Assembly: GCA_021812385.1 (NCBI GenBank)
Contig: JAKANO010000012.1
Coordinates: forward strand, 1 to 64,000
Direction of reading: 5' to 3'
Source: Pseudomonadota bacterium
GTDB taxonomy: Bacteria; Pseudomonadota; Gammaproteobacteria; Burkholderiales; Thiobacteraceae
DNA length: 64,000 bases
Shown piece by piece: positions 1 to 64,000 of the stretch. A program made the translations under genes and the position numbers. The notes below the pieces were generated by a model, which searched no databases, had not been told where the DNA came from, and was given only the letters and a program-made list of their open reading frames with translations. Numbering within the stretch: the first letter of the stretch is position 1; each line of letters begins with the position of its first letter.

Positions 1-2291
1 AAATTGCTCAGCGCGATTTCGCCGATGGCTAGCTTGAGCGGTGCGGAGACGACTTGGATGCCGCCGAAGTACAGGCTGTCCCATTTCAAAAAGTCGTTGC
101 TATTGACCTGGTCCACGCTGGCGAATTGATTGATCTGCGCCGTGCCGTTGTAGCGCACGACCGGTTCGGCGGCGAGATTGGCATCCAGCTTGCCGCGCGC
201 CGAGAGCGTGCCGCTGGTGACGGTGATATGCACTTTATCCGAGAAGTAAGGCTGCGCCGGCAGGATCGGGACGTTTTTCAAGTTCACCTGCAGCTTGGCC
301 GTCAACGGTTGCGGGCTGAACTTGCCGTCGAGCGCGATGCGGCCGGAGCGCCCCATTTGCGCGTTGAGGCTGAGATTAGCGATAGATTTGGGCGCCGAAG
401 ACAGGTGTTCGACGTGCGCTTGAATATGCTCCAAGCCGATGTTGGCGGTTTGCGTCTTTAACGCTTCGTCGCGCAGGCGCAGCGCAGTGCCGTCGACGAT
501 GATTTTTGCGATCTCGTATTGCCATGCCGCGCCCGCCTTGGTGGGCGCTTTGGCCGGCGTGCTGCTGCTTGCGCGCACCAGCTGCGTGAGGTTGATCTTG
601 CCCGCTGAATCGCGCACCACATTGAGCTGGGTATTTTTAAGCGCAACTTCGCCAAGGGCGATGCGTTGCTTGCCGAGGTCGAGCGCGCCGCCTTGGATAT
701 CAAGATTGCCAAGTTGCAGCAGATCGTTCTTGTCGCCAACTTGGCGCGCTTTGAGGTTGGCCACTTGCACGCCGAGCTCGCTTAAGGTGACGGCGAGTTC
801 GGGGTTCTTATCCTTGGAGGGTTCTGCTGCCTGCGCCAAGTTGAAGCGCGTGGCTAGACCCAGCGTGCCCTGGCTGATTTGCAGCGCGAGGGCTTGATCG
901 TAGTAGGGCGCAAACGCTTTGATCGGGAGCGCTGCGAGCGTTACGCTGCCCTGCACGCCGAGCGGTTGCAGCACCAGATCGGCATTGGCCTTGAGGCTTG
1001 CGCCTTCCGGGCCGGTGGCGCTGAAATCGATTTTGCCGCTGTGGCCTTTTTCGCTGCCGATGCCTTGTGCGCCAATGTGCTCGACATTCAGCAGGGTTTC
1101 AAAGGGATGCGGCACGGCCTCATCGCGCACCTGCACGGCGACGCGGTCGAGCGTGGCTTGCTTGATTTCGAACCAGGGCAAGGGCTCGTCGGTTTTATCC
1201 GGCTCGACCAGGTTGGCGAGATTGAGTCGACCGTTCCGATCGCGCCGCACATACAGCTCGCCATCGCTGGCGGCAACGCTGTCGATGGCGAAGCGCTTGA
1301 CCAAGGGCTCCACGCTGCGCAGATTGACCGTCAGCTGTTTTAATTTGAGCGTCGGGACATCCTTTGCTTCATTCAGGGCGAGATCGCGCAGCGTTGCCGT
1401 GCCGGAGATGGACAGCTTGGGCGCTTGGTCTTGCGGCTGCTGAAAAGCGATTTTCAGGTCGGTGCTGAGCGCGCCGGAGGGCAGGGTGAAGTAAAGCTTT
1501 TTCGGTACATAACTCAAATAAGTGCCGAGCTGCAATCGATCGAGCTTGAGCTCCAAACTGCTTTCGCGATCCTTTTCGAACGGCTTGCTCTGGCCGCTGA
1601 GATCGAGGCGCGCGCCGTTGACCACGGCGGAAAATTCCGGCTGCACATAATCGTCGACGCGGTAAAACAGGTCGGACAGAAACGGGATCACGACGCGCAG
1701 GTTGCGCACGGTGTGCATCTTGTGTTGCGGCCGGTCGTCGAAATCGATTTGGCCGCCGAGGATTTGAATGTTGTTGAGGGAGAACGACAGCGGCTTGGAT
1801 TTTTCAGGTTTTTGCGCGGGCGTTGCAGGCGGCGGCGTAAATTTTTCCAGCAGGTCTTGAAAGTTGTAAGTCTCGTCCAGGTTGCGCTGCAAGCGCAGTT
1901 TGGGTTCGGTGAGCCGAATCTCGCGCAACACCGGGCCACCGAAGGCGAGCGAGGCCAATTGGGCGTTTGCATAGAGTTCGCGGAAGGCCACGAACGGCGT
2001 CTTGCCGTCCGCCTCGGCCAGGGTAAAGTTGTCGACCGTGACCGATAGCGCCAAGGGGTTGACGTGAATGGCGCCGACCGTGACCTTGCGCCCGAGTTTT
2101 TGCGACAGCGTGTCGGTCAGGTAGGACTTGAGCAAGGGCGGCCCGGCGAAATACAGGGTCGCGCAAATGCCCAGGAACGCCGCCAGCAAGGTGATCCCGG
2201 TTTTTTTCACGCGCGGCTTTTGCGCCGTGGCCAGCAGATTTTCGCGGTTCAGCCAGGAGCGCCAGGCGAGCAGTTTAGAGAGCTTATTCAT
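1..2291 (-). CDS. AsmA-like / DUF748 domain protein (3' end cut by window edge)
   Basis: The reading frame is open from an ATG at 2291 to the left edge, so at least 763 residues are present and the C terminus is missing. After a basic N terminus there is one hydrophobic segment at about residues 32-55, then a long region of repeating beta-rich units (patterns such as LTEPKLRLQR and ISGTATLRDLALN) typical of the AsmA/DUF748 group. Members of that group are inner-membrane-anchored periplasmic proteins related to bridge-like lipid transport and outer-membrane homeostasis. The start overlaps the stop of the thioredoxin gene by 8 nt (ATGAATAA), so the two are probably translationally coupled. Family assignment is by fold pattern; the substrate is unknown. 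Confidence 0.75.
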   Translation of the reverse strand, partial: MNKLSKLLAWRSWLNRENLLATAQKPRVKKTGITLLAAFLGICATLYFAGPPLLKSYLTDTLSQKLGRKVTVGAIHVNPLALSVTVDNFTLAEADGKTPFVAFRELYANAQLASLAFGGPVLREIRLTEPKLRLQRNLDETYNFQDLLEKFTPPPATPAQKPEKSKPLSFSLNNIQILGGQIDFDDRPQHKMHTVRNLRVVIPFLSDLFYRVDDYVQPEFSAVVNGARLDLSGQSKPFEKDRESSLELKLDRLQLGTYLSYVPKKLYFTLPSGALSTDLKIAFQQPQDQAPKLSISGTATLRDLALNEAKDVPTLKLKQLTVNLRSVEPLVKRFAIDSVAASDGELYVRRDRNGRLNLANLVEPDKTDEPLPWFEIKQATLDRVAVQVRDEAVPHPFETLLNVEHIGAQGIGSEKGHSGKIDFSATGPEGASLKANADLVLQPLGVQGSVTLAALPIKAFAPYYDQALALQISQGTLGLATRFNLAQAAEPSKDKNPELAVTLSELGVQVANLKARQVGDKNDLLQLGNLDIQGGALDLGKQRIALGEVALKNTQLNVVRDSAGKINLTQLVRASSSTPAKAPTKAGAAWQYEIAKIIVDGTALRLRDEALKTQTANIGLEHIQAHVEHLSSAPKSIANLSLNAQMGRSGRIALDGKFSPQPLTAKLQVNLKNVPILPAQPYFSDKVHITVTSGTLSARGKLDANLAAEPVVRYNGTAQINQFASVDQVNSNDFLKWDSLYFGGIQVVSAPLKLAIGEIALSN

Positions 2292-2868
2292 GGATGAGCT
2301 TCCGTATCATGGCCTCGATTTCCGGATGATCAAATTCGCGCCCGCCGATCGCGCGGTAGGCGATGCGCCCTTGCTTGTCGACGATGAAGCTGGTGGGCAA
2401 GCCTTGCACATGCCATTGCGCGGATGCTTGCCCTTTGGCGTCGAGCAGGATGGGGAAAGTCGGGGCGGGATCGAGCTCGCCGGTGAAAGAAAACACCAAG
2501 TCGAAGCTCTCGATTTGATCGGCCGCAAAAATCATGAAAGGCGTGCCCTTGAGTTTTTGATACAGGCGCTCCAGCGACGGCATTTCGCGGCGGCACGGCG
2601 GGCACCAAGTGGCCCAGAAATTGACCAGGACGACTTGGCCTTTGTAGTCGCTGAGCTTGCGCGTTTTACCGTCCAGATCTTTGAGCGTAAAAGCAGGTGC
2701 CGCTGGGCGCGGCGCGAGCGCCGTGAGCTTATGCGTGAGATCGGGCAGATCGGTTTGCGCGCTGACCGGCATGGCGGCCAGCGCGGGTAAAAACAAAACA
2801 ATGCTAACGAATGCCCGTGCCGCTTGGGCAAGCGAGGTTTTCCAATTTGCCGCTGTAGGTTTTGCCAT
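2284..2868 (-). CDS. TlpA-family periplasmic thiol-disulfide oxidoreductase
   Basis: The protein is 194 aa. A hydrophobic N-terminal segment (about residues 17-38) suggests a signal peptide or anchor, followed by an AhpC/TSA-TlpA fold with the active site Cys89-Pro-Pro-Cys92 in the context NFWATWCPPC and a cis-Pro loop (GLPTSF). Such proteins reduce periplasmic disulfides, for instance in cytochrome c maturation or repair. The ATG at 2868 is chosen because GGAGG lies 5 nt before it; an in-frame ATG at 2883 lacks this site. The gene overlaps the upstream exported-unknown gene by about 65 nt and the downstream AsmA-like gene by 8 nt, so the three form one unit. The client protein cannot be read from context. 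Confidence 0.88.
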   Translation of the reverse strand: MAKPTAANWKTSLAQAARAFVSIVLFLPALAAMPVSAQTDLPDLTHKLTALAPRPAAPAFTLKDLDGKTRKLSDYKGQVVLVNFWATWCPPCRREMPSLERLYQKLKGTPFMIFAADQIESFDLVFSFTGELDPAPTFPILLDAKGQASAQWHVQGLPTSFIVDKQGRIAYRAIGGREFDHPEIEAMIRKLIHE

Positions 2869-3358
2869 GTTGCCTCCACACATAGACCAAATCGAAGCGC
2901 GTGCCGGGTGCGATGCGCGGCGTGGTGAACCCTTGTGCCCAATCGCCTTCTTCGAAGCTCATGTCGTCCGGCAGAATCGAGTAGCTGAAGTCGGCGTCGA
3001 GCTTCTTCCACGTTGCGATCCATTCCGACTTGGTGCGCAGCCGATGTTGCTTGCCGTCGGCGGTAATATAGCGCCATTCTGCCACACGGTAAGACAGCGG
3101 GGCGCTGGTCTCGTTGCGCGCGATGGTGCCGAAGATGCAGTAGTCGTGCATGCTGGCGTAAATCGCCGGCGGCAGGTCGCGCGACGCGTAGGTGGCTTGC
3201 ACGAATTCCGGCAGCAGTTGCACGAGTTCCAGGCTGAAGCCGCGATCGGATTTTTTCCAGGACTTGAGGCCGGTTTCCGGATTGGTGGTGACGATGGTGT
3301 CGGCCGCCCAGCTTGCAGCGGCCAAGCTCAACAGCAGCCCGCCGATCAACGCGCGCAT
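2804..3358 (-). CDS. Exported protein of unknown function
   Basis: The product is 184 aa with a clear signal peptide (MRALIGGLLLSLAAASWA, cleavage near residue 18-19), so it is probably periplasmic. The mature part is rich in aromatic residues and contains only two cysteines, at about residues 74 and 177, which could form a disulfide. That fits with the overlapping downstream TlpA-like thioredoxin. I do not recognise the family. The gene starts 3 nt after the ilvD stop region on the same strand, so it is probably co-transcribed with ilvD and the thioredoxin. Confidence 0.7.
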   Translation of the reverse strand: MRALIGGLLLSLAAASWAADTIVTTNPETGLKSWKKSDRGFSLELVQLLPEFVQATYASRDLPPAIYASMHDYCIFGTIARNETSAPLSYRVAEWRYITADGKQHRLRTKSEWIATWKKLDADFSYSILPDDMSFEEGDWAQGFTTPRIAPGTRFDLVYVWRQHGKTYSGKLENLACPSGTGIR

Positions 3359-3361
3359 CGC

Positions 3362-5218
3362 TTAGTCCTTGGGTTCCAATTGCGATACATCGCGCACCGC
3401 GCCGGTGGCGGCCGAAGTGGTCATGGCGGCATAAGCGCGCAGCGCATGCGACACGATGCGATTGCGCGCCACCGGCTGCCAGGCTTTTTTGCCCTTGGCC
3501 TGCATGGCGGCGCGGCGCGTGGCGAGTTCTTCGTCGCTCACCTTGAGGTGGATGCCGCGATTCGGAATGTCGATCTCGATGCTGTCGCCTTCCTGCACCA
3601 GCCCGATGGCGCCGCCCTCCGCCGCTTCCGGCGAGACGTGGCCGATGGAAAGACCCGAGGTGCCGCCGGAGAAGCGGCCGTCGGTAATCAGCGCGCAGGC
3701 CTTGCCCAGCCCTTTCGATTTCAAGTAGCTGGTCGGGTACAACATCTCCTGCATGCCGGGGCCGCCCTTGGGGCCTTCGTAGCGGATGATGACGACGTCG
3801 CCGGCTTGCACTTTATCGCCGAGAATCGCTTCCACGGCGTCGTCCTGGCTTTCGAAAATGCGCGCCGGGCCGGTGAATTTTAGATTGCTCGCATCCACGC
3901 CGGCGGTCTTGACGATGCAGCCGTCGAGCGCGAGATTGCCGTGCAGCACGGCCAGGCCGCCATCTTGCGAATAGGCGTGGGCTTTGTCGCGCAGGCAGCC
4001 GTTGGCGCGGTCGGTGTCGAGCGTGGCGTAGCGCTTGCTCTGCGAGAACGCGACTTGCGTCGGCACATTGCCGGGCGCGGCGCGGAAAAACTCTAGCACC
4101 TTGGGATCTTGGGTGCGCATGATGTCCCAGTGCTCCAGCGCATCGGCCATGGTCGGGCTGTGGATGGTGTGTACATCGCGGTGCAAGATGCCGGCGCGGT
4201 CCAGCTCGCCCAAAATCGCCATCACGCCGCCGGCGCGGTGCACGTCTTCCATGTGGTAATCCTGCGAAGCGGGCGCGACCTTGGACAAGTTCGGCACCTT
4301 GCGCGACATGCGGTCGATGTCCTTCATGGTGAAATCCACGCCACCTTCGTGCGCCGCCGCGAGCAAATGCAGCACGGTGTTGGTGGAGCCGCCCATGGCG
4401 ATGTCCAAAGAAATGGCGTTCTCGAATGCGTCGAAGGTGGCGATGCTGCGCGGCAGCACCGTGTAGTCGTCGCGCTCGTAATGCGACTTTGCCAACGCCA
4501 CGATCAAGCGCCCGGCTTCTAAAAATAAACGTTTACGATCGGCGTGGGTGGCCAGGGTCGAGCCGTTGCCCGGCAGCGAAAGTCCTAGCGCCTCGGTCAG
4601 GCAGTTCATGGAATTGGCGGTGAACATGCCGGAGCAGGAGCCGCAGGTCGGGCAAGCCGAGCGTTCCATCTCCATCACGTCGGCATCGGAATTTTTCGAA
4701 TCGGCGGCGGACACCATCGCATCCACCAAATCCAGGTGCACGACCTTGCCTTGGATCACGGCCTTGCCCGCTTCCATCGGCCCGCCGGAAACAAACACGG
4801 TGGGAATATTCAAACGCATCGCCGCCATCAGCATGCCCGGCGTGATTTTGTCGCAATTGGAAATGCACACCAGCGCATCGGCGCAATGCGCGTTCACCAT
4901 GTACTCCACGCTGTCCGCGATCAACTCGCGCGAGGGCAGCGAATACAGCATGCCGCCGTGGCCCATGGCGATGCCGTCATCCACCGCGATGGTGTTGAAT
5001 TCCTTGGCCACGCCGCCGGCTTGCTCGATTTCGCGCGCGACCAGTTGCCCCATGTCTTTCAAGTGCACATGGCCGGGCACGAATTGCGTGAATGAATTCG
5101 CGATGGCGATAATCGGCTTGTCGAAGTCGGCATTGGTCATGCCGGTGGCGCGCCACAAGGCGCGCGCGCCGGCCATGTTGCGGCCTTGGGTGGTGGTGTG
5201 GGAACGGTAGCGGGGCAT
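3362..5218 (-). CDS. ilvD: Dihydroxy-acid dehydratase
   Basis: The protein is 618 aa, the usual length for IlvD. It dehydrates 2,3-dihydroxy-isovalerate and -methylvalerate to 2-oxo acids in valine, isoleucine and leucine synthesis in the cytosol. Diagnostic stretches are [10 protein letters not shown] and [19 protein letters not shown], which hold Fe-S cluster cysteines, then PGNGS, and the C-terminal [29 protein letters not shown] precedes the ATG at 5218. It is divergent from lgt. No other ilv genes are adjacent; the acetolactate-synthase-like gene at 28 kb is separate. Confidence 0.97.
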
Positions 5219-5311
5219 GATTTTCCTCGAAAAAAATATCGCGGGCGCGGCCAGGGCTTGTGGAACACGTATAATAAGCGCTTTATTTTAACTGATTCTT
5301 ACACGACCCCC

Positions 5312-6082
5312 ATGTTTGTTCATCCCGATTTTGACCCTATTGCGCTTCATATTGGCCCGCTCGCGGTGCGTTGGTATGGCTTGATGTACTTATTGGCCTT
5401 CGTCATGGTGATCATTCTAGGACGGCATCGCATTAAAACCCGCCCCGCTTCCGGTTGGACCAACCAGATGTTGGACGACGTGTTGTTTTATGGGGTTTTG
5501 GGGGTGGTGTTGGGCGGGCGGCTGGGGCATGTGCTGTTTTACCAGCCCGATTATTACCTGGCGAACCCGCTGCACATTTTGTATGTGTGGGAAGGCGGCA
5601 TGTCGTTTCATGGCGGATTGCTGGGGGTGTTATTGGCGATGTGGTTTTATGCGCGCCGCGTCGGCATTTCGTGGTTGATGGTGACCGATTTCATTGCGCC
5701 CCTGACTCCGCTCGGCTTGGGTTTTGGCCGCATCGGCAACTTTATCAATGGCGAATTGTGGGGGCGTCCCACGGATGTGCCTTGGGGCATGATTTTTCCT
5801 AAGGTCGATACCTTGGTCCGGCATCCTTCCCAGTTGTATGAGTTTGCTTTGGAAGGCTTGGCGTTATTCGTTATTGTTTGGTTGTATTCCAGCAAACCCA
5901 GACCGGTTGGCGCGGTGTCGAGCGTGTTTCTGATCGGTTATGGCGTATTTCGTTTCGTGGCCGAATTCACCCGCGAGCCGGACAACGGCTTCCTCATGCT
6001 CGGTATGAGTTTGGGGCAGTGGTATAGCGTGCCGATGGTGCTGGTGGGCGCAGCGATGTTGTGGAAATTTACGCGCAAATAA
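5312..6082 (+). CDS. lgt: Prolipoprotein diacylglyceryl transferase
   Basis: The protein is 256 aa. Lgt moves a diacylglyceryl group from phosphatidylglycerol to the lipobox cysteine of preprolipoproteins in the inner membrane, the first step of lipoprotein maturation. Several membrane segments are present, with the family signature at [17 protein letters not shown], plus HGGLLGV and HPSQLYE. The start MFVHPDFDP at 5312 is chosen because it matches the usual Lgt N terminus; an upstream in-frame extension would reach into ilvD. A TATAAT box lies at 5270-5275 but I see no good -35 at the right distance. A strong hairpin follows the stop. Confidence 0.97.
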
Positions 6083-6084
6083 AA

Positions 6085-6112
6085 AAAGCCGGGTTAAAAA
6101 CCCGGCTTTTTC
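6085..6112. terminator. Bidirectional intrinsic terminator between lgt and the DsrE-like gene
   Basis: A perfect stem (AAGCCGGGT / ACCCGGCTT) with an AAAA loop is flanked by an A run on the left and a T run on the right. It lies between two convergent genes, so it can stop transcription in both directions. Confidence 0.85.
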
Positions 6113-6135
6113 CGAAGCGCTGCCCTTAAAAAATA

Positions 6136-6558
6136 TTAGGGGCGAATGTAGGTCCAGCCCGCTTGCTGCTTGGCGCCAATCTCGAGAACCCCGGCAGGCA
6201 CTACGGCCACGCCTGGTAATAAATCCTCTTTAGTGACTTTCTGCGCTTTCATGGTATTGCCGCAGGCAATGACGCGCACGCCGGATTTTTCTGCGTCCTG
6301 AATGCCGTTGCCCACAGACGACTCAAGCTTGAGCATATTGAGGCCGGGGCCATAGGCAACGATTTCTACGTCGGTATTGTCTTTGCCCAGTGCTTGCTTC
6401 ACGTTCTTGGCATTGTTGAGCGCCAGGTTCCATTTGGCTGGGTCGTTGTCGCTGACTTGGATGACAAAGCTGGCTTTTTCTGGACGCGGCGGCTGCATGG
6501 CGCAACCAGCGGAGAAGGTGACCAGGAAAGCTAGAAATAGTGTGGATACTAAGCGCAT
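6136..6558 (-). CDS. DsrE-like exported protein, probable lipoprotein
   Basis: The protein is 140 aa. The N terminus is a signal peptide ending in FSAGC (Cys19), a plausible though not ideal lipobox. The mature domain (about 30-140) is a DsrE/F-type alpha-beta fold with a single conserved cysteine in VIACGNTM (Cys99) and the motifs VIQVSDNDPAKW and EIVAYGPGLNML. It is a clear paralogue of the products at 36426-36893 and of the C-terminal half of the anti-sigma factor at 38385-39062. DsrE proteins of sulfur oxidation are cytoplasmic sulfur carriers; the role of exported versions is not established. No GGAAT/CGTCTT promoter of the kind found at the two other copies is seen upstream. Confidence 0.8.
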   Translation of the reverse strand: MRLVSTLFLAFLVTFSAGCAMQPPRPEKASFVIQVSDNDPAKWNLALNNAKNVKQALGKDNTDVEIVAYGPGLNMLKLESSVGNGIQDAEKSGVRVIACGNTMKAQKVTKEDLLPGVAVVPAGVLEIGAKQQAGWTYIRP

Positions 6559-6661
6559 GAAAATCCTTTCAGGGATGGAAACGAATGTTTTGTATAACAG
6601 CGAATACTAAATTACGATTTACGCGATAATCATAATCCGCAGAGCTAAAAAGCGCAAACGC

Positions 6662-7465
6662 ATGAAAGAGATGTTGCAAGAAACCTCGATCGCGTGGAAC
6701 TCCTATTTTGGCAGTGACGCCGATGCACGCCGGCTGACGTGGACGCCCCTGGTTTGCTACGTGCTGTTGTATGGCCATTTTGCCTTGGCAGCTATGGGGT
6801 GGGTTGCTTGGTGGACGCTGTGCTGCAGCGCGCCGCTGCTCATGGTGCGCTGGTTGCTTGCGACGCACGAGCTAATGCATCTGCGCGGCGCGCGAGCAGT
6901 CGATTTGATCACGCGCTTGATGCCGATGCTGTTGACGCCGCTATCATTGGGCTATCGGGAGTTTCTCGATATTCATCGCGGCCATCATCGCTTCATGGCA
7001 ACGCCGCAAGACCCCGAGTATTTCCAGCTGCGCGGCGGCAAGCTGCAGGGCTTGTTGAATGCCATGACCGCGCCGGAGCAAGCGTTCTTGCGCTGGTTGG
7101 CACGCAAGGGCGTGGATGCTGAGTTAGTGCTCGGCGCGCTGTTGCGTTGCGCACTATTCGGGCTTTTGATCCTGCTGAGCGGGTGGAAATTTTTGTGGTA
7201 TTGGATCCCGCTGCGCGCCGCCTTCGGCGCAAGCTATTTTGCTTTTTTCTATGCCCTGCACCGGCGTGGCGACGAGTACGGTGTTTACCGGGTGACGTTG
7301 CCGGCTTGGGGTGCGCGTTTATTCGCGTTGCTGTTTGGGCGGGAGGCGCTATTGGCAACGACTTACCATGATATTCACCACGCGCATCCCCTGGTTAGCG
7401 CGGTCCACTTGCCGGAGGTTGCCCACGCCCGGGATTTACCCCAGGCCAGCTTGCCCGTAAAATAG
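6662..7465 (+). CDS. Membrane fatty acid desaturase family protein
   Basis: The protein is 267 aa with several hydrophobic segments. It carries three histidine boxes of the di-iron desaturase/hydroxylase family: HELMH at 69-73, HRGHH at 105-109 and HDIHH at 236-240. The expected activity is O2-dependent desaturation or hydroxylation of an acyl chain or similar lipid at the inner membrane. It is shorter than typical acyl-lipid desaturases (about 300-400 aa), and the substrate cannot be told. It stands alone, divergent from the DsrE-like gene; the tRNA-Ala promoter lies in its 3' end. Confidence 0.8.
7435..7463 (+). promoter_or_regulatory. Candidate sigma70 promoter of tRNA-Ala
   Basis: TTTACC (7435-7440) and TAAAAT (7458-7463) are separated by 17 nt. 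The predicted start lies about 6 nt before the mature tRNA 5' end. The promoter sits inside the last codons of the desaturase gene. Confidence 0.5.
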
Positions 7466-7475
7466 CGCTTGTCGT

Positions 7476-7551
<76 letters not shown>

Positions 7552-7569
7552 TAATGGATATACTTGAAG

Positions 7570-7593
7570 GCTCGGGTGCCCCCGGGCTTTTTT
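7570..7593 (+). terminator. Intrinsic terminator after tRNA-Ala
   Basis: A GC-rich hairpin (GCTCGGG/CCCGGGC, loop TGCC) is followed directly by six T. It lies 18 nt after the tRNA. Confidence 0.8.
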
Positions 7594-7626
7594 CTTGCCC
7601 TAGGGATTATGCCGGGCGGCCTTGGT

Positions 7627-7656
7627 TTGACGCTCATAGTCGAAAGCGAATATAAT
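7627..7656 (+). promoter_or_regulatory. Sigma70 promoter of the ATP synthase operon
   Basis: TTGACG (7627-7632) and a perfect TATAAT (7651-7656) are separated by 18 nt. They lie about 65 nt upstream of the atpI start, after the tRNA terminator. This is the best sigma70 match seen in the window. Confidence 0.75.
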
Positions 7657-7720
7657 CCCGGGGTTTTCAAGGCCGTGATTTAGAAATGCGGCGGGTTGGC
7701 CCGAATGGGGAGGTGGCCCA

Positions 7721-8949
<1,229 letters not shown>

Positions 8950-8974
8950 ATTCGTATTTTTAGTTATCAAGTAA

Positions 8975-9238
<264 letters not shown>

Positions 9239-9262
9239 GACTGACCACGCGAAAGTAAAACC

Positions 9263-9733
9263 ATGAACATAACCGCCACTCTCATCGGCCAAAGCGTCAC
9301 CTTCCTGGTGTTCGTTTGGTTCTGCATGAAGTTCGTGTGGCCGCCCATCATGAATGCTCTGGCCGAGCGCAAGAAGCTGATTGCCGACGGTCTCGCCGCC
9401 GGCGAGCGCGGCAAGCACGAACTGGAACTGGCTTCCAGGAAGGCTGCCGATTCCCTGCGCGACGCCAAGGGCCAAGCTGCGGAAGTGATCGCGCAAGCGG
9501 AAAAACGCGCTGCGCAAATCGTCGAGGAAGCCAAGGGCACCGCGAAAGCGGAAGGCGATCGCATGATCGCCGGCGCCAAGGCCGAGATCGACCAGGAAGC
9601 GACCCGCGCACGCGAAACGCTGCGCGAACAAGTCGCTGCGCTGGCCGTTGCCGGCGCCGAAAAGATCCTCCGTCGCGAAATTGATGCCAAGGCCCACGCC
9701 GACCTGCTCGAAGCCATTAAGAAGGAACTCTAA
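9263..9733 (+). CDS. atpF: F1Fo ATP synthase subunit b
   Basis: The protein is 156 aa. One N-terminal membrane helix (about 5-26) is followed by a long charged helical stalk rich in Ala, Glu and Lys, as expected for the peripheral stator that links Fo to the delta subunit. Its stop overlaps the atpH start (TAATG). Confidence 0.97.
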
Positions 9734-10269
9734 TGGCTGAACTCGTCACCATCGCGCGGCCCTACGCCGAAGCCGTTTTCCGTCTTGCAAAAGACGGCAA
9801 TGCTTTCGACGATTGGTCGCGCATGTTGCAGATGGCCGCTGCCGTAGCGCAAGACGCGCAAATGATGGCGCTCATCGCCGACCCCAAGGTCAATGCTGGC
9901 GACGTGAGCCGCGTATTCCTCGGCGTGTGCGATGCCGGGCTCACCGCAGCAGGTAAAAATTTCGTCAAAGTGCTGATCGAAAACGATCGCTTGTCGGTCC
10001 TGTCGCAAATCGCGAACTTGTATGAAGCGCTTAAGCGCGAACACCAGAACGAAGTGGAAGCCGTGATTTCCTCGGCTTTTCCGCTCAATGATGTGCAAGT
10101 GCAAGCGCTTGTCGCCGGTCTGGAAAAGCGCTTCGGTCATAAGGTCAAGGCGACCACGCAGGTCGATGCCAGCCTCATCGGCGGCGCCCGCATTGCGGTG
10201 GGCGACGTGGTGATCGACGGCTCAGTCTCCGGTCAGCTGCAAAAAATGGCGTCCGCGCTTAAATCCTAG
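9733..10269 (+). CDS. atpH: F1Fo ATP synthase subunit delta
   Basis: The protein is 178 aa, soluble, of OSCP/delta type: a helical N-terminal domain beginning [12 protein letters not shown] and a C-terminal part with the family pattern [21 protein letters not shown]. It caps F1 and binds the b stalk. The ATG shares one base with the atpF stop, which indicates coupled translation. Confidence 0.97.
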
Positions 10270-10277
10270 GAGTAGCT

Positions 10278-11819
<1,542 letters not shown>

Positions 11820-11847
11820 TTTCGGGTTGGATTAATAAGGATTAGCG

Positions 11848-12744
11848 ATGGCAAGCAGCCGCGAGATTCGTGTCAAGATCAACAGCGTCAAGAACACGAA
11901 GAAAATCACCAAGGCCATGGAAATGGTGGCCGCATCCAAAATGCGCAAGGCGCAGGAACGGATGCGCGCCGCCCGCCCGTATGGCGCGAAGATCCGCGCC
12001 GTGATGCGCCGCATGAGCCATGCCAAGACCGAGTACAAGCACCCCCTGTTGCAGAAACGCGAGCAAGTCAAGAATATCGGCCTGATCGTCGTCACCTCCG
12101 ACAAGGGCTTGTGCGGCGGCCTCAACACCAACGTGCTGCGCGCCGCGTTCGGCAAGATGAAAGAGTGGGATCAGGCGGGCAAGCAGGTGCATGTGTGCGC
12201 CATCGGCAATAAGGGCTTTGGTTTCATGCAACGTTTGAACGCCAAGATTGCATCCTATCTGACGCACATGGGCGATACGCCGCACATGGAAAAACTCCTG
12301 CCGCCGGTGACAGTCATGCTGGAGAAATATCTGGCGGGCGAAATCGACGAGATCCATCTGGCCTCGACAGTGTTCGTGAATACCATGAAGCAAGAGCCGG
12401 TAGTGATGCAGTTGGCGCCGATCGTGGACGCGCCGGATCAAATGGCCAAGGCCGAAGGCGATCCAGATCGCGGCATTTTCGAGCATCACTGGGATTACAT
12501 CTACGAGCCAGATGCGAAGGAAATTCTCGATACGCTGCTTAAGCGCTACATCGAATATACGGTGTACCAAGCCGTCGCCGAGCATATGGCTTCCGAGCAG
12601 AGTGCGCGCATGGTGGCGATGAAAGCAGCCTCCGACAACGCCGGCACCCTGATCGACGAATTGACGTTGGTGTACAACAAGACGCGCCAAGCCGCGATTA
12701 CCAAAGAGCTGTCCGAGATTGTCGGCGGCGCGGCGGCGGTTTAA
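11848..12744 (+). CDS. atpG: F1Fo ATP synthase subunit gamma
   Basis: The protein is 298 aa, forming the central rotor shaft. The N terminus ([28 protein letters not shown]) and the C-terminal helix ([21 protein letters not shown]) are strongly conserved family ends. The 117-nt gap to atpD is unusually long for this operon and holds an inverted repeat. Confidence 0.98.
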
Positions 12745-12758
12745 GCGAAAAACGATTA

Positions 12759-12822
12759 GCCACAGAGGTCACAGAGCACACAGAGAAAGGTTTACCTCTG
12801 TGACCTCTGTGTTCTCTGTGGC
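12759..12822. repeat. Palindromic repeat with 9-nt CACAGAG units between atpG and atpD
   Basis: The left arm has CACAGAG units every 9 nt; the right arm holds the reverse-complement CTCTGTG units, and GCCACAGAG/CTCTGTGGC closes the ends. The transcript could form a long imperfect hairpin inside the ATP synthase operon. The same unit occurs at 43791-43912. No T run follows, so it is not a standard terminator. Confidence 0.85.
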
Positions 12823-12852
12823 AAAAAACAGATTTTGAATTTGACTATTTAG

Positions 12853-14241
<1,389 letters not shown>

Positions 14242-14252
14242 GGAACTGAGGC

Positions 14253-14675
14253 ATGGCCATGACAATACATGTGGACGTGGTGAGCGCTGAGACCTTGTTG
14301 TTCTCCGGCGTGGCGACCTCGATCGTCATCCCGGGCGAACGCGGCGAACTCGAAGTCTATCCGCGTCACGCACCGCTGGTGACCAAGCTCAAGCCGGGCT
14401 CGGTGCGCGTCAAGCGCCCGGACGGCCAGGAAGAAGAGCTGATTTACGTCAACGGCGGCTTGGTGGAAGTGCAGCCGGATGTGGTCACGATCATGTCCGA
14501 CAGCGGTATCCGCGGCAAAGACCTGGACGAAGCGAAAGCCGAAGAAGCCAAGCGCGCGGCGGAAGAAGCGATGCGCAACAAGACCGGCTCCATGGAAATC
14601 GCCCAAGCGCAAATCGAATTGGCGCAAGCCGTGGCGCAGTTGGCGGCGATTCAGAAATTGCGCAAGATTAAGTAA
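14253..14675 (+). CDS. atpC: F1Fo ATP synthase subunit epsilon
   Basis: The protein is 140 aa, with an N-terminal beta sandwich ([35 protein letters not shown]) and a C-terminal helical hairpin rich in Ala, Glu and Lys that can inhibit ATP hydrolysis. The first ATG at 14253 is kept because the E. coli subunit also begins MAMT and AGGA lies 8 nt upstream; an ATG at 14259 is also possible. Last gene of the operon. Confidence 0.96.
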
Positions 14676-14694
14676 TTCAGCAAGACAAGCAAAC

Positions 14695-14724
14695 AAAAAG
14701 GGCAGCGGCAACGCTGCCCTTTTT
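14695..14724 (+). terminator. Intrinsic terminator of the ATP synthase operon
   Basis: The strong stem AAAAAGGGCAGC/GCTGCCCTTTTT has a short loop and ends in a T run, 20 nt after the atpC stop. The A run on the left would let it act in both directions. Confidence 0.9.
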
Positions 14725-14768
14725 GTTTATAATCGACAAAATAACTTCCATGCTCTTAAGCAATTTCA

Positions 14769-16133
14769 ATGACTTCCCAGCTAAACATCGTCATCCTCGC
14801 CGCCGGCAAAGGCACGCGCATGTACTCCGACCTGCCCAAGGTGCTGCACCCCTTGGCGGGCAAGTCCCTGCTGGGGCACGTGCTGGATACCGCGCGCAGT
14901 CTCAGGCCTACAAGGCTTTGCGTAGTGTATGGCTATGGCGGCGCTGTCGTGCCGAATGCGCTTGCGGCGCAAGACATTATTTGGGCGGAGCAACAGGAGC
15001 AACTCGGCACCGGGCATGCGGTGCAGCAGGCGCTGCCGCATTTGGATCCATCCGGCATGACGCTGGTGCTGTATGGCGATGTGCCGCTGACACGCTTGAG
15101 CACCTTGCAACGCTTATTGGAACACGCGGGCAGCGACAAGCTGGCGGTGCTGACCGCACACTTCGCTGATCCTTCAGGCTATGGCCGCATGGTGCGCACA
15201 GCAGGTAAGGTCACGCGCATCGTTGAGCAGAAAGACGCCACGGAGGCGGAGCGCGCTATCACGGAAATCAACACCGGGATTATCGTCGCGCCGAGCGCAA
15301 AATTGTCGCAATGGCTGGCTAAACTCTCCAACAACAACGCGCAGGGCGAATATTATTTAACCGACACCATTGCCATGGCGGTGGCCGATGGCCTGGAAAT
15401 CGCGACGGCACACCCGCACCATGAATGGGAAGTGCTGGGGGTGAACAGCAAGCTCCAGCTAGCGCAACTGGAGCGTATTTACCAGCGCAACTATGCGGAG
15501 CAACTGGCCGGGACAGGCACCCACATCATCGACCCGGCGCGTCTGGATGTGCGCGGAGAACTGATCTGCGGTCGGGATGTCGTCATTGATGTCAATTGCG
15601 TGTTCGAAGGCCGAGTGACTTTGGGCGACCGTGTTTCGATCGGCGCCAACTGCGTACTGAAAGATGTGACGGTGGCACAAGGCACGAAAATTCAACCATT
15701 TACCCACATCGAAGATGCCAGCGTGGGGGCGGATTGCCGCATCGGACCGTTCGCCCGCATCCGTCCTGGCACGACTTTGGCTAGTGATGCACATATCGGG
15801 AATTTCGTTGAGATTAAAAATAGCCAAATCGACAGCGGCAGCAAGGTCAACCATTTGTCTTATGTCGGCGATGCCACGGTGGGCAAGAATGTAAATATCG
15901 GTGCCGGCACCATCACATGCAATTACGATGGCGCCAACAAGCACCGCACGATTATCGAGGATGGTGTGTTCATCGGTTCCGATACGCAACTGGTGGCGCC
16001 GGTAACGGTATGCAAAGGCGCGACCATTGGCGCCGGGACGACGCTCACGCGCAATGCGCCGGCTGGCGAGCTGACGCTATCCCGGGTCAAGCAAATGACA
16101 ATCAGCGGCTGGCAACGGCCGACAAAAAAGTAA
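14769..16133 (+). CDS. glmU: Bifunctional GlcN-1-P acetyltransferase / GlcNAc-1-P uridyltransferase
   Basis: The protein is 454 aa. The N-terminal pyrophosphorylase domain has [22 protein letters not shown] (start of the nucleotide-binding loop), and the C-terminal half is a left-handed beta helix of hexapeptide repeats ([34 protein letters not shown]). It makes UDP-GlcNAc for peptidoglycan, LPS and exopolysaccharides, and therefore supplies the WecB-like epimerase at 60.7 kb. It lies between the ATP synthase operon and glmS, an arrangement common in proteobacteria. Confidence 0.98.
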
Positions 16134-16141
16134 ACGCTTAA

Positions 16142-16194
16142 CAGTGATTAGGTGATTCGTACGCGAGTGCCCCAATCACCGATCACCATTCACG
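16142..16194. repeat. Short inverted repeat with GTGATT units upstream of glmS
   Basis: The left arm GTGATTAGGTGATT and the right arm (reverse complement GTGATCGGTGATTG) face each other across about 15 nt. The layout resembles the CACAGAG and CGCCAAG palindromes: short direct units within each arm and arms inverted. Confidence 0.6.
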
Positions 16195-16210
16195 GATAAC
16201 GGAGTTTTAT

Positions 16211-18037
16211 ATGTGTGGAATCGTTGGCGCCATCGCCAATCGCAACGTGGTGCCGATGTTGGTCGAGGGGCTACAGCGGCTCGAGTATCGCGGCTACGAC
16301 TCGGCGGGTATTGCCGTGATCAATGACGAAATCAAGCGCGTGCGCCGTGTCGGTCGCGTGGCGGAAATGGAAGCCGCCGCCGCCGCCGAAGGCTTGTCCG
16401 GCCAAGTCGGGATCGGCCACACCCGCTGGGCCACGCATGGCGGCGTGACCGAACCGAATGCGCATCCGCACGTCTCCGGCGAATTGATCGCGGTAGTGCA
16501 TAACGGCATCATTGAAAACCACGACGAAAAGCGCGCCGAGCTCAAGAAGCTCGGCTACGTCTTCGAATCCCAGACCGACACCGAAGTCATCGCGCATTTG
16601 GTGCATCATCACTACCTGCAAACGCGCGACCTGTATCGCGCGGTAGAAATTGCGGTGCGTGAGCTGGTCGGTGCGTACGCGATTGCCGTGATCGCGCTGA
16701 ATCAGCCGGACTTGATGATCGTGGCGCGCATGGGCTGTCCCTTGCTGATCGGCCTGGGCGAGGGCGAAAATTTCGCCGCCTCGGATGTTTCCGCCGTGCT
16801 GTCCAGCACGCGGCGCGTGATTTATCTGGAAGATGGCGATGTCGCGCAAATCGTGCGCGACGGCATCACCATCCACGACCGCAGTGGTGCGGTCATTGCG
16901 CGCAAGGAACATGTGAGCGATGTGTCGCTGGCCTCGCTCGAACTCGGGCCCTACAGCCACTTCATGCAGAAGGAAATCCACGAGCAACCGAAGGCGATAT
17001 CCGACACCATCGAACCGATCCTGGAGCAGGGCTTCACGCCGGCGCTATTCGGCGCGGACGCGCAAGAAATTCTGGCGCAAGTGGACGGCGTGCAAATTCT
17101 CGCCTGCGGCACCAGTTACTATGCCGCCTCCGTGGCGCGCTATTGGCTGGAAGACATCGCCGGCATCTCCTGCCAAGCCGAGGTCGCCAGCGAATATCGT
17201 TATCGCAATGTGGTGGCCAATCCCAAAAACCTGATCGTAACCATCTCGCAGTCGGGCGAAACGCTCGACACCATGGAAGCCTTGAAGCACGCGCAAGCGC
17301 TCGGACAATCCTTGACGCTCGCCATCTGCAATGTGCAGGAGAGCGCCATCCCGCGCGCCTCGCGACTCACTTTTCATACGCGCGCCGGCGCCGAAATCGG
17401 CGTGGCTTCGACCAAGGCCTTCACCACGCAACTGGTCGCGCTGTTTGCCCTGACCGTGACGCTGGCCAAGCTGCGCGGACGCCTGAGCGCCGCGCAGGAG
17501 GCCGCTTACCTCGACGCCCTGCGCCATCTGCCGGGCAGCGTGCAGCATGCGCTCAATCTGGAGCCGCAAATCAAGCTCTGGGCGGAGCGCTTCGGCGCCA
17601 AGCATCACGCGCTGTTCCTGGGACGCGGACTGCATTATCCGATCGCGCTCGAAGGCGCGCTAAAGCTAAAGGAAATTTCCTACATCCACGCCGAAGCCTA
17701 TCCGGCCGGCGAGCTGAAACACGGCCCGCTGGCGCTGGTGGACAGCGACATGCCGGTGGTAGTGATCGCGCCTAACGACGCGCTGCTGGAGAAAGTGAAA
17801 TCCAACATGCAGGAAGTGCGCGCGCGCGGAGGCGAGCTGTTTGTGTTCGCGGACCTGGACAGCCATTTCACCGAATCCGAAGGCGTGCACGTGATCCGTA
17901 CCCCGCGCAACGCCGGCGTGCTGTCGCCCATCGTGCACGCCATCCCGGTGCAACTGCTGGCCTACCACGCCGCGCTGCAAAAAGGCACGGATGTGGACAA
18001 GCCGCGTAATCTGGCGAAATCGGTGACGGTGGAATGA
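16211..18037 (+). CDS. glmS: Glutamine-fructose-6-phosphate aminotransferase (isomerizing)
   Basis: The protein is 608 aa. The N-terminal glutaminase begins MCGIVGAI with nucleophile Cys2; two SIS domains follow (SQSGETLDT and STKAFTTQ are sugar-phosphate sites), and the C terminus is the conserved [15 protein letters not shown]. It makes glucosamine-6-phosphate, the first step towards UDP-GlcNAc. CGGAG lies 8 nt before the ATG. Its 3' end is the only part duplicated elsewhere, at 25011-25097. Confidence 0.99.
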
Positions 18038-18053
18038 TTCTAAAAAAGCAGTT

Positions 18054-18187
18054 TTAGCCGCCAAGACGCCAAGAACGCCAAGAAATAAGGCGAATAAAGC
18101 ATTTCGCACCGATCACTATCGGTTAGTGTAACAACCAGTCTTGCTTCGGCGGTTTCTTGGTGCTCTTGGCGTCTTGGCGGTTAAATT
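18054..18187. repeat. Inverted repeat with CGCCAAGA units between glmS and the GH10-like gene
   Basis: The left arm 18054-18086 and right arm 18153-18187 are near-perfect reverse complements of about 30 nt. Each is built of CGCCAAGA-type units at 7-9 nt spacing. The 66-nt spacer has no evident ORF. It sits exactly at the junction between glmS and the polysaccharide cassette, and may also serve as a transcription stop for both converging sides, though no T run is present. Confidence 0.85.
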
Positions 18188-18194
18188 TAGGCTT

Positions 18195-19223
18195 TTAGGG
18201 CAATGAAGCTTTAAGCGCCCGCCGGATGCTGTAATACGCCGGCTTCGGCCGGTACTCCTCGTCAAACAACAGCGCCGTCCCCTGTCCGGGAAAAAATTCG
18301 GGTATCCACGAATAGCGGTCGGTCGCGCCCCAAGTGGAAAAGCTGCGGCATTGCGCCACGGCCAAGCACGCTTGCAGCATGTCGCGGTAGACGCCTGCCT
18401 GTGCCCGCAGCGCGGCAGCGTTGCTGGGCTGCTTCAGCATCACATCCATTTCCGTGATATCCGGCTCCAGCCCGAGCGCGGCCAAGCGCTGCATGTTGGC
18501 GCGGACATCCGCAGCGCGCGGCGCGTCCGCGATAGCGACATGCATTTGCAGTCCCACGCTGCTGATCGGCACGCCCTGCCAGCGCAAGTCGGCCACGAGA
18601 TCGTAAATGCCGTCGGATTTGGCGCCGCCGCCCTCGCCGCCGTAGTCGTTGTAACGCAGCCGCGCCTGCGGGTCGGCCTCGTGCGCCCAGCGAAACGCCA
18701 GCGCCAGATAATCCGCGCCGATGCCGCGCGACCAGAAGGTTTCGCGCGGACGTCCATCTTCCGCCACCGCTTCCGCCGCCACATCCCAGGATGCGATCCG
18801 GCCGCGATAGCGCGTGACCAGCGTCTGGATGTGTTCGCGCAGGATGTCTTTTAATTCGTCGCGGCTGAAATGGCCCTGCGTCAGCCAATCCGGCAGTTGC
18901 TGGTGCCACACCAGCACATGGCCGTTGACCTGCATGTGGTGCGCTTCGGCAAACGCCAGCAGCGCGTCGGCCTGGGAAAAATCGTAGCGGTCGCGCTGCG
19001 GGTGGACGACGGAGAACTTCAGCGCATTCTCCGGCGTGAGCAGATTGAATTCCCGCGCCAACAATTGCGCATAGGCCGGATCCTTGTTCAGCGTGGGAAT
19101 GTCCACGGCCGCGCCGATGCGGATGTTGGCTGCTTGTGCCAAGGCGCGCAGCGTTTCCGCCGCAGCAGGCAGCGCAAGCGCGCAACTGAAGATAGCCGCT
19201 GTGGCGAGACTGCGCCAATCCAT
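18195..19223 (-). CDS. Exported GH10-like glycoside hydrolase (atypical active site)
   Basis: The protein is 342 aa with a signal peptide (cleavage near AAA-ET, residue 22-23). Its (beta/alpha)8 GH10 landmarks are GHVLVWH (101-107), WDVAAEA with the acid/base Glu151, QMHV, and ITEMD with the nucleophile Glu258. GH10 enzymes are mainly endo-1,4-beta-xylanases. Here Ala150 replaces the Asn that precedes the acid/base in clan GH-A enzymes, so xylanase activity should not be assumed. It is last in the polysaccharide cassette, 1 nt after the deacetylase stop, which suggests that it trims or releases the polymer in the periplasm. Confidence 0.85.
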   Translation of the reverse strand: MDWRSLATAAIFSCALALPAAAETLRALAQAANIRIGAAVDIPTLNKDPAYAQLLAREFNLLTPENALKFSVVHPQRDRYDFSQADALLAFAEAHHMQVNGHVLVWHQQLPDWLTQGHFSRDELKDILREHIQTLVTRYRGRIASWDVAAEAVAEDGRPRETFWSRGIGADYLALAFRWAHEADPQARLRYNDYGGEGGGAKSDGIYDLVADLRWQGVPISSVGLQMHVAIADAPRAADVRANMQRLAALGLEPDITEMDVMLKQPSNAAALRAQAGVYRDMLQACLAVAQCRSFSTWGATDRYSWIPEFFPGQGTALLFDEEYRPKPAYYSIRRALKASLP

Positions 19224-19224
19224 C

Positions 19225-20175
19225 TTAGTATCCTCGCAGTGCGGCCGTTCCGGCCCACTGCGTCACGAACGCCGGCACCGGTGCTTGCTGCGGCGGACGC
19301 AGCCCAGCCGCGCGCGACCAGACTTCGAGCCAGGACTCGCCTTCGCTGCCGGTGACGGTCGTGGGCGATTGATAAGCGCGATCCTGCAGCGCCTGATCCA
19401 GGCTGATGAAGCGATAGCCGCGCTGCGTGAGCATGGCAGCCAGCGCGGGAAAATAATCGGCATTGAGCGCATTGGCGTGCAGCACCAGCACCTGCGCAAT
19501 GTTGCGCCCGAACAGATCGAGGGCCAACTGTTCGGCATGCGCGAATACTGCCTGCATATAGGGTACGTAGGCCGCGCCGATGCGGCGCGCGGCCTCCAGA
19601 TCGCCCTGCGCTTGGGCGCGGGCATAGGCCACAGCGAATATCCACTCCGAGTTGTTCACGGTGACCGGCGCGACTACGTACCCATGCTGGTTGAGAAAAT
19701 CCTGGAATGCGGCACGGACCTCCGGTGTTTTTCCCTGATGTAGGAAGGGATGGCGGAACCAGCGCAGCGGTCGGCCCGCGCCTTCCATCAAGGACCGCGT
19801 TACTGTTTCGCCACGCAATAGATCAGCCTCGAAGACGTCGAGCGGCACCCGATTCAGCGAGACGTGGGAATAGGTATGGTTGCCCAACTCCAACCCGGCC
19901 GCCAGCCAACGCCGCAGCAATTCCACGCGCGCCGGGTCTAGGCTGCCGTCGCGATACAGCTTGGCTTCGTTAACGAAGCCGACGGCCGGCACCGCGGATG
20001 CGTGCACGGCTTGCAGCAGGCGCTCGGTCATGGCGCCGAGGGCGGCATCCTCCTCCGTGGGCACAGAGGCAAAAGGCAGGTCGTCGAAGGTGATGGCAAC
20101 GGCGCGCTCGTTGGGCGTTTGCGCCGCCAGCGCTGCCGGGAACAGGAGGGAGAGGACCAGCAAGCAAATCTTCAT
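19225..20175 (-). CDS. Exported polysaccharide deacetylase
   Basis: The protein is 316 aa with a signal peptide (MKICLLVLSLLFPAALAAQ). NodB-fold motifs are present: ITFDDLP with Asp31-Asp32, HTYSH with metal ligands His100 and His104, RWFRHPF (139-144) and a late LVLHANALN. It should de-N- or de-O-acetylate a polymer in the periplasm. The start at 20175 is supported by GGAAG 5 nt upstream and by the signal peptide. In the Pga system the matching activity is the N-terminal half of PgaB; here it is a free protein, followed by a separate hydrolase. Confidence 0.9.
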   Translation of the reverse strand: MKICLLVLSLLFPAALAAQTPNERAVAITFDDLPFASVPTEEDAALGAMTERLLQAVHASAVPAVGFVNEAKLYRDGSLDPARVELLRRWLAAGLELGNHTYSHVSLNRVPLDVFEADLLRGETVTRSLMEGAGRPLRWFRHPFLHQGKTPEVRAAFQDFLNQHGYVVAPVTVNNSEWIFAVAYARAQAQGDLEAARRIGAAYVPYMQAVFAHAEQLALDLFGRNIAQVLVLHANALNADYFPALAAMLTQRGYRFISLDQALQDRAYQSPTTVTGSEGESWLEVWSRAAGLRPPQQAPVPAFVTQWAGTAALRGY

Positions 20176-20204
20176 ACGGCTTCCATCATGCCGCTCCGCT
20201 GAGG

Positions 20205-22532
20205 CTAGAAGCGTCGGGTGAGACTGATCTCGAACATGTGCGAACGGTAGCCGCCTGTGGCACCGCCGCCGTAGTCGGAAAGCCCGGCCTTCACGTTCAG
20301 GAACCAGTCGCGATACAGGCCGAAGAAGCCTTCCGCCACGATGTCGCCGCCGCTGCGGAAGCCGGACAGGGTGTTGTCCTTGTACGGGCCGTAGCTGAAG
20401 GCCACGCTCACACCGTCGTCGTCGCTGATTTTCCAGTAGGTGAAGGCGGTCAGCGCATAACGCTGGTAGTAGGACGGTGCGTAGTAGCCGTTGCCCGGAT
20501 CGCGGTCGAAGCCGAACCAGCGGCCGCTCACGCCCAGGTCGAGATTCAGGTGCTCGCTGCGCAAAAAGGCGCGGCGCGGCGCGAGCTCGATGTCCCAACG
20601 GTCGTTGCCGTCGGAGAAGGTGTCGTAAGCGAAGCGGCTGGCCAGCGTCCAGCGCAGATCGGGGACCCAGGTCGCATCCAAGGTATTGGTGCGGCTTTCA
20701 ATGCCGAGCTTGGCCGCGCGCGGCGACACGGCATACAGATCCTGGCGGCGCGACAGGCGCAGGCTCAATTCGTCGATCGGCTGGATATCGGCGCCCACTT
20801 CATAAATGAATTGGCTATTGCCTTCGGCGCTGCCATTGCCGATCTGTGCATCCAGCGACAGTTTGCCGGAGTAGCGATGCTGAATGCCCAGCCAGGCGCG
20901 GTTGTAGCCGATGGTCGTGCCGCCATCGGGCTTTTCAAAGCCGCTGCCGGCGAGCGTGGTGATGTGCTGCCGGTCGCCGCCGCCGAACAGGCGCGTCTCG
21001 GGATTGAGCACATATTCGCCGCGCACGCCGTAGTGGCGGATGCTGACATCGTCGGAACCCGCGCTATAGCCAAAATCGAGCGTCACATTAGAACGCAAGG
21101 GGGTGCGGATGAAGCGCGCGAGGTCGATGGTTTCCTTGTCCTCTGCCGGACGCAGGCGGGTGACATCGGCTAGGCTGGCCAGCGCTTCGCGCGGGCGATG
21201 CGCATAGTGCAGGGCGACGGTGCGGGTGTAGCCTAGCTCGTAGTCGTCGCGCAGCCCCGGCTCCAATTCCTTGACGATGGCCAGCGCCGGCGTCGGCCGC
21301 TCGGCCCAGGCCAGCACGCGCGCCTTTTGCTTGCGGTAGGCGAGATTGTCGCCGAAGCGCTGGCGGTAGTTTTCCAGCAACTCCATCGCCCGCGCGTAGT
21401 CGCCTAGATCGGTGATGACCACGATGTACTCCATCACGGCGGCGGCCACATTCGGCTGCTTGGCCAAATAGACGCGGTAGGCCGCGGCTGATGCGCCCGG
21501 GTGGCTGCTCCAGTAGTGCACGCGCGCGATGCCCAGCAGCGCGCCGGGATCATCCGGCGCGAGCGCGAGGATGCGCTGGTAGCTGTCCAGCGCCGTGGCA
21601 TAGTCGCCGCGCTCGGCCGCGAGGTCGGCGCGGGTGCGCAGGTATTCGAGATTTTTCGGGTCGAGCGCCAGTGCGCGCTCGATGGCGGCGGCGGCTTCTT
21701 TCGATTCCTTCACCGTGGGATAACTCTGCGCCAGGCGGTAGTACAAGGCGTGATCCTCGGGCGCAAAGCGGGTCGCCGCTTGCAGCGCCGCCGAAGATGC
21801 GGCGGCATCGTTGCCCAGGGCGTAGATGTCGGCCATGCGCAGCCAGTATTCCTTGCTCTCGCCGAAGCGTTGGCGGTACAGCGCAGCGTATTCCTGCACC
21901 GCTTGGGTGTTGCCGCGTTCCGCTTCCAGTTCCATGTATTCCAGCATGACATCCTTGTCTTGCGGGCGCTGCGCCAGATAGGCGCGATAGCGCGGCACGG
22001 CGCTGTCCTTCTTGCCGCCGCGCGCGCTGGCGCGGGCGGCGCCGAGCAAGGCTTCGGCGTCATTCGGCGCTTGCGTCAGCACGCGCTCGAAGCTATCCAG
22101 CGCCAGCGCATAGTCGCCGGTCCAGGTGGCGACTTCGCCGCGCGCGCGCAGATAAACGGGGTTGTTCGGTTCAAGTTCGACCGCGCGCTGGATGGCGCTC
22201 AGCGCCGCCGGACTGTCCAGCGCCGCGGCATAGGCCTGGGAGAGTTTTTGATATAAGCGCGCATCTTGCGGCGCGTATTTCACCGCCTCGCGCAAGGCTT
22301 CCGCCGCGCGCGCCGGGGTCTTGAGCTGGGTGGCGCGAATGTCGGCAATGCGTTCCCACAGCTGTGGTTGCGCCGGATTGGCCTTGAGCGCTTGCTTGTA
22401 GATTTCCACCGCTTCCGCCCATTGCCCCTGCATTTCGGCGCGCAGGCCGGCGTCGGGCACTGGCAGGGGCTTGGTTTGCGCCAGGGCCAGGTTCGCGCAA
22501 CAGGCCAATACAAGAAATAAATGCCGCTTCAT
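20205..22532 (-). CDS. TPR-rich outer-membrane exopolysaccharide exporter (PgaA/BcsC-like architecture)
   Basis: The protein is 775 aa. After a signal peptide (MKRHLFLVLACCANLALAQ) come about ten TPR-like helical repeats to about residue 430 (units such as YALALDSFERVLTQAPNDAEALLGAAR), then a beta-barrel region with alternating aromatic strands ending in SLTRRF, a C-terminal Phe typical of outer-membrane proteins. This is the layout of PgaA and other synthase-dependent exporters: a periplasmic TPR scaffold and an outer-membrane pore. The ATG at 22532 overlaps the GT2 stop as ATGA, indicating coupling. It is not close enough to name as pgaA. Confidence 0.82.
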   Translation of the reverse strand: MKRHLFLVLACCANLALAQTKPLPVPDAGLRAEMQGQWAEAVEIYKQALKANPAQPQLWERIADIRATQLKTPARAAEALREAVKYAPQDARLYQKLSQAYAAALDSPAALSAIQRAVELEPNNPVYLRARGEVATWTGDYALALDSFERVLTQAPNDAEALLGAARASARGGKKDSAVPRYRAYLAQRPQDKDVMLEYMELEAERGNTQAVQEYAALYRQRFGESKEYWLRMADIYALGNDAAASSAALQAATRFAPEDHALYYRLAQSYPTVKESKEAAAAIERALALDPKNLEYLRTRADLAAERGDYATALDSYQRILALAPDDPGALLGIARVHYWSSHPGASAAAYRVYLAKQPNVAAAVMEYIVVITDLGDYARAMELLENYRQRFGDNLAYRKQKARVLAWAERPTPALAIVKELEPGLRDDYELGYTRTVALHYAHRPREALASLADVTRLRPAEDKETIDLARFIRTPLRSNVTLDFGYSAGSDDVSIRHYGVRGEYVLNPETRLFGGGDRQHITTLAGSGFEKPDGGTTIGYNRAWLGIQHRYSGKLSLDAQIGNGSAEGNSQFIYEVGADIQPIDELSLRLSRRQDLYAVSPRAAKLGIESRTNTLDATWVPDLRWTLASRFAYDTFSDGNDRWDIELAPRRAFLRSEHLNLDLGVSGRWFGFDRDPGNGYYAPSYYQRYALTAFTYWKISDDDGVSVAFSYGPYKDNTLSGFRSGGDIVAEGFFGLYRDWFLNVKAGLSDYGGGATGGYRSHMFEISLTRRF

Positions 22533-23920
22533 TTGCGCCACCGCCGGTTGCGAAAAATCCACAAGTCGGCGGCAAAGCGGCCGATGGTGATCAAGTCAAA
22601 CAGCAACACGCCATAGCGCAGCGGTGTCACCAGCAGTCCCTTCAGCAGGTATTCCAGCCGATGTCCTTGGGTCACGTTCATTAGGATCAGAGTGGCCACC
22701 AGGGTTTCGGCGATCAGCGTAATTACCAACGGTTCCCACAATTGCAGCAGAATCATGATCAGCAACACCGTCGGAAACGCCACCTTCTCGAAGGCCGACA
22801 TGAACAGCACCCAGCCGATGGGGCGGCCATATTGGATGGTGTAGTCGATGCCGAAGGGTTGGCGGTATTGTTCATGATGCACGCGCATTTCCGCTAAATC
22901 CGTTGCGAGTTCGGCCGCTTCCTCTTTTTTGCGGCGATAGCGCTTGAGCGCCTTGAACGGGCTGCGCATCAGCTCGTCGAAGTAATAGCAGCTTTGCAGG
23001 AAGGACGAGGACCACAGATAGATCTGCCCCGGCACGCGCCCCACTTCCGGCTCCTGCGAGCGCGCGTAAATGTCGGTGAGCTGGATGTTGCGATAGCCGT
23101 TGTCGTTGATGGCGAAGCCGATGAAGATGTCTTCCGAATTGGTGAGATCGTCGCCCAGGATCGGTTCGTAGCGATCGAACACGATGGTTTTCAATACGCT
23201 GCGCCGATAGGCCACGGCGCAGCCCACCGGATTGAGGATGCTGCCGAAGAATGCCATCTGCCCATGGTAGACGAATTGTTGCAGGAAGAAATACAGCACG
23301 TCCCGATACAGGTCGGTGATGCCGCGCTGCAAGTGGTGGAACCAACCCACTTTCGGATATATGGTGGCCTCGGGATGCGCGCCCAGGAATTTTTTCAGCG
23401 CATCGGTTTCCAGCATGGCGCGGCGATCTTTATCCCGTAGCGGCAGCACCGTGCCGCAGGCGCTGGCGATGCCGGCGCCCTTGTACAGTTCCTCCACGAT
23501 GCGCTCGATATAGTTCTCCGACTCCAGCACCGTGTCGCCGTCGAGTATGAACTCCACATCCGCGTCCGACTCGCGCGATTGGCGCTTGAGGGTGGGCGTC
23601 TTGCCGATGGAGTGCGCACGATGAATCGTGGTCAGATCCATGCCGTTCAGTTCGCAGAAGGTCTTGGCGTACTCGACCGTGCGGTCCTGGCTGCCGTCGT
23701 CGATGAGGATGATGCGTTGCGGCTTGCGCGTTTGGCGCGCCAATGACGCCAGGCATAACGGGATATTGCTTTCCTCGTTGAAGGCCGGGATCACCACGTC
23801 GACCGTGGCGCTGCGCCAATCTTCGGCCGGTGCTGGAACTGTTTTATCAGGGCCATGCAGCAGGCCGATGATGCTTAGCACGGTGTTGGGGCTAAGGATG
23901 AAATAAGGAGTGGTGGCCAT
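22529..23920 (-). CDS. Processive GT2 polysaccharide synthase
   Basis: The protein is 463 aa. The GT-A domain has LIDDGS (Asp74-75), LDGDT (127-129), and NSEDI (Glu263-Asp264) with the putative catalytic Asp. The processivity motif is QIYLW (299-303) in place of the canonical QxxRW, with Leu for Arg. The C-terminal part has several membrane segments (about 365-445). It should polymerise a beta-linked sugar at the inner membrane and pass it to the TPR exporter. No PgaD- or c-di-GMP-binding PilZ partner is visible next to it. Confidence 0.85.
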   Translation of the reverse strand: MATTPYFILSPNTVLSIIGLLHGPDKTVPAPAEDWRSATVDVVIPAFNEESNIPLCLASLARQTRKPQRIILIDDGSQDRTVEYAKTFCELNGMDLTTIHRAHSIGKTPTLKRQSRESDADVEFILDGDTVLESENYIERIVEELYKGAGIASACGTVLPLRDKDRRAMLETDALKKFLGAHPEATIYPKVGWFHHLQRGITDLYRDVLYFFLQQFVYHGQMAFFGSILNPVGCAVAYRRSVLKTIVFDRYEPILGDDLTNSEDIFIGFAINDNGYRNIQLTDIYARSQEPEVGRVPGQIYLWSSSFLQSCYYFDELMRSPFKALKRYRRKKEEAAELATDLAEMRVHHEQYRQPFGIDYTIQYGRPIGWVLFMSAFEKVAFPTVLLIMILLQLWEPLVITLIAETLVATLILMNVTQGHRLEYLLKGLLVTPLRYGVLLFDLITIGRFAADLWIFRNRRWRK

Positions 23921-23930
23921 ATTTTTTATT

Positions 23931-24914
23931 TTAAGCGATGCAAGATTGTTTTGTACGTTCGCGATCGATCAAGTCGTCCAGCGTATCATTTAAATGCCAT
24001 TGCGGCGCAAAGCCGGTCAGCGTGCGCAGCTTGTCCAAGATCGGACGCCGGTGCGTGACATCCTCGAACTCCTCGCCGTAGGCTTCCTTGTAGGAAATGA
24101 AGCGCAGGGTCGAGCTGCTGTGCGCGCGCTGGATGGTCAGCTCGGCCAGACCGCGAATGGAAATTTCCTGCTCGTTACCTACGTTCACCACCTCGCCCCA
24201 GGCCGCGGGAGAGCCGGCGAGATGATCCAGCGCCACCACCGTGTCGCGCACATCGCAAAAGGATCGGGTCTGCTCGCCGCTGCCAAAAATGGTCAGTGTT
24301 TCGTTGCGCACCGCATGTTGCACAAAGCGCGGCACCACCATGCCGTAGTGTCCCACCTGGTGCGGTCCAATGGTGTTGAACAAGCGCACCACCGCGAGGT
24401 GCAGGCCATATTTGCGCGCATAGGAAAACGCCAGGAACTCGTCCGCCAGCTTGGTCACCGCATACGTCCAGCGCAAGCGGCCGGCGGAAGGCAGCACGAT
24501 GTCGTCGGTCTCGGCAAAGCTGCTCTTGGCATTGAAGCCATACACCTCGGAGGTGGAGGCGATGATCACTTGCGGATTCCAGCCGCCGCTGTGGATGGCG
24601 CGCAACACCTTCTCGGTGCCGTTCATATTGGTCGCCATTACCGCCACCGGGTCTTCCAGCACTTTCTTCACTCCGACCACCGCCGCCATGTGATAGATGC
24701 GGTCGGCCCAGGCGACCGCCTTGTCCAGGGCGCCCCAATGCAAAATGTCCGCCTCGACGAAGCGGAATTGCGGATTGCAGCGGAGCGGTTCGATATTGCT
24801 AAGCGAGCCCGTGCTTAGATTGTCGACCACATATACATGGTCGCCTTGGGCCAGATGGTGGGCCGCCAGGTGCGAGCCGATGAATCCCGCCCCGCCTGTT
24901 ATGAGAACATGCAT
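23931..24914 (-). CDS. NAD-dependent nucleotide-sugar epimerase/dehydratase
   Basis: The protein is 327 aa, an extended SDR: GGAGFIGSHL NAD-binding motif at the start, STSEVYG with the catalytic Ser/Thr, TYAVTK with the Tyr-x3-Lys pair, and NVGNEQEISI near the sugar site. It should interconvert or modify a nucleotide sugar feeding the adjacent GT2. Which one (UDP-glucose, UDP-GlcNAc or a uronic form) cannot be decided by eye. The start at 24914 matches the family N terminus. It is first in the cassette, 10 nt before the GT2 gene. Confidence 0.85.
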   Translation of the reverse strand: MHVLITGGAGFIGSHLAAHHLAQGDHVYVVDNLSTGSLSNIEPLRCNPQFRFVEADILHWGALDKAVAWADRIYHMAAVVGVKKVLEDPVAVMATNMNGTEKVLRAIHSGGWNPQVIIASTSEVYGFNAKSSFAETDDIVLPSAGRLRWTYAVTKLADEFLAFSYARKYGLHLAVVRLFNTIGPHQVGHYGMVVPRFVQHAVRNETLTIFGSGEQTRSFCDVRDTVVALDHLAGSPAAWGEVVNVGNEQEISIRGLAELTIQRAHSSSTLRFISYKEAYGEEFEDVTHRRPILDKLRTLTGFAPQWHLNDTLDDLIDRERTKQSCIA

Positions 24915-25010
24915 GTTATGCCGCTTTAATTTGATTTTTGCCTTCGCCAGGAGCGTTCGATTTCCCCGGGCGTACTGCTGATTTACGGCAAGTATGGTCT
25001 CAAGCTTGAG

Positions 25011-25097
25011 CATGTTCTGGCGATTAGTGTTGCGCTGCAACAGGGCGCCGATGTGGACAAGCCGCGTAATCTGGCTAAATCCGTGACAGTTGAGTAA
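25011..25097 (+). pseudogene. Displaced glmS 3'-end remnant
   Basis: Read in frame, this stretch ends in the last 17 codons of GlmS ([17 protein letters not shown] then stop). Over 25031-25097 it matches 56 of 67 positions of the intact glmS end (17971-18037), with 26 identical bases in a row. Most differences are third-position changes that keep the amino acid. Upstream of about 25011 the likeness to GlmS ends. There is no start and no catalytic part, so it is a fragment. Confidence 0.85.
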
Positions 25098-25106
25098 ACT
25101 CCACGC

Positions 25107-25871
25107 GTGTCTGTCATCGCGATCTTCAATCAAAAAGGCGGTGTGGGTAAGACCACCACCACGCTTAATCTAACTGCGGCGCTAGCGCGCATGGGGAAGC
25201 GCCCCATCGCCATCGATCTCGATCCGCAAGCGCACCTCACCCTGACGTTCGGCGTGCAGGATGTAAACACCGACACCTCTATCGGCGCATTCTTTCGAGA
25301 CGATACCCCCTTATTGAATTTGGTCCGCGATTTGGCTACTGGCGCGCGCGTGATCCCCGCGCACTTGGACCTCTCCAAGGTCGAGGCCTTGCATAGTAAA
25401 AGTGCCGCGGCAGCGCGCAAACTAAAGCTGGGACTCGATGCGTCCCTTGCGTTAGAGGGCGTGCCGATCTTGATCGACTGTTGCCCTACTTTCGGCGTTT
25501 TGACCCTGAATGCCTTGTTGGCGGCGAATCGGGTATTGATACCGGTGTCGGCGGATTTTCTCTCGATGCAAAGCGTGAATAAATTGGACATGGCGCTCAA
25601 GGCGCTGGAAGGCCCGCTGCAGCGCAAAATCGAAAAACGTATCGTGCTCACCCGGTTTGATAGCCGGCGCAAATTTTCTTACGATATATACGACCAGCTC
25701 CAAGAGCGCTACGGAAGAGAACTCTGCGCAACCCGCGTGGCGGAAAATGTGGCGCTGGCCGCAAGCCCGACGCTGGCGCAAGACGTATTTACTTATGCGC
25801 CCTCCAGTCCGGGTGCGCGCGATTATGCAAAGCTCACGCTGGAATTGATCGAATCTGGTTTCTTTGCTTGA
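25107..25871 (+). CDS. ParA-family ATPase
   Basis: The protein is 254 aa. It has the deviant Walker A KGGVGKTT with the signature Lys10 and Lys15, IDLDPQAHLT (Walker A'), and ILIDCCPTFG (Walker B). ParA/MinD-type ATPases position DNA or protein cargo at membranes or nucleoids. No ParB lies next to it, so plasmid-type partition is not indicated; the neighbours downstream are CheY- and CheC-like, which makes positioning of a signalling complex conceivable. The start is a GTG at 25107, just 9 nt after the glmS remnant. Confidence 0.85.
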   Translation: MSVIAIFNQKGGVGKTTTTLNLTAALARMGKRPIAIDLDPQAHLTLTFGVQDVNTDTSIGAFFRDDTPLLNLVRDLATGARVIPAHLDLSKVEALHSKSAAAARKLKLGLDASLALEGVPILIDCCPTFGVLTLNALLAANRVLIPVSADFLSMQSVNKLDMALKALEGPLQRKIEKRIVLTRFDSRRKFSYDIYDQLQERYGRELCATRVAENVALAASPTLAQDVFTYAPSSPGARDYAKLTLELIESGFFA

Positions 25872-25925
25872 TTTTAAAAGTAAAAAATTACTGCACCCGG
25901 ACATGAGCAGGTCATTTTTTGGCTC

Positions 25926-25952
25926 TCAAGCTTTGAGTCTGGATGCCGATAC
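25926..25952 (+). promoter_or_regulatory. Candidate sigma28 (FliA) promoter of the CheY-CheC-cyclase operon
   Basis: TCAAGCTT, an 11-nt spacer, then GCCGATAC. Against the flagellar consensus TAAAGTTT-N11-GCCGATAA this is 6 of 8 and 7 of 8 with the exact spacing. It lies about 45 nt before the first start codon. Confidence 0.55.
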
Positions 25953-25996
25953 AGCTAAAACTGTCAGAATAATTAAGAGGCTCCCGGGCTCACTAT

Positions 25997-26362
25997 ATGT
26001 CGTTGCCAATTCTAGTCGTGGACGATTCCGCCATGGCGCGCAAAATGTTGATCAAGTCGCTGCCGCCGGAGTGGGATGTGGAAATTTCCCAAGCGGAAAA
26101 TGGCGTACAAGCCATTGAGGCGTACCGTGCCGGCAAAGCGGCGGTGATGTTTCTCGACCTGACCATGCCGGTGCTGGATGGTTATGGCGTGCTGGAAACG
26201 CTGCGCAAGGAAGATCTCAACAGCATGGTCATCGTGGTTTCCGCAGATATTCAGCCCGTCGCGCAGGAGCGCGTCCTGTCCATGGGCGCGATCGCCTTTG
26301 TGAAAAAACCCGTGTCATCCGAGCTGATTTCCACCGTGCTCAAGCAATATGGTGTGATATGA
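25997..26362 (+). CDS. CheY-like single-domain response regulator
   Basis: The protein is 121 aa, a receiver domain only. The acidic pocket is Asp9-Asp10, the phospho-acceptor Asp54 (MFLDLTMP), and Lys103/Lys104 completes the site. It has no output domain, so it must act by binding a partner. The next gene, overlapping by 4 nt (ATGA), encodes a CheC-type phosphatase likely to dephosphorylate it. The kinase is not in the window. Confidence 0.92.
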   Translation: MSLPILVVDDSAMARKMLIKSLPPEWDVEISQAENGVQAIEAYRAGKAAVMFLDLTMPVLDGYGVLETLRKEDLNSMVIVVSADIQPVAQERVLSMGAIAFVKKPVSSELISTVLKQYGVI

Positions 26363-26997
26363 GCCTAGCCGCCCTCAGCAACGATCAGCGCGACGCGCTG
26401 CAAGAGTTGACCAATATCGCGATGGGCCAGGCCGGCGCATCGCTGGCGACGCTGCTCGACGAGTTTGTGGATTTGTCGGTGCCGCGCATCCGCGTGGTAG
26501 AGCTGGTCGATCTGCCGCCGGTATTGGCCGAGCTGGTGGGCAAAACCAATTTGGTCAGCGCGGTGCGCCAATCGTTCCAGGGCTATTTGCGCGGCGAGGC
26601 GATCATCATCTTCGGCGAACCAGGCTGTCAGGCGCTGGCCGATCTGATGGGCTTTGAAGGCGAGTTGGGCGAGAGCGGCGAAAACGAGTTGTTGCTGGAT
26701 GTGGCGAATGTGCTGTCCGGCGCATGCCTGGGCGGCATGATGGAGCAAATCCGTAATTTCACCGAGACCAAGGGCCCGGCGGAATTGAGCTTTTCCATGC
26801 CGTCGGTGATGGCGCGCCAAGTCATGGCGGAGCAATTGATCGACCCGCAAAAAGTGCAGTGGAGCCACGCGCTGCTGCTGGAAGTGAATTTCACCATCAA
26901 GAACCGGGACTTCATCGCCCACCTCACCATGCTCATGCCGGAAGAAGGGATTGAAAAAATCCGCGGCATTCTCGATGAATTCCTCGCTGCATTCTAA
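26359..26997 (+). CDS. CheC-type CheY-phosphate phosphatase
   Basis: The protein is 212 aa. The CheC active-site pattern D/S-x3-E-x2-N-x22-P is met exactly at Asp12, Glu16, Asn19 and Pro42. The second repeat shows Glu110-x3-Asp114-x2-Asn117. CheC/CheX/FliY enzymes remove phosphate from CheY. It overlaps the CheY-like gene by ATGA, so the pair is a response regulator with its dedicated phosphatase. The closing C-terminal region resembles the usual CheC tail. Confidence 0.85.
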   Translation: MSLAALSNDQRDALQELTNIAMGQAGASLATLLDEFVDLSVPRIRVVELVDLPPVLAELVGKTNLVSAVRQSFQGYLRGEAIIIFGEPGCQALADLMGFEGELGESGENELLLDVANVLSGACLGGMMEQIRNFTETKGPAELSFSMPSVMARQVMAEQLIDPQKVQWSHALLLEVNFTIKNRDFIAHLTMLMPEEGIEKIRGILDEFLAAF

Positions 26998-27012
26998 AAA
27001 TGATCTTGCCCC

Positions 27013-27996
27013 ATGAGCGGTGAAGCGTTTTCCTTCAATTTAGCCGAAACCGTTGTCAAATGGCTGGATGTCGGCATTTTCGTTCTGGATAAAAATTTCG
27101 AGGTGCAGCTGTGGAATAATTTCATGGCGCACCATAGCGGCCGCGCCGCGGAAGAGATCGTCGGCAAAAATCTGTTCGAGGCATTTCCGGAACTGCCCAA
27201 GCCGTGGTTCACCAAAAAGGTCAATACGGTATTCCTGCTGAACAACTTCGCATTCATTTCCTGGGAAAATCGGCCGTTCCTGTTTCGCTTTGCGCACAAC
27301 CGCCCGATTACCGGCGGCGCCGATCACATGTACCAAAACTGCATGCTGTTGCCGCTGAAAGCCGAGCAAGGCAAGCCGGAAGCGGTGTGCGTCATGGTGT
27401 TCGACGCAACCGATACCGCGATTGCGCAAAACCTGCTGAAAGAAGCGCTGGAAGCCATCTCGGAAATCAGCAATCGTGACGGCCTGACCGGCATCTACAA
27501 TCGCCGTTATCTGGAAAATCGTTTGTCGAGTGAATTCGACCGCACGCGGCGCTATGGCGGCACCTTCTCCATGGTTTTGTTCGACTTGGATTTCTTCAAA
27601 AAAGTGAACGACACTTACGGCCATCTCGCGGGTGACAAAGTCTTGGTGGAAATCGCCGCGCGCATGAAAGCGCAATTGCGCACCTCGGATGTGCTGGGAC
27701 GCTATGGCGGCGAAGAATTCATTCTGATTTTGCCGGAAACGTCACTCGAAGGCGCGCGCATATTCGCCGACCGCTTGCGTGAAATGATCGAGCTGGAACC
27801 GGTGATCTACGACAACATCACCATTCCCGTCACCGTGAGCATGGGCGTGACCGAGCATCAGGCGGACATGCCCAGCTACACCAGCATGACGCATCAATCC
27901 GATCTGGCGCTGTACGCCTCCAAGGCTGCCGGGCGCAATCGCGTGACGTGTTATGACCCATCTTTAGAAAAGTTGGCGGCGCAAGCCAAGCACTAG
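27013..27996 (+). CDS. Diguanylate cyclase with N-terminal PAS domain
   Basis: The protein is 327 aa. A PAS domain lies at about 10-125 (VGIFVLDKNFEVQLWN, GKNLFEAFPEL), then a short helical linker and a GGDEF domain beginning NRDGLTGIYNRRYLE. The active site is GGEEF at 232-236. RTSD (223-226) sits five residues before it, an intact RxxD inhibitory site. So it should make c-di-GMP and be product-inhibited. There is no signal peptide or membrane span, so it is cytosolic. It starts 15 nt after the CheC-like gene and closes the operon. Confidence 0.93.
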   Translation: MSGEAFSFNLAETVVKWLDVGIFVLDKNFEVQLWNNFMAHHSGRAAEEIVGKNLFEAFPELPKPWFTKKVNTVFLLNNFAFISWENRPFLFRFAHNRPITGGADHMYQNCMLLPLKAEQGKPEAVCVMVFDATDTAIAQNLLKEALEAISEISNRDGLTGIYNRRYLENRLSSEFDRTRRYGGTFSMVLFDLDFFKKVNDTYGHLAGDKVLVEIAARMKAQLRTSDVLGRYGGEEFILILPETSLEGARIFADRLREMIELEPVIYDNITIPVTVSMGVTEHQADMPSYTSMTHQSDLALYASKAAGRNRVTCYDPSLEKLAAQAKH

Positions 27997-28014
27997 AAAA
28001 AGATTTTCCCCCGG

Positions 28015-29649
28015 TTAAATTGGGCACACCATCTCGCCCAGCTTGGTCGTCAGCTTCAAGTTCTCGCGATAATCCACCGGGCAATCGATAATCGTCACCG
28101 TGTTTTGCGCCAGCGCCGTTTGCAGCGTGGGCAGCAACTCCTCCGCACGGCTAATGCGATAGCCTTTGGCGCCGAAGGCCTCCGCGTATTTTACGAAGTC
28201 GGGATTGCTGAATTTCACGTTTGAGGTGCGGCCAAAATGCGTTTGCTGCTTCCACTCGATCAGGCCGTAGCTTGCGTCATTCCAAATCAAAATCACGAAC
28301 GGCGCTTGCATGCGCATCGCCGTTTCAATCTCTTGCGAGTTCATCAGAAACCCCGCGTCGCCGGTTACCGCCACCACCTTGCGTTGCGGGAAATTCAGCT
28401 TGGCGGCTACCGCGCCCGGCAGCGCGATGCCCATGCTGGCGAAGCCGTTGGAGATGATGCAGGTATTGGGTTTTTCACATTCGAACATGCGCGCCATCCA
28501 CAGTTTGTGCGCGCCGACATCGCAGATGACGATATCTTCGGCATCCAGCGCACGGCGCAAATCGGCAATGATGCGCTGCGGCTTGATTGGGAATTCAACG
28601 TCATGGTCCATCTCGTGTAGCTGCTTCTGGATCTCGACCCGCAAGCGCTCATAAATATTGTTGGTGTGGCGTCTGGCGCGGCTTGCCAAGGCGGGCAGCG
28701 TGACATTGAAATCCCCCAAAGCGCCTTCGGTGAGGTTGTAGTTGGCGTCGACTTCCGCCGGCAGGATGTCGATGTAAATGATTTTGCGGTCGGCGGTTTG
28801 ATGCCACAGCTTGGGAGGATATTCCACGATGTCGTAGCCGATGCAAATCACCACATCCGCACGGTCAAAACCGCAGGAAACGTAATCGTGCGACTGCAAC
28901 CCCACCGTGCCCAGACTGAGCGGATGCGCGGATGGCATGATGCCCTTCGCCATGAAGGTGTTGGCTACGGGGATGTTGAGCTTCTCGGCGAAATCGATCA
29001 AGGCGGCGCTGGCGCGGGCGCGCACCAGGCCGTTGCCGGCCAAGATGAGCGGAAACTCGGCAGCGTTTAGGACTTGGACGATGGCATCCAGGCGCACCTC
29101 GGAAGGATAGGGGGTCGTCACCAAGCGCGGCGTGATGGGCGTTAATTCCAGATGCTCGATGTGCGCGATATTTTCCGGGAACTCGATAAAAGTCGCACCC
29201 GACTTGGCGCCCTGCGCCACTTTGAATGCTTTGCGCACCACCTCGGGAATGATCTCGGGATTGAGGATTTGCGTCGCGTAACGCGTGATGGGCTGAAACA
29301 GATTCACCAAGTCCAAAACCTGATGCGACTCTTTATGCAGACGATTGGTGGCGGCTTGGCCGGCGATGGCGACCACCGGCGCATAATCCATATTGGCATC
29401 GGCAACGCCGGTCACCAAATTGGTGGCGCCCGGCCCCAGGGTGGCCAAGCACACGCCGGCCTTACCGGTGAGCCGGCCTTGCACATCGGCCATAAATGCC
29501 GCGCCTTGCTCATGCCGGGTGGTCACAAAGGCGATGGATGAATCGAGCAAGGCATCCATGACATCCAGGTTTTCTTCACCGGGGATGCCGTAAATATATT
29601 CCACCCCCTCGGCTTCCAGGCATTTCACGAATAGATCGGCGGCACGCAT
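28015..29649 (-). CDS. ThDP-dependent acetolactate synthase-like enzyme
   Basis: The protein is 544 aa with the three domains of the ThDP superfamily. Glu47 in TRHEQGAAFMAD is the catalytic acid that activates the cofactor; the cofactor/Mg motif is GDAGFLMNSQEIETAMR...WND. The sequence most resembles catabolic, FAD-independent acetolactate synthase (AlsS/BudB) rather than IlvB. The GDG of the family reads GDA here, which is tolerated in this family. No acetolactate decarboxylase or regulatory subunit is adjacent. It converges with the cyclase gene, 18 nt apart. Confidence 0.82.
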   Translation of the reverse strand: MRAADLFVKCLEAEGVEYIYGIPGEENLDVMDALLDSSIAFVTTRHEQGAAFMADVQGRLTGKAGVCLATLGPGATNLVTGVADANMDYAPVVAIAGQAATNRLHKESHQVLDLVNLFQPITRYATQILNPEIIPEVVRKAFKVAQGAKSGATFIEFPENIAHIEHLELTPITPRLVTTPYPSEVRLDAIVQVLNAAEFPLILAGNGLVRARASAALIDFAEKLNIPVANTFMAKGIMPSAHPLSLGTVGLQSHDYVSCGFDRADVVICIGYDIVEYPPKLWHQTADRKIIYIDILPAEVDANYNLTEGALGDFNVTLPALASRARRHTNNIYERLRVEIQKQLHEMDHDVEFPIKPQRIIADLRRALDAEDIVICDVGAHKLWMARMFECEKPNTCIISNGFASMGIALPGAVAAKLNFPQRKVVAVTGDAGFLMNSQEIETAMRMQAPFVILIWNDASYGLIEWKQQTHFGRTSNVKFSNPDFVKYAEAFGAKGYRISRAEELLPTLQTALAQNTVTIIDCPVDYRENLKLTTKLGEMVCPI

Positions 29650-30097
29650 GATGACCTCTTACTCACGTTTGATTATGCAGAGATGTAATCAACCTTAGCG
29701 GCATGTGGTTACATAAGCTGAATGGCGTTGTGCATTGTGCGGCCGTTGTAGGCGTGCGCCAAGGCAGCGTCCGTAAACGCTCTTGGTTTTGCTCCAAGCT
29801 AAGTAACGAACCGGTGCGCCACACGACGCAGACAGTCATGATCAGATAATACTTCTTCCAATCATAGGATATGAGCAATAAGTTCAGGCCCTCATTCAAG
29901 GGCTCAAGCGAAGAGCGGCACAAGCCGCGGGGTCGTAGGCAAGCCGAACGCCGCTATTAGCAGTAAGCTTGGCGTAGCCCAAACGCGTACCCGCAACAGC
30001 TGCGGATCTGGCAAGCAATGTTGCAAGCAAACAGATGATGGCCATTGCGATATACCTTCACTTCAGCCGGACAAGTTTTGCCCTTGCGCCGGTCACC
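29650..30097. other. Long intergenic stretch between the acetolactate synthase-like gene and creD
   Basis: No well-supported gene is seen in these 448 nt. The only candidate is a 49-codon minus-strand frame at 29896-30045. No tRNA, terminator with T run, or mobile-element end was recognised. The region may hold decayed coding sequence. Confidence 0.5.
29896..30045 (-). CDS. Possible small exported protein or gene remnant
   Basis: This is a 49-codon frame with a start similar to a signal peptide (MAIICLLATLLARSAAVAG) and AAGG about 9 nt upstream of the ATG. The remaining 30 residues match no family I know. It could be a small secreted protein or the 5' piece of a decayed gene. Weak evidence. 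Confidence 0.25.
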   Translation of the reverse strand: MAIICLLATLLARSAAVAGTRLGYAKLTANSGVRLAYDPAACAALRLSP

Positions 30098-31438
30098 TTA
30101 TTCGGCATCTGGGGGCGCGATACTCGGCATGGATTTACCGGCTATGCCCCAATCTACGCGACGGGTGAGGTACATGGTCAGCGCGAGTATGCCGAAGATG
30201 AGCCAGGCACCCATGAGAAGGGCGTAGTCCTCCGAGGCCAGGAGTTGATACAGGCCGAAGTACAGCAAGGCATAGCCCGTACCCAGAACAGCAGAGCCCT
30301 TCCAGCCTCCCAATAAGGTGCGGCCGTAGGCTGCAATCAGCATTACACACGCGCCCGCAGCGATCAGGTAGGACAGATCAAAACGCAGGTGTTCGGACAG
30401 TGCCAACAGCAGCAAGAAGAACAGCACCACGGCGAAACCCACTAGCAAATATTGCAAGGGATGTACCGAGCGCGCTTTGACTAACTCGAACAGAAAGAAT
30501 CCCCCCAAGGTGAGTAGCACGAATAGGGAACCGTAACGCACTGCACGATCAGTCTGCGTGTAGCCATCGACCGGATCGATGAGCGAAACTCCCAGGGTGG
30601 TGGCCATCCAGGGGGCGGGATTTTGGCCGCTTCCTGTCTGGATTTTGGCATCTAGCAAGTGGTCGCCGCCGGTGGCGAAATCATTGACGCGCCAGCGTGC
30701 GCTAAATCCGTTTTGATTGATGGTGCGCTTCTCCGGCAAAAAATTTCCGGTGAAGCTGGGATGTCGCCAAGGAGAATCCAATTCGAAATCGTTGTTCTCT
30801 GCCAGCGGAATCAAGTCCAGGCGCGTACTCCCGGCAATTTCCATTTCCGCGTCCAGCGTTAATCCCTGTTGCAAGGTTTGTAAGTCGATCGGCACGTGGA
30901 ATCCATGCTCGAACTGGCCACCCGGCACGCCGGGGCGGGCGGTCAGGAGCTTGCCCTGCGCGCTCTTGATCGAAATGCGCTTCAGGCCGCGCGGATCGCT
31001 GACCCCATAGACGATGTAAGCTTCCTCAATGGTTTGCCCCGGTGCAGGTTTGAAAGCCGGAAGTTGCGCAGTGAGTTTCACCTTTGCCAAGTAAATGTGG
31101 GCCTTGAAGATGCCACGGTAGCGCTCGCCGACCTCCAGATTGCCCGTGGCGTTCAGTTGTGTGGGGCGAATGGCATGGGAACAGTCCTGAACGATATTGT
31201 GGCGATTAAAGCCTTTGTCATTGGTATCAACTATGGAGCGCGGCTCGCTGCATTTGACCCAAATCAGGGGGCCAGCCAACTGCTGTTCGCGTGCATATTG
31301 ATCGGCGATGGAGCGCACCGCGCCATCGCGGGTAGCTGATCGCTCATTTACCTTCCATTCCACTTTCAACATTGCAAAGGCAAGAATAAGGGCGATCAGG
31401 CCCAGGGTGAGCAGTTTGATGAATAGTTGTTTGTTCAT
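30098..31438 (-). CDS. creD: CreD-family inner-membrane protein
   Basis: The protein is 446 aa. An N-terminal membrane helix (about 8-25) is followed by a large periplasmic domain (about 26-290) and five or so C-terminal helices. The CreD pattern RAVRYGSLFVLLTLGGFFLFEL and the following HPLQYLLVG region are typical. CreD is the CreBC-regulated inner-membrane protein linked to envelope integrity and beta-lactam/colicin response. No creB or creC lies nearby. GGGAGG lies 7 nt before the ATG. Confidence 0.92.
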   Translation of the reverse strand: MNKQLFIKLLTLGLIALILAFAMLKVEWKVNERSATRDGAVRSIADQYAREQQLAGPLIWVKCSEPRSIVDTNDKGFNRHNIVQDCSHAIRPTQLNATGNLEVGERYRGIFKAHIYLAKVKLTAQLPAFKPAPGQTIEEAYIVYGVSDPRGLKRISIKSAQGKLLTARPGVPGGQFEHGFHVPIDLQTLQQGLTLDAEMEIAGSTRLDLIPLAENNDFELDSPWRHPSFTGNFLPEKRTINQNGFSARWRVNDFATGGDHLLDAKIQTGSGQNPAPWMATTLGVSLIDPVDGYTQTDRAVRYGSLFVLLTLGGFFLFELVKARSVHPLQYLLVGFAVVLFFLLLLALSEHLRFDLSYLIAAGACVMLIAAYGRTLLGGWKGSAVLGTGYALLYFGLYQLLASEDYALLMGAWLIFGILALTMYLTRRVDWGIAGKSMPSIAPPDAE

Positions 31439-31597
31439 GGCAAGACCTCCCAGGAGAATGGAGTGGCAAGTCTTGCGGCGAGCGGTGGTTTTTGTATGTT
31501 GGCTATGAGTAAATGCAGTGATGCATTAAGGCAATTTGCGGGCAGGCTGCGGCGCGACGCCTCTTGGCGGATTGGATCTTTTCTGACTTGGAAGGAC

Positions 31598-31628
31598 AAA
31601 AAAAAAGCCCCGATTTGCATCGGGGCTT
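31598..31628 (-). terminator. Intrinsic terminator of the argS-SPOR-dsbA-regulator operon
   Basis: The stem AAGCCCCGAT/ATCGGGGCTT has a 4-nt loop and is followed, on the minus strand, by a run of about ten T. It lies about 100 nt downstream of the response regulator stop. Confidence 0.85.
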
Positions 31629-31729
31629 AAGCGCAAGTTGAACAGAAACAAGCATCACACTAGCAAATTCAATATATCATAAATTTTGCCGCTGTCTAGT
31701 ACTTTATAACTAATATATTTCAGCAAAAG

Positions 31730-32371
31730 TTACTGGGCTTTTCCCTGCGATTTGGCCAAGCCTTGCTTTAACGCCAAGGTTGCAACTTGCACCCGGTTTG
31801 CCAGGCCAAGCTTGTCTAGAATGCTACGTAAATGATTTCTAACGGTATTTTCTGAGAGATTCAGGGTGTCGCCGATGGCGCGGTTGGTTAGACCGCGTGC
31901 CACATAGGTCACGATTTCCAATTCGCGCTGCGAAAGTTTACCGAATGCGCCGTTCATTAGCTCGCCGCGCGCCATTTTTTGCATGATATGCGATGGCAGC
32001 ATGCTGTTTCCCAGGTGCACCGAATGAATGGCCTGAATAATTTGTTCCGGTTCGCTGGATTTTAGGATGTAGCCATCGACGCCACGCTCGATGGCGTCGC
32101 GAATCTCGTGGTCTTCATCGGCGATGGTCAGCATGATGACCTTGATGCCGCGGGCTTTAAAATCCGGCACGAGATCCAGGCCATCGGTGTCATGCAGGCC
32201 GCGATCAAGCAAGACCACGTCGGCGCTCCCGCCGGACTTGAGCCAGTTGCGCGCGCTGGCAATGTCGGCGAATTGGCCGGCTATACCGACCTCAGCGGAA
32301 TGCTCGAGCAAGTGCTCCAAACCCTTGCGGAACAGCGGGTGGTCATCAACCAATACGACCTTGATCGTCAA
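31730..32371 (-). CDS. NarL/FixJ-family response regulator
   Basis: The protein is 213 aa. The receiver has Asp9-Asp10 and phospho-acceptor Asp56 in VVLLDRGLHD; a LuxR-type helix-turn-helix covers about 145-205 (LSQRELEIVTYVARGLTNRAIGDTLNLSENTVRNHL). No histidine kinase is adjacent. It is the last gene of an operon with argS, a SPOR-domain gene and dsbA, 27 nt after dsbA, so its output may relate to envelope or translation status. That link is only by position. Confidence 0.92.
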   Translation of the reverse strand: MTIKVVLVDDHPLFRKGLEHLLEHSAEVGIAGQFADIASARNWLKSGGSADVVLLDRGLHDTDGLDLVPDFKARGIKVIMLTIADEDHEIRDAIERGVDGYILKSSEPEQIIQAIHSVHLGNSMLPSHIMQKMARGELMNGAFGKLSQRELEIVTYVARGLTNRAIGDTLNLSENTVRNHLRSILDKLGLANRVQVATLALKQGLAKSQGKAQ

Positions 32372-32398
32372 ATTAAAGCCCCTATAGGATTAAGTGGA

Positions 32399-33037
32399 CT
32401 AATGCTTCTTGTTCTTTTGGGCCATCACGATTAACTCATTCAAGGTGGCGAAGAGTTTTTCCGGCGTACCGGCTTGCGCGACCGACGTTTGGTAGCGGCC
32501 GTCAACCACCAAGGCCGGCACGCCCTGAGCGCCGGAGGCCGCACTCAAGGCCTGTGATTTCGCGATGCGCGCGTTGACTTCCGGCGAGTCCAGCGCTTTT
32601 TCAAATTGCTTAGGATTCGCGCCTAATTGCTTAACCAGCTTGAGCAAAGTTTCGCGGTTGTTGAGATTTTGGCCGGACAGATGAATCGCGTTAAAAAAAT
32701 CCTCGTGCAGTTTATCGCTCAAACCCAAGACTTCCGCGGCATAGTAAGCGCGCGCTAGCGGAATCCAATTCGGCGTCTGGGCGAAAACCGCCGGTATGCG
32801 GCGGAAGTAAACATTTTTGGGCAAGGTCTTGACCCAAGCAACGACGTCCGGTTCCAGGGCGAAGCAATGCGGGCAGCCATACCAAAATAATTCCATCACC
32901 TCGATGCGCTTCGGATCGAGGGTTACGAGCGGCGGTGAAATGAGCTGGTATTCCTGGCCTGCGGTTAGCGCATGCGCGGCATTGGAGAGCAGGGGTAAGG
33001 CGGCGGCGGAAAACAGAAACTGGCGACGAGTGAACAT
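32399..33037 (-). CDS. dsbA: Thiol:disulfide interchange protein DsbA
   Basis: The protein is 212 aa with a twin-Arg-containing signal peptide (MFTRRQFLFSAAALPLLSNA), the active site Cys55-Pro-His-Cys58 in FWYGCPHC, and the cis-Pro loop GVPALVV. It introduces disulfides into exported proteins in the periplasm. The CPHC dipeptide is that of E. coli DsbA. It lies 15 nt after the SPOR gene in the argS operon. Confidence 0.95.
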   Translation of the reverse strand: MFTRRQFLFSAAALPLLSNAAHALTAGQEYQLISPPLVTLDPKRIEVMELFWYGCPHCFALEPDVVAWVKTLPKNVYFRRIPAVFAQTPNWIPLARAYYAAEVLGLSDKLHEDFFNAIHLSGQNLNNRETLLKLVKQLGANPKQFEKALDSPEVNARIAKSQALSAASGAQGVPALVVDGRYQTSVAQAGTPEKLFATLNELIVMAQKNKKH

Positions 33038-33052
33038 TCGAGACCTCAGTAG

Positions 33053-33646
33053 TTATTGTTGGGCGGGTGTGTTTTCAAGAACCTTGATCAGGCTCGACTG
33101 AACACCATTTTGAGACAGCGTGGCGCGCGCTTTGTTCATCTCTTCGATATCGGTAAACGGCCCGACACGCACCCGATGCCATACGCCCTTGTCCGGAACG
33201 CTGGCGGTTTGGATCAGCGCTTCCACACCCATTAGGGCCAGCTTGGCTTTGAGGTTGTTGGCTTCGACTTCGGTTTGGAACGAGCCGGCCTGTAGAAAAT
33301 ATTGTTCTTTGCCTTGCGGCGCTTGTTTGATTTCTTGTTCCGTCACCGGTTGTTCGGTGCCAGGCAGAATGTCGTAATAAGTGAAACGGTTTTTTTCCGC
33401 ATCGGCTTTGGCGCTGGGCTTGGCGCCGTTCTGGGTCGGCGGCAGTTTCGCGCCGGGTTTCGCTTCCGGGGTGGCTTTGGGGGGCGGCGGCTGTTGTCGG
33501 AATGGGCTGGGCGCGGAGTTGATATACAGCGCCACGGCCAACGCGATGGCCAATCCGAGCAAAATGCCGATCACCATGCCGGTGATCATCGGATTGCCGG
33601 ATTTACTGCTATTGGAGCTCTTCTTGTAGTCGCGATTAATAGCCAT
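33053..33646 (-). CDS. SPOR-domain cell-division protein (FtsN-like)
   Basis: The protein is 197 aa: a short basic cytoplasmic N terminus, one membrane helix (about 20-42), a Pro/Lys-rich linker, and a C-terminal SPOR domain (about 115-195: QYFLQAGSFQTEVEANNLKA, WHRVRVGPFTD). SPOR domains bind denuded peptidoglycan at the septum. The ATG at 33646 overlaps the argS stop as TGATG; a GTG one codon earlier is also possible. argS next to an FtsN-like gene is a common betaproteobacterial arrangement. Confidence 0.88.
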   Translation of the reverse strand: MAINRDYKKSSNSSKSGNPMITGMVIGILLGLAIALAVALYINSAPSPFRQQPPPPKATPEAKPGAKLPPTQNGAKPSAKADAEKNRFTYYDILPGTEQPVTEQEIKQAPQGKEQYFLQAGSFQTEVEANNLKAKLALMGVEALIQTASVPDKGVWHRVRVGPFTDIEEMNKARATLSQNGVQSSLIKVLENTPAQQ

Positions 33647-35376
33647 CACATTTTCTCGGGTGCGGTAACGCCCAGCAAATCCAGTCCGTTTTGGATCACC
33701 TGGCGGGTTGCGGAAATCAAAGCCAAACGCGCAAACCGCGTCGGTTCATCGTCTACTAGGACTTGCTCGGCATTATAGTAGCTGTGGAAATCGGAAGCCA
33801 AATCCTTCAGGAAATAAGCCAGGTGATGCGGCGCGAGCTCGCGCGCGGCGTTAACCACCATTTGCGGGTAATCGTCCAGGCGTTTTAACAGCGTGAGCTC
33901 AATCGGCATGGCGAGTTTGGCCAGGTCCGCGATCGACGCCAGCATCGCCACATCGCCGCCCCACTTGGCGAACACCGAGCAGCAGCGCGCATGCGCGTAC
34001 TGAATGTAATACACCGGATTGTCGTTGCTCTGCGATTTGGCTAAATCCAGATCGAAGTCCAAATGCTGATCGCTCTTGCGCAGCACATAGAAAAAACGCG
34101 CCGCATCGTTGCCGACCTCGCCGCGCAACTCGCGCAGCGTGACGAAATCGCCGGAGCGCGTGGACATCGAAACCTTTTCGCCGGCGCGATACAGCACGGC
34201 AAATTGCACCAGCGCGATGGTCAGCTTGTCGGCATCCAGGCCCAGCGCCGTGAGCGCGCCTTTGACGCGGGCGATGTAGCCGTGGTGGTCGGCGCCCCAG
34301 ATATTGATCACTTGGTCGAAGCCGCGCTCGAACTTGTTCAAGTGGTAGGCGATGTCCGAAGCGAAGTAGGTATACAGGCCGTTGTCGCGCTGCACCACGC
34401 GGTCTTTTTCATCGCCAAAATTGGTGGAGCGGAACCACAGCGCGCCGTCTTGCTCGTACACGTGGCCGTTCTTTTGCAGGGTTTCGACGGCGCGTTGCAC
34501 CAAGCCGCTATCGAACAGCGATTTTTCCGAAAACCAATGATCGAACACCACGCCGAATTCGGTGAGATCGTTACGGCAATCGCCGAGCTGCTCGGTGAGC
34601 GCGACGTTATGCACGTAGGCGTAATCCTCGCCCAGCAGTTTTTTCGCATTGGCGATGAGTTGGTCCAGATGCGCTTCCTTGTCTTCTTCGACCGAGGGCG
34701 CGCCGTCGAGCACATGCCAAGGTTCGTGAATATAGCGGTCGCCGTGCTGCTGCTGAATGATCTGCGCCATGTCGCGCACATAGTCGCCCTGATAAGCGTT
34801 GGGCGGGAACGGCACATTGATGCCGTTGATTTCCAGATAGCGCAGCCACGTGGAGAGCGCCAGGATATCCATCTGCCGCCCGGCGTCGTTGACGTAATAC
34901 TCGCGCGCCACCGTATAGCCGGCAGCGCTCAAGACATTCGCCAGCGAGGCGCCGAAGGCCGCGCCGCGGCCATGGCCCACATGCAGCGGGCCGGTCGGGT
35001 TGGCGGAAACAAACTCCACTTGCACGCGCTTGCCATTGGCCGGCGCCCGGCCGAAATTTCGCCCGGCTTGCAAAATCTCGGCCACCACGCGCTGCTTGGA
35101 AGCATTGTTCAAAAAGAAATTGATAAAGCCGGCGCCGGCGATCTCGGTTTTTTCCACCCAAGGCGATACGGGCAAGGCGTCGACGATGTCTTTGGCCACA
35201 TCGCGCGGATTGCGCTTGAGCTGTTTGGCCAGCGGCATGGCGATATTGCAGGCGAAATCGCCGTGCGATTCCTGCTTGGTGCGCGTCAGTTCGATGGCGG
35301 GAAGTTGGGCGTCGGGCGCCACGATGACAAGCGCGTCGCTGAGTAATTGGCTAAGGTGGGTTTTTAGATCGGACAT
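33646..35376 (-). CDS. argS: Arginyl-tRNA synthetase
   Basis: The protein is 576 aa, class I. The N-terminal additional domain comes first, then the HIGH-type motif in NPTGPLHVGHGRGAAFG and the KMSKS-like segment GEKVSMSTRSG, whose degenerate form is usual for ArgRS; the DALR anticodon-binding domain is at the C terminus. It charges tRNA-Arg. First gene of a four-gene operon. Confidence 0.98.
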   Translation of the reverse strand: MSDLKTHLSQLLSDALVIVAPDAQLPAIELTRTKQESHGDFACNIAMPLAKQLKRNPRDVAKDIVDALPVSPWVEKTEIAGAGFINFFLNNASKQRVVAEILQAGRNFGRAPANGKRVQVEFVSANPTGPLHVGHGRGAAFGASLANVLSAAGYTVAREYYVNDAGRQMDILALSTWLRYLEINGINVPFPPNAYQGDYVRDMAQIIQQQHGDRYIHEPWHVLDGAPSVEEDKEAHLDQLIANAKKLLGEDYAYVHNVALTEQLGDCRNDLTEFGVVFDHWFSEKSLFDSGLVQRAVETLQKNGHVYEQDGALWFRSTNFGDEKDRVVQRDNGLYTYFASDIAYHLNKFERGFDQVINIWGADHHGYIARVKGALTALGLDADKLTIALVQFAVLYRAGEKVSMSTRSGDFVTLRELRGEVGNDAARFFYVLRKSDQHLDFDLDLAKSQSNDNPVYYIQYAHARCCSVFAKWGGDVAMLASIADLAKLAMPIELTLLKRLDDYPQMVVNAARELAPHHLAYFLKDLASDFHSYYNAEQVLVDDEPTRFARLALISATRQVIQNGLDLLGVTAPEKM

Positions 35377-35401
35377 GATTTAGGCTGACAGGAAAGCGCC
35401 A

Positions 35402-36238
35402 TTATAAGCCCTGTAGCCTTCCCTTGGCACGCTGCCGCAGGCCCAATAAGGCAATCTCCCGTTCCGAGAAGCCGGCCGCCCGGCGCGCTGCGCCATTGAA
35501 CGGCGGGCCGAAGTCGGGCGCATCGTATTGCGCCAACAGCTGTTGAAAAGTAGCAACCGGCTCCAGCCCGCGTAGATCGCAAAAATAGTCATACCAACGG
35601 TTGCCGATCACCACGTGTCCGACCTCGTCGCGCTCGATAAGCTCCAGAATGCGCGCCGCCGCCGTATCGCCGGTCGAATGCAATTTGTGGCGCAAGCCTG
35701 GCGTCACGTCCAGGCCGCGTGCTTCCAATAGGCGCGGCACCAGCGCCATGCGCACCAGGGGATCGTGCGCCGTGCGCAGCGCCATGTCCCACAGCCCGTT
35801 ATGCGCGGCGAAATCGCCATAGTCGTAACCCAAGCTACGCAAATGAGCGCGCAATAGTTGAAAGTGCTGCGCCTCTTCCGCCGCCACCTGCAGCCAATCG
35901 CCGTAAAAATCGCGCGGCAAACCACGAAAACGATAGGCTGCGTCCAGCGCGAGATTGATCGCGTTGAATTCGATGTGCGTTAGCGAGTGGATGAGCGCCG
36001 CCCGGCCTTCCGGCTGGCTCAGAGAGCGTCTTGGCGCAGCCTGCGGCTCCACCAGTTCGGGGCGTGCGGGCCGGCCGGCATCGCCGATGGGAGTAATGGC
36101 TTCGTCGGACAAGGGAATGAGCGCGCCATTGCGCCATTGCTGCGCCAGCGCGGCTGTCTGCGCGCATTTAGCGTCCGGTTCGGCCTGCATCAGCGCCGCG
36201 TGGACCAAGGAGAAGAAATCGGAGAAAAAATCGTTCAT
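35402..36238 (-). CDS. DUF455 ferritin-like protein
   Basis: The protein is 278 aa and helical. Paired metal-ligand motifs (HIEFNAINLA, AAEEAQHF, ERDEVGHVV) have the spacing of ferritin-like di-iron proteins. DUF455 members are sometimes linked to tRNA modification (MiaE-like fold), but the function of this one is unknown. It is upstream of argS on the same strand with a 25-nt gap and may be co-transcribed. Confidence 0.82.
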   Translation of the reverse strand: MNDFFSDFFSLVHAALMQAEPDAKCAQTAALAQQWRNGALIPLSDEAITPIGDAGRPARPELVEPQAAPRRSLSQPEGRAALIHSLTHIEFNAINLALDAAYRFRGLPRDFYGDWLQVAAEEAQHFQLLRAHLRSLGYDYGDFAAHNGLWDMALRTAHDPLVRMALVPRLLEARGLDVTPGLRHKLHSTGDTAAARILELIERDEVGHVVIGNRWYDYFCDLRGLEPVATFQQLLAQYDAPDFGPPFNGAARRAAGFSEREIALLGLRQRAKGRLQGL

Positions 36239-36362
36239 GACAAGGCGCGCCTCTTAAAAGCCATATATGTTTGGGCGTTGCCCCTGTTGCGCTGCGCCGG
36301 GAATATTTTACGGGTGTTGCCGGTTATTTGAATCATGCCGCATGCAATTATGGCGTAGCGAT

Positions 36363-36389
36363 GGAATAAAACGCACGCGCATGCGTCTT
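36363..36389 (+). promoter_or_regulatory. Candidate ECF-sigma promoter of the DsrE-TPR operon
   Basis: GGAAT (36363-36367) and CGTCTT (36384-36389) are 16 nt apart, about 36 nt upstream of the start codon. The same pair with a 17-nt spacer precedes the ECF sigma gene (39645-39672). The form fits ECF promoters (GGAA-type -35, CGTC-type -10). Confidence 0.6.
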
Positions 36390-36425
36390 TACCTAGGCAA
36401 GCCATTTTAACAACAGGAGACAAAC

Positions 36426-36893
36426 ATGCATCTTGGAAAAATCAGTTACTACAGCATTATGGCCGCGATGGCCGCCACGCTCGCCGCCGCCCCGCTCAGC
36501 AGCTTTGCTGCAAACGAAAAGAAAGCGGCGGCGCAACCCGCGGCGGCGGCCAAGAAAAAACTGGTGATTCAGGTCAGTGACGCCGACCCGAAAAAATGGG
36601 CGCTGGCGCTCAACAACGCGGCCAATGTGCAAGAGGATCTAGGCAAGGAAAATGTGGACGTCGAGCTGGTCGCTTACGGCCCTGGCCTGGGCATGCTCAA
36701 GCTGGAATCCGAAGTAGGCGGCCGCGTAAAAGGCGCCCTTGAAAATGGCGTCAAGGTGGTGGCCTGCGAAAATACCATGCAAAAGCAAAAGCTCACGCAG
36801 GCTGATATGCTGCCGAACCTGGGCTACGCTAAGGCTGGGGTAGTGGAGCTCATGAATAAGCAGGCCGAGGGTTACTCGTATATCCGGCCCTAA
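36426..36893 (+). CDS. Exported DsrE-like protein
   Basis: The protein is 155 aa. A signal peptide (cleavage near SFAA, residue 28-29) is followed by an Ala/Lys-rich linker and a DsrE/F-like domain (about 44-155). Landmarks are VIQVSDADPKKW, ELVAYGPGLGML and VVACENTM with the single conserved Cys114. It is the closest local relative of the sensor domain of the anti-sigma factor at 38385-39062. AACAGGAGAC precedes the ATG. It is the first gene of an operon with a TPR protein and another exported unknown. Function is unknown; a redox- or sulfur-reactive cysteine is a reasonable guess. Confidence 0.85.
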   Translation: MHLGKISYYSIMAAMAATLAAAPLSSFAANEKKAAAQPAAAAKKKLVIQVSDADPKKWALALNNAANVQEDLGKENVDVELVAYGPGLGMLKLESEVGGRVKGALENGVKVVACENTMQKQKLTQADMLPNLGYAKAGVVELMNKQAEGYSYIRP

Positions 36894-36958
36894 AATGCAA
36901 GCGCTGGATTTAGCGTGGAATGCCCCGCTATTTTTCATGCGCGATAAGGGAGAACACC

Positions 36959-37744
36959 ATGGCAGGCACGGTTCGCTTGGTTTTAGGCCTGTTGGCCATG
37001 GCATTAGCCAGCGCATGTTGGGGGCAAACGCAGGAAGCACTGCTTGCCACGTTGGAGAAGACCAATCGCGCCGTCACTGCGCAACCGCGCAATGCCGCGC
37101 TGTATGCCCAACGTGGCGATATTTATTATCTGTTGAACGACTTGTCGCGCGCGGTGGCGGACTACAGCGCCGCGCTGACATTGGACGAGCATCAGGATGG
37201 CGCCTATTTTGGCCGCGGCATGGCCTATGGGCGCATGGGCCTGATCGACGAGGGCATCGCCGATCTCAGCGTGTATATTGCGCGCCACCCCAAGGATAGC
37301 GTGGGCTATACCAAGCGCGGCGTGCGCAATATTTGGCGCGGCCATTGGCAGGAGGCCGAGCGCGACCTTACGCGCGCCGTCGAACTCGACCCCAACAATG
37401 CCGAAGCCCACGACGATTTGGGCGTGGTGCTGGCCAAGCAAAAAAATCTGCGCGCCGCGGCGCAACATTTCTCGGCCGCGATCAAGCTCGATCCCAGTTA
37501 TCAGAAGGCGTATCACAATCTGGCGATCTGTTTTTACATGGGCGGGCGCCACGACGCGGCCTTACAAATTATCGATGCCGGCCTGAGCCTGGATCAGGAA
37601 AACCGCAGCTCGCTCATGCTCAAGGCGGCGATCTTAGAAGCGCTCGGGCGCGCACCAGAGGCGCAAAAAATTACCGCGCATGCGGAATTTCTGCCGGAAG
37701 ACAACTGGACGGAGCGCGCTGCCATCGGTGCACCATTAAAATAG
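36959..37744 (+). CDS. Exported TPR-repeat protein
   Basis: The protein is 261 aa with a signal peptide (MAGTVRLVLGLLAMALASACWG), then six or so TPR-like units (e.g. NAALYAQRGDIYYLLNDLSRAVADYSAAL; NAEAHDDLGVVLAKQKNLRAAAQHFSAAI). TPR proteins serve as periplasmic scaffolds. The start at 36959 is chosen because AGGGAGA precedes it and the signal peptide begins there; an upstream in-frame ATG at 36920 has neither. It lies 65 nt after the DsrE-like gene. Confidence 0.85.
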   Translation: MAGTVRLVLGLLAMALASACWGQTQEALLATLEKTNRAVTAQPRNAALYAQRGDIYYLLNDLSRAVADYSAALTLDEHQDGAYFGRGMAYGRMGLIDEGIADLSVYIARHPKDSVGYTKRGVRNIWRGHWQEAERDLTRAVELDPNNAEAHDDLGVVLAKQKNLRAAAQHFSAAIKLDPSYQKAYHNLAICFYMGGRHDAALQIIDAGLSLDQENRSSLMLKAAILEALGRAPEAQKITAHAEFLPEDNWTERAAIGAPLK

Positions 37745-37755
37745 GAAAAACAAAC

Positions 37756-38346
37756 ATGCTGCGAAAGATAGGGCTGCCCATGCTGTGCTTGTTTTCATTG
37801 CCGGCTGCTGCCGAATTAACGCCGCAAGATTTTCATCGCGCCGTGTATGCCTTGCAGCAACAGCAGATCGCCCAGCACGAGATACGCACGGCAGAAGAGA
37901 CAGGCGACTACGAAGGCGCCGCCGCCGCACGCTATCGCTATGTGGACACGCGCTATTACGACGCCGCCAGCGGCCGCTTGCTATCCCACGTGCGCCGCGA
38001 TGCGGACACGCCGGAGCATGTGCACATCGTCGAAGTGAATGTGTACGAGCAGGGCAAGCTGGTGCGCGATTTCGGTTCCTTGACGCTGCCGTGGGCGCCG
38101 CTACAGCCAACGCGCACCTTCATCAATTTTCACCATTACAACGGCAAATTGCACAGCTTCCGCCAGTATGATTTTTATGGCGACGTGGGTTACGAGTCCT
38201 GCACCGGAGAGTTGGCCGGAAAGCCGGTACGCATAGCGCTGGACGACAAAGACCTCCTCGATGCGGCGAACACCGCTACGCCGGAATACAAGGCTTGCTT
38301 CGACGGCATGCGCAGCGACTGGGAGCGTTATCTGACGCCGCATTGA
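37756..38346 (+). CDS. Exported protein of unknown function
   Basis: The protein is 196 aa with a signal peptide (MLRKIGLPMLCLFSLPAAA, cleavage before ELTPQ). The mature protein is rich in Tyr, His and Arg, with a pair of cysteines in YESCTGEL and YKACFDGM that could form a disulfide. I do not recognise the family. AGGAAAAAC precedes the ATG, 11 nt after the TPR gene stop, so it is the third gene of the DsrE-TPR operon. Three short GAGCGCGGG repeats follow the stop. Confidence 0.75.
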   Translation: MLRKIGLPMLCLFSLPAAAELTPQDFHRAVYALQQQQIAQHEIRTAEETGDYEGAAAARYRYVDTRYYDAASGRLLSHVRRDADTPEHVHIVEVNVYEQGKLVRDFGSLTLPWAPLQPTRTFINFHHYNGKLHSFRQYDFYGDVGYESCTGELAGKPVRIALDDKDLLDAANTATPEYKACFDGMRSDWERYLTPH

Positions 38347-38384
38347 GCGCGGGGAGCGCGGGGAGCGCGGGCGATCGGTAGTAT

Positions 38385-39062
38385 TTACGGTCGTACGTAA
38401 GCGTAGCCGTCCTGCTGCCGCTGAATGATTTCCACCACGCCCGCCGGCACGATGCCCACTCCTTGCGTGAGTTCGTCATGGGTGGTGTGGGTCAGGGCCA
38501 TGGTGTTGCCGCAGGCCAAAAGCTTCACGCCATTTTTTTGCGCTTCCGCCAAACCGGAGGCAACCACCGAATCGCTGTGCAGCATTTTCAGCCCCGGCCC
38601 GTAGGCGACAATTTCCACGCCGATGGGTTTATCGCCATAGGCTTTGTGTACATTGCGCGCATTGATCAGCGCCATCTCCCATTTCGCCGGGTCGGCATCG
38701 CTGACTTGGATCACTACGCCTTTCAGCGTGCCGGCGCTGCGCGTGCCAGCGCTGCGCGTAATAGTGCTGTTCGGGAGCAGCGTGTGCAGCCCAACGCCGA
38801 TGGCGACGCCGACAGCAAGCAATAGCGAAGCGGCGAGTTTATGGCTGCCCCAAAACGGCGCCGCGGTCAGCGCCGGCGGCGGCGCAGGCGGCCGCTCGTA
38901 GGCGTGGCGCAGCAGGCTGCGTGTTTGCTGGATTTCGGCGACGCGCTGTTGCAAGGCTGCGTCGCGGCCCAGCGCCTCCAGCACCCGCGCGCGATCGCTC
39001 GCGTTCAGCTGCTCGTCGACGTAGGCATTCAATTCTTCTTCGGATATCGGCTGCGCACTCAT
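38385..39062 (-). CDS. Transmembrane anti-sigma factor with periplasmic DsrE-like sensor domain
   Basis: The protein is 225 aa in three parts. Residues 1-60 are a helical anti-sigma region (SEEELNAYVDEQLNASDRARV) without the HxxxCxxC zinc motif. One membrane helix lies at about 75-97. After a short linker with an AGTRS repeat comes a DsrE-like domain (114-225) with VIQVSDADPAKW, EIVAYGPGLKML and LLACGNTM with Cys184. That domain is homologous over its full length to the exported proteins at 36426-36893 and 6136-6558. The ATG overlaps the sigma factor stop (ATGA). It should hold the sigma factor at the membrane until a periplasmic signal is sensed. The domain combination is unusual to me. Confidence 0.85.
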   Translation of the reverse strand: MSAQPISEEELNAYVDEQLNASDRARVLEALGRDAALQQRVAEIQQTRSLLRHAYERPPAPPPALTAAPFWGSHKLAASLLLAVGVAIGVGLHTLLPNSTITRSAGTRSAGTLKGVVIQVSDADPAKWEMALINARNVHKAYGDKPIGVEIVAYGPGLKMLHSDSVVASGLAEAQKNGVKLLACGNTMALTHTTHDELTQGVGIVPAGVVEIIQRQQDGYAYVRP

Positions 39063-39610
39063 TGCCCTGTCCTCGATTTTGGTGTCAGCACATACAGGGA
39101 TGCGGGTGCCTCGTGCAGCAAATCCCGCAAGGCCAAGCGCGCCCGGCTCAAGCGGCTCATCACGGTGCCGACCGGAATGCCCAGCGCTTGCGCCGCCGCA
39201 CTGTAAGACATTTCTTCCAGATCCACCAGCGTGACCACTTGGCGCTGACCGAGCGGAAGTATCGCCACCGCGCGACGCACGCGGCCGACCAGTTCGCTTT
39301 CGACGTGTTGCTGTTCCGGCGTGGGCGTATCCGCAGGCAGCTCCATGATCTCATCGATATCCGCTGACGGATGCAGGCGGCGGAAATGATCGCGCCAGCA
39401 GTTGTTGAGGATGCTGAACAGCCACGCTTCCAGCACCGACGCGTCCTTCAGTTGGTGCACGGCATTCAAGCCTTTGATGACAGTTTCTTGGGCCAGATCA
39501 TCCGCCAAACAAGCGTCGTGGCACCAGGCATAGGCGAGCCGATACAAGCGCGGGCGCGCTTCGGCAATGCGGGCCTTTAAGGCGCGAATGTGGAGTAAGG
39601 AAGAAAGCAT
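39059..39610 (-). CDS. ECF-type RNA polymerase sigma factor
   Basis: The protein is 183 aa. Region 2 (about 18-82: RLYRLAYAWCHDACLADDLAQETVIKGL, LEAWLFSILNNCWRDHFRR) and region 4 (about 115-165: ILPLGQRQVVTLVDLEEMSYSAAAQALGIPVGTVMSRLSRAR) are complete, with no region 3, as in ECF factors. It is coupled to the anti-sigma gene by an ATGA overlap. A candidate autoregulatory promoter, GGAAT-N17-CGTCTT, lies about 35 nt upstream. Confidence 0.93.
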   Translation of the reverse strand: MLSSLLHIRALKARIAEARPRLYRLAYAWCHDACLADDLAQETVIKGLNAVHQLKDASVLEAWLFSILNNCWRDHFRRLHPSADIDEIMELPADTPTPEQQHVESELVGRVRRAVAILPLGQRQVVTLVDLEEMSYSAAAQALGIPVGTVMSRLSRARLALRDLLHEAPASLYVLTPKSRTGQ

Positions 39611-39644
39611 CTCAAGAATAGGTGTTCCCTAAAGGATTAAACAT

Positions 39645-39672
39645 AAGACGTGCGAACCGAGCGCTATATTCC
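39645..39672 (-). promoter_or_regulatory. Candidate ECF-sigma autoregulatory promoter
   Basis: On the minus strand GGAAT (39672-39668) and CGTCTT (39650-39645) are 17 nt apart, about 35 nt before the sigma start. The same elements precede the DsrE-TPR operon at 36363-36389 at the same distance from its start codon. Confidence 0.6.
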
Positions 39673-39683
39673 ATGATTGCAAT

Positions 39684-41915
39684 TTAAGTAGCGATCGGAT
39701 CCACATCCAAGGCCCAGCGCACATTGCGTGTCTTGTGCGCTTGCAATGCTTCCATCCAAGCACCCAGGAATTTTTGCAAGGCGCCGCGCGTGCGCGCTTC
39801 GATCAACAGTTGCGCGCGCTCATTGCCGGCCAGGCGCGCCATCAGCGCCGGCACCGGATCGTAGACTTGGATGTTCTTGGCCCCGGGTGCGAGTTCGTGC
39901 GCGAGGGCGGCGGCGCTGCGCAAAAATTTTAGCGCGCTGTCGAGCGTGGCGGCTTCGGCGCGCAGCATGGCCTGGAAAGTATAGGGCGGCAGTCCGGCTT
40001 GTTCGCGCTCGGCCAAGGCGGCTTGCGCGAATTGTGCGTAGTCGCCGTGTTGCAGTGCGGCGAATAGGGGGTGCTCGGGAAACGCGGTTTGCACCAGTAC
40101 TTCGCCGCGGTCGGCGGCACGCCCGGCGCGCCCCGCGACTTGCAGCAATTGCGCGAACAATTGTTCGGAGGCGCGAAAGTCTGCGCTATATAAACCGCCG
40201 TCGGCATTCAACACGCCGACCAGGGTGAGCTTGGGAAAGTCGTGGCCCTTGGCCAGCATTTGCGTGCCGACCAGAATGTCGATTTCCTGCGCGTGGACCT
40301 TTTCCAGCATTTCGGCCAAGGCGTTTTTACGCCGCGTGCTGTCGCGGTCCACGCGCAGCACACGCGCTTCTGGGAATAGCTTTTGCAGCGCGGCTTCCAA
40401 GCGTTGCGTGCCTTGGCCCACCGGCGCCAAGTCCAGGTTGCCGCAGCTGGGGCAATGATGCGGCATGCGTTCTTCGTGGCCGCAGTGATGGCAGCGCAGG
40501 CGTTGCTCTTTTAGGTGCACCACCAAGCGGCTGCTGCAGCGCGGGCAGCCGGAAAGCCAGCCGCATTCGCCGCACAACAGCACCGGCGCGAAGCCGCGGC
40601 GGTTGATGAATAGCAGGCTTTGTTCGCCGCGCTTGATGCGCTGCTTGATGGCGGTGATGAGCGGTGCGCTGAAGCCTTCCAATAATTTTTCGCGTCGGAG
40701 ATCGAGGTAGCGCACGCTCGGCGGCATCGCATCTTGCACCGCGCGCGCTGACAATTCCAAAAGCCGGTAACGCCCGTGCAGCGCATTGTAGTAACTTTCC
40801 AAGGCCGGGGTGGCCGAACCGAGAATGATCGGAATGTTCGCATCCTTGGCGCGGAACACCGCCACATCGCGCGCCGAGTAGCGCATGCCGTCTTGCTGCT
40901 TGAAGGAGCTGTCGTGCTCTTCGTCGACGATGATCAATTGCAGATTGGCGCAGGGCGTGAACACCGCCAGGCGCGTGCCGAGCACGATTTGCGCGCTGCC
41001 TTGCGCGCTTGTTCCTTGCGCCAGGAGCCAATGCTTGAGGCGTTCGCTATCGTTCAGGTTGCTGTGCAGGCTGACGATGCTGGCTTCGGGAAAGCGCGCC
41101 TGGAAGCGTGCCTCCAACTGCGGTGTGAGATTGATTTCCGGCACCAGCACCAGCGCCTGCCCGCCGCGCGCCAGGGTGGCGGCGATGACTTGCAAATACA
41201 CTTCGGTCTTGCCGCTGCCGGTGACGCCGTGCAGCAGCCACGGCGTAAATCCGAGCGGCGCGCCGAGAATGGCGTCGACCGCAGTTTGTTGCTCGGGATT
41301 TAGTGCGTGTGCCGCGGCTTGCGCTGGCAGTGCGCTGACAGAACGTGTTGCGCTGAGCGGCATGGCGGATTGCCGCACCCATCCTGCCTCGAGCATGGCG
41401 CGCAGCACGCTGCCAGCGCTGGGCGAGAGTTCCATCAGCGTGCCGCGCGGGAGGAAATCTTGGCTTTGCAAGGCGCCGAGCAATTTGCGTTTGACCGCAG
41501 CGCGTTGCGGCAGCGCATCCAAGGCCAGCGCACGCCCCTCATCAGTGAGCGTATAGCAAGGCTCGGCTAAAGCGCGTGCGACTTTGGTGCGGCGCAGCCG
41601 CTGCGGCAAGATCATGGCCAGCACTTGGCCCAGCGGATAGTGGTAGTAGGCGCTGCAAAAATTGGCGAGCTTGAGAATTTCCTTGGGCAGGCGCGGCACG
41701 TCGCGCAGGATTTCCTTGAGCGGTTTGAGTTTGTATTTTGGGTTCTCCTCCCCGGCGGGCGGCTGCTCGGCGATGCCCACGATGACGCCCACCACCAGCC
41801 TGCGGCCAAACGGAACCAGCGCTCGCCGACCGATATCGTCCGCGCCGATGTGCTCGGCGGCATAGTCAAAATAGGTGTTTAGCGGCACATCAATAGCGAC
41901 GCGTGCGATTTTCAT
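39684..41915 (-). CDS. priA: Primosomal replication protein N' (PriA helicase)
   Basis: The protein is 743 aa. The N-terminal 3'-DNA-binding domain comes first; the helicase core has GVTGSGKTEVY (Walker A) and IVDEEHDSSFKQ (DEEH box), and the zinc-binding region has paired Cys motifs (CGECGWLSGCPRCSS, CHHCGHE, CPSCGNLDL). It restarts replication at stalled forks. The neighbouring AT-rich intergenic region holds DnaA-box-like sequences. Confidence 0.98.
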   Translation of the reverse strand: MKIARVAIDVPLNTYFDYAAEHIGADDIGRRALVPFGRRLVVGVIVGIAEQPPAGEENPKYKLKPLKEILRDVPRLPKEILKLANFCSAYYHYPLGQVLAMILPQRLRRTKVARALAEPCYTLTDEGRALALDALPQRAAVKRKLLGALQSQDFLPRGTLMELSPSAGSVLRAMLEAGWVRQSAMPLSATRSVSALPAQAAAHALNPEQQTAVDAILGAPLGFTPWLLHGVTGSGKTEVYLQVIAATLARGGQALVLVPEINLTPQLEARFQARFPEASIVSLHSNLNDSERLKHWLLAQGTSAQGSAQIVLGTRLAVFTPCANLQLIIVDEEHDSSFKQQDGMRYSARDVAVFRAKDANIPIILGSATPALESYYNALHGRYRLLELSARAVQDAMPPSVRYLDLRREKLLEGFSAPLITAIKQRIKRGEQSLLFINRRGFAPVLLCGECGWLSGCPRCSSRLVVHLKEQRLRCHHCGHEERMPHHCPSCGNLDLAPVGQGTQRLEAALQKLFPEARVLRVDRDSTRRKNALAEMLEKVHAQEIDILVGTQMLAKGHDFPKLTLVGVLNADGGLYSADFRASEQLFAQLLQVAGRAGRAADRGEVLVQTAFPEHPLFAALQHGDYAQFAQAALAEREQAGLPPYTFQAMLRAEAATLDSALKFLRSAAALAHELAPGAKNIQVYDPVPALMARLAGNERAQLLIEARTRGALQKFLGAWMEALQAHKTRNVRWALDVDPIAT

Positions 41916-42176
41916 AGGGTGCGCCGGAGCGGGTCTCTAGAACGGCCTATTTTCGGGCATTTCCAGCCTGTGGATAACTTTGTGCATATTATTATTTGCT
42001 TTGATACAAAGCGTTCCTGCTGTCAAGAGAGGGTAACAAAATAAAATGATTGTTTTTATAAGTAACAATTAAATCAATTGCATAAGCATATGCCGCCGCA
42101 ATTCATACGTAATTTTTATGGATTTATACATTAAAACAAAAGTGTGCATAAGTAGCGAGAAAAAGCAATGCGCGAG

Positions 42177-42197
42177 GCCCGGAAATACCGGGCTTTT
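42177..42197 (+). terminator. Hairpin with T run, plus-strand orientation, no known gene upstream
   Basis: GCCCGG-AAATA-CCGGGC is followed by TTTT. In this orientation it would end a plus-strand transcript from the AT-rich region, but no gene is annotated there; a small RNA is possible. Confidence 0.4.
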
Positions 42198-42234
42198 ACC
42201 GACTAAAACACGTGCTTAGCGCCTCTCAAGGCTT

Positions 42235-42264
42235 TAAAAGGCGGGTGCGGCGAGTGCGCACCCG
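42235..42264 (-). terminator. Probable terminator after gltD
   Basis: The stem CGGGTGCG/CGCACCCG with a 7-nt loop is followed on the minus strand by CCTTTT. It begins about 17 nt after the gltD stop. Confidence 0.6.
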
Positions 42265-42280
42265 GCGTAACTAACGTAAC

Positions 42281-43744
42281 TTAACGCGGCAAAACCGAGC
42301 TGCCCATCAAGAACTCATCCACCGCGCGTGCACACTGCCGGCCTTCGCGAATCGCCCATACCACCAGCGATTGGCCGCGGCGCATGTCGCCGGCGGCGAA
42401 CACCTTGGCATTGGAAGTTTGGTAGCAGGCCTCGCCATCCGTCGTGGCCTTGGCATTGCCGCGCGCATCTTTTTGAATACCGAAGGCATCCAAGACTTGC
42501 GTCACGGGTGAGACGAAGCCCATGGCCAGCAACACCAGATCGGCCGGCATTTCGAATTCCGAATTCGGCACTTCTTGCATCTTGCCGTCTTTCCACTCGA
42601 CGCGCGCCGCGATCAGTTTGGTCACCTTGCCGTCCTTGCCTTCCAAGCGCTTGGTGGCGACCGCCCAATCGCGCTGGCAGCCTTCCTCGTGCGAGGACGA
42701 GGTGCGCAGCTTGGTCGGCCAGTAGGGCCACACCAAGGGCTTATTTTCCTGCTCCGGCGGCTGCGGCATGAGCTCGAACTGGGCGACGCTGGCCGCGCCG
42801 TGGCGGTTGGAGGTGCCGACGCAATCGGAGCCGGTATCGCCGCCGCCGATCACCACCACATGCTTGCCGGTGGCCATGATTTGATCTTTGAACGTATCGC
42901 CGGCGTCGACCTTGTTTTGCGGCGCGAGAAATTCCATGGCGAAGTGCACGCCTTGCAGCTCGCGTCCCGGCACCGGCAAGTCGCGCGGCAGTTCAGCGCC
43001 GCCGGCCAGGATCACCGCGTCGAAGCTTTGTTCGAGTTCGGCCGGAGAGATGGTTTGCTGCGACCAATTGGCGATATGCGCCGGGAAATCCTGGCCGATG
43101 AACACGCCGGTGCGGAACTCCACGCCTTCCGCCTGCATCTGCTCGACGCGGCGGTCGATGTGGGATTTTTCCATTTTGAAATCGGGGATGCCGTAGCGCA
43201 TCAGGCCGCCGATGCGGTCATTCTTCTCGAACACGGTGACGCTATGCCCGGCGCGCGCCAATTGCTGCGCGGCGGCCAAACCGGCCGGGCCGGAGCCGAC
43301 CACGGCAATTTTTTTGCCGGTCTTGATTGCGGCCGGTTGCGGCGTAATCCAGCCGTTTTCCCAACCCTTGTCGACGATGAAATGTTCGATCGATTTGATG
43401 CCGACCGGGTCGCGGATCAGGCCCAGAGTGCAAGCGGTCTCGCACGGCGCGGGGCAGATGCGGCCGGTGAATTCGGGAAAGTTGTTGGTCGAATGCAAGG
43501 TGTCGAGCGCGGCGCGATAATCGCCGCGATACACGAGATCATTCCAATCCGGGATGATATTGTTGACCGGGCAGCCGTTGTTGCAAAACGGGATACCGCA
43601 GTCCATGCAGCGCGCGCCCTCGGTCTTGGCTTGTTCGTCGCTTAAAGGCTGCACGAACTCGTGATAGTTTTTGACGCGCGTCTCGGGCGGCAAATAGCTT
43701 TCGTTCTGCCGTTGAAACTCCATGAAACCGGTGATCTTGCCCAT
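42281..43744 (-). CDS. gltD: Glutamate synthase (NADPH) small subunit
   Basis: The protein is 487 aa. N-terminal Fe-S cysteines ([29 protein letters not shown]) are followed by two nucleotide-binding domains: FAD site [15 protein letters not shown] and NADPH site [16 protein letters not shown]. It passes electrons from NADPH to the large subunit for glutamate formation from glutamine and 2-oxoglutarate. It lies 186 nt downstream of gltB with a palindromic repeat between them. Confidence 0.98.
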
Positions 43745-43790
43745 GACTTATCCCAATCGAGTATTGCGTTTATCCTAGAAAAATTTATTT

Positions 43791-43912
43791 GCCACAGAGA
43801 ACACAGAGTTCACAGAGTTCACAGAGTTCACAGAGGAATCGGGGTTCGTAGGGAGAGCGTGCGGAAAGTGAAACCCTCCAGTGAATCTCTGTGTGCTCTG
43901 TGACCTCTGTGG
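43791..43912. repeat. Palindromic repeat with 9-nt CACAGAG units between gltB and gltD
   Basis: The left arm (43791-43836) has five CACAGAG-type units at 9-nt spacing, three of them identical TTCACAGAG. The right arm (about 43886-43912) has the reverse-complement units and ends CTCTGTGGC. The unit and both closing ends match the repeat at 12759-12822; here the loop is about 50 nt. Confidence 0.85.
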
Positions 43913-43930
43913 CTGCATTTGCATTTTGGC

Positions 43931-48607
<4,677 letters not shown>

Positions 48608-48677
48608 CACCGACTCCACTGTATTTTTAATTTGGAAATCAAGGATAGAGCAGCAAAATAGATACTTCAACCCAAAC

Positions 48678-49531
48678 AATTGGGGTCAGAGTCGAATTAA
48701 ATTGATTTTTTATGGCGGGATAACCTAATTGGGGACAGAGTGGTTCGGTACCGGTGTTTACCGGGGACCGGCCTGGGTGGCGGGCTTTTTCTTGAACGGC
48801 CGCCCTCTCTTGCCGGGGCTGACGCGCCGCAAAGTGTGTTTTTCCAGTTGCGTTTTGAATTCCTCCGATCCAATCGCCCAGCCCTTAATGGCTGACTTGC
48901 GCATCTTGTCGAGATCCTCTGGTGTGAGCGCTTGCTCTGCTAATTCCTTATAAGCAGCCTCACGTTCAAATGGCGTATTGCCTAGAGCCCAATACAGCGG
49001 ATGCTCTGAGATGAGCGGATCGGTTCGCATACCAATGTGATGTTGATAGCTGGACCAAGGATAATCGGCCGGCGCGACAACCATGCCGGCGCGCACCGGG
49101 TTAAGTTCGATATAGCGGCTGCAGGTCAAAAAATATCGTTCGGAATCGATAACCGCAGTTTTAAAGCGCCCTTGCCACAAGGTGCCGCTGCGCTGGTATT
49201 TATGATTGAAGTAGGGAACATAGTGGCGCCCCACCCATTGCATCATGCGCGCCAAGCCGATGTTGTCGCACGGGGTGGCCAGAAGATGCAAGTGGTTACT
49301 CATTAAGACATAGGCGTGAATCGCGACATTGAACTGTTTGGCTGCGTCGCGCAGCCAGCCGAGGAAAATGCCATAGTCCGCAGCATCGCGAAAAATCAAC
49401 TGCCGATCATTGCCGCGCTGAATGACATGGTGCGGCTGCTGCGGGATAACGAGTCGTGGGAGGCGAGCCATTTTTGCAAGTGCTTGTTAAAACGCAAAGT
49501 CTAGCAAATTAAATTGACTCTGACCCCAATT
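48678..49531. mobile_element. RAYT-type element bounded by AATTGGGGTCAGAGTC inverted repeats
   Basis: A 16-nt perfect terminal inverted repeat (48678-48693 and 49516-49531), with weaker likeness for about 12 further bases inwards, encloses one transposase gene. An internal near-copy, AATTGGGGACAGAGT, lies at 48727-48741. The right end stops 2 nt from the hemE stop codon and the left end is 70 nt upstream of the gltB start. No target duplication is evident. Confidence 0.75.
48758..49471 (-). CDS. REP-associated tyrosine transposase (Y1/HUH family)
   Basis: The protein is 237 aa. It starts with the usual MARLPRLVIPQQPHHVIQRGN; the HUH metal motif is His60-Leu-His62 (MSNHLHLL), and the tyrosine region is ERYFLTCSRYIELNPVRAGM with Tyr113 and Tyr120, one of which should be the nucleophile. 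The C terminus is basic (KRGRPFKKK). RAYT proteins cleave single-stranded palindromic DNA and are related to IS200/IS605 transposases. The frame is intact. It is enclosed by inverted repeats, which suggests recent activity. Confidence 0.93.
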   Translation of the reverse strand: MARLPRLVIPQQPHHVIQRGNDRQLIFRDAADYGIFLGWLRDAAKQFNVAIHAYVLMSNHLHLLATPCDNIGLARMMQWVGRHYVPYFNHKYQRSGTLWQGRFKTAVIDSERYFLTCSRYIELNPVRAGMVVAPADYPWSSYQHHIGMRTDPLISEHPLYWALGNTPFEREAAYKELAEQALTPEDLDKMRKSAIKGWAIGSEEFKTQLEKHTLRRVSPGKRGRPFKKKPATQAGPR

Positions 49532-49533
49532 AA

Positions 49534-50595
49534 TTAATGGAACCCTGTGGATAGCTCGTGGACGGCATCGACCAAGGCGGCGACGTTTTCCGGCGGGGTG
49601 AATTGCGAGACGCCATGACCCAGGTTAAATACATGGCCGCTGCCTTGGCCGTAGCTTTCGAGGATTTTGCGGACTTCTTGGCGGATGGTCTTCGGGTCGG
49701 AAAACAGCACCATGGGGTCCATATTGCCTTGCAATGCGACTTTGTCGCCGACGCGGCCGCGTGCTTGGCCGATGCTGCACATCCAATCCAAGCCGACGGC
49801 GTCGCAGCCGATGGCGGCGATCTTATCCAGCCATACGCCGCCGCCCTTGGTGAACACGATGGAGGGGACGCGCAGGCCATCATGTTCCTTGATCAAGCCT
49901 TGGACGATTTGGCGTAAATAAGCGAGCGAGAACTCCTCATAAGCGCTGCTGGAGAGCATGCCGCCCCAAGTGTCGAAAATCTGTACCGCTTGCGCGCCGG
50001 CAAGAATTTGCGCGTTGAGGTAATCCGTGACGGCTTTGGCGTTGACTTGCAGAATGTGATGCAGCAATTCCGGGCGCTGGTAGAGCATGGTTTTGGTGGT
50101 GCGGAAGTCGTCGCTGCCCCCGCCCTCGATCATGTAACAAGCGAGCGTGAACGGCGAACCGGAAAAGCCGATCAGGGGCACGGAATTATCCAAGGCCTTG
50201 CGAATTTGCCGCACCGCATCCAGGACATAACCCAAATGCGCTTCGGGATCTGGTGCAGTCAAATCGCGAATCGCCCATTCTTCGCGCAAAGGGCGCTCGA
50301 ATTTTGGCCCTTCCCCTGCGGAGAAGTACAAGCCCAGGCCCATCGCATCGGGGATGGTCAGGATGTCGGAAAACAGGATTGCCGCGTCCAGCCCGAAGCG
50401 CGCCAGCGGTTGCAACGTAACTTCGGTCGCAAAATCTGGGTTCTTGCACAGGCTGAGAAAGTCGCCGGCGCGCGCCCGGGTTTGGTTGTACTCCGGGAGA
50501 TAGCGCCCGGCTTGGCGCATGATCCAAATGGGTGTGTAGGGAACCGGTTCCTTCAACAAAGCGCGGAGAAAGGTGTCATTTTTTAATTTAGTCAT
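49534..50595 (-). CDS. hemE: Uroporphyrinogen decarboxylase
   Basis: The protein is 353 aa. The signature [13 protein letters not shown] near the N terminus, [11 protein letters not shown] with the catalytic Asp, [16 protein letters not shown] and GNMDPMVLF are all intact. It converts uroporphyrinogen III to coproporphyrinogen III in heme synthesis. Its stop codon is 2 nt from the end of the RAYT element, so the insertion nearly touched the coding region without damage. It is divergent from lipA. Confidence 0.98.
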
Positions 50596-50682
50596 GGTGT
50601 GTAGGCGCAGCCGGAGAGCAAGAGGTGCTTTGAGTTGGTGGAGTTAGACCGGCAATTTTACCTGAAAGCGCAACAACGTGGT

Positions 50683-50711
50683 TTGCGCATGCTGGCGGCT
50701 TGGCCTATCAT
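50683..50711 (+). promoter_or_regulatory. Candidate sigma70 promoter of lipA
   Basis: TTGCGC (50683-50688) and TATCAT (50706-50711) are 17 nt apart, about 30 nt before the lipA start. Confidence 0.4.
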
Positions 50712-50741
50712 GCCCTGCCCAAGTGCGTATAAAGCAGCAGA

Positions 50742-51677
50742 ATGACCATAGAATCACGTCAAAAAGGCAAGGCCAAAACCGACCGCATACCGATCAAAAT
50801 CGTGCCGGAACAAATCCTGCGCAAGCCGAGCTGGATCCGCGCGAAGTCCCCGAATAGCCCACGCTTTTTTGAAATCAAGCAAATCCTGCGCGAGCACCAG
50901 TTGCATACGGTGTGCGAGGAAGCTTCCTGCCCCAACATCGGCGAGTGTTTTTCGCACGGCACGGCGACCTTCATGATCTTGGGCGATATGTGCACGCGAC
51001 GCTGCCCGTTTTGCGATGTGGCGCACGGCAAGCCGCAAGCGCCCGATCAGGCCGAGCCGGAAAACCTGGCCAAAACCATTGCCGCCATGCAGCTGAAATA
51101 CGTGGTGATCACCAGCGTGGATCGGGATGATTTGCGCGATGGCGGAGCGCAGCATTTTGTCGATTGCATCGGCGCGGTACGCCAGCATGCACCGCAGACC
51201 AAGATCGAAGTTTTAGTGCCGGACTTCCGCGGCCGTTTGGATGTGGCGTTGGAAATTTTGGGCCAGGCGCCGCCTGACGTGATGAACCACAATCTCGAAA
51301 CGGTGCCGCGCCTGTATAAAGCGGCACGCCCGGGCGCGGATTACGCGCACTCGCTGCAGCTATTAAAAGATTTCAAGGCCAAGCATCCGCAGGTGCCGAC
51401 CAAATCCGGATTGATGGTGGGTCTGGGCGAAACCGATGCGGAAATACTCGAAGTCATGCGCGATCTGCGTGCGCATCATGTGGACATGCTGACCATCGGA
51501 CAATACTTGCAACCGTCGCAGCATCACCTGCCGCTGAAGCGCTTTGTCACCCCGGAGGAGTTCAAGGCGTTTGAGCGGGCTGCCATCGAAATGGGGTTCG
51601 TCAACGCCGCTTGCGGGCCGATGGTGCGCTCGTCATATCACGCCGATTTGCAAGCGAAAGACGCCAAGGTCGTATAG
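50742..51677 (+). CDS. lipA: Lipoyl synthase (radical SAM)
   Basis: The protein is 311 aa. The auxiliary cluster motif is Cys58-x4-Cys63-x5-Cys69, the radical SAM motif Cys84-x3-Cys88-x2-Cys91 (CTRRCPFC), and the C-terminal RSSYHAD holds the Ser ligand. It inserts sulfur into octanoyl groups on lipoyl-dependent enzymes. lipB, its common partner, is not adjacent. It converges with the ABC permease gene, 4 nt apart. Confidence 0.98.
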
Positions 51678-51681
51678 CGCA

Positions 51682-52470
51682 TCAGCTCAGCAAGCGCTTG
51701 CGCGTCAGTCCCAGCGCGATATAAAACCCCGCCGCGCCATAAGCGATCAGCACCATCACGTGCAACCAAGCTTGCGTTGGTATGTGGCCCAGCATCAGCG
51801 GCCGCACCAGATTGATGGCGTGGGTGAGCGGCAGGAAAGCCGCGATGTTTTGCAATATCGCGGGCATCTGGCTGACCGGAAAAAATACCCCGCACAGCAG
51901 CACCATCGGCGTGATGACGAGGGTGAAGTAGTAGAGAAAAAAATCATAGCTGGGCGACACCGCATTCATCACCAAGCCCATGCCGGAAAAACAAAAGCCG
52001 ATCAATACCACCACCGGAATGATCCACAGCGAAAGCCAGAACGAGGCCTGTAATTGCAGGGCCCAAATAATCACCAGAATGGCGATGCCGGAGAGCAGGC
52101 TTTTGGTGGAGGCCCAGACCAGTTCACCGAGCACCACGTCGTCGAGCGTGAGCGGCGTATTCAAAATCGCGTCCCAAGTTTTTTGCACATGCATGCGCGA
52201 AAACCCCGAGTACAGCACTTCGAAGGTGGCGCTATTCATGGTGGAGTAGCACACCGTGCCGGCCGCGAGAAAGGCGATATAGGGCACGCCGGCAACGCTG
52301 GGCATCAGGCTGCCCAGGCCGTAACCCAGGCCCAGCATGTACAGCATCGGGTCGGCCAAATTGCCGAGGATGGCGGGAATGGCGAGTTTTTTCCAAACCA
52401 GATAATTGCGGCGCCACACGGGAATGAAGCGCAAGCTGAGAGTTGGCAGAGTCAAGTAGTTGCGCGACAT
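51682..52470 (-). CDS. ABC-2 type transporter permease (NodJ-like)
   Basis: The protein is 262 aa with six predicted membrane segments, of the ABC-2 family (patterns AGTVCYSTMNSATFEVLYSGFSRMHVQKTWDAILNTPL and LTHAINLVRPLMLG). This subfamily includes NodJ and exporters of lipids, polysaccharides or drugs. It lies 4 nt downstream of the ATPase gene and must be its partner. The substrate is unknown; the alpha/beta hydrolase upstream gives no clear hint. Confidence 0.9.
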   Translation of the reverse strand: MSRNYLTLPTLSLRFIPVWRRNYLVWKKLAIPAILGNLADPMLYMLGLGYGLGSLMPSVAGVPYIAFLAAGTVCYSTMNSATFEVLYSGFSRMHVQKTWDAILNTPLTLDDVVLGELVWASTKSLLSGIAILVIIWALQLQASFWLSLWIIPVVVLIGFCFSGMGLVMNAVSPSYDFFLYYFTLVITPMVLLCGVFFPVSQMPAILQNIAAFLPLTHAINLVRPLMLGHIPTQAWLHVMVLIAYGAAGFYIALGLTRKRLLS

Positions 52471-52474
52471 GGGT

Positions 52475-53386
52475 TTAATCGCGCAACTCGCGCCCGGTAA
52501 GTTTTAAAAACACATCTTCCAAGCTCGCCGGGCGGTGCAGGAAACGCAGGTGCGTTTGCGTGTGCAAGTTTTGCATCAGCGCGGCGCCATCGCTGCTGTA
52601 GCAAAACAGCGTCTCGCCGACATTTTCGTGGCGCGCGCACAATTGCGCGGCGAAGCTGTCGCGCCAGTGCGCAATGTTTTCGCCATAGAGTTCGGTCACG
52701 CAGGGTTCGATGTGCTGCGCGATTAATTCGCGCGGCGCACCTTCGGCGATCAGGCGCCCGTGATCCAAGATCACCAAGCGATCGCACAGGCGCTCGGCTT
52801 CTTCCATGAAGTGCGTGGTCAGGATAATGGTCTTGCCTTGGTTGAGCAGGCGGCGCAGGCCTTGCCACATTAAGTGCCGCGCCTGCGGGTCGAGGCCGGT
52901 GGTGGGCTCGTCGAGAAAAATTAAATCCGGGTCGTTGACCAGGGCGCGCGCGAGCGTGAGGCGGCGTTTCATGCCGCCGGATAAATCCTGAATTTTGGCA
53001 TCGGCGCGATTGCTCAGGCCGGCAAAATCCAATAGCGCCGGTATGCGCTGCGCGATTTCTGTTTTGCTTAAGCCGAAATAGCGGCCATACACCATGAAGT
53101 TTTCAATCACGCTGAAATCCGGGTCGAGGTTGTCCAATTGCGGCACCACACCGACACGTTGTCGGACCTCGCGCGCTTGCTGCGGAATCGCGTGCCCGAA
53201 CATTTGAATCTGCCCCGAATCGGGCGCAATCAATCCCAGCAATAAGCGCAGGGTGGTGGTTTTGCCCGCGCCATTCGGCCCGAGTATGCCGAAGCACTGG
53301 CCTTTTTCGATGGCAAGATTGACCCCATCGACGACGGCTTGGTCGCCATAGGATTTACGCAAATGTTGCGCGCTTAGCACGGACAT
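52475..53386 (-). CDS. ABC transporter ATP-binding protein (NodI-like)
   Basis: The protein is 303 aa. Walker A is GPNGAGKTT (36-44), followed by the signature LSGGMKRRLTLARAL and Walker B LIFLDEPTTGLDPQARH. The C-terminal extension of about 80 residues is typical of the NodI/DrrA group. The start at 53386 matches the family N terminus (MSVLSAQHLRKSYG). It overlaps the hydrolase stop by 13 nt and precedes the permease by 4 nt. Confidence 0.95.
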   Translation of the reverse strand: MSVLSAQHLRKSYGDQAVVDGVNLAIEKGQCFGILGPNGAGKTTTLRLLLGLIAPDSGQIQMFGHAIPQQAREVRQRVGVVPQLDNLDPDFSVIENFMVYGRYFGLSKTEIAQRIPALLDFAGLSNRADAKIQDLSGGMKRRLTLARALVNDPDLIFLDEPTTGLDPQARHLMWQGLRRLLNQGKTIILTTHFMEEAERLCDRLVILDHGRLIAEGAPRELIAQHIEPCVTELYGENIAHWRDSFAAQLCARHENVGETLFCYSSDGAALMQNLHTQTHLRFLHRPASLEDVFLKLTGRELRD

Positions 53387-53976
53387 AGTTCGAGGATGTG
53401 GTGTTTCAGCTCGCTGAGCTTTTTGTGGAAAAAATGATCGGCATCGCGCACCACGGCCAAAGTGACGCCGTGTTGCGTTGCCCAGGCGCGCACTTGCGCA
53501 ATCGGTACCAGCTCGTCGCATTCGCCATGGATCACCAGGGTGTTGGCGGGTGCTGTGCCCATCTGGAACAGATTGAGCGCTGGCCCGACGAGCAGCAGGT
53601 GTTTGGGGTGCGCGGTTTCGCTGACGCGGCTTTGCACCACCGCGCCGAACGAAAAACCCGCCAATACCAGCGGCAAATCCGGATAGCGCTCGCGCACGAA
53701 ACTCAATACGGCTTGCATATCCGCGACTTCGCCTTCGCCGTGACCATACTCGCCTTCGCTCGCGCCCACGCCGCGGAAATTCGGCCGTACCGCGACGTAC
53801 CCGAGATCGAGCAAGGTTTTGGCCAGTGTGGTGACAACTTTATTTTCGAGCGAGCCGCCATGCAACGGGTGCGGGTGGGCGATCAGCGCCAAGCCGCGCC
53901 GCTCGGGGCCGGGATCATCGATCACGGTCTCGATCTTGCCCCCAGGGCCGTCAATGCGAAGCTTGTAGCGCGGCAC
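53374..53976 (-). CDS. Alpha/beta hydrolase of the short serine hydrolase group
   Basis: The protein is 200 aa. The catalytic triad is readable: Ser109 in GFSFGA, Asp154 in HGECDELVP and His181 in DADHFFHKKL. The pattern RRGLALIAHPHPLHGGSLENKVVTTLAK is widespread in small proteobacterial hydrolases with no firm function. It is cytosolic (no signal peptide) and co-transcribed with the ABC genes. Confidence 0.88.
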   Translation of the reverse strand: MPRYKLRIDGPGGKIETVIDDPGPERRGLALIAHPHPLHGGSLENKVVTTLAKTLLDLGYVAVRPNFRGVGASEGEYGHGEGEVADMQAVLSFVRERYPDLPLVLAGFSFGAVVQSRVSETAHPKHLLLVGPALNLFQMGTAPANTLVIHGECDELVPIAQVRAWATQHGVTLAVVRDADHFFHKKLSELKHHILELCPC

Positions 53977-53994
53977 TTTTGAGAATCTTCAGGA

Positions 53995-54306
53995 TTAAAT
54001 TTTCAAACGCTCGACAATGCGACCGTTCACCAAGTGCTCGTCGATGATTTCATCGATATCGTCTTGATCGACATAGGTGTACCACACGCCCTCGGGATAG
54101 ATCGCGATCACCGGGCCTTCATTGCAGCGATCCATGCAGCCGGCGCTGTTGATGCGGCATTGGCCGGGGCCGGCAAGTTTCAGCGCCTTGATCTTTTGCT
54201 TGGCGTAATCGCGCATGGCTTGCGCGCCCTTGTCGGCGCAGCAGGCGCGGCCGTCATCGCGTTGATTGACGCAAAAGAAAACATGGTGTCGATAGAATGG
54301 GGTCAT
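53995..54306 (-). CDS. Thioredoxin-like [2Fe-2S] ferredoxin
   Basis: The protein is 103 aa. Cysteines at 12, 22/23, 57 and 61 (HVFFCVNQRDDGRACC, SAGCMDRCNEGP) match the NuoE-like thioredoxin-fold ferredoxins. It is an electron carrier whose partner is not in the window. It starts the small minus-strand group that continues with the hydrolase and ABC genes. Confidence 0.9.
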   Translation of the reverse strand: MTPFYRHHVFFCVNQRDDGRACCADKGAQAMRDYAKQKIKALKLAGPGQCRINSAGCMDRCNEGPVIAIYPEGVWYTYVDQDDIDEIIDEHLVNGRIVERLKI

Positions 54307-54390
54307 GAACGTGGGTAAAAGCGAAAGCGCGCATTATAGCGCGGGCCATGCTTTGCAAGCCGGGAGAACCTTTTTGCGCTAAAGCCGTCT

Positions 54391-54747
54391 CTAATCCAGC
54401 TTATCGTATTTGGTGTTATGGCCGCGCGATTTTTCCACTGGGTATTTCTGCGCGTTGATTTGGATTTTGTCGAATGCGGCTTGCAGCGGGTCGATTTCCA
54501 GCACATCGGCTAAGCGCGTGAGGTAAATCAGCACATCGGCGATTTCTTGCGCGACCTCGGTGCGGGATTTAGCATCGAGATGCAGGCTTTGTTCCGGCGT
54601 AAGCCATTGAAAGTGCTCCATGAGCTCGGCTGTTTCCACGCTCAGCGCCATGATCAAATTTTTCGGGGTATGAAATTGCTCCCAATCGCGGGCTTTGGCA
54701 AAGTCGCGGATAGCGTCGCGTAATAGCGTTAAATTATCTTGATTCAT
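54391..54747 (-). CDS. MazG-like nucleotide pyrophosphohydrolase
   Basis: The protein is 118 aa, all-alpha NTP pyrophosphatase fold. The metal-binding pattern E-x2-E ... E-x2-D is in SVETAELMEHFQW and EVAQEIADVLIYLTRLAD. Members of this small group (dCTPase/RS21-C6-like) hydrolyse non-canonical or surplus dNTPs. It is divergent from the exopolysaccharide locus. Confidence 0.9.
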   Translation of the reverse strand: MNQDNLTLLRDAIRDFAKARDWEQFHTPKNLIMALSVETAELMEHFQWLTPEQSLHLDAKSRTEVAQEIADVLIYLTRLADVLEIDPLQAAFDKIQINAQKYPVEKSRGHNTKYDKLD

Positions 54748-55076
54748 GTTGCCTATAGATTGGTAGCGTTAGGAGATGACGCATAATATGCCACAAAAGG
54801 GCGCTATATTATGGCGCGCCCGAGTTTGGCGGCGGTGCCTCATCGCAAGTGTCGAACTAATGGCTTTAAAAACGCAAACAGCGCCATTAAACGAGCATAA
54901 TTTTATGATGTAAAACTAAAAACCATTGTGGCTTGGTTTTTGCTAATGTGATTTGAAGATTATGGTTTTTATGGCCGGCCAGCCCAATCAAGCCGCCCGC
55001 AAACAAAAAATGTTTTTATTTAGTGGGTTATATGCCACAATTAAAGTTAGGTATTAAAAATCAATTGGAGGAAATC
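54748..55076. other. Regulatory region between the MazG-like gene and the XrtA exopolysaccharide locus
   Basis: No gene is seen in these 329 nt. The region holds an inverted repeat (CATAATAT 54782-54789 and ATATTATG 54806-54813), an AT-rich part and a sigma54-type promoter. An in-frame GTG at 55023 exists but has no ribosome-binding site and is not taken as the start. Confidence 0.6.
54929..54944 (+). promoter_or_regulatory. Sigma54-type promoter of the XrtA exopolysaccharide locus
   Basis: TGGCTTGGTTTTTGCT fits TGGC-N2-G-N4-TTGCW, with the invariant GG and GC at the required spacing. XrtA/PEP-CTERM loci commonly come with a PrsK/PrsR system whose regulator has a sigma54-interaction domain, which supports the reading. 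Confidence 0.7.
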
Positions 55077-55703
55077 GTGGGAAATCCAAAAATGTTAAAG
55101 ATGAGTGGGTATGTTTTGGTTGTGAGTTTGCTGGCTATGCTGGGCGCGTGTTCCACTGCCTATACCCCGGCGCCGGTAAGCATCGGTAAAGCGCCAAACT
55201 TGCACTACATTATTGGCCCGGGCGACAACTTGAATATACAAGTGTGGCGCAACCCAGAGGTTTCCATCAGCGTGCCAGTGCGTCCGGACGGCAAAATCTC
55301 AACGCCGCTGGTGGAAGACTTAGAAGCGGCCAATAAAACGCCAAGCCAATTGGCGCGCGATATCGAAAAGGCCTTAGCGAAATTCATCCAAGATCCGATT
55401 GTGACCGTCATTGTGACGGGCTTTGTCGGACCCTACGACTCACAGGTGCGGGTCATCGGCCAGGCAGCCAAGCCGCAGGCTTTACAGTACCGCGAGAAAA
55501 TGACATTAATGGATGTGATGATCGCCGTTGGCGGCATTACAGATTTTGCGGCAGGCAACAAAGCCAGCATCGTGCGCACCGTCGATGGCAAGCAGCAGCA
55601 ATTCGGCGTGCGCCTGGAAAGCCTGATTCGGGATGGCGATATCTCCGCGAATGTCGACATCCTGCCGGGCGACGTGTTGATTATTCCCGAAAGCTTTTTT
55701 TAA
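55077..55703 (+). CDS. XrtA-type polysaccharide export lipoprotein (Wza-like)
   Basis: The protein is 208 aa. Signal peptide and lipobox LGAC (Cys25) are followed by a polysaccharide export (Poly_export) domain (YIIGPGDNLNIQVWRNPEVS) and a SLBB-type region (VRVIGQAAKPQALQYREKMTLMDVMIAVGG). It should form part of the outer-membrane export channel. The GTG at 55077 is chosen as start because GGAGG lies 5 nt upstream and it gives a normal signal peptide. First gene of the locus, about 130 nt after the sigma54-type promoter. Confidence 0.92.
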   Translation: MGNPKMLKMSGYVLVVSLLAMLGACSTAYTPAPVSIGKAPNLHYIIGPGDNLNIQVWRNPEVSISVPVRPDGKISTPLVEDLEAANKTPSQLARDIEKALAKFIQDPIVTVIVTGFVGPYDSQVRVIGQAAKPQALQYREKMTLMDVMIAVGGITDFAAGNKASIVRTVDGKQQQFGVRLESLIRDGDISANVDILPGDVLIIPESFF

Positions 55704-55740
55704 ACTTTCTTTTCAACTTTAAACGACGAGTAGCAAAAAT

Positions 55741-57285
55741 ATGCATGAGGTTCTCGATCAGCTGATGTCCATTCTGCGCGGCATTTGGTTGCGGCGCTGG
55801 CAGGCGATTATTGCTGCGTGGTTAATCGCCGTGATTGGCTGGGCGGTTGTTTACTCAATTCCCAAGCGCTACGAGGCCTCGGCGCGCGTCTACATCGATA
55901 CGCAATCCATACTCAAGCCATTGCTGGCGGGTTTGGCGGTCAACACTTCCATCGAGCAGCAAGTGCAGGTGATGACGCGTACCCTATTGAGTCGTCCCAA
56001 TATGGAAAAAGTCGCGCGCATGAGCGATTTGAACCTCCAGGCCAAAACCGCGAAGGACATGGAAGGATTGGTCACTGAATTAATGAATAATGTGAAGCTC
56101 GATGCGGCTGATCGCGGCCAAGAAAATTTGTATCGACTCACCTATCAGAACAGCAATCCAGCCTTGGCCAAAAGCGTCGTGCAGTCGCTGTTAACGATTT
56201 TGGTCGAGGGTAGTTTGGGCAACAAGCGCAAAGATACCGATTCCGCGAAACGCTTCATCGATGATCAAATCAAGGCCTATGAGAAAAAGCTGGCCACGGC
56301 CGAAAATGCGTTGAAGGAGTTCAAGCAAAAGCATCTTGGTTCGATGCCCGGCCAGGGCGGCGATTATTTTGCCAAGCTGAGTGAGGCGCAGAAGAACATA
56401 AATGATGCGACACTCGCTTTGCATGAGGCGGAAACGCGGCGCGATCAGCTGAAGCGCCAGCTTGCGGACGAAGAGCCTGAGATTGCTGATGCCACGCAGT
56501 CCAGCGTTGGGGCAAATCCTGAGTTGGATGATCGCCTGCAGGGCCTGAAGAAAAACCTAGATCAATTGCGCCTGAATTATACCGAGCAACATCCAGACAT
56601 CGTCAGCATCAAGCGCGTGATCGCGCAACTCGAAGCGCAAAAGCGCCAAGAAGCCAAGCTCAAAAAACCCAAGTCGGCCATGGCAACGCAAAATCCGTAC
56701 TATCAGCAATTGAGCTTGTCCTTGGCGGAAGCCGAAGCGCAAGCGGCATCATTGCGTGCGCGGGTCAACGACTACACCGCGCGCTACAATACGTTGCGCC
56801 AGCAAGCCAATATGGTGCCGCAGGTTGAAACCGATTTAGTGCAACTGACGCGCGACTATGAGATAAACAAGGCCAGCTACGACCAATTGGTGACGCGGCG
56901 CGGCTCCGCGCAAATGTCCGAGGACATGGAATCCAAAGGCGATGCGATCGACTTTAAGGTGATTGACCCGCCTTATGTGCCGCCAACCCCATCCTTTCCG
57001 AATCGGCCTCTATTGCTGTCCGCCGTGCTGTTATTGGCGCTGGCGGGGGGCGCGGGTGCCGCATTCCTGATCAGCCAAATTCGTCCCGTACTCGTTGACC
57101 GAGCGGGCATCGCCGACGTGACCGAATATCCGGTGCTGGGTTCGGTGACGATGGTGTGGAACCACGACCAACTCAAAGTGCGGCGCAAGAAACTGATTAC
57201 CTGGGCGGCTTCGGTCGGATCCCTGGTGGGCGCCTATGTCGTCATGGTTGGTATCTCTCTCCTCTTAGCCCGAAGCGGCGCGTAA
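55741..57285 (+). CDS. XrtA-type polysaccharide chain-length determinant (Wzz/GumC-like)
   Basis: The protein is 514 aa. An N-terminal membrane helix (about 22-40) is followed by a Wzz domain (RYEASARVYIDTQSILKPLLAG), a long coiled-coil periplasmic region (about 180-390) and C-terminal membrane helices (about 418-445 and 482-508). It controls chain length and links the export lipoprotein with the cytosolic tyrosine kinase encoded next. It is separated from the export gene by 37 nt. Confidence 0.92.
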   Translation: MHEVLDQLMSILRGIWLRRWQAIIAAWLIAVIGWAVVYSIPKRYEASARVYIDTQSILKPLLAGLAVNTSIEQQVQVMTRTLLSRPNMEKVARMSDLNLQAKTAKDMEGLVTELMNNVKLDAADRGQENLYRLTYQNSNPALAKSVVQSLLTILVEGSLGNKRKDTDSAKRFIDDQIKAYEKKLATAENALKEFKQKHLGSMPGQGGDYFAKLSEAQKNINDATLALHEAETRRDQLKRQLADEEPEIADATQSSVGANPELDDRLQGLKKNLDQLRLNYTEQHPDIVSIKRVIAQLEAQKRQEAKLKKPKSAMATQNPYYQQLSLSLAEAEAQAASLRARVNDYTARYNTLRQQANMVPQVETDLVQLTRDYEINKASYDQLVTRRGSAQMSEDMESKGDAIDFKVIDPPYVPPTPSFPNRPLLLSAVLLLALAGGAGAAFLISQIRPVLVDRAGIADVTEYPVLGSVTMVWNHDQLKVRRKKLITWAASVGSLVGAYVVMVGISLLLARSGA

Positions 57286-57295
57286 AGGGATGCGC

Positions 57296-58204
57296 ATGAG
57301 TATTATTGAAAAAGCCTTGGGTAAGTTGGGCGATCAGTCTAAAGAAGATGTCAGCACGCCGCCGGCTCAAGAGCAAGTAGTACAGATCGAACCTTTAGTA
57401 GTAAAGGCCGAAGCGCAAACGCATGCATCTAGTCCTAGCCCTTCCACGCCGACAACGACTTCGCGTGCGGTGAATTTAGATTTCAAACGCTTGGGTGCGC
57501 GCGGCTTTCTGACGAATGGCGACGAACGCGGAAAGCTTGCGGAAGAGTACCGCATGATTAAGCGCCCCTTGCTGGCCAATGCGTTCGGCCCCAACCCGGT
57601 GCTTAAAGGCAATCTCATCATGGTGACCAGTTCCTTGCCGGGTGAGGGTAAATCCTTTTCGGCTATTAATTTGGCCATCAGCATCGCGATGGAGTTGGAT
57701 CGCACCGTGTTGCTGGTCGATGCCGATGTGGCCAAGCCCAGCCTGCCGAAGTATTTGGGATTCCAGGCCGAGCACGGATTGCTCGATGTGTTGCGGGACG
57801 ATAAGCGCGATTTATCCAGCGTCATCATGCGGACCAATATCGAAAAATTATCGATACTGCCAGCCGGCAAGACCTACGCCCGCGCCACGGAATTGCTGGC
57901 CAGCGACGCCATGGATCGACTGATCGCCGACGTGGCGAATCGTTATTCCGACCGCCTGGTGCTGTTCGATTCCCCACCGATTTTGGCGACCAGCGAAGCC
58001 AGCGTATTGGCATCGCATATGGGCCAAATCGTGATGGTGGTGGAGTCGGAAAAAACGCCTAAATCCGCATTGCGGGAAGCCTTGTCTCGTATCGAAGGCA
58101 CCTGCGATGTGGTGAGCATTGTCCTGAATAAATCCGCAACGCCCACCGCGGGCGACTACTATGGCTACTACGGATATGGCGGGTACGGCAAACAAGCAGA
58201 ATAA
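57296..58204 (+). CDS. XrtA-associated bacterial tyrosine autokinase
   Basis: The protein is 302 aa, of the Wzc/CpsD ATPase type. Walker A SSLPGEGKSFSAINLA has Lys119, Walker A' is LLVDADVAKPS, and Walker B is LVLFDSPPIL. The C terminus is a tyrosine cluster (DYYGYYGYGGYG), the expected autophosphorylation site. The ATG at 57296 is favoured over 57290 because AAAGGG sits at a proper distance only from it. It acts with the chain-length protein in polymer length control. Confidence 0.92.
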   Translation: MSIIEKALGKLGDQSKEDVSTPPAQEQVVQIEPLVVKAEAQTHASSPSPSTPTTTSRAVNLDFKRLGARGFLTNGDERGKLAEEYRMIKRPLLANAFGPNPVLKGNLIMVTSSLPGEGKSFSAINLAISIAMELDRTVLLVDADVAKPSLPKYLGFQAEHGLLDVLRDDKRDLSSVIMRTNIEKLSILPAGKTYARATELLASDAMDRLIADVANRYSDRLVLFDSPPILATSEASVLASHMGQIVMVVESEKTPKSALREALSRIEGTCDVVSIVLNKSATPTAGDYYGYYGYGGYGKQAE

Positions 58205-58216
58205 ACTATCGTTTTC

Positions 58217-59713
58217 ATGAAAAAAAACCAAATCCAAAAAAACGCCAGGAACGCGAAGTATCACCAAGCAATCGGTGCGGCACTATCGATTGTGCTATCA
58301 GGCACGGCTGCGGCTGCGGACTGGAAATTCACGGCAGGTGTTGGCGCAAGCGAGACCTATACGGATAACGTTGGCCTCACCTCGTCGAACAACAAACAGA
58401 GTGATTTCATTACCAGCATTACGCCCACCATCGGCGTGAAGAAAGCAGGTGCGCGCCTCAAGGTAGACGCGCAATATTCGCTGGAAAATTTGTTTTATGC
58501 GCAAGACAGCGCGCGCAACAAGCTGTATCACCATCTCAATGCACATGCCAATGCGGAGCTGTTGGAGCGCGAGCTTTTTCTAGATGCTGCGGCATCCATT
58601 ACGCAGGCCGCGATCTCTCCTTTAGGCGCATCAGGAACGGATAATAGGAATGCGACGAACAATATCACCAATGTCCGTACCTTTAGCCTGTCGCCCTATT
58701 GGTTGCATCGATTTGGCACTACTGCGGCGCTGAATGTGCGCGATACGATATCCAGCATTAATAATGGCGCCAGCTCTATTTCCAATAGCACAAACAATAC
58801 CTTGAGTGCCGGGCTTGCCAGCGGTTCGGCGTTTGGCCGAGTTTCGTGGGGCTTGAATTATTCGCAACAGCACGCGAGTTATCAAGACCGCCCGAATGTA
58901 ACGCTCACGACAACTTCGGCGAGCCTCGGCTATCTGCTAACCCCGCGTATGCGCTTGACCGGCACGGTGGGCAACGAGAGCAACCAGTTTGCCACAGATA
59001 CGGGCACAGCCCCCGGGGGCACCTTCTGGAATACCACTGCGTCATGGTCGCCATCCGTACGCACCTCAATCGACCTGGGCTATGGGCATCATTATTATGG
59101 CAATGCCTGGAATTTTGCCTTTAAAACGCGCGGGCCACATTCCACCTGGACGGCGGATTACAACGAGGGGCTGAATACCTCTAACAACCAGTCTGCATCC
59201 GGGGTTTTGGGCGCTACGAGCACGCAGCTGCCGATCGCATACAATCAAAATATACTGACTAACCAGGTTTTTCTGAGCAAGCGCTTTAACACCGCCTTTA
59301 CCTGGACCAAGGGCAAAAGTGATTTCAGTTTAAGTGCTTTCCATTCGAGGCAGACCACGCAGATCAATGGAAACAGAAGCACGTTATTGACCGTTGGTTC
59401 AAGCACCTTAATCAACCAAAATGATATTTTTCTATCAACCAATGATGTGAATCAAGTTGGTGCAAATGGTTCTTGGAGCTGGAAATTTAATCCGCGCATC
59501 AGCTCCAATGTCTCTCTCGGCGTAATCCGCAGTTCGTATTCGGACTTGAATCGCACCGACACGACATCCACGGTGCAGCTCGGTTTGAATCGCCAGTTTT
59601 CCTCGGATTTGACAGGCAGTGTGTCGTTGCGCCACCAAGCACGCAGCAGCGATCAAAATGCTTCCGACTTTACCGAGAACTCCCTTTCCGGCACCGTTAA
59701 CTACAAATTCTAA
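58217..59713 (+). CDS. PEP-CTERM-system outer-membrane beta-barrel protein (TIGR03016-like)
   Basis: The protein is 498 aa. A long N-terminal signal peptide (cleavage near AAAA-DW, residue 34) is followed by many short alternating beta strands (SETYTDNVGLTSSNNKQSDFITSITPTIGV at the start) and a C-terminal NYKF, as in outer-membrane barrels. It is rich in Ser, Thr and Asn, unlike the surrounding genes. The family occurs only in exosortase exopolysaccharide loci; the role is probably in export at the outer membrane. Confidence 0.88.
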   Translation: MKKNQIQKNARNAKYHQAIGAALSIVLSGTAAAADWKFTAGVGASETYTDNVGLTSSNNKQSDFITSITPTIGVKKAGARLKVDAQYSLENLFYAQDSARNKLYHHLNAHANAELLERELFLDAAASITQAAISPLGASGTDNRNATNNITNVRTFSLSPYWLHRFGTTAALNVRDTISSINNGASSISNSTNNTLSAGLASGSAFGRVSWGLNYSQQHASYQDRPNVTLTTTSASLGYLLTPRMRLTGTVGNESNQFATDTGTAPGGTFWNTTASWSPSVRTSIDLGYGHHYYGNAWNFAFKTRGPHSTWTADYNEGLNTSNNQSASGVLGATSTQLPIAYNQNILTNQVFLSKRFNTAFTWTKGKSDFSLSAFHSRQTTQINGNRSTLLTVGSSTLINQNDIFLSTNDVNQVGANGSWSWKFNPRISSNVSLGVIRSSYSDLNRTDTTSTVQLGLNRQFSSDLTGSVSLRHQARSSDQNASDFTENSLSGTVNYKF

Positions 59714-59724
59714 AGGCTGCAGCG

Positions 59725-60738
59725 ATGTATGAGTCTTTTTATAAGCTGCGCGCCAAACCTTTCGCGCTAAATCCCGATCCCAAGTTTTTCTTCGGCAGCA
59801 AGGGCCACAAGCGCGCCATGGCCTATCTCGAATATGGCTTGTCCCTGGGCGAAGGGTTTATCGTCATCACCGGTGAAATTGGCGCGGGCAAGACCATGCT
59901 GGTGCGCTATCTGTTTAAAAAACTGGAACACGAAAATGTGGTGGCGGCGCAGTTGGTGTCCACGCAACTCGAAGCCGACGATATGTTGCGCGCGGTCAGC
60001 GCTGCGTTTGGTTTGGAACAGGAGGGTCTCAACAAAGCATCCCTGTTGAAAAAGCTCGAAAGCTACTTGCTGTCCATCGTCAAGCAAGGCAAGCGGCCAT
60101 TGCTGGTGGTGGATGAGGCGCAAAATCTGGCGCCGCGCGCGGTGGAAGAGCTGCGCATGCTCTCGAATTTTCATCATGCCGAAAAACCGCTGCTGCAAAG
60201 TTTTCTGCTAGGCCAGCCGGAATTTCGCGTCACCTTGCAAAGCGAGGAAATGCAGCAACTCAAGCAGCGCGTGATCGCCTCTTATCATCTCGGCGCCATG
60301 GACCTTTCCGAGACCCACGCCTATATCCAGCATCGCTTGGATTTGGTCGGCTGGAAAAATGATCCGAGCATCAGCGATAAGGCTTTTGAACGCATCTTCG
60401 AATTCACCGGTGGCATTCCACGTAAAATCAATACGCTGTGCGATCGCCTGTTGTTGTTGGGTTTCCTGTCCGAGAAGCACGAATTCGATCGCGCCGAGGT
60501 GCAAGAAGTAATCGATGACTTGGGGCAAGAAGTGGCTTATAGCAACGCGCCTAGGAATATAAAGCCGGGTATGGTTCAGACAAGTGCCGCTTCAGCTGAC
60601 ATGGAGACTGCCTTGTCAAGCATGGGCGAAAAAATCGAAAGCATGGAACGCACCTTGAATCGCGTGTTGGCCATGATGCGCAAGCTGTTACATGCCGTGG
60701 GCGAGAGCTCGGATAAAGGCAAGAAAAGCCATGAGTAA
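59725..60738 (+). CDS. XrtA-associated AAA ATPase (ExeA/GspA-like)
   Basis: The protein is 337 aa. It begins MYESFYKLRAKPFALNPDPKFF, characteristic of the ExeA-like group; Walker A GEIGAGKT (50-57), Walker B LLVVDEAQNL and the sensor region follow. The C-terminal part has a helical region (about 290-330). In XrtA loci this ATPase is regularly next to the TIGR03016-type barrel. Its stop overlaps the next start by 8 nt (ATGAGTAA). Confidence 0.93.
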   Translation: MYESFYKLRAKPFALNPDPKFFFGSKGHKRAMAYLEYGLSLGEGFIVITGEIGAGKTMLVRYLFKKLEHENVVAAQLVSTQLEADDMLRAVSAAFGLEQEGLNKASLLKKLESYLLSIVKQGKRPLLVVDEAQNLAPRAVEELRMLSNFHHAEKPLLQSFLLGQPEFRVTLQSEEMQQLKQRVIASYHLGAMDLSETHAYIQHRLDLVGWKNDPSISDKAFERIFEFTGGIPRKINTLCDRLLLLGFLSEKHEFDRAEVQEVIDDLGQEVAYSNAPRNIKPGMVQTSAASADMETALSSMGEKIESMERTLNRVLAMMRKLLHAVGESSDKGKKSHE

Positions 60739-61864
60739 GAAAAACATTTTATGCGTGGTTGGCGCGCGTCCCAATTTCATGAAAATCGCGCCGATCATGA
60801 AAGCGCTGCGTGCAGGCCCTGACCCTATTCCCGCGAAGATCGTGCATACCGGCCAGCATTACGATGAAGCCATGAACAAGCAGTTCTTTGCCGATTTGGG
60901 CATACCGCATCCGGACATCAACCTTGAAGTCGGTTCCGGCAGCCATGCGGTGCAGACCGCCGAGGTCATGCGCCGCTTTGAGCCGGTGCTGGATCAAGAA
61001 CAACCCGCCGCGATCTTGGTCGTGGGCGATGTCAACTCCACCATTGCTTGCGCACTGGTCGCGGCGAAAAAAGGCGTTGCGGTGATCCATGTCGAAGCAG
61101 GGTTGCGCAGCTACGATCGCGGCATGCCGGAAGAAATCAACCGCGTCCTGACCGACCAGATTTCCGATTTGCTCTACACCACCGAGCGTGCCGCATTGGC
61201 GAACTTGACGCGTGAAGGCATAGACCCAAAACGTGTGCATTTTGTCGGCAACGTAATGATCGATACCCTGCACCATAATTTGCAACAGGCTATTCCTGCT
61301 GCCGAGACATTGCGTGACGCCGGCGCGGATATTTCGCAGGGTTATGCCTTGTTGACCCTGCATCGACCTTCGAATGTCGATCATGAGGCCAGCCTGCGCG
61401 ACTTGCTGGAAACAATGAATATTGTGAGCGAGCGGCTGCCGGTGGTATTTCCTTTGCACCCGCGCACTAAAAGCCGGATTGAACAATTCGGACTCAACGC
61501 GTTGTTGGCCAAGGGCAGATACTTCATCCTGCCGCCGGTGGGCTATTTGCACATGCTGGGCTTGATGCGCGAGGCTAAGATCGTGCTTACCGATTCCGGC
61601 GGCATTCAAGAAGAAACCACAGCGCTCGGTGTGCCGTGTTTAACTTTGCGCCACAATACCGAACGGCCCATCACCATCGACGAAGGCACCAACCTCATTG
61701 TCGGCCAGTCACGCCAAGCAATTCTTGGCGCGACCCAAGACATTCTGGCCACCGGCGGCAAGGCCGGGCGCATCCCGGAATACTGGGATGGCCATGCCGC
61801 CGAGCGCATCGCGGCGCATCTGAATGCGTGGCTTAAAAATCTTCCGACAACGGAGACGGCGTGA
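60731..61864 (+). CDS. wecB: UDP-N-acetylglucosamine 2-epimerase (non-hydrolyzing)
   Basis: The protein is 377 aa. GARPNFMKIAPIMKAL, HTGQHYDEAMNKQFF, HVEAGLRSYDRGMPEEINR and TDSGGIQEETTALGVPCLTLRHNTERPIT are all diagnostic and intact. It makes UDP-ManNAc from UDP-GlcNAc, so the exported polymer probably contains ManNAc or ManNAcA. The start at 60731 overlaps the ATPase stop; the end overlaps the deacetylase start as GTGA. Confidence 0.96.
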   Translation: MSKKNILCVVGARPNFMKIAPIMKALRAGPDPIPAKIVHTGQHYDEAMNKQFFADLGIPHPDINLEVGSGSHAVQTAEVMRRFEPVLDQEQPAAILVVGDVNSTIACALVAAKKGVAVIHVEAGLRSYDRGMPEEINRVLTDQISDLLYTTERAALANLTREGIDPKRVHFVGNVMIDTLHHNLQQAIPAAETLRDAGADISQGYALLTLHRPSNVDHEASLRDLLETMNIVSERLPVVFPLHPRTKSRIEQFGLNALLAKGRYFILPPVGYLHMLGLMREAKIVLTDSGGIQEETTALGVPCLTLRHNTERPITIDEGTNLIVGQSRQAILGATQDILATGGKAGRIPEYWDGHAAERIAAHLNAWLKNLPTTETA

Positions 61865-62697
61865 TTAAAAACGCCATGACCATCGACGTGGAAGATTACT
61901 TCCAAGTCTCGGCGTTCGCGCCGCATATTGCGCGCAATCAGTGGGACAGCTTGCCATGCCGCGTTGAGCGCAACGTCATGCGCATTATCGAGATGTTGCA
62001 TGTCCACGAATCCAAGGCCACATTTTTTACCCTGGGCTGGATCGCCGAACGCTATCCGCATTTAGTGCGTGAAATCGTCGCCAATGGGCATGAATTAGCG
62101 AGCCATGGCTATGGACATTTGCGCGCCAGCGATCAAAGCGAAACGGAGTTTCGCACCGATGTGACGCATGCGAAAAAAATGCTGGAAGATATTTCCGGCG
62201 TCGCCGTCAACGGCTATCGCGCGCCGAGCTTTTCCATTGGCCACAAAAATATGTGGGCCTTGGATGTGCTGAATGATGCCGGCTATTTATACAGCTCCAG
62301 CATTTATCCGGTGAAGCACGATCACTACGGCATGCCGGATGCGCCGCGCTTCAAGTTTCAGCCGCGCCCACATGGTTTGTTGGAGTTGCCGCCGACCACT
62401 ATGCAAATGCTGGGGCGCAATTTCCCGGCTTCGGGCGGCGGCTATTTCCGCTTGCTGCCGTATTCGCTGTCGGCATGGATGATGCGGCGCGTCAATCAGC
62501 GCGACGGCGAACCCGGTATATTTTATTTTCATCCGTGGGAAATTGATCCCGAACAACCGCGCCAGCGCGGTGTCGGCATGAAAACCCGCTTTCGCCACTA
62601 TGTAAATTTATCGCGCATGCAAGGACGGTTGGAGCGCTTGCTGCGAGATTTTCAATGGGGCCGCATGGATCACATTTTCTTGGATCGGCGTGGATGA
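61861..62697 (+). CDS. XrtA-associated polysaccharide deacetylase (DUF3473)
   Basis: The protein is 278 aa. NodB-type motifs are MTIDVEDYFQ (catalytic and metal Asp), HELASHGYGHL (metal His) and NGYRAPSFS; the C-terminal FYFHPWEIDPEQPR segment belongs to the DUF3473 extension. There is no signal peptide, so it acts in the cytosol, unlike the exported deacetylase at 19-20 kb. The start is GTG at 61861, overlapping the wecB stop; an ATG at 61876 is an alternative. Confidence 0.94.
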   Translation: MIKNAMTIDVEDYFQVSAFAPHIARNQWDSLPCRVERNVMRIIEMLHVHESKATFFTLGWIAERYPHLVREIVANGHELASHGYGHLRASDQSETEFRTDVTHAKKMLEDISGVAVNGYRAPSFSIGHKNMWALDVLNDAGYLYSSSIYPVKHDHYGMPDAPRFKFQPRPHGLLELPPTTMQMLGRNFPASGGGYFRLLPYSLSAWMMRRVNQRDGEPGIFYFHPWEIDPEQPRQRGVGMKTRFRHYVNLSRMQGRLERLLRDFQWGRMDHIFLDRRG

Positions 62698-63743
62698 GCG
62701 ATTTACCCGTTACCGTGCGCGCCATGCAAGGCCCGATGAAATCCGGGGATGGCGCGCGCTGGGATGCCTTTGTGTTTGCTTGCCCCGCGGCAACATTTTT
62801 TCACCGCGCGGGGTGGAAAGAAGTTCTTGAGCGCGCATTCGGCCATCGCACGCATTACCTGCTGGCGGAACGTGCCGGCGCCATTGTCGGCGTTCTGCCG
62901 CTGACCGAAGTCAAGAGTCGCTTATTCGGCCATTCCCTGGTTTCCAACCCATTCTGCGTGTATGGGGGTATTGCGACAGAGGATGAAACGGCGCGCGCCG
63001 CACTCGATACGGCGGCGCAAAAACTTGCGCGCGATCTGCGAGTCGGGCACCTTGAATACCGCCAACTCAAGCCATTCCACACCGATTGGCCTAGCCAAGA
63101 TTTGTATTTTACTTTTCGCAAAGCGATTGATCCCGATGTCGAAGCGAATATGCTGGCGATCCCGCGCAAGCAGCGCGCCATGGTGCGCAAGGGCATTAAA
63201 AACGCATTGGTGGCGGAGATCGACGCCACTGTCGATCGGTTCTTCGCGCTGTTTGCCGACAACGTAAAGCGCCACGGCACACCAGCCTTGCCGAAACGCT
63301 ATTTTGCTTTGTTGAAGGAAGTGTTCGGCGCGGATTGCGAAGTGCTGACCGTACTGCACCAGGGGCGAGTCGTCAGCACCGTGCTGACGTTTTATTTCCG
63401 CGATGAAGTATTGCCCTACTATGCCGGCGACACCGAAGATGCGCGCCATCTGGCGGCGAACGATTTCAAGTATTGGGAATTGATGCGGCGCAGTTGCGAG
63501 CGCGGCTACCGCTTATTCGATTATGGCCGCAGCAAGCGCGGCACAGGGCAATTCGATTTCAAGAAGAATTGGGGCTTCGAACCGCAACAGCTGCACTATG
63601 AATATTGCTTGGTGAATGCGCCGCGCGTACCGGAACACAATCCTACCAACCCGAAATACCGCTTGTTCATTGAAATGTGGAAACGCTTGCCGACGCCGGT
63701 GGCGAACGCCTTGGGCCCGCATATCGTGAAGCATTTAGGTTAA
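62694..63743 (+). CDS. XrtA-associated FemAB-like acyltransferase
   Basis: The protein is 349 aa with a GNAT/FemAB fold (HRAGWKEVLERAFGHRTHYLLAE and YYAGDTEDARHLAANDFKYWELMRRSCERGYRLFDYGRSKRGTGQF). In XrtA loci this protein is thought to attach an amino acid or acyl group to the polysaccharide. It is coupled to the deacetylase gene by an ATGA overlap; deacetylation followed by acylation of the freed amino group is a plausible sequence. Confidence 0.92.
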   Translation: MSDLPVTVRAMQGPMKSGDGARWDAFVFACPAATFFHRAGWKEVLERAFGHRTHYLLAERAGAIVGVLPLTEVKSRLFGHSLVSNPFCVYGGIATEDETARAALDTAAQKLARDLRVGHLEYRQLKPFHTDWPSQDLYFTFRKAIDPDVEANMLAIPRKQRAMVRKGIKNALVAEIDATVDRFFALFADNVKRHGTPALPKRYFALLKEVFGADCEVLTVLHQGRVVSTVLTFYFRDEVLPYYAGDTEDARHLAANDFKYWELMRRSCERGYRLFDYGRSKRGTGQFDFKKNWGFEPQQLHYEYCLVNAPRVPEHNPTNPKYRLFIEMWKRLPTPVANALGPHIVKHLG

Positions 63744-63745
63744 CG

Positions 63746-64000
63746 ATGGACGAATTGCTCTACCTGGTGCATCGCATTCCCTACCCGCCGAACAAGGGCG
63801 ACAAGATTCGCTCCTATCATTTGCTCAAGCATTTGGCGCAGTCCTATACGGTGCATGTCGGCGCCTTCATCGATGCTGAAGAGGACTGGCAGTATGCGGA
63901 CGCCTTGGCCAAGATGGCTGGCGGTGAAGTGAAATTACTTCCGCTGAAACCGCGCTGGGCAACGCTAAAAAGTTTATATGGATTTCTCAGCGGCGAGGCC
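63746..64000 (+). CDS. XrtA-system glycosyltransferase (TIGR03087-like), 5' part
   Basis: Eighty-five codons are present before the window ends. The N terminus MDELLYLVHRIPYPPNKGDKIRSYHLLKHLAQ is typical of the GT4-type enzyme of PEP-CTERM/XrtA loci. It starts 2 nt after the FemAB-like stop. The exosortase XrtA itself is expected further right. Confidence 0.88.
   Translation, partial: MDELLYLVHRIPYPPNKGDKIRSYHLLKHLAQSYTVHVGAFIDAEEDWQYADALAKMAGGEVKLLPLKPRWATLKSLYGFLSGEA

Follow-up and report, generated by a model that had tools for sequence, protein, structure and literature searches.

The RpoE1 and RpoE4 systems of Sinorhizobium meliloti are ECF sigma/anti-sigma systems whose activation accompanies the use of thiosulfate or taurine and is probably caused by sulfite; they control sulfite oxidation, with the sorT sulfite dehydrogenase as target (PMC3511301). 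RpoE1/RpoE4 (ECF26) is the nearest described system to the locus analyzed here, and we came upon no description of a sensor domain for either. The closest solved relatives of the sensor domain considered below, MTH1491 and ST0148, have PDB titles that say unknown function, and MTH1491 is a homotrimer (PMC5495134).

The locus lies in a window (the whole stretch of DNA that was analyzed, 64,000 nucleotides) and consists of an ECF sigma factor gene followed by the gene of an anti-sigma factor that ends in a DsrE domain. There is good support, from the sequence, the fold, the topology elements, the conserved cysteine, and the autoregulatory promoter, for reading the two as an ECF/anti-sigma pair that spans the membrane and has a DsrE domain as its periplasmic sensor. 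To our knowledge, it is poorly understood how sulfur oxidizers detect sulfur compounds in the periplasm, the site of Sox chemistry. The first-pass annotation of this DNA knew of no described anti-sigma factor with a DsrE sensor, and our search of open-licence full texts agrees in that no description of such a protein was found there; the architecture may still appear elsewhere as an entry with no account of its function.

The sigma/anti-sigma pair and its DsrE domain

The sigma factor consists of regions 2 and 4 only and scores 85.2 bits against TIGR02937 (cut-off 42.9), which places it in the ECF class. Both open reading frames were found on the minus strand where the first-pass annotation had put them, overlapping by ATGA as it said (Table 1), and a chance or frame artefact is excluded by homologues of the same architecture in dozens of families and by their unchanging cysteine. 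The AlphaFold model of the anti-sigma protein, which draws on 54 related sequences and has a mean pLDDT of 90.1, contains three N-domain helices (residues 8-15, 21-33, and 35-54) and a membrane helix, the latter in agreement with the hydropathy maximum and with the single helix that had been noted. An N terminus of sigma-binding type had likewise been proposed, and residues 4-55 of the model do adopt a MucA-like fold, aligning by VIA-align with MucA in the AlgU-MucA complex (8z6g) at Z 6.2, rmsd 2.4 Å, and 29% identity. This Z score is middling for a small helical domain, yet the identity and the expected class of partner support a MucA-like domain. The Pfam RseA_N match (E 0.011) is under its gathering score, and a PDB profile search returned the same two leads, MTH1491 and MucA, with MucA at E 0.023 only. 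A zinc-type N domain (ZAS, zf-HC2) was rejected for the window protein, in which HxxxCxxC is absent. On the basis of established anti-sigma biology, we infer that the N domain, inside the cell, inhibits the cognate sigma factor.

Table 1. Positions of the genes, domains, and predicted promoters (window numbering, except where a locus is named)
Feature	Position	Strand	Basis or remark
ECF sigma factor gene, 183 aa, regions 2 and 4 only	39059..39610	-	Pfam Sigma70_r2 1.1e-13, Sigma70_r4_2 2.6e-15
Anti-sigma-DsrE fusion gene, 225 aa	38385..39062	-	ATGA overlap with sigma gene
RseA/MucA-like cytoplasmic sigma-binding domain (putative)	codons 4-58, 38889..39053	-	model match to MucA; RseA_N sub-threshold
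Single transmembrane helix	codons 71-95, 38778..38852	-	AlphaFold helix 71-95; hydropathy peak at residues 74-97
Periplasmic (predicted) DsrE domain	codons 114-225, 38388..38723	-	Pfam, phmmer, Foldseek, VIA-align
Cys184 codon	38511..38513	-	invariant in every aligned fusion
Predicted autoregulated ECF promoter, GGAATA-N16-CGTC	39647..39672 (strict form 39645-39672)	-	35 nt upstream of sigma
Second predicted promoter of the same sigma factor, GGAATA-N15-CGTC	36363..36387 (strict form to 36389)	+	about 37 nt upstream of secreted DsrE gene
Secreted DsrE paralogue, signal peptide, one Cys at 114	36426..36893	+	Pfam DsrE 3.7e-8
Exported TPR protein, second in predicted transcript with DsrE	36920..37744	+	TPR match
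196-aa putative exported protein, third in predicted target operon	37756..38346	+	convergent with anti-sigma gene
C-type fusion	L043 7187-7885		zf-HC2; different DsrE subgroup
C-type fusion	L044 7698-8402		zf-HC2; different DsrE subgroup

The C-terminal half matches Pfam DsrE at 7.8e-7, passing the gathering score, and residues 116-225 match MTH1491 (PDB 1l1s) by phmmer at 1.7e-15. The structure check that the first-pass annotation had suggested was run, and this half models as a full DsrE fold: Foldseek matches the modeled domain to 1l1s at 8.1e-11 (TMt 0.93), and VIA-align superimposes residues 113-225 on MTH1491 with Z 20.6 and an rmsd of 1.2 Å over 111 residues. Cys184, the only cysteine of the protein, lies in the family's cysteine motif ACxNT, where the third strand ends, so that the complete domain with a single cysteine described at first pass agrees with both fold and cysteine count. 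The residue is kept in 54 of 54 and 81 of 81 fusions in two partly overlapping collections, both gathered by profiles made from cysteine-bearing members, and it stays constant although identity to the window protein drops to about 17-30%. The DsrE domain is probably in the periplasm, since the protein has no signal peptide and one transmembrane helix and its free relatives are secreted.

Distribution, promoters, and predicted targets

The search for this domain architecture, also suggested beforehand, covered a class-wide sample of 370 genomes and found full-length sigma/anti-sigma-DsrE pairs in 73 of them, which belong to 42 families; several of these genomes have two or three copies. A search of whole genomes with the window protein located the fusion in the window's own genus (G001-G005) and, beyond it, in further families of that order, and a GTDB scan via one conserved peptide gave 266 relatives, the best 80 of which make up our named set. 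Homologues across dozens of families exclude a lone oddity of one genus, and no relative was present among viral contigs, which speaks against a viral origin. Outside the class, a 348-genome sample of the phylum contained free DsrE only and no full-length fusion; one named match (L136), truncated where its contig ends, is on a contig nominally binned as Desulfobacterales.

The fusions are of three kinds: A, that of the window's genus; B, the common one, with sigma factors 51-59% and N domains 35-44% identical to those of the window; and C, with a zf-HC2 zinc-type N domain (3.1e-8 in L043 and 5.4e-12 in L044) and a distant sigma factor. Upstream of the two C-type loci there is a GGAATAAA-like -35 without the CGTC -10. 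In the DsrE-domain tree the C type stands apart from A and B, and a single clade of all three fused domains is rejected (AU p 0.007), so that the phylogeny points to recruitment of DsrE by anti-sigma factors at least twice. A single clade of A and B is compatible with the data (AU p 0.57), and the quick tree, in which the window domain sits among free DsrE proteins, is therefore no proof of a separate origin. One locus (L089, G259, 7569-9972) carries two such sigma/anti-sigma pairs in tandem, accompanied by secreted DsrE genes both divergent from them and downstream, and three fusions are present in each of G173 and G128; because of such genomes, multiple specificities may coexist in one cell.

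The promoter and regulon go beyond what the first-pass annotation described. Upstream of the sigma genes we found the motif TGGAATAA-N15/16-CGTCTTA (short form GGAATA-N15/16-CGTC), which precedes the sigma gene at 41 of 54 loci (shuffles: mean 0.04, maximum 2) and, with a spacer of 15-16, at 76 of the 80 loci of the named set (the best 80 of 266); several of the loci that lack it run off the end of a contig or have a wrongly placed sigma start. All fusion loci together hold 215 matches, against 1 and 4 for the control patterns. Sigma genes account for 116 of these matches and free DsrE genes for 51, the motif being present at 51 of the 95 free DsrE genes there. A looser pattern matches genome-wide no more commonly than its control, and hence only the stricter form is informative. 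This form, GGAATAW-N14/15-CGTCTW, occurs twice in the window's 3.29 Mb genome (control pattern, 1).

Because those two strict matches are at the sigma gene and the secreted DsrE gene, we predict from the promoter motif a regulon of two converging operons, sigma/anti-sigma and DsrE/TPR/196-aa protein. The secreted DsrE protein, 46% identical to the fused domain, is the predicted main member. The motif stands directly before the TPR gene in relatives L047, L048, L049, and G005, no Pfam family matched the 196-aa protein, and the gene order is retained in L045 and L047-L049. A third DsrE protein of the window (6136-6558, minus strand), a predicted lipoprotein, has the genome's closest domain to the fused one (55% identical), and no sigma promoter motif was present upstream of its gene. 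The regulon is adjoined by a gene for a DUF455 protein (35402-36238, minus strand), at which no motif was seen.

Across the fusion loci the usual layout has the secreted DsrE gene, followed by a porin gene, divergent from the sigma and anti-sigma-DsrE genes; otherwise sigma, anti-sigma, and secreted DsrE are collinear. The porin-like gene is found at 19 of 53 loci (for example L038 2659-4080). It encodes a conserved porin-like outer-membrane protein, lies with or beside secreted DsrE, and is directly behind the motif in L083 and L097. In related genomes the motif also precedes other DsrE genes and genes for a solute-binding protein, a DUF255/thioredoxin-like protein, and a TAT-exported haloacid-dehalogenase-like protein, and most of the genes so preceded have an apparent export signal. 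Within the window's genus, three genomes have a haloacid dehalogenase type II with a TAT signal directly behind the motif (L227 316-1086, L225, and L234).

The sulfur link, a proposed mechanism, and its alternatives

SoxB above its curated cut-off is encoded by 57 of 73 fusion genomes and by 73 of the 297 others of the class sample (odds ratio 10.9, Fisher p 4e-17, uncorrected for kinship), leaving 16 of the 73 without it; among close relatives the figures are 13 of 14 and 21 of 46. In several genomes soxB is no more than about 10 kb from the fusion; a true soxB is close by in G029, G043, G207, G295, and G405 (loci L040, L042, L108, L109, and L110), and G197 has one at a distance of 2.5 kb. 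The soxB-related gene of L099 was rejected as soxB, being nucleotidase-like and below the SoxB cut-off, though the promoter motif is present. The window's own genome encodes SoxB and DsrA, with no sox or dsrAB genes beside the pair in the window. Carriers with a genus name mostly belong to sulfur-oxidizer genera, including Thiohalobacter, Thiogranum, Sulfuricella, Sulfurimicrobium, Thiobacillus, Sulfuritalea, Sulfuricaulis, and Acidiferrobacter; many others are MAGs. The co-occurrence with SoxB, the nearby soxB genes, the carriers named for sulfur oxidation, and the secreted DsrE protein as main predicted target lend indirect support to a sulfur-related signal. The first-pass annotation had read the locus as a redox- or sulfur-responsive transmembrane switch: the transmembrane pair with a periplasmic DsrE domain stands, and the sulfur signal stands as indirectly supported.

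We think it rather likely that the anti-sigma factor senses reactive sulfur in the periplasm via Cys184 and frees the sigma factor, which then raises itself and the secreted DsrE protein. In the resting state, the anti-sigma factor, anchored in the membrane, would hold the sigma factor with its N-terminal domain. The trigger would be reactive sulfur that has entered the periplasm, namely sulfane sulfur of thiosulfate or polysulfide origin, which the secreted DsrE protein may pass to the sensor, and Cys184 would be persulfidated or modified in some other way. The modified residue would alter the DsrE domain or its oligomeric state, or open the protein to proteolysis, and the freed sigma factor would transcribe its own operon and the secreted DsrE/TPR/third gene from the GGAATA-N15/16-CGTC promoters, which would close a feedback loop. 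In this scheme we infer sigma binding, the periplasmic orientation, the chemistry of Cys184, the direction of the response, and proteolysis. By analogy with the chemistry of the DsrE family, Cys184 would carry or react with sulfur; with one cysteine only, an internal disulfide is excluded, and the candidates may include a persulfide, a mixed or intermolecular disulfide (e.g., with the secreted paralogue), ligand binding, and a change of trimer state.

Cysteine-based redox control of anti-sigma factors is established (RsrA), and Cys184, sole and invariant, might sense oxidants or redox state generally (peroxide, hypochlorous acid, or disulfide stress) instead of sulfur compounds, as the DUF255/thioredoxin-like protein among the predicted targets in relative L212 would fit. 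We regard this as unlikely, given that carriers are concentrated among sulfur oxidizers and that DsrE proteins and porins, rather than catalases or peroxidases, lead the predicted targets. Equally improbable in our judgment is that the DsrE domain is an interaction or oligomerization module to which the secreted paralogue binds in mixed trimers, setting the sigma factor by envelope state, with Cys184 structural or catalytic: MTH1491 is indeed trimeric (PMC5495134) and the secreted paralogue adjoins the pair, under the same promoter in many genomes, but a strictly conserved cysteine of reactive type exceeds the needs of an interaction surface, and the B-type fused domains elsewhere are strongly diverged from the free ones. 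Non-covalent binding of a small anion (sulfite or thiosulfate) by the DsrE domain, which would then be a periplasmic ligand sensor, has a precedent in the response of the thiosulfate- or taurine-responsive, probably sulfite-activated RpoE1/RpoE4, but we found no report of a DsrE domain in them and the invariance of Cys184 favors covalent chemistry, which makes such a sensor very doubtful.

The promoter signature precedes both the pair's own genes and the gene of the secreted copy of the sensor domain, and this points to a self-contained sulfur-compound sensing circuit. More tentatively, this could be a widespread and previously undescribed periplasmic sulfane-sulfur circuit of sulfur-oxidizing proteobacteria, in which the secreted paralogous DsrE protein, as main product of the regulon, would set the response by supplying the sensor cysteine with sulfur or by drawing sulfur off it. 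As a candidate sensor the pair is concrete: it has one cysteine to examine, its promoter signature is defined, its predicted regulon is small, and it is conserved in dozens of families, cultured genera (Sulfuricella, Thiobacillus, and Thiohalobacter) included. We know of no assigned function for secreted MTH1491-like DsrE proteins, and the circuit would give them a first physiological role.

Comparison with known systems

With RpoE1/RpoE4 (ECF26) the pair shares an ECF sigma factor with an anti-sigma factor, autoregulation, and a link to thiosulfate/sulfite oxidation (PMC3511301), but the target there is the sorT sulfite dehydrogenase, whereas the predicted targets here are DsrE proteins; no sulfite dehydrogenase gene was recognized beside the window pair. 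With RseA/MucA (RpoE/AlgU) it has in common a sigma gene followed by an anti-sigma gene, a MucA-like N domain, one transmembrane helix, and an autoregulated operon, and it differs in having DsrE as its periplasmic domain in place of the RseA C-terminal domain, for which the window protein gave no Pfam match, its C-terminal half being DsrE. No RseB-type partner gene was recognized beside the pair in the listed neighborhood, nor were dsrF/dsrH-type partner genes. DsrEFH/TusBCD share the fold family (Z 13-14) and the family's cysteine-based sulfur chemistry; they are, however, cytoplasmic heterohexamers of low identity (13-18%) to the fused domain. Finally, MTH1491 (1L1S) and ST0148 share the whole domain fold, the C-terminal GxAYxRP motif, and the ACxNT cysteine motif, but they are free single-domain proteins, whereas here the DsrE domain is tethered to an anti-sigma domain and predicted to lie outside the membrane.
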